From a virus: a stretch of DNA of 31,328 nt. The number at the start of each line of letters is the position of its first letter. Position 1 is the first letter of the stretch. The stretch covers positions 1 to 31,328 of IMG/VR virus record IMGVR_UViG_3300021365_001806; one strand, written 5' to 3'. Made by a program: the position numbers and the translations under genes. A model generated the notes under the pieces. That model saw only the letters and a program-made list of their open reading frames with translations. It was not told the DNA's origin and made no database searches. Below are positions 1-31,328 of this stretch, piece by piece.

Positions 1-1
1 G

Positions 2-436
2 ATAAAAGTTGACGGTTCAACTGGTAAATCTGGCGTTGACGTGTACGAGACCGCGGCTTCTATGGACATCTCTGACTCACTAAACATCGGTGTTGCATAC
101 ACAGATGACAAAGTGAACTCAGTTGAGTACATGGGTGCGGGTATCACATTCGACCTTTCTGATGCTACAACAATCGGTTACAACCACACAATCAAAGAAG
201 TGGAGTCTACTGCTGTAGAAACCACTGCTAATGAAGTAGTTGCTTCACACCAGATCGGTGGGACAACTTTCTCAGTTGGTTATGGTGAGATCGAGGATGG
301 TAACAAATACACTACAGTTGGCGCTGAGAAGAAATTCGGCGAGAACTTTAGCATGTATGGTGCTTATCAGATGACGGATGTGCCAACAGGTACAGACACA
401 AACGACATGGCGGCTGGAATCAAGTTTACATTCTAG
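2..436 (+). CDS. Outer-membrane porin, C-terminal part (5' end outside window)
   Basis: The reading frame is open from base 2, so the start lies upstream and only about 144 residues are visible. They show the pattern of a Gram-negative trimeric porin or similar beta-barrel. Strands of alternating polar and hydrophobic residues are separated by Gly/Asn/Asp-rich turns, and the last strand ends in Phe (AAGIKFTF), the C-terminal aromatic signature read by the Bam assembly machinery. Such proteins form passive diffusion channels in the outer membrane. A hairpin follows the stop, which suggests a separate transcription unit from the genes downstream. A porin is unexpected next to T4-like phage genes, although phage-borne porins are known (for example Lc of lambdoid phage PA-2). 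It could also be host DNA or an assembly join. The barrel-porin call is fairly sure; phage ownership is not. Confidence 0.7.
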   Translation: MKVDGSTGKSGVDVYETAASMDISDSLNIGVAYTDDKVNSVEYMGAGITFDLSDATTIGYNHTIKEVESTAVETTANEVVASHQIGGTTFSVGYGEIEDGNKYTTVGAEKKFGENFSMYGAYQMTDVPTGTDTNDMAAGIKFTF

Positions 437-490
437 TTTGCTTACACTGTGGAGTCGGTCAGCTCAAGGGCAGGCCGGCTTTACGCTTTT

Positions 491-510
491 TAACGCTCCG
501 CGTTATTTCT
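491..510 (+). terminator. Putative hairpin terminator after porin
   Basis: TAACGC, a TCC loop and GCGTTA form a six-base-pair stem at 491-505, followed by TTTCT. It lies 55 bases after the porin stop and points the right way to end that transcript. The T-tract is weak. The surrounding 437-564 spacer holds no gene but repeats TTAACGCTC at about 490 and 532. Confidence 0.4.
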
Positions 511-564
511 AAAAAACGCATTTCTTAAAATTTAACGCTCTCGCTCCGCTCCTTAAATATCCCT

Positions 565-1467
565 ATGCGAGTAGCAGTAATAGAAGACACAGCCAACCAT
601 GAGCAGTACAGAGACGTTTTGCACTCGTTTGCAAAAGGATGCAATGGTAATATTACCAATAGTGGTAATACCAATGATTATGACTGTGCTGTAATATTTG
701 GTAGTTACAAAGATGATAGAGGTAGGTCAGCACACCAAGGCAAGGGCAAGGTAATCCAAAGTGGTATCCCTTACGTGCAAATAGAAACACAATTAATTGG
801 TAGACCCATAGACACTGCGTTTCACAATGAATTCAGGGTCGGGGTAAATGGGTTCCTTTGGGATGATGCAAGATGGGGATTCGAACACATAGAGGGAGAC
901 AGGTCAAAAAAAGTATTTGAACGTAATGGTTATGATCCTGATGTACCCTGGAAACAGGACGGTGACTACATCCTAATTTGTATGCAGAAAGTAGGCGATG
1001 CAAGTCTTAGGGGACAAGATGTATTCGCATGGACAGAGCACACAGTCGATCAGATCAGGAATCACACGGACAGGAAAATTATTATTAGGCCACATCCGCT
1101 GTACAGGAAGTCCAGTCTTCATAGCAAACTCCGAAACAAAGTATTACGGGTAGCGGACGTACACTGGCAAGAGGCAGATGTCAGGAAGTCCGAGTTTGTT
1201 CCTATAGCAGAACAACTGAAGAAGGCCTGGTGCACAGTAACTTACAGTTCGGGCACGGGCATTGATGCAGTAATAAATGGAATACCTAACGTAGCATGTG
1301 ATTCAGGAAGCATGGTGTATGAAGTAAGCAGTAAAGAGATAAGTGAAGTAGAATATCCTTTTACAGGAGATAAATCTAAATGGGCAAACAAGATAGCACA
1401 CTGTCAATGGAGCATTGATGAATTTGAATCAGGGGAGTGTTGGGCACACGTGAGTAAAAGTATATGA
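565..1467 (+). CDS. KpsS/KpsC-like (capsule synthesis type) glycosyltransferase, paralog 1
   Basis: This 300-residue protein has the hallmarks of the capsule polysaccharide biosynthesis (Capsule_synth) fold, whose members transfer sugars such as Kdo during capsule assembly. It has an R-x-H-P motif at about 175-178 (RPHP) and, about 50 residues later, the acceptor/donor-site signature YSSGTGIDAVINGIP at about 227-241. It aligns over its whole length with the gene at 17576-18445: both carry PWKQxGD, then an IRxHTxR segment, then R-x-HP. It is one of five such paralogs in the window. It overlaps the following SGNH gene by four bases (ATGA), so the two are translationally coupled. No clear Shine-Dalgarno precedes the ATG. 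The family call is firm for fold; the sugar and acceptor are unknown. Confidence 0.7.
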   Translation: MRVAVIEDTANHEQYRDVLHSFAKGCNGNITNSGNTNDYDCAVIFGSYKDDRGRSAHQGKGKVIQSGIPYVQIETQLIGRPIDTAFHNEFRVGVNGFLWDDARWGFEHIEGDRSKKVFERNGYDPDVPWKQDGDYILICMQKVGDASLRGQDVFAWTEHTVDQIRNHTDRKIIIRPHPLYRKSSLHSKLRNKVLRVADVHWQEADVRKSEFVPIAEQLKKAWCTVTYSSGTGIDAVINGIPNVACDSGSMVYEVSSKEISEVEYPFTGDKSKWANKIAHCQWSIDEFESGECWAHVSKSI

Positions 1468-2279
1468 GGTATCATCTAAGTAACGGCTGTAGTTTCAGCA
1501 CAAGGAAAAAGTTTAATAGTTGTCATCAACAGTTAGGTAGACTGTTGGATATAGACGAACCTACCATCAGCATGGCAAAGGGAGGTAGGGGCAATGACAG
1601 GATACTCAACACCACAATGCACTGGTTCTTCAAGAATCCAGACAAGTTGAAAGACACGTTCGTAAGCATAGGGTGGACCACAGGATACAGGTGGGACTAC
1701 GTGAGCAACTACGTGACTCCAAAGGAAAAAGAAGGCGGCATAAAAGGTGAACTGTTGAAGTTTGACTACCAATGGAGCACCTGGCAACTTTGGCAACACG
1801 ATTTCTTCATGCGTGACAAGGACATGGATCTCGAACTATCAAGTGCAGTAAAACTGTACACCAACATACTGTCCTTACAGTACTTCCTGAAGTATCACAA
1901 CATACCGTATGTGTTCTATCATGCACTCACGAACGATCTGCCCGAAACAGAGGTGAACGGAAAACAAAGACCTGATTTAAAATTGCTTAAAGATCAAATA
2001 GACAGAAAGCACTTTTATAATTTCGAGACCAGCGAGTTTGTGAAAGAAAATATACAAATGCAAAAGGATAACAGATCATCCGCACAACACAAAGTAATTG
2101 TGCCCAACAAAGATTATGTGCAGAGTCATTTTGAATTCTGTGCAAAGAACGGTTGGACAAAATCTGCAAACGACGGACACCCTAGTGAACGAGGACATCA
2201 TGCATGGGCAGACGAATTACATAAATTTATACAACAACACAACTTGCTTGATAGGCCCAGTTCCTATTCAACGGCTTAA
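1464..2279 (+). CDS. SGNH/GDSL-family hydrolase-like protein, paralog 1
   Basis: The N-terminus carries NGCSFS, the block I nucleophile-Ser motif of SGNH hydrolases. Block II follows in KGGRGND at about 39-45, a GW-type block near residue 74, and a C-terminal DGHPS that supplies the Asp-x-His of block V. SGNH enzymes are esterases, or acyltransferase partners, acting on small esters including O-acetyl groups of glycans. The gene at 24733-25395 has the same order of motifs (NGCSF, GGRGN, DPHPS) and is a clear paralog. Both sit next to a KpsS-like gene, so a role in glycan O-acyl chemistry is a reasonable inference. The last residues run 53 bases into the convergent methyltransferase gene and extend beyond the paralog's end, which suggests a shifted stop codon at a recombination junction. 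Confidence 0.65.
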   Translation: MRYHLSNGCSFSTRKKFNSCHQQLGRLLDIDEPTISMAKGGRGNDRILNTTMHWFFKNPDKLKDTFVSIGWTTGYRWDYVSNYVTPKEKEGGIKGELLKFDYQWSTWQLWQHDFFMRDKDMDLELSSAVKLYTNILSLQYFLKYHNIPYVFYHALTNDLPETEVNGKQRPDLKLLKDQIDRKHFYNFETSEFVKENIQMQKDNRSSAQHKVIVPNKDYVQSHFEFCAKNGWTKSANDGHPSERGHHAWADELHKFIQQHNLLDRPSSYSTA

Positions 2280-2916
2280 CTTTTCTCTTACATTCGTCCA
2301 ACCACTCGATCAGTGCCAGGAACTCGTGATCCTGCCATTTGCTCATCTTGCCGGACAGTCGAAAGTTACAGAACTCGTCGAACGTGATCACCGTTCCTGC
2401 TACGATCTGATCATTCAATGCTGTTAAGACTTCTTTGGTGGATGAATAGATATCTGCATCCATGTGCAAGAAAGCGATTGGTCCTTTGTTGTTCTGCTTC
2501 CATTTGGGCAGTGTATCTTTGAACCACCCCTTGTGTAGTTTTATGTGCTCCGGCACTACAGGAGGATCGCAACTCATGTCAGCAACCTTACCCGTTCCGT
2601 TATCCCAGTCTTCTGGAAGTCCTTGCCAAGAATCAAAGGCATGAATCACCTGTTGTGGATATTCTTCGATTAGCCATTTGAGACTTCTGCCTTCTCTGAC
2701 ACCAAACTCGCACCAGTGTCCGTTAACGGATATTTTTTGTGTAGATTCGATTAGTTGTTTGTGTATGCTTTCGAGATAATTTGCTTTGGTTATCCCGCCA
2801 ACGTATATGGGATCTAGAGTTATCCATTGGCTTAATAAATTCTTACCCTTGCTTATCTTTGATAAAAGTGATTGTAGTTGTGATTTGTCTTTTACTGTAT
2901 TGATTGCTTTAGCCAT
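2227..2916 (-). CDS. TylF/macrocin O-methyltransferase-like SAM methyltransferase
   Basis: The 229-residue protein resembles TylF/NovP-type class I methyltransferases, which methylate hydroxyls of sugars using S-adenosylmethionine. The SAM-binding loop is at about 70-78 (EFGVREGRS), followed by an acidic ribose-binding stretch (HAFDSWQGLPEDW). The family's metal-binding segment HMDADIYSSTKEVL is at about 151-164, with FDEFCNF at 179-185 after the next beta strand. It is the last gene of the replication-led minus-strand operon and overlaps the preceding FkbM-like gene by eight bases. Its 3' end overlaps the convergent SGNH gene by 53 bases. Given the glycan genes in the window, a sugar O-methyltransferase is the most likely role; the substrate is unknown. 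Confidence 0.75.
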   Translation of the reverse strand: MAKAINTVKDKSQLQSLLSKISKGKNLLSQWITLDPIYVGGITKANYLESIHKQLIESTQKISVNGHWCEFGVREGRSLKWLIEEYPQQVIHAFDSWQGLPEDWDNGTGKVADMSCDPPVVPEHIKLHKGWFKDTLPKWKQNNKGPIAFLHMDADIYSSTKEVLTALNDQIVAGTVITFDEFCNFRLSGKMSKWQDHEFLALIEWLDECKRKVKPLNRNWAYQASCVVV

Positions 2917-3598
2917 TTATAAAAGTAAGTTCTACACAAGGATTGTTAGGAATATGTCCAGTGTTGGTCTCCGCTAACAATCTGTTGCAATAAACTTTGT
3001 ATCCGTTGTTCTTGAATCTTTCAATTATGGCATTCAGATTTTGAAATTGTGTGTCCTCGTCTCCCATGTACATTTCAAATTCTCCAACAACTTGTTTAAC
3101 ATTGAGATTGAGATCGAGTATTTCTTTACAAATCTCATACCATCTTCCTTCTATGTCAAACTTTATTAGATCTACACTGTTACCTAGTTGTTCTACGATA
3201 TCTTTGATGCTCACACAATTAACAGTGTATGAATGTACTAGATTTTCAGGATCAAAGTTTTCCAGACTGTAACATCTCTTGGTTGGATCGGTCGTGTAAA
3301 AAGTAAGTGATTTGTTTTCTGGATCGTAGGCCTTGTTGGCATGGATGATGTTGGCCATTCTACTATTTGCTTTGTCTATGGTTGTTTGACTAATCGGAGT
3401 AGGATCCCATGTGTGTATCTTTGTCTCCTTATTATGCTTCCTTATCTGTTCTTCCATTCGACACTCTTTGCTTATACCAAAACTCCATACGTTTCTTATA
3501 TTAGGCATAAGTGCATCGCTGATGGCATATTGGTGGCATCTGTGCCAGGTATTTGGGACCAACGGGAATGTTTTTTCAAACTCTCTACATCTTTGCAT
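2909..3598 (-). CDS. FkbM-like methyltransferase, paralog A
   Basis: The 229-residue product carries the FkbM-family core DLIKFDIEGRWYE at about 143-155, where SAM-dependent methyltransferases of this family have VDxxKxDVEG, followed by a hydrophobic strand and an acidic EFEMYMGD. I chose the ATG at 3598 although the frame stays open to 3727. It lies just after the stop of the polymerase gene, and the paralog at 28129-28824 begins with the same block (MQ...RCR..EK.FP). The two paralogs share NVWSFG/MFWNFG, TxDPTPxSxxT, NIIHxxKAYD and EILDLxL, so one is a copy of the other. The N-terminal 40 residues are not typical SAM-domain sequence. Likely target: a sugar hydroxyl or a related group, by inference from context. 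Confidence 0.65.
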   Translation of the reverse strand: MQRCREFEKTFPLVPNTWHRCHQYAISDALMPNIRNVWSFGISKECRMEEQIRKHNKETKIHTWDPTPISQTTIDKANSRMANIIHANKAYDPENKSLTFYTTDPTKRCYSLENFDPENLVHSYTVNCVSIKDIVEQLGNSVDLIKFDIEGRWYEICKEILDLNLNVKQVVGEFEMYMGDEDTQFQNLNAIIERFKNNGYKVYCNRLLAETNTGHIPNNPCVELTFING

Positions 3599-3605
3599 GA
3601 TTACG

Positions 3606-5297
3606 TTAGTTATTGATAAATTTTTCCAGTCGGAATCCTTTGGAGTCATAGCACTCCACGTACTCTGAATTATTGGAATACCTGACAGTCCCCTGTCCTC
3701 GCACCACATCGTAGTCGCTGTAGGCAAATGCTTTCTTTATAGTAACATCAATGTATTGTCCGTTACCCACACCCAGCGTAAGGAACGTCACGTACCTGCC
3801 CTTGTCTCCACGAAACACTCTGCCGTTTGCTATCATTCCTGCGAATTCTACCTTGTCTAGATATAGTTCTTTCACATACATGCCTGGCATGAAGTCCTCT
3901 TGACTCCACCATCCGTATTTTCTATATTGGAATTCTGGAGTGTCCCACTTGTCAGACTTGCTTGGTGTGATGACATCTATGCCGATTCTTTTGGCTTCTG
4001 TCCTGTATACCCAACGTTTGTAAGATCCTTGACAGTGCTTCAGACATGACTTCCAGAACTTCTCTGGATTGTGTGCTTTCTGGTATGCTAAGGCCCATAT
4101 CAATCTTCCCAGATTCACAGCGTGTGCCCTGCACAGACCAAAACCGGAAAGTGATTGTAGCATTGTGATTATCTCATCCTTGCGTGGATGGTCGCCCAAC
4201 TTGGTAATGAACTGCATTATCTTCTCTTCGTTCTTCTTGGCGAATGCACGTCTATACATGTCGGCTTCGTACTTGTCTATGCCTAGCACTTCTGATATCC
4301 TGTCTATGGCATCGTCTTCGTACACTATTGTGTCACTCATACGTTCCGTGCTCCAGTCATGGAACATGGATGCTTTCTTACGTCCAGACGTAGCGACCGG
4401 TCTTATCAGTGCAGTGCCGAACACACAGTCCTTGCTACTTTTTGGTTGTATGGCCCTGAACAGTCTCCTCATGGCCGGACTTTCTGCCTGTGTCACTCCC
4501 AACACGTCTCCGCGACACAAAAGGTCCGAGGTAGCGGCATCTTCCTGAGGATAGTCTGTCAGTTTCATTGTTGGATCTATTTCTATGAGTTGTGACAAAC
4601 CACGATTGGCTAAAATATCCACCTTCAGGTGTTCTAGGTCCTCCACTTCGTTCTTGTCTAGTAGTATTTGATTTTCCGCCGTGAACAGGCTTTTTGGTAG
4701 TTGTCTTTGAAACATTATTATTCCTCCGCAGTGTTTTGATATGCATCTCTTCTTGCCTTTCAATTTATTTTCAATTCGTTTGGCTTCTTTGACATCGATG
4801 CCTAGTGAATCGTATGTGAACCTGCGGGGTAGGTTACCCTTGACACCCAATCGTTTGGCCGCTTCACGCCTTGCTGATTTATCCTTATAGAGCACGTAAT
4901 TAGATATCCTAGCACTGCGTCCGGGCCACTTCTTGAATATCCTCTGCATGACTTCGTTCTGCTTGTGATGGGGGAAGTCTATGTCCACGTCAGGGAGGTC
5001 GTCCCTGTTAGGGTTGAGGAATCTTGCCACGGGTATGTCCCACTCCACTGGGTCCACATCTGTTATGCCCAGTAGGTAACAGACCAATGACGAACCAGCA
5101 CTACCACGTGTCATGTGTGGTATGTCTCGTGTCATTGCGATGATGTCACATATTTGTATGAAGTAGTCTACGAAACGTAGTTGAAGGATGATTTGAGTTT
5201 CCTCGGCTAGCCTGTGCGTGTATTCTTCTGTGCCTGGACAATGCCTAATGAATCTATCGTATAGCCTTGTTATGTCGTTTAGTTCTTTATTTTTCAT
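3606..5297 (-). CDS. C-family DNA polymerase (DnaE-like alpha subunit) lacking the PHP domain
   Basis: The protein (563 aa) matches the polymerase core of bacterial DNA polymerase III alpha. TRGSAGSSL at about 63-71, with CYLLGITDVDP just after, corresponds to the GRGSaaGSL region. LPDVDIDF at about 101-108 supplies two catalytic Asp (D103, D105), and LKVDIL near 227 the third. GFGLCRAHAVNLG corresponds to the helix-hairpin-helix and KSHAxxYA segments. A C-terminal beta-rich stretch from about 460 looks like an OB fold. Full-length DnaE has about 1,160 residues; the N-terminal PHP proofreading domain (about 280 aa) is absent because the ORF begins just before the GS-rich loop. It sits downstream of primase, helicase and nth in one operon, so it may be the replicase. 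T4-like phages normally use a B-family polymerase; none is seen here. Confidence 0.8.
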   Translation of the reverse strand: MKNKELNDITRLYDRFIRHCPGTEEYTHRLAEETQIILQLRFVDYFIQICDIIAMTRDIPHMTRGSAGSSLVCYLLGITDVDPVEWDIPVARFLNPNRDDLPDVDIDFPHHKQNEVMQRIFKKWPGRSARISNYVLYKDKSARREAAKRLGVKGNLPRRFTYDSLGIDVKEAKRIENKLKGKKRCISKHCGGIIMFQRQLPKSLFTAENQILLDKNEVEDLEHLKVDILANRGLSQLIEIDPTMKLTDYPQEDAATSDLLCRGDVLGVTQAESPAMRRLFRAIQPKSSKDCVFGTALIRPVATSGRKKASMFHDWSTERMSDTIVYEDDAIDRISEVLGIDKYEADMYRRAFAKKNEEKIMQFITKLGDHPRKDEIITMLQSLSGFGLCRAHAVNLGRLIWALAYQKAHNPEKFWKSCLKHCQGSYKRWVYRTEAKRIGIDVITPSKSDKWDTPEFQYRKYGWWSQEDFMPGMYVKELYLDKVEFAGMIANGRVFRGDKGRYVTFLTLGVGNGQYIDVTIKKAFAYSDYDVVRGQGTVRYSNNSEYVECYDSKGFRLEKFINN

Positions 5298-5370
5298 GCC
5301 TATGTTTGCCTGTTATCGCCTCTCGCATAAAGCTCTGGACAGGAATATTTATCTGCGTATATTATTTTGG

Positions 5371-6045
5371 TTATACTTTTTGGCGTAATTTGTTCTTTGG
5401 AACAGTGATATCTCTTTTGTCACAAGCGGCAGTGATCACACATTCATTGCACACAGGTGTTCTAGATTTACAAACGTATTTGGCGTGTGTTATCAACCAC
5501 ATATGTGCACCATACTTGTACTTGCCAGGCGTGGTGTTGTTCACAGTGATAGATGCCTTGCCCTCGTCCAGGCTGTCAGCCCACCCCAATCTCCACAACA
5601 TTCTGAAAACGTGTGTGTCCACTGCTATGTGTGGCTCGCCAAAAACGAATCGCATCACGATGTCTGAACTCTTACGTCCAACACCAGGCAGTGTCATTAA
5701 CTCTTTCTGAGTGTGTGGCACTCGTCCATTAAATTCTTCTAGCAACATCTTACTAGTGGCAAGTATATTTTTTGACTTGGCATTAAACAGTCCGGCAGGC
5801 CTGATTGCCTCGATCACTTCTTCTTGTGTAAGTTTGAGCATGTCTTCCGGAGTGTTGGCCAGTGAGAATAATTGTCTACATGCAATCGCTGTTCGTTTGT
5901 CTTGAGATTGTGCAGAAAGCATCACACCTATAAGACTGGTGTACGCTTTTGAATATATTTTAGCCTTTGGTTTTTTATTAGCGTAGTTGGGATAAAGAGA
6001 ACTTAATTTCTCGTATATGTAATCAATGTCATTACTGTTCTTCAT
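5371..6045 (-). CDS. nth: Endonuclease III-like DNA glycosylase/AP lyase
   Basis: The product (224 aa; E. coli Nth has 211) has the full active-site layout. The helix-hairpin-helix LPGVGRKSSDIV at about 119-130 holds the catalytic Lys125, VDTHV supplies Asp143, and LSAQSQD near 43-49 matches the LSAQ element. A C-terminal Cys-x6-Cys-x2-Cys-x5-Cys cluster (192, 199, 202, 208) binds the 4Fe-4S centre. Nth removes oxidised pyrimidines and cleaves the abasic site. Its start overlaps the end of the helicase gene by 14 bases, placing it in the replication operon, so it probably repairs phage DNA during replication. All expected catalytic and iron-sulphur residues are present. Confidence 0.9.
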   Translation of the reverse strand: MKNSNDIDYIYEKLSSLYPNYANKKPKAKIYSKAYTSLIGVMLSAQSQDKRTAIACRQLFSLANTPEDMLKLTQEEVIEAIRPAGLFNAKSKNILATSKMLLEEFNGRVPHTQKELMTLPGVGRKSSDIVMRFVFGEPHIAVDTHVFRMLWRLGWADSLDEGKASITVNNTTPGKYKYGAHMWLITHAKYVCKSRTPVCNECVITAACDKRDITVPKNKLRQKV

Positions 6046-7510
6046 CTGAGTGCAGTTCGTTTAGAAGTTGTCTCAGTTTGCCACCTTCCACGGTAGCCTT
6101 GACTTTGCCAATAGTGTCGCCTTTTGTTGGATCTGGTACATCAGGTCTCGCATCTTTTGGTGCACCACTACTTGAGGATACTTTGGATGTCTGTTTCAGA
6201 GAATCGTATATTGTGCTTCTCTGTTTGTCAAACTGTTTGTATTCTGGGTCATCGGCCAAGTCTCTTATTCTCAAACTGTCTACATCAAACTCAAGATCTA
6301 CTTTTTGTCCAACGCCAGAACTGGATCTAGTCTTCATGAACTGTATTTGATATCTGCCACGCTCTTTCATTGCTCTCGATGTGAATATACCAATCACATT
6401 GTCTGCTGTCTGTATCTTAGACAGTCCACCTGATATATGAGAGTGATCAAACTCTATTTCTTCAACTGATGCCCTGTTTAACTGTGATGCAGTTGCCAAT
6501 ACACATTGTTTTTCAACGACCAAGTTTCTCAGTTCTTCAGACACATATTTGTCCTTGATGAACAAGTCTGCAGGACTTATCCTTTTGCTCTTAGGCATCA
6601 TGAGATCCAAGTAGTCGATCAGTATACAGTCTATCTGCTTCTTATTCTTCAATTCTAGTTCTTTCAAGTATGTCCTCACATCCAACACATTACTACCACT
6701 TGGCAAGTATTTGATCTGTAAATTACCTGATTTCTTGGCCAGCATCTTGACTTTCATCTCGACATTATCAATTTCAGGGAATACTTTCTTAGTTGGAATA
6801 TTTGTCATCATTGCATCCAGTCTCATGGCTGTAAGTTGTTCACTTAATTCAAAAGATATGTAGCATACGTTCAGTCCGGCCTGTGCCCAGTTAACTGCAA
6901 GATTCTGCAAGAACAAACTCTTACCTGCACCCGACCCACCCGCAAAGATGTTTAGTTCTCCTCGGTTGAAGCCACCAAACAGTTTCTTGTCCAAGTTCTG
7001 CCATCCAGTGCTGATCTGTCCATTGTTATCCTTAAGTGCCTCTAGTCTTCCCTTTGGATCTTCGAAGTAGTCTGTACCAAGGTCTCTTGTAAGGCCAACT
7101 TGCACGGCCTCCTTGACCATGTCCTCAACAGGACCATAGTCACCTCTTTCTAATAGATCGGCCGATGATAGTATTGCTTGTTCAAGTGCTTTATGTCTAC
7201 AAAATGTTTCAAACTCATCTAGTAACCAGTTGAAGTGACTTGGATCTAAATCCTTCGCTGTCTTTAATTTTATATCGTGTGATGCATTGACTATGTCAAC
7301 TTCAGGCATGACCTTGTACTCGTCCATGTAGTCCTTGACAAACTTGGCAAGTGGTTGCAGTTTACGATCAAACGAGTTAGGGTTGAATATGTTCTGTGCC
7401 CTAGCAAATGATTCAGCGTCGGCCAACAACATCTCTATATACAATTTCTGTACATCAAAAGAATAGTTCTTAGCCTGGTGTTGTGGTTCGTTGTTATTGT
7501 AATCAGCCAT
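6032..7510 (-). CDS. 41: Replicative DNA helicase, T4 gp41-like (DnaB family)
   Basis: The 492-residue protein is a RecA-fold hexameric helicase of the DnaB/gp41 type, which moves 5'-3' on the lagging strand and partners primase. Walker A GGSGAGKS is at about 191-198, after the family stretch GWQNLDKKLFGGFNRGELN. Walker B appears as CILIDYLDLM. The ASQLNR sensor and a C-terminal arginine region (QFMKTRSSSGVG) follow. The N-terminal 150 residues are the helical primase-interaction part. It lies downstream of primase, separated only by an SGNH gene. A perfect -10 hexamer sits six bases before the ATG and no Shine-Dalgarno is seen, so a leaderless secondary transcript is possible. Confidence 0.9.
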   Translation of the reverse strand: MADYNNNEPQHQAKNYSFDVQKLYIEMLLADAESFARAQNIFNPNSFDRKLQPLAKFVKDYMDEYKVMPEVDIVNASHDIKLKTAKDLDPSHFNWLLDEFETFCRHKALEQAILSSADLLERGDYGPVEDMVKEAVQVGLTRDLGTDYFEDPKGRLEALKDNNGQISTGWQNLDKKLFGGFNRGELNIFAGGSGAGKSLFLQNLAVNWAQAGLNVCYISFELSEQLTAMRLDAMMTNIPTKKVFPEIDNVEMKVKMLAKKSGNLQIKYLPSGSNVLDVRTYLKELELKNKKQIDCILIDYLDLMMPKSKRISPADLFIKDKYVSEELRNLVVEKQCVLATASQLNRASVEEIEFDHSHISGGLSKIQTADNVIGIFTSRAMKERGRYQIQFMKTRSSSGVGQKVDLEFDVDSLRIRDLADDPEYKQFDKQRSTIYDSLKQTSKVSSSSGAPKDARPDVPDPTKGDTIGKVKATVEGGKLRQLLNELHSDEEQ

Positions 7511-7516
7511 TGCAAT

Positions 7517-7545
7517 ATTATAATTGATTTTTCTTATTAATCCAA
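7517..7545 (-). promoter_or_regulatory. Possible internal promoter before gp41 helicase gene
   Basis: On the minus strand TTGGAT (a weak -35) is followed after 17 bases by a perfect TATAAT (7522-7517), six bases before the helicase ATG. If used, transcription would start at or next to the start codon. The -35 match is only 3/6 and the region is A+T-rich, so this is a candidate only. Confidence 0.3.
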
Positions 7546-8237
7546 TCTAAAAATAAATTACCAAATAGTTTATGATAATCTACACCTAGGTGATCACCGT
7601 CGTTTCCTTTTTTTGCTTTGATCTTTTTGGCATAATCGGTAAAACCATATTTGCCGTCGACTAAAAAAATATTTTCCCAATTAACATTATTATAAAGACT
7701 ATCTCTGTATTTTCTTAAAGTGCCATTTAATTTATTTTTCTGCCTTTTGGTCACCATGGTGAAGTAATATTTGATATTATTACTCTCACAGAAGTATTGA
7801 CAAAATAGAATATTCTTAAGGAAAATTATTTCAAGGTAATCATCATCAAAATTTTTTCCTACAAACTCTTTGAAATTTGTTTCAAATTTTTTAGCAAGTT
7901 GCTTTGCTATCCAGTTTTCATTACCATTATCTGCTACCGATTGTGCAAAATTATGACTTGCTACAAAGTTATAACCATTTTTTGTAATGTGTAATCTTTC
8001 AGGATAGGTGAACATTATTAGGACAACATTTTCCTTTGACGTTTGTCTATGCAGTTCCAAACTTATGGTATCATTTGAACATCCGGGCCGGGAAAAATTT
8101 TTAATGTTATTTCCGTCAAACACGTGGTATGGCCACGAAAGTAAACTGTGTTGTTCCCACGGTTTCTCGTGTCCGCAATCAGGCAAGCCGTCGCCGTAGG
8201 TGTGGGAATCTCCAAAAACATTGATGAGCTTATCCAT
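7518..8237 (-). CDS. SGNH/GDSL-family hydrolase-like protein inserted in replication operon
   Basis: The 239-residue protein starts with INVFGDSHTYGDG, a near-canonical GDSxTxG block I with the nucleophilic Ser near residue 11. A block II Gly is in SRPGCSND, and a C-terminal GDGDHLG provides the Asp-x-x-His-like catalytic pair. The family hydrolyses esters or transfers acyl groups. It is the third SGNH protein of the window and the most distant from the other two. It lies between primase and gp41 helicase with an eight-base overlap to the former, a place where other T4-like phages have replication genes only. Its DNA is visibly richer in A+T than its neighbours, which suggests a separate, perhaps recent, arrival. 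The substrate is unknown. Confidence 0.6.
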   Translation of the reverse strand: MDKLINVFGDSHTYGDGLPDCGHEKPWEQHSLLSWPYHVFDGNNIKNFSRPGCSNDTISLELHRQTSKENVVLIMFTYPERLHITKNGYNFVASHNFAQSVADNGNENWIAKQLAKKFETNFKEFVGKNFDDDYLEIIFLKNILFCQYFCESNNIKYYFTMVTKRQKNKLNGTLRKYRDSLYNNVNWENIFLVDGKYGFTDYAKKIKAKKGNDGDHLGVDYHKLFGNLFLDWINKKNQL

Positions 8238-9243
8238 ACATCTTTCTCTTTAAATCTATCTTCAGTTTACTTGACTCTGTGGTTTTCAGTATTGATTGCA
8301 TAGTAAACAGCCTACCATATTTCAACACAGCATCCGCCACATCGCCAACAGTCTTGTCCCATTCTGGAAATGCAACACTCCAGCCAAATTCCGTTGCCTG
8401 GTCTACCAGTTTCTGCCCAGGGGCATCTCTGTCTGGTACTACAATTACCTTCCTGCCAAGTCCATCGATCAACTCTCTCTGCGTGTCATTTATCTCTGAT
8501 CCCAATATGCTCACACCAGAAACGGATATGGCATCAAATGGCCCTTCTGTGACTATCACAAACTTCCTTGTCCAGTCCTGTGCATCCATGTTGAACACAT
8601 ATCCAGGCCAAACATCTGTGTAATATTTTACGCCTTGCGATTCCTCAAACATCCTACCTGTGAAGCCGACAATCTCTCCCCGCCAATAGAATGGTATCAA
8701 CAATCTCTGATGCACGTCCCACACCTTGTCAGGTGAGTACATGAAGTCATACCAGTCGGCACCCATTCCCCTGCTTTCCAAATACTTCAATAGGCCGTCT
8801 ATCTTCTTCCATTGTGGTTCTGTGAGATCATTGCCCACGTACTTCTCCAACCACACATCTAATTTGTGCGTGTCCTTGGGTAGTGTCTTGTTCTTGAATG
8901 TCACAAATTTCTTCTTCTCATACTTAACATCGCCCTCTTCTTCACGCATGGCCTCTATGGCCAACTTACGTATGGTATCTTCTGGTATGCCTATGTAACT
9001 CATGAACTGCCGCATCTTGTAGGTCAGTTTACGTCCTATCACATAACTTGTTTTGAATCCACAGTTGAAACAGTGATAACTGACTGTGCCATCCGCACTG
9101 GTCATCAGTCCTCCACGTTTCTTCCTGTCCGCGGTCTCTCCGTTGTACACACAACAAGGTGCGTTGAAACTGATCCAGCCGCTTGGTGTTTTCTTTCTGT
9201 TCGCAGGAAGACTAGTCAGAATTGTATTCTGTATAAGATTCAT
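8230..9243 (-). CDS. 61: DNA primase, T4 gp61-like (zinc finger + TOPRIM)
   Basis: The 337-residue protein has an N-terminal zinc-binding domain with Cys30/Cys31 and the pair Cys58-x2-Cys61, as in phage primases. A TOPRIM catalytic fold follows: VTEGPFDAIS at about 231-240 carries the conserved Glu, and VVPDRDAPG at 268-276 the acidic DxD metal ligands. It makes the RNA primers for lagging-strand synthesis and works with the gp41-like helicase two genes downstream. It is the first gene of the minus-strand replication operon. A sigma-70-like promoter lies immediately upstream, ending only ten bases from the ATG. Confidence 0.88.
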   Translation of the reverse strand: MNLIQNTILTSLPANRKKTPSGWISFNAPCCVYNGETADRKKRGGLMTSADGTVSYHCFNCGFKTSYVIGRKLTYKMRQFMSYIGIPEDTIRKLAIEAMREEEGDVKYEKKKFVTFKNKTLPKDTHKLDVWLEKYVGNDLTEPQWKKIDGLLKYLESRGMGADWYDFMYSPDKVWDVHQRLLIPFYWRGEIVGFTGRMFEESQGVKYYTDVWPGYVFNMDAQDWTRKFVIVTEGPFDAISVSGVSILGSEINDTQRELIDGLGRKVIVVPDRDAPGQKLVDQATEFGWSVAFPEWDKTVGDVADAVLKYGRLFTMQSILKTTESSKLKIDLKRKMYG

Positions 9244-9253
9244 AATCTATACT

Positions 9254-9282
9254 ATTTTACTGTCTATATAGGATTTTGTCAA
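9254..9282 (-). promoter_or_regulatory. Sigma-70-type promoter for primase/replication operon
   Basis: Reading the minus strand, a perfect TTGACA (9282-9277) and TAAAAT (9259-9254, 5/6) are separated by 17 bases. It lies in the last codons of the upstream virion gene and drives primase onward. The expected start site is only about four bases before the ATG at 9243, which implies a nearly leaderless mRNA. Confidence 0.65.
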
Positions 9283-10060
9283 TCACACCAGTGTTACCAG
9301 TGTCGTTGCCCCAACTGAATCTCACGCTGTGATACACGCCTGTGAAATTGAAATTGGATACTGTTGTAGAATCCGAGAATGAGTTTGCGGTGGATCCCGC
9401 ACCTTCCATGGTAATGTCAAAGTAATCTGTGTTGCTTGGTGATGCACTCATGGTGCCCTGCACTCTCAATGCTCCTGAGAAATTCTTTGTGTACACTGCG
9501 ATCGTGTGTAATGCTTTATTGTTGTTGATGCCCGGCCTTGCATCTATGGATCCTGAAGTATATGCTAACGGGCCTCCTGATGCGGTAAAACTTGAAACAC
9601 TTGTACTCGCTACGAATTCCGGGTATGCACCATCCAACAGTTCAACTGTGCCTGCGGCCGCATATCCTGTGTCTGCATACGTGATCTCTCTGCTACCATC
9701 TGAGTTTACTTCCCGCACTGAGAAGTTGTAGAACTTGGCGTCTAGTGGTAATAAATCACCTTCTGTGATCGTGCAACTTGCGTCGCCTTTTGTGCTCACC
9801 GTTGATCCATCATCTAATATGCTCAATGTCTTGGTTAGAACCGCTTTTTTGCTCTCGGAATCAATCATGTTGAACTCGTAAGTCTTGGATGTGATATCCT
9901 GTGCCTTCTGATCTTCGTTCTTGAATGTGAACGTCACAGGATTTGATACCCCTCTGTGCAGTGTTAGGCGTCTATCGTACACTTTTGAACTCCTCCCGTG
10001 ATAACCACTTACGTAGGCTATTACCAACTGTGATAGTAAATATCTTGAAACTGTTTGCAT
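9257..10060 (-). CDS. Probable virion structural (neck/tail-type) protein
   Basis: The 267-residue protein is rich in Ser, Thr, Gly and Asp with short beta-strand patterns and no enzyme motifs, typical of fibre, neck or decoration proteins. The N-terminal part (RRLTLHRGVSNPVTFTFKNEDQKAQ) reads like the bacteriophage BppU-type N-terminal domain, and I recall similar stretches in structural proteins of marine T4-like phages. The C-terminal half (from about 150) is a second beta domain with repeated S/T-rich segments. An exact T4-type late promoter box lies 16 bases upstream, as expected for a virion gene, in contrast to the sigma-70-like promoters of the replication genes on either side. The exact position in the particle cannot be told. 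Confidence 0.55.
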   Translation of the reverse strand: MQTVSRYLLSQLVIAYVSGYHGRSSKVYDRRLTLHRGVSNPVTFTFKNEDQKAQDITSKTYEFNMIDSESKKAVLTKTLSILDDGSTVSTKGDASCTITEGDLLPLDAKFYNFSVREVNSDGSREITYADTGYAAAGTVELLDGAYPEFVASTSVSSFTASGGPLAYTSGSIDARPGINNNKALHTIAVYTKNFSGALRVQGTMSASPSNTDYFDITMEGAGSTANSFSDSTTVSNFNFTGVYHSVRFSWGNDTGNTGVIDKILYRQ

Positions 10061-10076
10061 TGTACATATTTAACAG

Positions 10077-10084
10077 TATTTATA
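10077..10084 (-). promoter_or_regulatory. T4-type late promoter (TATAAATA)
   Basis: The exact late box TATAAATA is on the minus strand, 16 bases before the start codon of the probable virion gene at 10060. In T4-like phages this box is read by the gp55-type late sigma factor. Confidence 0.65.
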
Positions 10085-10092
10085 GATATAGA

Positions 10093-10467
10093 ATGAATGA
10101 AATTTTTAACACATTAAGAGACAAATTCCCATTCTTGAGCCTTATCCAAAAGGGAGACCTGGAGTATGTGGGCATAATACAAAACGAAGATACCAATGTC
10201 ATTAGTTTCTACGACTACGGTAAGTTGATAATGTCACAGGACAAAGCCCAGTTTTTGAAATCTGGTGAAACTTGGTGGCACGAATCAAATCGTAAATTGC
10301 CAATCAACATATTTCTCAAAGGCGAATTCAGACACTTTCGATCAACTTTGATCACACTCAACTCCAAGGATGTTAAAATACTACACGGGCCAACCGTGAG
10401 ACTTTCTGACATCTCCAAGAAACGTGTGAAGAGGAGGACAATCCAACTAGTTAGGCGTCCTACTTAA
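10093..10467 (+). CDS. Conserved phage protein of unknown function
   Basis: I chose the ATG at 10093 because the open frame upstream runs through the divergent promoter region and the virion gene. The product (124 aa) has no catalytic motif I recognise. It begins with an amphipathic MNEIFNTLRDKFP helix and ends strongly basic (KKRVKRRTIQLVRRP), and it contains the block ETWWHESNRKLPINIF. I recall a closely similar small protein in many T4-like cyanophages, also without known function. It diverges from the virion gene, with 32 bases between start codons, and its last eight bases overlap the convergent gene at 10460-10744. The basic tail could bind nucleic acid, but that is inference only. Confidence 0.6.
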   Translation: MNEIFNTLRDKFPFLSLIQKGDLEYVGIIQNEDTNVISFYDYGKLIMSQDKAQFLKSGETWWHESNRKLPINIFLKGEFRHFRSTLITLNSKDVKILHGPTVRLSDISKKRVKRRTIQLVRRPT

Positions 10468-10744
10468 TACAATTCAAAAAAAAAGACCGCTGTCTGCGAT
10501 CCCATCTAATTTTAATACCACGCTCACCCCAAATCTGTTGCCAGTAAGGCAGTTCATTCTTGATCCAGAGGGCATTCAGTTGACCCTCTTTGTTCAGTAT
10601 TTTCCACGTGTGCTTTGCTTTGGATTTCCAGTAGTCTGTGAGGAACTTGGACAACGACACGACCGAGAACGGTCCATCATTGGATAGGTCTACTACAGTG
10701 GGTTTGGATTTTTTAGTGAGTTTTTTATTTGTCTTGTTGTACAC
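10460..10744 (-). CDS. Small basic protein of unknown function, last gene of the uvsW operon
   Basis: This 94-residue protein starts at a GTG (10744-10742) that overlaps the end of the mini-DnaE gene by 20 bases; no ATG is available. It is rich in Lys at the N-terminus (NKKLTKKSK) and Trp/Arg at the C-terminus (WGERGIKIRWDRRQR). It resembles the short basic partner genes that end T4-like operons, but I cannot assign a family. Its last codons contain a hairpin with a nine-T run, an intrinsic terminator that would cut the mRNA before the stop codon. Confidence 0.6.
   Translation of the reverse strand: MYNKTNKKLTKKSKPTVVDLSNDGPFSVVSLSKFLTDYWKSKAKHTWKILNKEGQLNALWIKNELPYWQQIWGERGIKIRWDRRQRSFFLNCIK
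10476..10501 (-). terminator. Intrinsic terminator of the uvsW operon, inside the last gene
   Basis: On the minus strand GATCGC, loop AGACA and GCGGTC form a six-base-pair stem (10501-10485, one G-U pair), followed directly by nine T (10484-10476). It is a typical rho-independent terminator, but it lies 14 bases before the stop codon of the 10460-10744 gene. Confidence 0.65.
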
Positions 10745-11315
10745 TAAAGTTATATTTATCTTTCGTGAGCATATTCATTTGCACTACTATGGCCTGTGCA
10801 TATGCCACAGCGTGTGACTTCTTGAAGAAGTAACTGCCATCGGTTGGTCTAGACCATACCTCTTTCATTATGTCTGTCCAGTCCTTATACATCAGTCCTC
10901 TTTTAGCAGGACGTATGATTGCTAGTACAGCCGCAAGTTGTTCTATGGTACGTGGTTCTAATTTGGACACTATATTGAAATGGCCATTCAGGTGGAAAAG
11001 GTTTTCCACTATCTTTGGATCTTTCAACATGTCCCAATCAGGTTCCTGTATCATCAGTTCTACTAGTTCTTGTTCTGATTTAACATCTTTGTATATGTTT
11101 ACATTTAGACAATCTATTTTAAAGTATCCTCTGTCCTCTGCATTCTTGTAATCCAGTGAAGCATGTCCTGTCACAGGATGTTCGGGAACAGCGTGGAAGT
11201 AGACTCCTGTTTTGTGTTTCTCGCTTTTGCCATCTTTGATCATTGAAGCAGGTGTGTGCTTGAAAAGTTTTAGTGTGTTGTCTCTGTCAAAGAAGTCTAT
11301 GTCTACATCAGGCAT
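10725..11315 (-). CDS. Miniature DnaE-like protein (polymerase palm remnant)
   Basis: The 196-residue protein opens directly on MPDVDIDF, the catalytic-Asp motif of C-family polymerases (D3, D5). A GVYFHAVP block resembles the HAGG region, GYFKIDCLN holds a third Asp (D68, compare KVDIL in the large DnaE), AVLAIIRPAKRG matches the VALIRPG element, and KKSHAVAYA matches KSHAxxYA. All the DnaE landmarks are present in order but squeezed into about one sixth of the normal length, without PHP, fingers or OB domains. I recall a similar short protein in T4-like cyanophages near uvsW. Whether it polymerises DNA, regulates the large DnaE, or binds DNA is not known. It is linked to its neighbours by TAATG and 20-base overlaps. 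Confidence 0.65.
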   Translation of the reverse strand: MPDVDIDFFDRDNTLKLFKHTPASMIKDGKSEKHKTGVYFHAVPEHPVTGHASLDYKNAEDRGYFKIDCLNVNIYKDVKSEQELVELMIQEPDWDMLKDPKIVENLFHLNGHFNIVSKLEPRTIEQLAAVLAIIRPAKRGLMYKDWTDIMKEVWSRPTDGSYFFKKSHAVAYAQAIVVQMNMLTKDKYNFSVQQDK

Positions 11316-11479
11316 TATAATTCCTCAGCAATTCCTAAAAGTTCTGCGATCAATAGCCCACCAGCAAGCCAAATGATTCCTCCACCTAGCAGTACCGCGG
11401 CACATCCGGCAATTCGAACAACGCTTTTGACCATGCTTATATAAAAATGTTTTTTACTTACGTCAACTGGTTCAGGCAT
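11315..11479 (-). CDS. Small membrane protein (54 aa), unknown function
   Basis: A short frame starts at the ATG overlapping the stop of the upstream gene (TAATG, 11479) and ends with a stop overlapping the next start (TAATG, 11315). The product begins MPEPVDVSKKHFYISMVKS. One hydrophobic Gly-rich stretch (about 22-47, containing CAAVLLGGGIIWLAGG) spans a membrane once, and the C-terminus is AELLGIAEEL. Tight coupling on both sides shows it is a real gene. An inner-membrane location is likely, with the basic N-terminal side probably cytoplasmic. Similar tiny genes occur in T4-like marine phages as I recall; no function is known. Confidence 0.65.
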   Translation of the reverse strand: MPEPVDVSKKHFYISMVKSVVRIAGCAAVLLGGGIIWLAGGLLIAELLGIAEEL

Positions 11480-11712
11480 TAGTGCATACTCCCTTTGCCT
11501 TTTTCAGCATAATTTATCATTTTATCACGTGCACCTGGTTGCAATACTTCTAGCACATCTAACAGTTTCCTGTATCCTTCGGACGCTATCATTTTCCTAT
11601 TAACATCAGGCATGACCACTCTTCCTATGGATCCATCCTCTTTGATTATCACGGCACAGTCGCCGTCATCAAATTGCAAGTTGTCAGACACTTCTAAATC
11701 GATCTTAGACAA
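11479..11712 (-). CDS. Small conserved phage protein, unknown function
   Basis: The 77-residue acidic-to-neutral protein (DDGDCAVIIKEDGSIGRVVMP, then a helical LLDVLEVLQPGARDKM) has a short beta-hairpin-like part followed by helices. No motif is recognisable. It overlaps the zinc-finger protein gene by eight bases upstream and the 54-aa gene by one base downstream, so it belongs to the uvsW operon. The continuous overlaps support it as real. Confidence 0.6.
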   Translation of the reverse strand: MSKIDLEVSDNLQFDDGDCAVIIKEDGSIGRVVMPDVNRKMIASEGYRKLLDVLEVLQPGARDKMINYAEKGKGSMH

Positions 11713-12388
11713 TCTTGGCCTCCCTTGCTGTGTCCTGTACCAGCATGTGATCAGCAGGATAGCTCTTCAACTTGCTTGGCCAGAAACTAGTATTAATAAA
11801 TCTTTCAATCATTTGTAATTGTTCGTCGTTAAGTGATTTTAACATCCTTTTGCCTGCGTTGCAACCTAACAACAGCCACGGACTTATCTTTCCCTGCTGT
11901 ATGTGTTGCACTGCCCTGTTGGTGTTGACCAAACGGAAGTAGTCACTCCATTGTGCGTTTTGTTCTGTTGCCCAGTCCATCATTGTTGCAATACTCCTCT
12001 GTAGTGCGGCCTCCACGGGTTCCGATTTTAGTGCTTCTATGAGATACGTTTCGTACAAGTCATCCCTGGACCAATGATCCAACTTAATTTTTGATCTCAA
12101 CACAAACTCTATGTACTTCTCTGGATACAGTGGATTAATATGCATGATGAAACGGCCAAACTTTACAAAGGCATTGTAGTACGAACTCTTAACGAAATCA
12201 TCGTACGTCTTTGTTTTCGAATTGTGCTGATGTATCTGATAGAATCTCTGGAACACCATGAATGCATTCACTACCCATTTTTCATCTCTTTGCAGATATC
12301 TCCTCTTGGGCTCGCACAGATGTACTTGTAGTGTACGTTCTTTAGCAAACTCCTTGCCACAGTATGTGCATTTATTTGTCGATGCCAT
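11705..12388 (-). CDS. Zinc-finger (C2HC-like) phage protein, DNA-metabolism operon
   Basis: The N-terminus holds one finger, CTYCGKEFAKERTLQVHLC (about 7-25): Cys7-x2-Cys10-x12-His23-x1-Cys25, spaced like a C2H2/C2HC finger with a short last gap. The remaining 200 residues are helical and rich in aromatic and basic residues (FVKFGRFIMHINPLYPEKYIEF). I recall homologs with the same finger in T4-like cyanophages. Its place among UvsW and polymerase-like genes suggests DNA binding or replication loading, but no biochemical role can be read. It overlaps the upstream gene by 17 bases. Confidence 0.65.
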   Translation of the reverse strand: MASTNKCTYCGKEFAKERTLQVHLCEPKRRYLQRDEKWVVNAFMVFQRFYQIHQHNSKTKTYDDFVKSSYYNAFVKFGRFIMHINPLYPEKYIEFVLRSKIKLDHWSRDDLYETYLIEALKSEPVEAALQRSIATMMDWATEQNAQWSDYFRLVNTNRAVQHIQQGKISPWLLLGCNAGKRMLKSLNDEQLQMIERFINTSFWPSKLKSYPADHMLVQDTAREAKIV

Positions 12389-12824
12389 GTGCTTCTATCA
12401 GTTCCTCTAGTTCCCTGTCTGTGATCACCTTGTCCAACGTCTCTAGATCTGATTCCTTCCACGTGGGGTATATTTGTTGCAGTTTTTTAAGACTCTTGTT
12501 TGGCACACGCTTCATGGGTTTCAGCCATGGATGGAACTGCTGTGTCTCCGCCCCACACATAGCAGTCAGTATCCATAACAGTTTCTTGTGTTTACCCAAT
12601 GTAAAGCAGTGCTTGTTCACACACTCGTTGACCATTTCTATGTAATGTTCCACGTAGAAAGGATCCTTAGATGACACACTGGAAACGTATCTCATCAGCA
12701 TATAAGGTGAATACAAGGATTTCTCCTTCTCGTCTATCCTGTCAAAATAATCTTTGTTCCTGAAGTCAACGGCTTTTAATCCGTTCCTTAAATCAAAGAA
12801 TTTTCTATTTTTTTCTACTGGCAT
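12372..12824 (-). CDS. Possible gp62-like clamp-loader small subunit
   Basis: The 150-residue protein has the arrangement seen in phage clamp-loader A subunits (T4 gp62): a central SPYMLMRYVS stretch, resembling the FxxNRxLS element, and further helices containing a KKLLWILTAM segment. A basic KPMKRVPNKSLKKL region and an acidic tail follow. In T4 gp62 bridges the gp44 ATPase and loads the sliding clamp. No gp44 or gp45 gene is in this window, and the match is by pattern only, so the call is tentative. It overlaps both neighbours (20 and 17 bases) within the uvsW operon. Confidence 0.4.
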   Translation of the reverse strand: MPVEKNRKFFDLRNGLKAVDFRNKDYFDRIDEKEKSLYSPYMLMRYVSSVSSKDPFYVEHYIEMVNECVNKHCFTLGKHKKLLWILTAMCGAETQQFHPWLKPMKRVPNKSLKKLQQIYPTWKESDLETLDKVITDRELEELIEAHGIDK

Positions 12825-13038
12825 ATTTTAGTGCGAACATTGTGCATTCTTTTGCTGTTACAAATGTTAATTTTATCTTATTGTGTTTGTGTTGTAAACC
12901 TGAAAATTGGAATTTGTGTTTTTTCATAAAGTCAAAGAAACTATACATCCAGTCCTCATCCATCCACACAGCGATCTTGTTGCTGGTTATCATGATGGGT
13001 GCGTCTATTGTGATTGACTTCCTACCAGACGGAGCCAT
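12805..13038 (-). CDS. Small conserved phage protein, unknown function
   Basis: I chose the ATG at 13038 (MAPSGRKSITI). The frame is open to 13086, but that stretch lies inside the upstream gene; the chosen start overlaps it by only 17 bases. The 77-residue product has beta strands (ITIDAPIMITSNKIAVWM) followed by FFDFMKKHKFQFSG and KLTFVTAKECTMFALKYA. The pattern suggests a small alpha/beta fold. No family recognised. Confidence 0.55.
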   Translation of the reverse strand: MAPSGRKSITIDAPIMITSNKIAVWMDEDWMYSFFDFMKKHKFQFSGLQHKHNKIKLTFVTAKECTMFALKYASRKK

Positions 13039-13525
13039 AGTCCACCTGTTCGCATTGCCTCGAGATGTCCTTGACGAAGTAAGCACACATGGGTTTTGGA
13101 CCGTTGTTTAGCGGAACGGCCAGCATCTGTCCTGTTTTGATTTTCGGGAAGTACCATTTTACTTCCGTGTAAATGTCTACCACATCTATAGGATAGAAAT
13201 CTGGCTTTGGACTTGATAGAGGATTGAAAGTGAATGCGTCAAACCCTCGGTCATTTAGACTGGTGATTGGCAACACGTGCATCTCGGATTGTCCTGCTTC
13301 GCCTATAAGCATTTTCCAATCCAACGGCATCTTTATCTTGTGAGGACCAATTTCCAACACCGCCGCCGGTGCATTGAAGCTCTCGAGGAATATCAACGGT
13401 ATGTAGAAGAAATCAGGATTGGCCGGATCGGAATTGTCCAGTACAGCAAACCTTAAATTCTCATCTACCCATTCTGGTATTTTCTCTAACTTGTATGTTC
13501 TGTTATCCAGTGTAAGGATTTTCAT
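13022..13525 (-). CDS. Conserved phage protein next to uvsW, unknown function
   Basis: This 167-residue protein shows a mostly beta composition, with Trp/Tyr-rich segments EWVDENLRFAVLDNSDP, FFYIPLIFLESFNAP, MPLDWKMLIGEAG and PITSLNDRGFDAFTFNP. I recall the same gene immediately downstream of uvsW in many cyanophages, so it is a marine T4-like core gene, but its role has not been established to my knowledge. It overlaps the 3' end of uvsW by 23 bases and the next gene by 17. Confidence 0.65.
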   Translation of the reverse strand: MKILTLDNRTYKLEKIPEWVDENLRFAVLDNSDPANPDFFYIPLIFLESFNAPAAVLEIGPHKIKMPLDWKMLIGEAGQSEMHVLPITSLNDRGFDAFTFNPLSSPKPDFYPIDVVDIYTEVKWYFPKIKTGQMLAVPLNNGPKPMCAYFVKDISRQCEQVDYGSVW

Positions 13526-14969
13526 AATTTATCTTTTCTATATTATACGGGTAATTGGCCTCTTTGTAAAACTTTTTCCTTGCCCCTAGATGTCTTTTTG
13601 CAAACTTGCAACTGCTGGTAATATCCCAGATCTGTACACTGTCCTTATCCTCTGCCTTCCTGATTCCACGTCCTATACTCTGTATGACCCTGACAAACGA
13701 CTTGCCAGGTTCTATGAGAACAAGATTAAAAATCCTAGGAATATTAATACCAACAGAGGCAACTCCATATGTGGCGATAATAACTTTATTTGTTGCAGTA
13801 GATATTTCATCATATTGTTCCTTCCTGTCTGTGTTTTTGGTTGATCCTGATACGAACACCGCATCGTCTATCTGTTCTTCTAATATCTCCCCGGCAGAGA
13901 TCCTGTCCACAAGTATCAGCGTGTTGCCCGAACTGGATATGTCTTTAATCGTGTTGGCTACCCATTTCATCCTTGTCTTGTCCGTGGTCAGCCATTTCAG
14001 TTCTTCTCCGTAGGTCTTGAACTGTGGATGATCCTGTGTCTGTAACACATTCACATGACAGTTTGCCAACACACCTTTGTCTTGTAATTCGCTGGCCTGT
14101 ATCCTGTTGGACACGTCACCTATGCTACATTTCAAACCCATGAATTCATAATCTGCTTTTGGCACAGTACCTGTGAGACCCCAACGTATGCCGCAGTGTG
14201 CGAATGGTCCTGTCAACAATCTTTTCAGTACATCTGCTTTGGCCATGTGCACCTCATCAATTATTACTGTGTTGATGCCTTGTATGGCCTCCAGAAAGTC
14301 TGTTGTGTGCTCGTCCTTGCTTTTCTTTTCTAACACATTTAGTGACTGCCATGTTGCAATCGTGTTGAACCTACCCAACTCTTTCCTGTCGCCGTAGTAC
14401 ACACCCACGTCTAAGTTACAAGCAAGGAAGTCCTCTTCTGTCTGTGTGACAAGACTCTTGTTTGGAACAATGGTCAGTGTACGACCGTAAGGCTCAACCA
14501 ATTGGCACAAGGCCGCTGTAATGATTGTCTTACCTGCACCAGTGGCGATCTCCTGTATGCTTTGTGGATGTTCTATGAATTTGTTGATCGTCTCTACTTG
14601 ATAGTCTCTTAGTTCTATTGGTTGTCCTGCCACAGGATGATTCTCGGGCCATTTTATATGTGACAGATAATTCTTATCAACTGCTTTGAATTCAAAGTTG
14701 TGTTGTTCTCTTTTGTCCTCAACATCTATGTACACACCACCCTCGTCCAGTATGGGAAGTATTTGATCAACCAGGTTTAGATATGTTGTACCACCCAAAC
14801 CAAAGAATGACACTTTACCGTCCCACCTGCCTAACTTGACTGCAGGAAGATGTCTAGCATATGGTATCTCGTATTTGAATTTGTTTGATAATCTCTTACG
14901 CCATTCGAGGCTTAGGTTCTCGAACTTCACATTCACTTCATCTTTTATTACTAATTTACAACTGCTCAT
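13503..14969 (-). CDS. uvsW: UvsW-type SF2 DNA/RNA helicase
   Basis: The 488-residue protein has all main SF2 motifs: motif I ATGAGKT at about 142-148 (motif Ia region TIVPNKSLV just after), motif II DEVH at 238-241, motif III LTGT near 265-268, and motif VI QSIGRGIRK at about 430-438. An N-terminal domain of about 110 residues (HLPAVKLGRWDGKVSFF) matches the UvsW N-domain. UvsW unwinds branched recombination intermediates and R-loops and switches T4 from origin-dependent to recombination-dependent replication. It is the second gene of the operon starting at 16318, three bases after the unknown 448-aa gene. Confidence 0.9.
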   Translation of the reverse strand: MSSCKLVIKDEVNVKFENLSLEWRKRLSNKFKYEIPYARHLPAVKLGRWDGKVSFFGLGGTTYLNLVDQILPILDEGGVYIDVEDKREQHNFEFKAVDKNYLSHIKWPENHPVAGQPIELRDYQVETINKFIEHPQSIQEIATGAGKTIITAALCQLVEPYGRTLTIVPNKSLVTQTEEDFLACNLDVGVYYGDRKELGRFNTIATWQSLNVLEKKSKDEHTTDFLEAIQGINTVIIDEVHMAKADVLKRLLTGPFAHCGIRWGLTGTVPKADYEFMGLKCSIGDVSNRIQASELQDKGVLANCHVNVLQTQDHPQFKTYGEELKWLTTDKTRMKWVANTIKDISSSGNTLILVDRISAGEILEEQIDDAVFVSGSTKNTDRKEQYDEISTATNKVIIATYGVASVGINIPRIFNLVLIEPGKSFVRVIQSIGRGIRKAEDKDSVQIWDITSSCKFAKRHLGARKKFYKEANYPYNIEKINYENPYTG

Positions 14970-14971
14970 AT

Positions 14972-16318
14972 TTAAAGTTTTACTATAACGTGATCATGCC
15001 AATCCCAATTACTCGGTTGGTGATCACTATAATACAACTTTTTTGGAAGATTTTCAAGCATTCTTTTTAGATTGTCTGTGCCAGTGGCATAATAACCACC
15101 ACCCAGTGCGACCAATGATGCCTTTGGTTTTACCTTGCTCTTGATCAATGCTCTTGGTATCCTGTTTCTCACGAATATAATTTTTGTTTGTTCATTGATT
15201 AATTTAAACTGTTTACTCATTTGATGTAACTCATACAAGTTTTCAAAGAACTCTTTTGATTTTTGATTATCTAGGAGATATGTTCTTTCGCTGTTGAAAC
15301 GTTCCAGGTCCTTCTTATAGATAGGCTCTTTCACATCAAACCCCCAACTACATTCATTCAATAAGTCAACACCGTGTGCCTTGAATGCGTTCATCCATTC
15401 CCAGAACTCTTTTACATCGTCTTCCATGTGAATGTCACCACTCACGGGCATCACTAGAGGAAAACAATCCAATTCTAGCAATCCCTTGACAACTTCTTTC
15501 TTGCTGAATCCCTTTGAGTCTATCCACAACTTGTGGTAATTGTTGTGTGCTACTTTGTAGGCCACCATGGTCTCTGCTGGCACGTTGATGCCCATGGTTG
15601 ATATGTTGAAGTTCTTCAACGAGTCCACTTGTACCAATGGAGTTTTATCTTTTAGATTCTCATTCCAATATTCTTGTAGTGGTTCGGGTGCATTGTCCAA
15701 CACAACCTCACCTGCTATCAATCTTGCTGTGGGTTTACGATGTCCTATTATTTCTCTTTTAATTTCTTCGTAATCGTCCAGCAGACTATCGTCCATAAAC
15801 TTGAAATCATATCTCACTGCAATCAATGTTAGGTAGTAGGCAGTGACGTCGCTGTGTTGGAAGGTCCACTTCTTTTTCTCACCGTCATACAGTGCATACA
15901 TTCCAGGCAAGTCACGTTTGTCTTTCATGCAACGTATCAGTTGTATCACTTTCTTGTTGTAAGGGAATCTCATCTCTATTCTTTTAACGTTGTCCTCATC
16001 TGTGTACTTCTCTATAATTTTGTCAAAACTGATGACACGGAAGTCGTCGTCATACACTGGCCTATTCAGTAAATCCTTGATGTCCATGCCGTGTGCTTGG
16101 AATTTGGTCAGGTATCTTTTAAGAATTACCAGTGCTAGTCTGGCCTGTTTTTCTGTCCATGCATACTGTGATTCTGCCAGTGATCTCACTGTGTCGTAAT
16201 CTTTGGGGTGTGGCTTTATCTGTGTCTTCTGCGTCGATAGGGGATCTGTCCAGAAATAATCATTATATGCTAGTATTTTGAGTGCTTCGTTAATGGTTTT
16301 TGGCAAATCTGTGTGCAT
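14972..16318 (-). CDS. Phage protein of unknown function, possible HARP-like domain
   Basis: The 448-residue protein heads the uvsW operon. One segment at about 116-160 (RFPYNKKVIQLIRCMKDK, then YALYDGEKKKWTFQH and a Tyr-rich helix) resembles the HARP domain that precedes SF2 helicase cores in SMARCAL1-type annealing helicases. The C-terminal half has alternating strands and helices (IIFVRNRIP, SLVALGGGYYATG) but no Walker A, DExH or arginine-finger motif, so it is not an active helicase. It could be a helicase-like cofactor of UvsW or a DNA-junction binding protein; both ideas are inference. The promoter just upstream is the best in the window. Confidence 0.55.
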   Translation of the reverse strand: MHTDLPKTINEALKILAYNDYFWTDPLSTQKTQIKPHPKDYDTVRSLAESQYAWTEKQARLALVILKRYLTKFQAHGMDIKDLLNRPVYDDDFRVISFDKIIEKYTDEDNVKRIEMRFPYNKKVIQLIRCMKDKRDLPGMYALYDGEKKKWTFQHSDVTAYYLTLIAVRYDFKFMDDSLLDDYEEIKREIIGHRKPTARLIAGEVVLDNAPEPLQEYWNENLKDKTPLVQVDSLKNFNISTMGINVPAETMVAYKVAHNNYHKLWIDSKGFSKKEVVKGLLELDCFPLVMPVSGDIHMEDDVKEFWEWMNAFKAHGVDLLNECSWGFDVKEPIYKKDLERFNSERTYLLDNQKSKEFFENLYELHQMSKQFKLINEQTKIIFVRNRIPRALIKSKVKPKASLVALGGGYYATGTDNLKRMLENLPKKLYYSDHQPSNWDWHDHVIVKL

Positions 16319-16352
16319 TTTTATACCTGGTAATTTAGATAATTATTAGTAT

Positions 16353-16380
16353 ATTATAGCACAATTGGTAATGTAGTCAA
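16353..16380 (-). promoter_or_regulatory. Strong sigma-70-type promoter of the uvsW operon
   Basis: Minus strand: TTGACT (16380-16375), a 16-base spacer and a perfect TATAAT (16358-16353) preceded by TGC (extended -10). The start site would lie near 16346, giving a leader of about 28 bases with a weak AGG before the ATG at 16318. It sits in the 64-base spacer to the divergent sprT-like gene. Confidence 0.75.
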
Positions 16381-16382
16381 CC

Positions 16383-16865
16383 ATGAAAAAAACTAGTAAA
16401 AAGACTGTCACAGTCCGGAAACAATTGAAAATCAAATTGGAAAATACTCTGACTAGGCGAAAGAACGCCAGGAACTTCAGACCCACACACTCTATAATGG
16501 TCACTTGGTTCAAGCATCTCAACAAGGGATTATTTGGTAATAAATTACCTGCGGTACCGCTGTATCTAGTTAGGATGAATGCCGACTGGGGAAGATGTTG
16601 GGCGAACTGGGATAACAGGAAGTGTAGGAAAGGCACATACGATCAGAGTGTGATACCTTATGATAAGACTGAGGTTACCTTTGCAATAGAGCTACACAGC
16701 AAGTATCCTACCTTTCGAGACTTCGTGGAAACACTGGCACACGAGATGGTGCACCTATACCAGATGACGGTGCTGAAGGATCCTTATTCGAATCACAACG
16801 CAAACTTCTTTGCCTTTAGAAATAAATTCAAGAGTGCTGGCCTGACCCTATCAAGAACCGGCTAG
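16383..16865 (+). CDS. SprT-like zinc metalloprotease
   Basis: The 160-residue protein has a gluzincin-type HEMVH motif at about 120-124 (His120, Glu121, His124) with a third likely ligand His138 in NHNANFFAFRNKF. WFKHLNKGLFGNKLP at about 42-56 is the upstream SprT signature. SprT/Spartan-domain proteins are DNA-associated proteases; eukaryotic SPRTN removes DNA-protein crosslinks. The phage role is not known; protein removal from DNA during replication is plausible. The N-terminus is very basic (KKTSKKTVTVRKQLKIK), fitting DNA contact. It diverges from the uvsW operon, and its last 15 bases overlap the convergent DUF115-like gene. No zinc-ribbon tail follows the protease domain. Confidence 0.75.
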   Translation: MKKTSKKTVTVRKQLKIKLENTLTRRKNARNFRPTHSIMVTWFKHLNKGLFGNKLPAVPLYLVRMNADWGRCWANWDNRKCRKGTYDQSVIPYDKTEVTFAIELHSKYPTFRDFVETLAHEMVHLYQMTVLKDPYSNHNANFFAFRNKFKSAGLTLSRTG

Positions 16866-17579
16866 TACGGTATCTTCAAACTGTTTATAACTTATTACTT
16901 TTGAATTCCCATGATCGGTTCCTGTCTGTAGATAATTCATGAAGTCTGGAGGACTGTCATGCACCACGGTGTAGTTGACGTACGGTCTCATCTTCAACAT
17001 GTCTCGGAACTGTTTCAACCAGCCATCGAATATCTTATCATCATTGCGTTCGCCATAGTAGTCCGTGTCTTGGTATATGTTGTTCAGTTCTCCATTGCCA
17101 TACTCTCTGAAGTCAAACCCAATCAGGTAGATGTTCTTGTGTCCATGAACACCCGCGGTCCAGAATGCCGCATTGCCGGATATCCAGTTTGGATTGTTTG
17201 GTATGAGATGTATCATGCCCTTGCTCTCTTTCCTGTTTGCCTGCAAGGCCGGTGCGTAGTGGATGGCCTTCAATCCGACCTCGTCCTCAATCATCTGCAT
17301 TGACATATTTGTGTCCACGGAGAATATGTAGTCAGGGATGAAATCCCTGTACAATGCATTACATCCGTAGGTCTGTCCGGTCTCTTTCAATCTGTTTAGA
17401 TCAAAGCCTTTCCTAGACGGACCGTTGCCGATGACGTAGGCATTGCCCCTTGGAACTGCTTTTACGCGATCCTCAAAGAAAGCGGTCTCTTGTATCTTTT
17501 TGCCGTCACGTATGATGAGATTTGTGTTCACAGTTTCTCCTTCGTATGGCTTCCACTCGATTTCTAGGTTTGTGTTCAT
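16851..17579 (-). CDS. DUF115/MptE-like protein (Maf-type glycan-related)
   Basis: The 242-residue protein carries YVIGNGPSRKG at about 48-58, a Rossmann-type phosphate loop. CNALYRDF-IPDYIFSVD at about 73-89 corresponds to the strand, helix and PDY...xD block of MptE/DUF115 proteins. WISGNAAFWTAGVHGHKNIYLIGFDF resembles the later GxDF motif. Relatives include the Maf flagellin-glycosylation factors and 6-hydroxymethylpterin kinases; a sugar-nucleotide or nonulosonate-related role fits the surrounding transferases, but substrate binding cannot be read. It is the last gene of the minus-strand glycan operon and overlaps the transferase gene upstream by four bases (ATGA). Confidence 0.6.
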   Translation of the reverse strand: MNTNLEIEWKPYEGETVNTNLIIRDGKKIQETAFFEDRVKAVPRGNAYVIGNGPSRKGFDLNRLKETGQTYGCNALYRDFIPDYIFSVDTNMSMQMIEDEVGLKAIHYAPALQANRKESKGMIHLIPNNPNWISGNAAFWTAGVHGHKNIYLIGFDFREYGNGELNNIYQDTDYYGERNDDKIFDGWLKQFRDMLKMRPYVNYTVVHDSPPDFMNYLQTGTDHGNSKVISYKQFEDTVLAGS

Positions 17580-18445
17580 AGATAATTTTTTATAATTCTG
17601 TCTCTAATTCTCCTCCATGGTAATCCTACTTCTATCTCATTCTCGAACCATTCAGTGTATGACAATTTGTTTGCCCACTCTTGTCTATTAGGCATTTTAG
17701 GATTGTTGATGTGCGTCAGAGAATGATTACCAACGTCATAGCATAAACTGTCTGCAGATACGAACACAGGTATTCCGTTTATTACGGCCTCCATTGCAGG
17801 ATTAGAACTATGATTAATCACAGCCCAAGCGTCTTTCAGTGTGTCTTTGAAGTTTGTGTCGTCTATCGTGTTGCTGTCCATCACAGGAGGTGCAAGGCTT
17901 ACATGCTTGTATTTTGCAAAATCAAAACCCACAGGATTTCTAGGATGGGATCTAATCTGTATAGGCCTAGTTGTGTGTTTTCTAATTTCATTTATTTGTT
18001 GTTCAAACCAAACGTTCATGCTAGGCATACCGTTCCATTGTTCAGATGCATGGTGTTGTCCTAATATGATTATATTGTCCCCTGTCTGTTTCCATGGTTT
18101 AAATGTATGATTGAACAATGGCCATCTTGTGTCGTCAACATCTTGATCGGCAAAATCCGCTTTCCTGTTAACTCCGTTTATTGCGATCTTAAAACTTTGA
18201 TTCCTTCTCAGTCCGCCTACTTCCAGTACTATCACTGGCTTGTTTGCCTGTCTGTACCTTTCCCATATCTGTTTGTAGTTTCGCATCCTGCCTTGCCAAA
18301 GCACACTCCATATCACTGCCACGTCACCGTCGATCTCTTTGTTGATGTGTAAATCGTCACCTGTTGCCTGCATAGATTTCAAAAATTTCGCAAATATGTT
18401 TTTACTGTTAAGTGGGCCGTGCATGGGCCATGCTTCGATCTTCAT
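17576..18445 (-). CDS. KpsS/KpsC-like glycosyltransferase, paralog 2
   Basis: The 289-residue protein shares with paralog 1 the PWKQTGDNIIIL segment, a helix ending IRKHTTR, the R-x-H-P motif (RSHP, about 165-168) and the signature NHSSNPAMEAVINGIP at about 211-226. A common C-terminal tail WANKLSYTEWFENEIEVG also matches. The Capsule_synth family is the nearest fold. It sits between the DxD transferase (TGATG overlap of one base) and the DUF115-like gene (four-base overlap), so all three are made together. The donor sugar is unknown; the HP histidine is conserved. Confidence 0.7.
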   Translation of the reverse strand: MKIEAWPMHGPLNSKNIFAKFLKSMQATGDDLHINKEIDGDVAVIWSVLWQGRMRNYKQIWERYRQANKPVIVLEVGGLRRNQSFKIAINGVNRKADFADQDVDDTRWPLFNHTFKPWKQTGDNIIILGQHHASEQWNGMPSMNVWFEQQINEIRKHTTRPIQIRSHPRNPVGFDFAKYKHVSLAPPVMDSNTIDDTNFKDTLKDAWAVINHSSNPAMEAVINGIPVFVSADSLCYDVGNHSLTHINNPKMPNRQEWANKLSYTEWFENEIEVGLPWRRIRDRIIKNYL

Positions 18446-19365
18446 CAGTTGCCCTGTTTGCCTTTGGCCACTTTGCTTACTATGTCCTGTGCTTGTTTGG
18501 GATCAAAACTCACACCACTGAACGGATCGTAGTTCTCAACGTTCTTCCAGTAGTCTTCGTTACGATCTCCACGTAGATCGCTCTTGCTACTTTTCCCTCG
18601 CACTTTCCTTTTACCTTTCATGTGGTCTACATATGCACCTAGGACACTGTTGATGAACACATGATTGCCTTTGGCGCCTGCACCTTTACCTATGTCTACG
18701 CCGTCGTTCGGTGCTATACGTTTTACACACTGCCAGAAGAGATAACTGTCGTGCCACTCTAGCTCTTGAAATATAGTGTCGTTGATGTATAATTTTGTCC
18801 AGTAGTCCATGAATTCTGATATCTTTGTATGCTTCATGTTGTAACATACCCAACCGCATTCTGGATACTTTTCACCACGTCCTAAGAAGTTTACAAGTTT
18901 ATCTTTGGGTAATAAACCTGTGACAAACTCTGTTGTGATTGGTCGAAAAGTATAAGTGTCCGCATCTAGCCAAAGTATGTAATCTGTATCTATTGTTTTA
19001 ATTGCATGATCCACTGCAAAAGTCTTGTGAGCGAATCTCACGGCATCCCATAGATAAGATCCTTTGCCTCTGTCATTTTTTCCTGCGTTTGGATCTCTAC
19101 GCACACCCTTGGGTATTTCCTGCACTTCACCATTGGCGACCGGATCGTTTTTATGTCTCTGTTTAAATCTTCTCAGTTCAGGATTAACATCTTCGATGTT
19201 TATGAATTTAATTTTTGGATGCTGTAATTCTGGTTGCTCGCCTTCGTGATACGCATGTAATACTACATCGTCAGGCCAAAATTCGATGTGGCTATCTAAC
19301 ATCCTCTTTGCATACGCGGTCCATCTGTTGGGAGGAAATGTGGTTACTACTGCTAGTGTGGGCAT
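18445..19365 (-). CDS. GT-A type glycosyltransferase with DxD motif
   Basis: The 306-residue protein has DYILWLDADTYTF near 128-140, a hydrophobic strand ending in DAD (134-136), the metal/nucleotide-sugar site of GT-A glycosyltransferases. The first strand TLAVVTTFPPNRW resembles a donor-binding beta strand. The region WKQ-free but rich in aromatic residues (ECGWVCYNMKH, ELEWHDSYLFWQC) would form the acceptor side. The C-terminal 60 residues are basic and low in structure (KGKRKVRGKSSKSDLRGDR). The family cannot be fixed by eye. It lies four bases after the asparagine-synthetase-like gene in the glycan operon. Confidence 0.65.
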   Translation of the reverse strand: MPTLAVVTTFPPNRWTAYAKRMLDSHIEFWPDDVVLHAYHEGEQPELQHPKIKFINIEDVNPELRRFKQRHKNDPVANGEVQEIPKGVRRDPNAGKNDRGKGSYLWDAVRFAHKTFAVDHAIKTIDTDYILWLDADTYTFRPITTEFVTGLLPKDKLVNFLGRGEKYPECGWVCYNMKHTKISEFMDYWTKLYINDTIFQELEWHDSYLFWQCVKRIAPNDGVDIGKGAGAKGNHVFINSVLGAYVDHMKGKRKVRGKSSKSDLRGDRNEDYWKNVENYDPFSGVSFDPKQAQDIVSKVAKGKQGN

Positions 19366-19369
19366 GACT

Positions 19370-21085
19370 TTATTTAATTTGATATTTTTCCTTCCAGTTT
19401 TTTACTTGCCATTGGGGTAATAGTCCCTTGCCGGCCTTCTGTGATCTTTTCAATTGTGCCAATCTTTCTTTACCTATGTTTTTATCAAATGCATCGTTAA
19501 GTTTTGTGTCAACGCCGTCCATCAACCAATAGCCAATGGGTGTAGTCCATCCTGTTTTTACCTTATATAATAGATAATCTGGTAATTTTTTTTTGTATGT
19601 TTCTTTCACTAAAACCTTTGCTTGATTTCCTTTGAATTTGTGAGCTGACTTGATGTTCATACAATACTGCATAAATTCTTTTGAGGCAAAAGGAAATCGT
19701 CCTTCCATGCCGTATGCCATGCCATATGCATCATTACGTAAGAGAAATTGTTCAGGAACTTGTGTGACACAATCGAGGGCCATGTAAGATGCCGTTGGAT
19801 CCTTTGGGTTCCACAGTTGATCACTGTAACATTTTTCTAATTCATCTATCAAAATTTCGTCATCTAGTGGTTCGTCCGTGATTGGAAAACTACCTTTCTT
19901 AACTCGTCCCATCCATAGGCCCAACAACTGTCTCCAAGATCTTGGTTTGTCTTCGCTGTGATATAAGTTGGAATATTTTGGATAGCCTCCAAACAGTTCG
20001 TCTCCCATGTCCCCTGCCATTGTTACCACTATGCCGTTGTCTGCCAGCACTCGATTGGTGTAGCAGTTCATTGGGTTGCTTGGACTGTAGTTTGGTTGTT
20101 CCATGTAGTATATGCTGTCATCCCAAGCGGATAGATATTCTGTGGGCCCTACAACCACGTCATGATGATTGAATTTTTGTTCTACTGCAAATCTCTTGGC
20201 CACTTTTGAGTCACTGTTGTAGTCTTCGTCTGCTTTGACCTCTGGCACAAATCTATTTGTAAATGTGTGTACTGTGTCTTGTATTTGATTCAGTTCATAA
20301 GCAACGATAGAGGAATCTATCCCTCCACTCAAGAACACACCAATCTTTCTTTTTCCTATTGCACACTGATTTACTGTCTTAGAAAACATTTCTTGTAACT
20401 CGTTTTTTGAATAATCCTGATCTGCGTTTGGCCGTATGTAAATCCTTTTTACGTAATCAAGTGTTTTACTTTTGATATCGTATACTATTGTTTCTCCAGG
20501 CAACACTTTTTTGATGTTTGTGTACAGGGTGTTCCTTAATGGATTGGTTCCTGCTTTGGTCAACATACTACATGCTAGATTGTCCAGCATCCGAGCATCA
20601 GGAACAACATCTAGCATTCCTTTGATTTCTGATGCAAACACGAGTCCCCGGTCAATCTTTGCGTAGTACAATGGTTTAATGCCCACGTGATCTCTGCTGA
20701 GGGTGATTGTCTGATTTTTTACATCGTGGTATGCAAAGCCATGCATGGAGTCAATCTCATCAAGAAAATCTAAGCCGTAACTGTCCAGCCCCCAGGCCAA
20801 CAATTCTGTGTCACACCCTGTCGTGTTTTTAAAATTGTTGTACTTCTCTATTAATGAATTGTAGTTGAAAATTTCACCATTGTACACAAGGCGATTGCCC
20901 TTTGGTGTGAGCCATGGTTGTTGTGAATTGTTTGGGTCGGCCATTATGCTTAGAAGGTTGTGGCCCAAGGTCACGTCATCGGATGTCCATATGTTGGATC
21001 CGTCGGGACCTCTGTGTTTACATACTTCTAGATAATCTTCTATGAACTTGGGATCGTTGTCCGTGATGCCGTATATTCCGCACAT
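19370..21085 (-). CDS. asnB: Glutamine-dependent asparagine synthetase-like amidotransferase
   Basis: The mature product starts MCGIYGITD, so the catalytic Cys2 of a class II glutamine amidotransferase is exposed after Met removal; I used the ATG at 21085, although the frame is open to 21151. The glutaminase domain (about 1-200) has KHRGPDG, VYNGEIFNYNSL and GCDTELL. The synthetase domain holds the ATP-binding loop FLSGGIDSS at about 251-259 and a DMGDELFGGY-type segment further on. The length (571 aa) fits bacterial AsnB. It either makes asparagine or amidates another carboxylate, as related enzymes do in surface-sugar clusters such as WbpS. Placement in a glycan operon favours the second, without proof. 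Its start overlaps the stop of the preceding gene by one base (TAATG). Confidence 0.85.
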   Translation of the reverse strand: MCGIYGITDNDPKFIEDYLEVCKHRGPDGSNIWTSDDVTLGHNLLSIMADPNNSQQPWLTPKGNRLVYNGEIFNYNSLIEKYNNFKNTTGCDTELLAWGLDSYGLDFLDEIDSMHGFAYHDVKNQTITLSRDHVGIKPLYYAKIDRGLVFASEIKGMLDVVPDARMLDNLACSMLTKAGTNPLRNTLYTNIKKVLPGETIVYDIKSKTLDYVKRIYIRPNADQDYSKNELQEMFSKTVNQCAIGKRKIGVFLSGGIDSSIVAYELNQIQDTVHTFTNRFVPEVKADEDYNSDSKVAKRFAVEQKFNHHDVVVGPTEYLSAWDDSIYYMEQPNYSPSNPMNCYTNRVLADNGIVVTMAGDMGDELFGGYPKYSNLYHSEDKPRSWRQLLGLWMGRVKKGSFPITDEPLDDEILIDELEKCYSDQLWNPKDPTASYMALDCVTQVPEQFLLRNDAYGMAYGMEGRFPFASKEFMQYCMNIKSAHKFKGNQAKVLVKETYKKKLPDYLLYKVKTGWTTPIGYWLMDGVDTKLNDAFDKNIGKERLAQLKRSQKAGKGLLPQWQVKNWKEKYQIK

Positions 21086-22068
21086 TACAGACCCAGTTTT
21101 GATTTGAACCTTTTGTAAACTGTGCCGTCTCTTATTTCTCGTATGCTCCACAGTTTATATCCTAGGTCGTATAGCCACTGTGTCCTGTCTGGCATCTTTG
21201 GTGTTTCTATATCGTTGAGATCCTTGTTACACACGTCCCAACACAGAGCTAGGTCTGATGTGCAGAAAGTTGGTATGCCTCTTATACAACTGTCTACACT
21301 GGCCGTGGAGTTGTGTGTGACAACTGCATGTGCATTTGTTATCGCTTCTTGGAAATGGAATCTGTAGAATTTCTTTTCATCGCCCGCAAAGTTTTGCTGT
21401 GTGAATTGCAGTTCCACATCTTCGGGGAACTCATCTTTACGTGCAACAATAGAGGCCACATGATTAGGATGTGGGCGGACTATGAATTTCCTGTCCGTGG
21501 CAGGCCTCAGTGTATCGTAGACTCCTTTGAACCATTCTATAGGATCAAGTTCGTTCATGCTCCAGTTGTCTTTGGGTTGCAGTACAAATATTATGGGATC
21601 GTGTTGATCAGATTTTCTCCATGGTTCGTATTTCACTTTGAATTTTTTGACCATCATGTCCCAACGATCACTGGGACTGTTGTCTGAAAGGAAGTTGCCA
21701 TCGTTCATGGGTGTGTATAAGGATACCCTGAAATGATGATCTGGTGATGTTGATACATTGCCAAAACTAGATAGCAGTCCTCCATCAAAGGTTATCAATG
21801 GTATTTTCTTGTCTCTGCAATTATTTGCGAGCTCTCTACGTCTGCCTTTTGTGTGATGCATCTGCCGGTCGCCGCCATAACCAAACATGGCCGCCATGGG
21901 TGCTGTTGGCATCATCTCTCCTTCCACAGTTGGTCCTGATCTATTCTCATGTACAATCACTGCTTCGTCGCCCGCCGCTTCTATGCCTTCTTTAAGATGG
22001 TAGAGCAATTCGTAACTGTTGCCACGTTTACGATCTTTTACTGTTCTTCTAAATATTTCAACCTTCAT
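21085..22068 (-). CDS. KpsS/KpsC-like glycosyltransferase, paralog 3
   Basis: The 327-residue protein, the longest of the five, keeps RPHP at about 198-201 and THNSTASVDSCIRGIP at about 251-266, closest to the STxxxEAxxxGxP pattern of classical capsule enzymes. An N-terminal Rossmann-like part (EIFRRTVKDRKRGN) is followed by a YEPWRKSD segment comparable to PWKQ in the other copies. It overlaps the next paralog upstream by 11 bases. This tandem pair of paralogs (3 and 4) suggests local duplication followed by divergence. The sugar specificity is not readable. Confidence 0.7.
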   Translation of the reverse strand: MKVEIFRRTVKDRKRGNSYELLYHLKEGIEAAGDEAVIVHENRSGPTVEGEMMPTAPMAAMFGYGGDRQMHHTKGRRRELANNCRDKKIPLITFDGGLLSSFGNVSTSPDHHFRVSLYTPMNDGNFLSDNSPSDRWDMMVKKFKVKYEPWRKSDQHDPIIFVLQPKDNWSMNELDPIEWFKGVYDTLRPATDRKFIVRPHPNHVASIVARKDEFPEDVELQFTQQNFAGDEKKFYRFHFQEAITNAHAVVTHNSTASVDSCIRGIPTFCTSDLALCWDVCNKDLNDIETPKMPDRTQWLYDLGYKLWSIREIRDGTVYKRFKSKLGL

Positions 22069-22867
22069 TCAACATTCTCCATGCAGTGCCGTCCGCCATT
22101 TCTTGCATTGTCCAATTATTATACGCTAGACTTGAAAATAATGCAATCCTGTCTCCATACCTGGGTGTTTCTATTTTAGTGAAATCAGTCTCCGATATGG
22201 GTGCGGCCGCACTGTTCTCTGAATCGCAGAACACAGGCACACCGTTGGTTAGGCTGGCCACCATGGTGTTGGAGTTGTAGGTCACAGTGGCATGGTAATC
22301 TTGCCAATCTATGTTGCCCTTATGTACTGTGGGTTTATCTACTTTTACAGTGGCACCCACGTGATCAATTTCTATTGTAGGGTTGTAAGGTTTTTCTCTT
22401 ACATCAATTTCTCTGTCTGTGTTTTCTTTAAGGGTTTTTAATGTATTGCTCAACCAATCAGTGGCATTGAAAAAATTTGCTATTGCATTTGTTGGCGGCA
22501 ATACTAGAATTTTTTTACCCTTGCCCCATGGTTTGATATCTTGTTTGAAATGCTTCTCGTACCTGTCAGTGGGTTTTTGTTGCAATATATTCTGGCAATG
22601 TTTGTTCTTTGTGATACGCAACCAGTGTGGACGGTCATGTGCATTTGTAAAGTATCCGTGATCCATGAAATAGAAATCTCTGTTATCCTTCTCACACCAT
22701 TTATACACTTCACCAGATCCTGCCAGTATGCCGTACATGGTCAGATTTTCTTTTGGTAGCTCTTTCAGATCACGAAACTGATAAATCCTTCCCTTGCCCG
22801 AACCATTAACAAAGGCATCTACATACCGTTGTGTACGTGGTTTGGTTGTGTGTATACCTGACAGCAT
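22058..22867 (-). CDS. KpsS/KpsC-like glycosyltransferase, paralog 4 (H-to-K variant)
   Basis: The 269-residue protein retains TYNSNTMVASLTNGVP (about 196-211) and the PWGKGKKILVLPP core. At the place where other copies have R-x-H-P it has REKP (157-160): the conserved His is Lys. The paralog at 25370 shows the same change (RHKP), so the two form a subfamily. They also share an N-terminal region naming a FxDxxYF segment (FYFMDHGYF / YWFTDTPYF). The change could alter donor binding or abolish transfer. It is joined to neighbours by one- and eleven-base overlaps in the glycan operon. Confidence 0.65.
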   Translation of the reverse strand: MLSGIHTTKPRTQRYVDAFVNGSGKGRIYQFRDLKELPKENLTMYGILAGSGEVYKWCEKDNRDFYFMDHGYFTNAHDRPHWLRITKNKHCQNILQQKPTDRYEKHFKQDIKPWGKGKKILVLPPTNAIANFFNATDWLSNTLKTLKENTDREIDVREKPYNPTIEIDHVGATVKVDKPTVHKGNIDWQDYHATVTYNSNTMVASLTNGVPVFCDSENSAAAPISETDFTKIETPRYGDRIALFSSLAYNNWTMQEMADGTAWRMLNEG

Positions 22868-23616
22868 TACTTCCTGTTTTCCTTTACTTCAAACATTTTA
22901 CGTTTGGCCACTCTGTTAAATTCAGCAATTATATTAACGCTCCTTCTGTGTAGCACGGCATCTTTTCTAGACGATACGCTGTGTACACACCTTGTTGAAT
23001 TATTGCAAAACACGACTAGTGTGTTTGATTTGTAAGGAACTGTCTTGACAACTTTTCCTGCTTTTTCATTTACTGCTCTTCCCCCGTTTTTATTCACTTC
23101 TAAAATGTTATCATGTGTTTCGTGTATTTGGAATTCACCGCCCGTGCTTTTATCATCCATGTAAGGCATGTAAAGTAGAGCCGCATATATCTCTCTAGGA
23201 TTATCTATGTGTGCAGTCCTTGAACTGAAGTCGATTGGTTTATGCATCACGGTCTGACAATCAGTTCCTATCATGTCATTGCCATTATCCCATCCTCTCG
23301 GACTCAACGTGAGGTCCTCGACGTGGGGGACTAACTCGCCAAGAATCTCCATCATTTCCTTGTAAAACTCCATTGAAGTGTGGTACTCGGTGAATTCCTT
23401 CCATGCATTGGAAACTTTTCTTGGCTTCAACATCTCATCTGCTTTCAGTCTATAGCATATGCCTTGATCAAACGGTTCCGTGGACAGCAGTTGTTTTTCC
23501 GGCCATTCCTGTTCAAGTTGTTCGTACACGTCTTGGGGAAGTGCATCTTCGATAACAAAATGTGGATAAGGCTCTAGTATTAGTTCAGGTTTTTTCTGTA
23601 GGACTGAAAGATTCAT
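22867..23616 (-). CDS. 2-oxoglutarate/Fe(II)-dependent oxygenase
   Basis: The 249-residue protein has a jelly-roll oxygenase signature: HxD in AHIDNPREIYAALLYM (His136, Asp138), TGGEFQIHE after it, a distal His in CVHSV (212) and an Arg (RRSVNI, 224-225) for 2-oxoglutarate. These fit the prolyl-4-hydroxylase-like family, whose members hydroxylate C-H bonds. Several marine T4-like phages carry such genes. Located between a KpsS-like enzyme and GT61, it may hydroxylate a sugar or lipid precursor; the substrate is not shown by sequence. The start overlaps the GT61 stop by four bases (ATGA). Confidence 0.8.
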   Translation of the reverse strand: MNLSVLQKKPELILEPYPHFVIEDALPQDVYEQLEQEWPEKQLLSTEPFDQGICYRLKADEMLKPRKVSNAWKEFTEYHTSMEFYKEMMEILGELVPHVEDLTLSPRGWDNGNDMIGTDCQTVMHKPIDFSSRTAHIDNPREIYAALLYMPYMDDKSTGGEFQIHETHDNILEVNKNGGRAVNEKAGKVVKTVPYKSNTLVVFCNNSTRCVHSVSSRKDAVLHRRSVNIIAEFNRVAKRKMFEVKENRK

Positions 23617-24701
23617 TCGAGGTGCTCCATTATTTCAGGAATGTTTATTTTGAAATTGATCATGTCACTGAATCTTTTCACACCCTGTAATTTGTTTCCC
23701 TTCTCACGTGGTATCTGTACAACGTCTGCTAGGTAAAGTTTGTGTTCCAGGTTTAGATTGTGCGATAACAACGGATACACTTTCTTATGTAGCATGTTCT
23801 TGTCTTGAATCTCTATGACTTTTGTCCCAGGCTGGCACCATAATAGATTGACCATGCCTGCACCATGGGCCGCCAACACGTGTGATGCCTCTGCGAATGT
23901 TTTTATTTGATCCTTTATACTTAAGGTCTCGAGTGTGACAGTCTCCCATCCTTTCAGTTTCAGTAACAGCTCGTCTGAGTTCAACATCCTCCTTGTCTTG
24001 GCTCCGGGCCTCAGCACAACTATCTTCCTGTGTGGCTTCACTCCTTTGATGTTGGTCAGTCCTTTGAAATGTCGTAACCATGGGGCAAGTGCTGGAGTTG
24101 TTATGCCATCTCTGACATTACTCATGCTGGGCACTATGAGATGTTTGAATTGCCAGGTCTCGCCTTTTTTCATTACGACTATCTTGACATTTGGGAAAAG
24201 TTCTTTGCACACCTTTTCAAAATATGGACTGTGATTGGCCAACACGAAACAGTATCTACTAAAATTTGTTGACCATCTTTTCTCCAGTAATCTAAACTTG
24301 GATATGACATCAATCCAGATGTGCCATGGGTTTCCCTTGCTGTCGTCATCTACAGGTAACCAAACGTATGTGTCAGTCTCGTGGAAAAATTCAGTTACTG
24401 GAGGTAGATCCAAGTCCACGTGGTCATCCCATTCAGTCCAGAGCTTGTGGCTCTTGTGTGGCTTGTGTCTATTCTTGTGCGTCAGTTTCCAAACGTGATC
24501 CGTTATCAATTTGTTTTCTCTGGTCAACAACAATGGGCAAGTATGCACTTTACAGTTATGAAACTCCGCCACGAATGTTGGTAAACTTGTGAAGTGTGGA
24601 TCTATAGAATCGTGGTAAGGCACAGTGTAGTTGTACTCCGGGTCTACGATTTCCCAACGGTCTAGGAAATACTTCAGCGAGTTTATGTTTTTTGCTAACA
24701 T
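23613..24701 (-). CDS. GT61-family (DUF563) glycosyltransferase
   Basis: The 362-residue protein has the GT61 hallmark HGAGMVNLLWCQPGTKVIEI at about 279-298, with a basic RPGAKTRRMLNSDEL motif at about 231-245 and VTLETLSIKDQI before it, as in DUF563 members. GT61 enzymes transfer pentoses or related sugars to polysaccharides or proteins. The N-terminal half (DSIDPHFTSLPTFVAEFHNC, WLPVDDD) is a second Rossmann domain. It is the first gene of the minus-strand glycan operon, so all downstream genes to 16851 may be made from its promoter. No signal peptide or membrane segment is seen: a cytoplasmic enzyme. Confidence 0.8.
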   Translation of the reverse strand: MLAKNINSLKYFLDRWEIVDPEYNYTVPYHDSIDPHFTSLPTFVAEFHNCKVHTCPLLLTRENKLITDHVWKLTHKNRHKPHKSHKLWTEWDDHVDLDLPPVTEFFHETDTYVWLPVDDDSKGNPWHIWIDVISKFRLLEKRWSTNFSRYCFVLANHSPYFEKVCKELFPNVKIVVMKKGETWQFKHLIVPSMSNVRDGITTPALAPWLRHFKGLTNIKGVKPHRKIVVLRPGAKTRRMLNSDELLLKLKGWETVTLETLSIKDQIKTFAEASHVLAAHGAGMVNLLWCQPGTKVIEIQDKNMLHKKVYPLLSHNLNLEHKLYLADVVQIPREKGNKLQGVKRFSDMINFKINIPEIMEHLE

Positions 24702-24715
24702 CTAATTAATAATTA

Positions 24716-24724
24716 TGTTATAAT
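24716..24724 (+). promoter_or_regulatory. Extended -10 promoter of the plus-strand SGNH/transferase/FkbM operon
   Basis: Plus strand: TGTTATAAT, an extended -10 with perfect TATAAT (24719-24724), overlapping the opposite-strand -10 by five bases. No good -35 is seen. The start site would lie about two bases before the ATG at 24733. Confidence 0.5.
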
Positions 24725-24748
24725 ACACTACTATGATATTATTCTCAA
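24720..24748 (-). promoter_or_regulatory. Sigma-70-type promoter of the minus-strand glycan operon
   Basis: Minus strand: TTGAGA (24748-24743), a 17-base spacer and TATTAT (24725-24720). It lies 18 bases before the GT61 ATG, with the -35 inside the first codons of the divergent SGNH gene. It drives a run of eight genes from GT61 to the DUF115-like gene. Confidence 0.6.
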
Positions 24749-25395
24749 ATGGTTGCAGTTTTCTCACACCCAGACCCAAAGACGGTGTGGACACCTTTAC
24801 CAGCAAGTTAATTGCTGAAAAATATGGAATGGAACTCTCTAACCTAGCAATGGGAGGTAGAGGGAATACAAGGGTAAGTTTCTCATCAAAGGTATGGCTC
24901 GAACAGAACAAAGACAAGGACGTGTTTGCCGTGATTGGATGGTCTAGTGCCATAAGGAATGATTACATCACCGACGACGGTTGGAAGAAAGGACGCATAT
25001 CAGGAACAGACCTCACTTGGCGTACTTGGAAGACATTAGACAATGTCAGTTTCATACGAGCAAACAAAGGATGGGATATTGAGAACAACCTAGCCATGAA
25101 TTTTTTAGAAAATGTATTTGACTTACAGAATTATTTTGAACGTAAGCAAATACCATATGTGATGTACAACTCCCTACCTAACAATTTTGGTAACGGAACA
25201 GCAGACTTCAAAGTGATTAGGAATGCAATCAACATGGATAGATTTTTTAGTCCTGGGGTCAGTCACTTGGAATTTGTAACAGATAAAAATCTAATTGTCA
25301 GTCCAAACGACCCACATCCATCTGCAGAAGGACACCAACAATGGGCAACACAACTTATTGAATTTATAGATGCTAACAATTTACGCACCATTTAG
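24733..25395 (+). CDS. SGNH/GDSL-family hydrolase-like protein, paralog 2
   Basis: The 220-residue protein repeats the motif order of the 1464-2279 gene: FSNGCSF at the N-terminus (Ser nucleophile), GGRGNTR as block II, VIGWSSAIRNDY, then a C-terminal DPHPSAEGHQQW with the Asp-x-His pair and the shared hxxW(A)xxLhxFI helix. The two proteins are clear paralogs. It overlaps the next, KpsS-like gene by 26 bases, while the other copy overlaps the KpsS-like gene before it. The TATAAT lies eight bases from the ATG, so the mRNA is probably leaderless. Esterase or O-acyl transfer chemistry on a glycan is the likely role. Confidence 0.65.
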   Translation: MILFSNGCSFLTPRPKDGVDTFTSKLIAEKYGMELSNLAMGGRGNTRVSFSSKVWLEQNKDKDVFAVIGWSSAIRNDYITDDGWKKGRISGTDLTWRTWKTLDNVSFIRANKGWDIENNLAMNFLENVFDLQNYFERKQIPYVMYNSLPNNFGNGTADFKVIRNAINMDRFFSPGVSHLEFVTDKNLIVSPNDPHPSAEGHQQWATQLIEFIDANNLRTI

Positions 25396-26182
25396 TAACA
25401 AGAACAGTAAAGCATACGAAGTGTTTGACGGTGTGCAGAAGTCTTGGCCTGATCAAATTACAAAGTTAGATAATTCTGTAGAAACAGATCCTTTACCCAA
25501 CTCGATGTTTTGGGGGTTTGTTGGCAACAATAGAGCAATGGTCAAAAAACTCGAAACACGTAACCACAACTACTGGTTTACTGATACTCCTTACTTTGGA
25601 AGATTTGACAACAACAATTTAAAACCAGACAATCATTATTGGCGTATGTGCAAGAATCAAATACATGCAACGTTCCTTAAGGATTGTAAAGCAGATAGAT
25701 TTGAAAAGTTCGGGATGAAGATAAAGGCACCAAACTTTGCTGGCAAATATATTTTAGTGTGTCCGAGTTCTGCAGGCATCCACGACTATCTGGACAGGCC
25801 AAACTGGACGAACGAGACCATAGAACAGATCAAGAGATACACTGACAGACCCATCAAACTTCGACACAAGCCTAGGGGAAGGGGTACATCAGGACCAAGT
25901 GAGGCAAAAGTGCCCCTATCCGAGGATCTCAAGGAGGCATGGTGTGTCGTTACCAGTTGCAGTATAGCGGCCGTGGAGGCCATGTGTGAGGGAATTCCTG
26001 TCTTCTGTGATGATAAGAGTTTTGCAGTGGACGTTGGAAACGTCGGATTGTCAGACATAGAGAATCCTTACTACGGTGGACCTGAACCTTGGCTGTACAG
26101 TCTTGCCTACCAACAGTTCACACCTGAAGAGTTTGCAAACGGCACAGCGATAGAGATATTAATGGACAAAGGATTACTATGA
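25370..26182 (+). CDS. KpsS/KpsC-like glycosyltransferase, paralog 5 (H-to-K variant)
   Basis: The 270-residue protein has TSCSIAAVEAMCEGIP (about 195-210) in the signature position and a helix ending IKRYTDR followed by RHKP (165-168) instead of R-x-H-P. The Lys substitution is shared with paralog 4. It also has the NYWFTDTPYFG segment and the ENPYYGGPEPWLYSLAYQQFTPEE tail; the latter parallels WLYDLGYKLWSIREI in paralog 3. It follows the SGNH gene with a 26-base overlap and precedes an FkbM methyltransferase (four-base ATGA overlap). A separate, divergently read copy of the transferase theme; specificity unknown. Confidence 0.65.
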   Translation: MLTIYAPFSNKNSKAYEVFDGVQKSWPDQITKLDNSVETDPLPNSMFWGFVGNNRAMVKKLETRNHNYWFTDTPYFGRFDNNNLKPDNHYWRMCKNQIHATFLKDCKADRFEKFGMKIKAPNFAGKYILVCPSSAGIHDYLDRPNWTNETIEQIKRYTDRPIKLRHKPRGRGTSGPSEAKVPLSEDLKEAWCVVTSCSIAAVEAMCEGIPVFCDDKSFAVDVGNVGLSDIENPYYGGPEPWLYSLAYQQFTPEEFANGTAIEILMDKGLL

Positions 26183-26820
26183 GTATAGAACAACTATCCG
26201 ATGGTCTATGGGTTCCGTCTACCGATGCACAGATAGAACAATGGCGTGAAAAAGGATATCCTTACATGCAAGACAATTGCCTTAATAAATTCCTCGAGTG
26301 GTGCAAGGAACACGAGCAGAAGTTCAATTTGGTAGTTGACGTGGGAACATGGTGTGGTACATGGACGTTATCTATGCAACAGTATGCAAAAAACATCCAT
26401 TGCTACGAACCTAACAACTTACACTATGGATGCCTTGCAAGGAATGTAGGTTCATATGAAAATATCGAAACGTACAACCAGGCACTGGGCAATGATGATG
26501 GGTTTGTGAAGTTGACTGATGAAAGTGCCACTCAAAATACCAGAGTATTGATAGAAAAAGGACAAACAAAAATAAGCAAATTAGATTCTTTAGGATACAA
26601 CAATATAGATTTAATCAAGATAGACGTGGAAGGTTTCGAAATGGAAGTTCTTAAAGGTGCCGAAAAAACTTTAGAAAATGTGCAATACATAATGATCGAA
26701 TTGAATGGTAACAGTGAAAGATACGGTAGCAGTAAAAGAGATATCAAAGAGCATTTGAAATCTTTAGGATTTAAAGTGTTAATAAAAACATGGCCGGATA
26801 TTGTTTATTATAGGGCATGA
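26179..26820 (+). CDS. FkbM-family methyltransferase
   Basis: The 213-residue protein has a typical SAM loop VVDVGTWCGTWTL (about 53-65), an acidic HCYEPNN ribose-binding strand, and the FkbM signature IDLIKIDVEGFEMEVLKGAE at about 136-155, then MIELNG. FkbM-type enzymes methylate hydroxyls of sugars or polyketides. It overlaps the transferase upstream and the next FkbM gene (ATGATG), so three genes are coupled. It is not close to the 2909 and 28129 paralogs; its VEGFE segment is the classical form. Sugar O-methylation is likely, the acceptor unknown. Confidence 0.8.
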   Translation: MSIEQLSDGLWVPSTDAQIEQWREKGYPYMQDNCLNKFLEWCKEHEQKFNLVVDVGTWCGTWTLSMQQYAKNIHCYEPNNLHYGCLARNVGSYENIETYNQALGNDDGFVKLTDESATQNTRVLIEKGQTKISKLDSLGYNNIDLIKIDVEGFEMEVLKGAEKTLENVQYIMIELNGNSERYGSSKRDIKEHLKSLGFKVLIKTWPDIVYYRA

Positions 26821-27422
26821 TGTACGAATACCTAAAAAAATTAAAAGCGGAGAATAATTTTACACCGAGCAAGGTCCTAGACATAGGTGCCAACATAGGA
26901 TTCTGGACCAAAAATGTCAAAGCAATATGGCCCGATGCAGAATACACTTGCATTGAAGCAGGACCAAAATATGAAAAGCACTTGAAAGAAATAGCCAACA
27001 ACTGTCATATTGCTGTGCTAGGCGATAGCAACAGGGAAATAAAAATGTATCTACGAGAAATTGACAAGGGAAGCAAAAAGAAGATCACTTACACAAAAGG
27101 CTCGACGGTGTTCGGTGTTTTCAAAGATTTCGAGCTAAGGCAGATGCAAACATTGGACCAATTGGTCGGCGAGGATGCCCAGTTTGATTTAATAAAACAA
27201 GATGTGCAAGGTGCTGAGATAATGATCATGCAGGGTGCACCAGATATATTTACACGTGCCAAGTATGTCATTCAGGAAGTTAACCTATACAAGGATGAAC
27301 AATTTCCTAATATGCCTACCGTGAATGACATGGATGAGTACATGTTTCAGTTAGGATTTGATAACAGTGAAGTTATCGAACAGAAAGAAAATGTCGAGCA
27401 GATAGATAAAGTTTATTTTTAA
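26817..27422 (+). CDS. FkbM-family methyltransferase (Gln in core motif)
   Basis: The 201-residue protein has VLDIGANIGFWTK (about 19-31), CIEAGPKYEKHL and the FkbM core FDLIKQDVQGAEIMIMQGA, where VEG becomes VQG. This Glu-to-Gln form occurs in FkbM relatives as far as I recall. Start: ATGATG at 26817, of which either ATG could be used. It ends two bases before the convergent glycosyltransferase at 27425. As the last gene of the plus-strand operon it probably methylates the same glycan. Confidence 0.75.
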   Translation: MMYEYLKKLKAENNFTPSKVLDIGANIGFWTKNVKAIWPDAEYTCIEAGPKYEKHLKEIANNCHIAVLGDSNREIKMYLREIDKGSKKKITYTKGSTVFGVFKDFELRQMQTLDQLVGEDAQFDLIKQDVQGAEIMIMQGAPDIFTRAKYVIQEVNLYKDEQFPNMPTVNDMDEYMFQLGFDNSEVIEQKENVEQIDKVYF

Positions 27423-27424
27423 TT

Positions 27425-28099
27425 TTACGTACTAAAAAGGTTTATTAGTTCCTTCTTCCAGTCATCCGAGTAGTCACAGTTTCTATAGCCGTCGAACCAC
27501 GGTCCGCCTTCTGTGTAGTGTAGTATTTTTGGCGATCCGTCCGCTGGTTCTCTGTACCAGCCAACTAACCAATTGTAGTGATGAGGTAATGATCCAATAT
27601 CAGAATCTTCTAGCCAACTAAATCTGTGTAAGTATTTGGGTGTTTGTTGGTTTAGAAATTCAGGAGTGAGGATACTATTTTTTGGATGTTCACAGTTCCA
27701 AAGGACCATGCTTGACCAATTTTTCCTTGGATAGACTGTTTGTGCTTGGCCGTCCATTTTGGTTGTTTCTTTTGGTGTGTAGTCGTGCTGTACACATACC
27801 ACTGCTTTGCTTGGATCCATATACTTGACAAGTGTATGACTTGGAATTTTCCATAAGAAGTCACAGTCACAAAACACTGCCCAGCCTTTGTATTTGTTCA
27901 AGTGAGGAACAAAAAATCTAGTGAATGTAAACTGTGTAGTTGCAAGTTTATCTGGCTCACGTGTGTAGATACCTTGCTCTCGCATCTCGTTTTGTTTTAA
28001 TGGTAAAACTTCTGCTGATGGATCTCTACGTTTGATAGAGTGTTCGCAAACTTGGTATGCTATGTCTTCTCTACTATCGTGGCCTACATATATTTTCAC
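27425..28099 (-). CDS. GT8-like glycosyltransferase with DxD motif
   Basis: The 224-residue protein starts MKIYVGHDSREDIAYQVCEHS, the first beta strand of a GT-A/GT8-like nucleotide-sugar transferase. Residues 74-83 (AVFCDCDFLW) carry the DxD metal site, and a TQFTFTRFFVPHL segment precedes it. A WFDGYRNCDY C-terminal part follows KILHYTEGGPW. I recall this type in other marine phages. It stands alone between two plus-strand units; its promoter must lie in the 29-base spacer to the divergent FkbM gene or beyond. The donor and acceptor are unknown. Confidence 0.75.
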   Translation of the reverse strand: MKIYVGHDSREDIAYQVCEHSIKRRDPSAEVLPLKQNEMREQGIYTREPDKLATTQFTFTRFFVPHLNKYKGWAVFCDCDFLWKIPSHTLVKYMDPSKAVVCVQHDYTPKETTKMDGQAQTVYPRKNWSSMVLWNCEHPKNSILTPEFLNQQTPKYLHRFSWLEDSDIGSLPHHYNWLVGWYREPADGSPKILHYTEGGPWFDGYRNCDYSDDWKKELINLFST

Positions 28100-28112
28100 A
28101 AAGATATTTAAC

Positions 28113-28120
28113 TATAAATA
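28113..28120 (+). promoter_or_regulatory. T4-type late promoter (TATAAATA)
   Basis: This exact late box lies eight bases before the ATG of the FkbM-like gene at 28129, in the divergent spacer. Transcription would begin two or three bases before the start codon. It suggests late expression of this methyltransferase. Confidence 0.55.
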
Positions 28121-28128
28121 TTTTTGAT

Positions 28129-28824
28129 ATGCAGGTTTTAGAACGGTGTAGGACAGTTGAGAAAAGATTTCCCATGGCGCCCAGTGGTGGCCCGGTAAGT
28201 CAAAAAGACGGCTGGACGAGACACAAACAGTACAGTACGCCTGATCATGTTAGGAAAAATGCAAAAATGTTTTGGAATTTTGGCGTGTCGAGGGAGATCA
28301 GATACGAGGTCAACTGCAGGAAGGACAACCGCACAGCAAAGATTTTGACCTTTGATCCAACTCCCTTATCAACGCAAACAACAGATAGTGCTAATAGAGG
28401 TGATTACAATATAATCCACACAAGCAAGGCCTATGACACAGTTCCGGGACAAACTAAGAAGTTTTATGATGTTGCCGGGGACGGAAAATGTTTTCAATTA
28501 GACGAGCCAGAGCAATATGAAAGCGTGATTGAAATACAGACAACAAACTTAAAAGAAATATCTAATCAACACGGGCGTGATGTAGATGTCGTTAAATTAG
28601 ATGTTGAAGGACGTTGGTATGAGATGCTAAACGAAATACTAGATTTGTCATTGCCGGCAAAAGTGATTCTCTGTGAATGCGAAATGAACATAGGCGTTAT
28701 AGATAAAAATTTTGATAGACTAGATGAGACCGTGGAAAAATATCAAAGCCGAGGATATAAAGTTTGGACAAATAGGGTTGGCAATAAAGAAAACATCGAA
28801 CTTATTTTTACCAAAAATATATAG
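28129..28824 (+). CDS. FkbM-like methyltransferase, paralog B
   Basis: I chose the ATG at 28129 rather than the longer frame from 28057, because it follows the late promoter and matches the paralog at 2909-3598 in length (231 vs 229 aa). The core is VDVVKLDVEGRWYEM at about 147-161, followed by a strand and CECEMN. Shared landmarks with the paralog are MQ..RCR..EKRFP, MFWNFG, FDPTPLSTQTT, NIIHTSKAYD and EILDLSL. It is the only glycan-related gene here behind a clear late promoter, so it may act during assembly or lysis stages. It ends four bases before the convergent HAD gene. Confidence 0.68.
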   Translation: MQVLERCRTVEKRFPMAPSGGPVSQKDGWTRHKQYSTPDHVRKNAKMFWNFGVSREIRYEVNCRKDNRTAKILTFDPTPLSTQTTDSANRGDYNIIHTSKAYDTVPGQTKKFYDVAGDGKCFQLDEPEQYESVIEIQTTNLKEISNQHGRDVDVVKLDVEGRWYEMLNEILDLSLPAKVILCECEMNIGVIDKNFDRLDETVEKYQSRGYKVWTNRVGNKENIELIFTKNI

Positions 28825-28828
28825 ATTA

Positions 28829-29458
28829 CTATTTTCTTCCTGAAAGTATCTTGTGTATATCTTGCCAATTATTCACCCTGATTATCCCGTCATGATTAAG
28901 GTCTTTGTTATATGGGTGATCTATTAATATAGGCTTTAAACCGTATTTGAGCCCGGCTACAGCGTTGGCAGGCTTGTCCTCGACCCAATATAGTCCGGTG
29001 TTGTGAAACTCGGCTAACGCACTGTCCTTGTCTGCTCCGGTGCCTAGTATATGGTAATTTGTGAATACATGCTCTCCAAATAGTTCACCCAATCTCCGTT
29101 TACGTAATTCCTGTGCTGGTTTGTCAGATGTCTGAGATGTTATTGGTATGAATGTCCACCCCTCTGCCGCTAGTAGTTTTACCCATGTCTGTGATCCAAG
29201 CATTGGACGTTGTGTGCCCATCCATGCACTTCTGTTGAACTCTCTTATTTGTATTCTTATTTCGTTTTTTGTTAACCCAAATCTTTCTTCCATCCAGTAT
29301 GTGTCTTGCTTGTCTGGCAGTAATCTGTGAGGATGATATCTGGAACCTCTGTCGTCAAACAGTGTCTTTTGTAACATCCATTTTGTGAAATGGTGTTCCC
29401 ATTCCAACAGCACACCGTCTACATCTGTGAGTATTATTCTGTTATTTGATATCGGCAT
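28829..29458 (-). CDS. HAD-family phosphatase-like protein
   Basis: The 209-residue protein has HAD motif I ILTDVDGVL (Asp12 nucleophile, Asp14), motif II ITSQTSD near 110, motif III in a Lys-containing GADKDSAL, and motif IV YWVEDKPANA with the acidic pair. HAD enzymes dephosphorylate small molecules or nucleic-acid ends; a nucleotidase or polynucleotide-phosphatase role is plausible, as its neighbours are recombination genes. It overlaps uvsY by 17 bases and ends the uvsX operon. I recall such genes after uvsY in cyanophages. The substrate is unknown. Confidence 0.75.
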   Translation of the reverse strand: MPISNNRIILTDVDGVLLEWEHHFTKWMLQKTLFDDRGSRYHPHRLLPDKQDTYWMEERFGLTKNEIRIQIREFNRSAWMGTQRPMLGSQTWVKLLAAEGWTFIPITSQTSDKPAQELRKRRLGELFGEHVFTNYHILGTGADKDSALAEFHNTGLYWVEDKPANAVAGLKYGLKPILIDHPYNKDLNHDGIIRVNNWQDIHKILSGRK

Positions 29459-29903
29459 CTTCCATTCCTGCTACTCTCAATTTAACAATGTTTGTTATCT
29501 GCCATTGTTTCTGATCTAAACCTTTGGTGATGCCTAACCATTGATTCCTTATCAATGCAAAGTCATTTATAATTTTATCCATGTCAACGACATCGTCTTC
29601 ACCGTCCACATACTTCTCTGCGTCTCTGCTTGATAGTGCTCTGTTGTAATTTTCTAGGTATTTTCTAAAGGTCTTTGATCTTAACCTTCGTAATTCTATG
29701 TTTAGGTATTCTAGTATTGCTTCTAGTTGTTGTAGTTGACTGAATCTTTCTTCAACTATTCCAGGTAATGATGCACTGGCTCTTTCTAGGTTACCGTATA
29801 TCTTGCACTGCTTTTTGGCTTCTAGTAATTCCTTATCAAAGTATGCTACACAGTCTGGTATCTTGTCTAGGTTTCTGCTAACTTCGTTGTACCAGTTTAT
29901 CAT
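29442..29903 (-). CDS. uvsY: UvsY-like recombination mediator
   Basis: The 153-residue, mostly helical protein has the marine T4-like UvsY stretch NYNRALSSRDAEKYVDGEDD at about 88-107 (20 residues shown at most here as landmarks), a coiled region before it (QLQQLEAILEYLNIELRRLR) and a KQWQITNIVKLRVAGMEDADI tail. UvsY loads the UvsX recombinase onto ssDNA coated with gp32. Position two genes after uvsX in the same operon supports the call. Start and preceding stop overlap by four bases (ATGA). Confidence 0.75.
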   Translation of the reverse strand: MINWYNEVSRNLDKIPDCVAYFDKELLEAKKQCKIYGNLERASASLPGIVEERFSQLQQLEAILEYLNIELRRLRSKTFRKYLENYNRALSSRDAEKYVDGEDDVVDMDKIINDFALIRNQWLGITKGLDQKQWQITNIVKLRVAGMEDADIK

Positions 29904-30139
29904 TCATCAGCATCGCCGTAGCCCATGTCTTCAGATTCTTCTTCCTCAAACACAGTATTAACGGCTTCCTCTAGTTTTGGATCAAGCTCTGCAGATCCTC
30001 TGAGTACATCATGCTCCACCCCTATGTCTTCTAGGCTTTTAATAAAGTCAATAGCAAAGTCTAGTTTCTGTCTTTCAGGAACATAATGTATAATGGAGTT
30101 CCACAATCGTTCAATATCGGCGTGATCAAAGTCTATCAT
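29900..30139 (-). CDS. Small acidic phage protein between uvsX and uvsY
   Basis: The 79-residue protein begins MIDFDHADIERLWNSI, then PERQKLDFAIDFIKSLEDIG and an acidic, Glu/Asp-rich tail (VFEEEESEDMGYGDADE). I recall an equivalent gene in cyanophages between uvsX and its partner genes, without function. The acidic tail might mimic DNA or contact UvsX or SSB; that is inference. It is coupled to uvsX by TAATG and to uvsY by ATGA. Confidence 0.65.
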   Translation of the reverse strand: MIDFDHADIERLWNSIIHYVPERQKLDFAIDFIKSLEDIGVEHDVLRGSAELDPKLEEAVNTVFEEEESEDMGYGDADE

Positions 30140-31239
30140 TATTTTTCTGTTTTAGTTTTTGTTTTAGGTGTTACATCAACTTCGATAGGAGCATCAGTGT
30201 CTTCTTTGTCAGCGAAGTCTGTTTCTTCTTCAAAGTCTGCCATTAGCATATCTAATTTATCACCTATCCATTGTTTTCTGAAGTCAATATGTTCTTTACC
30301 TGCTTTATCAATGTATTTCAGTCTGTTTCCTTGTTGCACTAGTACGCCTTTCTTCTCAAATAGGTCAACTAGTCCACTGTATGGGTTCATTCCTGTTTCA
30401 TATGGAATCTTAACTTGTACTGATTCAAATGGTTTAGAGTATCTTGTTTTCATAACTTTACAAGCGGCTCTTATACCTCTTACGTCTGAGACTTTGTTAC
30501 CGTCTAGATCCTCTTTTAATTTAAGTTTCTTCATTGCAATAACAATCGAACTTGCATAGATAAATCCTTGTCCACCCGATATCTTGTCATCAGGATCAAA
30601 CATGTCCTGCGATGCGTATGTATGGTTGGTTGCTATAAGTCCTACGTTCCACGAACCAAACATGTTAACACAGTTTCTTACAAGAGCTGTTAATGCCTTG
30701 GGTTTTCTACCCAGGTCACCTTTCATATCTCCTGCTTCAAATTGATTAACGTCAGTTGGTGTAAGCATCATGCCTAAACTGTCTATAACAAATAGCACTT
30801 TAGGTGCACCTTCTTTGTCATCTGCATGTTGCTCTTTGTAACCCTTCATGAACTCTGAAATAGTTTTTGCTACGTCATCAATCATTGATACACTTAATTT
30901 TAAAAGTTTATCTTCTGATGTGTCTACTTTCAATGCCTGTAACCATTTTTCGTCTAGTGCGTTCTCTGTGTCAATTAAGATTACAAAGATGCCTTGGTCT
31001 TGTGCATTCTTGATTATGTTACCTGACGCTATGTAACTCTTGCCTGCTCCTGATTCTCCTGCAAGTACAGTCACCTTACCTAGTGGAATTCCTTTGTTGA
31101 AATCTCCAGTCATCAAATAATTTAATGCGTAATTTCCTGTGCTGATCCAATCTGTGGGATCGCTAAATCCTATGCCTAACCCTTGTATAGATTTTGTAAT
31201 ACTTTTTCTAAACTTTGTTGCGTCAAATACTTTTGTCAT
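30139..31239 (-). CDS. uvsX: UvsX recombinase (RecA family)
   Basis: The 366-residue protein has Walker A GESGAGKS at about 61-68, Walker B VLFVIDSLGMM near 148-158, and the RecA-type DTENALDEKWL stretch. LIATNHTYASQDMFDPDDKISGGQG is the loop L2 region. UvsX makes the ATP-driven presynaptic filament in T4 recombination-dependent replication. An AAGGAT ribosome-binding site (31252-31247) lies seven bases from the ATG. It heads a four-gene operon with uvsY and the HAD gene. The length matches the T4 and cyanophage proteins. Confidence 0.92.
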   Translation of the reverse strand: MTKVFDATKFRKSITKSIQGLGIGFSDPTDWISTGNYALNYLMTGDFNKGIPLGKVTVLAGESGAGKSYIASGNIIKNAQDQGIFVILIDTENALDEKWLQALKVDTSEDKLLKLSVSMIDDVAKTISEFMKGYKEQHADDKEGAPKVLFVIDSLGMMLTPTDVNQFEAGDMKGDLGRKPKALTALVRNCVNMFGSWNVGLIATNHTYASQDMFDPDDKISGGQGFIYASSIVIAMKKLKLKEDLDGNKVSDVRGIRAACKVMKTRYSKPFESVQVKIPYETGMNPYSGLVDLFEKKGVLVQQGNRLKYIDKAGKEHIDFRKQWIGDKLDMLMADFEEETDFADKEDTDAPIEVDVTPKTKTKTEK

Positions 31240-31259
31240 AATTTATATCCTTGTAATCA

Positions 31260-31288
31260 ATATTAGCATACCTAGGCCCTAACGTCAA
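31260..31288 (-). promoter_or_regulatory. Sigma-70-type promoter of the uvsX operon
   Basis: Minus strand: TTGACG (31288-31283), a 17-base spacer and TAATAT (31265-31260) with TGC immediately before it (extended -10). The leader to the ATG at 31239 would be about 13 bases, with the AAGGAT site at its 5' end. The promoter overlaps the 3' end of the partial upstream frame. Confidence 0.45.
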
Positions 31289-31328
31289 TATCAGGGCCTT
31301 GGTAAAATGTCAGATTATTTTGCTTGTC
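31272..31328 (-). CDS. C-terminal end of an upstream gene (partial)
   Basis: The minus-strand frame from the window edge is open for 18 codons, ending QGPDIDVRA and TAG at 31274-31272. The other two minus frames stop within six codons. It would be the 3' end of the gene before uvsX. Eighteen codons are too few to name a product, and the frame could be open by chance. Confidence 0.35.
   Translation of the reverse strand, partial: DKQNNLTFYQGPDIDVRA

Follow-up and report, generated by a model that had tools for sequence, protein, structure and literature searches.

Discussion of phage metabolic genes has mostly centered on enzymes, components of photosystems, and transport components of the inner membrane or periplasm. 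General porins of the OmpC family (OmpD/NmpC/Lc type) are carried by lambdoid coliphages, and the Lc porin of phage PA-2 has been connected with the host losing its receptor porin. An annotated 'outer membrane porin' (AGE60376.1) is also encoded by Pelagibacter phage HTVC008M, which is available in culture. In oxygen-minimum-zone phages, a viral OmpL lies beside glnK-amtB and was attributed by its authors to Bacteroidetes (PMC8115048).

Here, we analyzed the start of an entire IMG/VR virus record of 31,328 bases (hereafter the window), at which a phage gene for a general-diffusion porin is cut by the contig end at base 1. The gene belongs to the same family as the HTVC008M porin, with 40% identity over the whole mature protein, while the lambdoid coliphage porins, likewise phage-carried, share just 28-30% identity over part of the protein. 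As the HTVC008M member and the lambdoid porins were already annotated, the interest lies in the breadth of the family and in its phage-only clade.

Porin fragment and phage ownership

The truncated open frame at the window start (Table 1) ends in ...MAAGIKFTF*, i.e., with a C-terminal Phe, and corresponds to mature residues 136-279 of 279 (numbering of relative L001), or strands 8-16, nine of 16 strands. The signal peptide, strands 1-7, and the constriction loop belong upstream of base 1 and are known from relatives only. As sole query, the 144-residue fragment had no PDB match and a weak Pfam match only; being barely recognizable by itself, it is identified as a porin through its full-length relatives. 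It matches the C-terminal 144 residues of a 312-aa open reading frame (ORF) on contig L001 at 98% identity; this ORF passes the cut-off of Pfam Porin_1, and the first-pass annotation was right to claim a genuine porin C-terminus with final Phe. The upstream sequence to which that annotation had pointed was read in the relatives, where it completes a full porin with signal peptide that has phage genes on its flanks.

Table 1 Features of the window around the porin gene and phage hallmark genes
Feature	Position	Strand	Basis
Porin C-terminal part, 144 residues	2..436	+	Open frame without start (5'-open); relatives
Terminator hairpin of porin transcript	449..484	+	Fold; conservation in relatives
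T run after terminator hairpin (GC, then five T)	487..491	+	Sequence; conserved in relatives
Second short inverted repeat, AACGC-TCC-GCGTT	492..504	+	Conserved in relatives
First cargo gene after porin, no Pfam family	565..1467	+	Same junction in several other contigs
Cargo gene, DUF6071	1464..2279	+	
Cargo gene, TylF-like methyltransferase	2227..2916	-	
Cargo gene, FkbM-type methyltransferase	2909..3727	-	
DnaB-like replicative helicase (gp41 role), conserved anchor on far side of cargo	6032..7510	-	
DNA primase	8230..9243	-	
UvsW-type DNA helicase, phage hallmark	13503..14969	-	
UvsX-like recombinase, T4-like hallmark	30139..31239	-	

The porin gene is owned by a T4-like phage. Many contigs share a recurring order of tRNA cluster, radical-SAM genes, small gene, porin, variable cargo, replicative helicase, and primase; one low-GC lineage has the porin immediately after the helicase, with the relative orientation of the two genes inverted. 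The junction at 410-570 is closely repeated in contigs L001, L003, L004, L006, and L024 from other metagenomes, which makes an assembly join very unlikely. Seven long relatives of up to 328 kb carry gp23, the T4 major capsid gene, and the porin on one contig; window-type contigs are too short to include gp23.

Several other genes were observed on these contigs. A run of radical-SAM/SPASM proteins is encoded beside the porin on L001 (4932-9155, minus strand), and the T4-like, porin-bearing contigs include L182 (242 kb) and L183 (328 kb), the former also with genes that by eye resemble Hsp20, DnaK, L7/L12, and ClpS. In the window, a glutamine-hydrolysing type asparagine synthase (19370-21151) lies amid glycan and methyltransferase cargo. 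A piece of bacterial-type DNA polymerase III alpha with NTPase and finger domains only (3606-5297) is optional in relatives, while a second short ORF (10725-11315), DnaE-like by eye and with no Pfam match, is nearly universal in them; together the two look like a DnaE system that T4-like phages carry in divided or incomplete form.

Protein family, predicted fold, and selection

Full-length relatives clearly exceeded the Pfam cut-offs for general porins: the L001 ORF in Porin_1 (E 4.7e-11, 43.2 bits, cut-off 23.7), the HTVC008M porin in Porin_4 (52.2 bits, cut-off 27), and likewise the porins of L183 and L203. They have a lysine-rich start, a hydrophobic core, and an A-x-A site, by eye a signal peptide, as well as a final F. 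Structure was modeled with AlphaFold2 on the L001 relative; a shallower alignment gave a pLDDT of 37, and an alignment of 31 diverse phage sequences raised it to 87 (pTM 0.79). The predicted barrel has 16 strands, one of them read as two segments, a third loop of 32 residues with two short helices that would form the constriction loop, and outer loops of about 4-9 residues each. The best PDB matches to this model in Foldseek were OmpU (E 1e-14), OmpK36, OmpF, and malate-bound Omp32, and the porin of R. blastica was also matched; a profile search of the sequences again retrieved OmpK36 (E 7e-7).

In an alignment with E. coli OmpF, we followed K16, R42, R82, D113, E117, and R132, residues of the constriction in that protein. 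R132 is retained in all 53 phage porins, and 52 of these have K or R at the R82 position; D113 and E117 are retained within the window clade, and K16 and R42 are lost in the phage porins. The window gene would encode a general-diffusion porin of the OmpC/OmpF/OmpU fold as modeled on L001, which may form trimers with an open pore in the outer membrane.

Simple counting, with saturated pairs dropped, gave a dN/dS of 0.14 overall for the mature porin and 0.08 for the constriction loop. The outer loops (0.157) change hardly faster than the rest (0.136). By these sequence comparisons, the porin is under purifying selection, which is strongest in the constriction loop, with no sign of fast outer-loop change.

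Transcription signals

Just past the porin stop codon, the stem of the terminator hairpin has a folding energy of about -22 to -24 kcal/mol. A strong stem occupies the same place in window-type relatives (mean -22.3 kcal/mol, compared with -9.7 kcal/mol for stretches drawn at random from these loci, n = 41) and persists where the surrounding sequence is unrecognizable (L010, L012, L017). A simple terminator scanner missed the hairpin in the window, but the earlier reading that a hairpin ends the porin transcript before the glycan genes is borne out by this conservation.

Upstream of window-type porins, 26 of 28 distinct but related regions contain a loose sigma-70-like promoter, a count that weighs less because the pattern is permissive; L066 and L072 have a strong TTGACA with TATAAT or TACAAT. 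The late-type motif NATAAATA, with an expected count of 0.017 per upstream region, likewise occurs in 26 of these 28 mutually related regions, mostly overlapping the sigma-70-like promoter. Just after the promoter lies a hairpin with both-side changes in four of nine pairs and several A-U to G-U changes among 11 related sequences, which were picked since the hairpin had been found in them; this covariation suggests that the hairpin functions in the RNA. In the HTVC008M type, all 30 upstream regions have the late-type motif, together with a 5' hairpin, and no hairpin was found 3' of the porin in that type. The window-type porin adjoins replication genes, unlike the structural-gene setting of the HTVC008M type.

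Distribution and origin

Porin relatives were found in at least 185 viral contigs by a single profile-pattern scan. Each phage record has one porin copy. Of the phage genomes that have been deposited, only HTVC008M gave a match spanning most of the porin. The first-pass annotation had called the gene an unusual auxiliary phage gene; its assignment to a phage stands, whereas so many relatives and the annotated phage porins speak against its being an oddity. Occurrence is patchy: of 12 helicase loci that have 10 kb of downstream flank, only 4 carry the porin within it. The gene has features of marine-phage auxiliary metabolic genes in that it is accessory and patchy, has cellular relatives, and lies in a variable cargo region.

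Among sampled bacteria, the phage porin profile matched 1 of 385 Alphaproteobacteria and 36 of 369 Gammaproteobacteria, with 7e-20 as the best value, and a peptide-pattern search for bacterial relatives found none. A tree built from 39 phage and 22 bacterial porins places every phage protein on one side of a 98/98 branch. This topology would fit a single old acquisition, but the bacterial sample is small and may lack the true donor. Judged from these sequences, the phage porins apparently form a large, phage-only family in marine T4-like phages. Contig L147 encodes a complete ClpP (2005-2607) on the same contig as the porin, at most 63% identical to bacterial ClpP; as host marker, its matches were scattered over many phyla and gave no host call.

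Transporter genes on related contigs

DctP-family (TRAP) binding proteins are encoded on 6 of 38 porin contigs, all of window type, at 1.4-11 kb from the porin (1.4 kb in G1135, 4.1 kb in G004); the DctP copies of G008 and G009 contain two in-frame stops. A TctA permease is present on three porin-bearing viral contigs (G007, G029, G036). Neither DctP nor TctA was found in the HTVC008M-type contigs searched. On L203 (5926-10802), four genes run in one direction, for the porin, two putatively secreted proteins (each about 360 aa), and a TctA permease; a TctC family search gave no match, so that the two intervening proteins stay unassigned. L148 encodes an FTR1-like iron permease and TctA (1348-1932 and 3841-5250) about 7-11 kb from its porin (12192-13127). 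The link between porin and transporter genes is an association on the same contigs only.

Proposed function and alternatives

We propose that the phage transcribes its porin during infection as a unit of its own, with its own promoter, a 5'-terminal stem-loop, and a strong terminator. The host Sec system would export the protein and the host BAM machinery would insert it in the outer membrane, where it would form a narrow pore of 16 strands whose outer loops are very short. During the shutdown of host porin synthesis, the pore would keep or raise the permeability of the outer membrane to small solutes, perhaps organic anions, and may feed the host as well as phage-carried uptake proteins of the TRAP and TTT types. 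Taken as a whole, this explanation, a phage-owned general-diffusion porin with its own transcription unit that serves solute uptake during infection, has in our judgment slightly better than even chances. Of the two roles suggested in the first-pass annotation, changed nutrient uptake and replacement of the host receptor porin, the sequence evidence favors the former, because the constriction loop is conserved and transporter genes occur on related contigs. Solute uptake is the best-supported function, and the phage porin probably sustains the nutrient supply of the infected cell. Counting against uptake are the lack of DctP and TctA in the searched HTVC008M-type contigs, the in-frame stops in the G008 and G009 DctP copies, the patchy presence of the porin, and the late-type promoter of the HTVC008M type, which would leave little time for feeding.

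Replacement of the receptor is an unlikely alternative, in which a phage pore with trimmed loops would displace the host receptor porin and block adsorption of sibling or competing phages. The porins of lambdoid coliphages offer an analogy for such superinfection exclusion and the short predicted outer loops would suit it, but the porin of R. blastica, with 289 residues, is scarcely longer, so that short loops are not special. Moreover, the outer loops evolve at nearly the same rate as the remaining protein, the late expression of the HTVC008M type would be poorly timed for exclusion, and no mechanism to remove the host porin was seen.

The pore might instead replace host porins lost in shutdown, so that outer-membrane integrity or the osmotic balance is held until the cell lyses, without particular nutrient gain. 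For such envelope maintenance, the own promoter, 5' hairpin, and terminator suggest steady expression, and the single copy per phage record agrees with it, but the transporter genes on related contigs and the patchy occurrence are left unexplained, and we regard this role as quite improbable. A late protein made with the structural proteins, for release or carried in the particle, would match the position of the HTVC008M gene among baseplate genes and the late-promoter-like motif of all 30 upstream regions of that type; given the sigma-70-like promoters of the window type, its location next to replication genes, and its retained constriction loop and signal peptide, a virion-associated or lysis-related barrel is very unlikely. 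That assembly fused host and phage DNA here, or that the porin is a fragment recently taken from a host, as its position at the contig end could suggest, has next to no probability and was rejected, since independent contigs show the same junction, long relatives carry gp23 on the same contig, and all sampled phage porins lie on one side of the 98/98 branch.

Returning to solute uptake, an old phage-owned porin family, set apart from sampled cellular porins, might combine with binding proteins of the periplasm and permeases of the inner membrane, both encoded by the phage, into a phage-specified uptake route across both membranes, a speculative extension that we consider conceivable but rather doubtful. 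If the porin family is truly widespread, marine phages would also set outer-membrane permeability, which could alter both the feeding of infected cells and phage adsorption to them.

Comparison with known systems

Vibrio OmpU, Klebsiella OmpK36, and E. coli OmpF have the predicted 16-strand fold, the constriction loop, and several constriction charges in common with the phage porins. Identity to them is about 20%, and the phage protein is smaller (279 vs about 320-345 mature residues) with shorter loops. The viral OmpL (PMC8115048) is, by its description rather than by sequence, a similar case of a viral porin adjoining nutrient-uptake genes.

The lambdoid coliphage porin genes lie near holin/endolysin and Q genes and are annotated as enterobacterial OmpC, OmpD, or NmpC. 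The window porin departs from this lysogenic-conversion type in its neighborhood, which consists of T4-like replication genes instead of lysis genes.

The HTVC008M porin and the window type share a signal peptide, the final Phe, the invariant residues, membership of one clade, and a T4-like phage as carrier. They differ in that the HTVC008M gene is surrounded by baseplate genes, has a late-type promoter, and lacks a terminator hairpin, whereas the window-type gene is found between tRNA/radical-SAM genes on one side and the replicative helicase on the other. These two promoter arrangements within one family make the question of timing testable, for which HTVC008M provides a cultured member.
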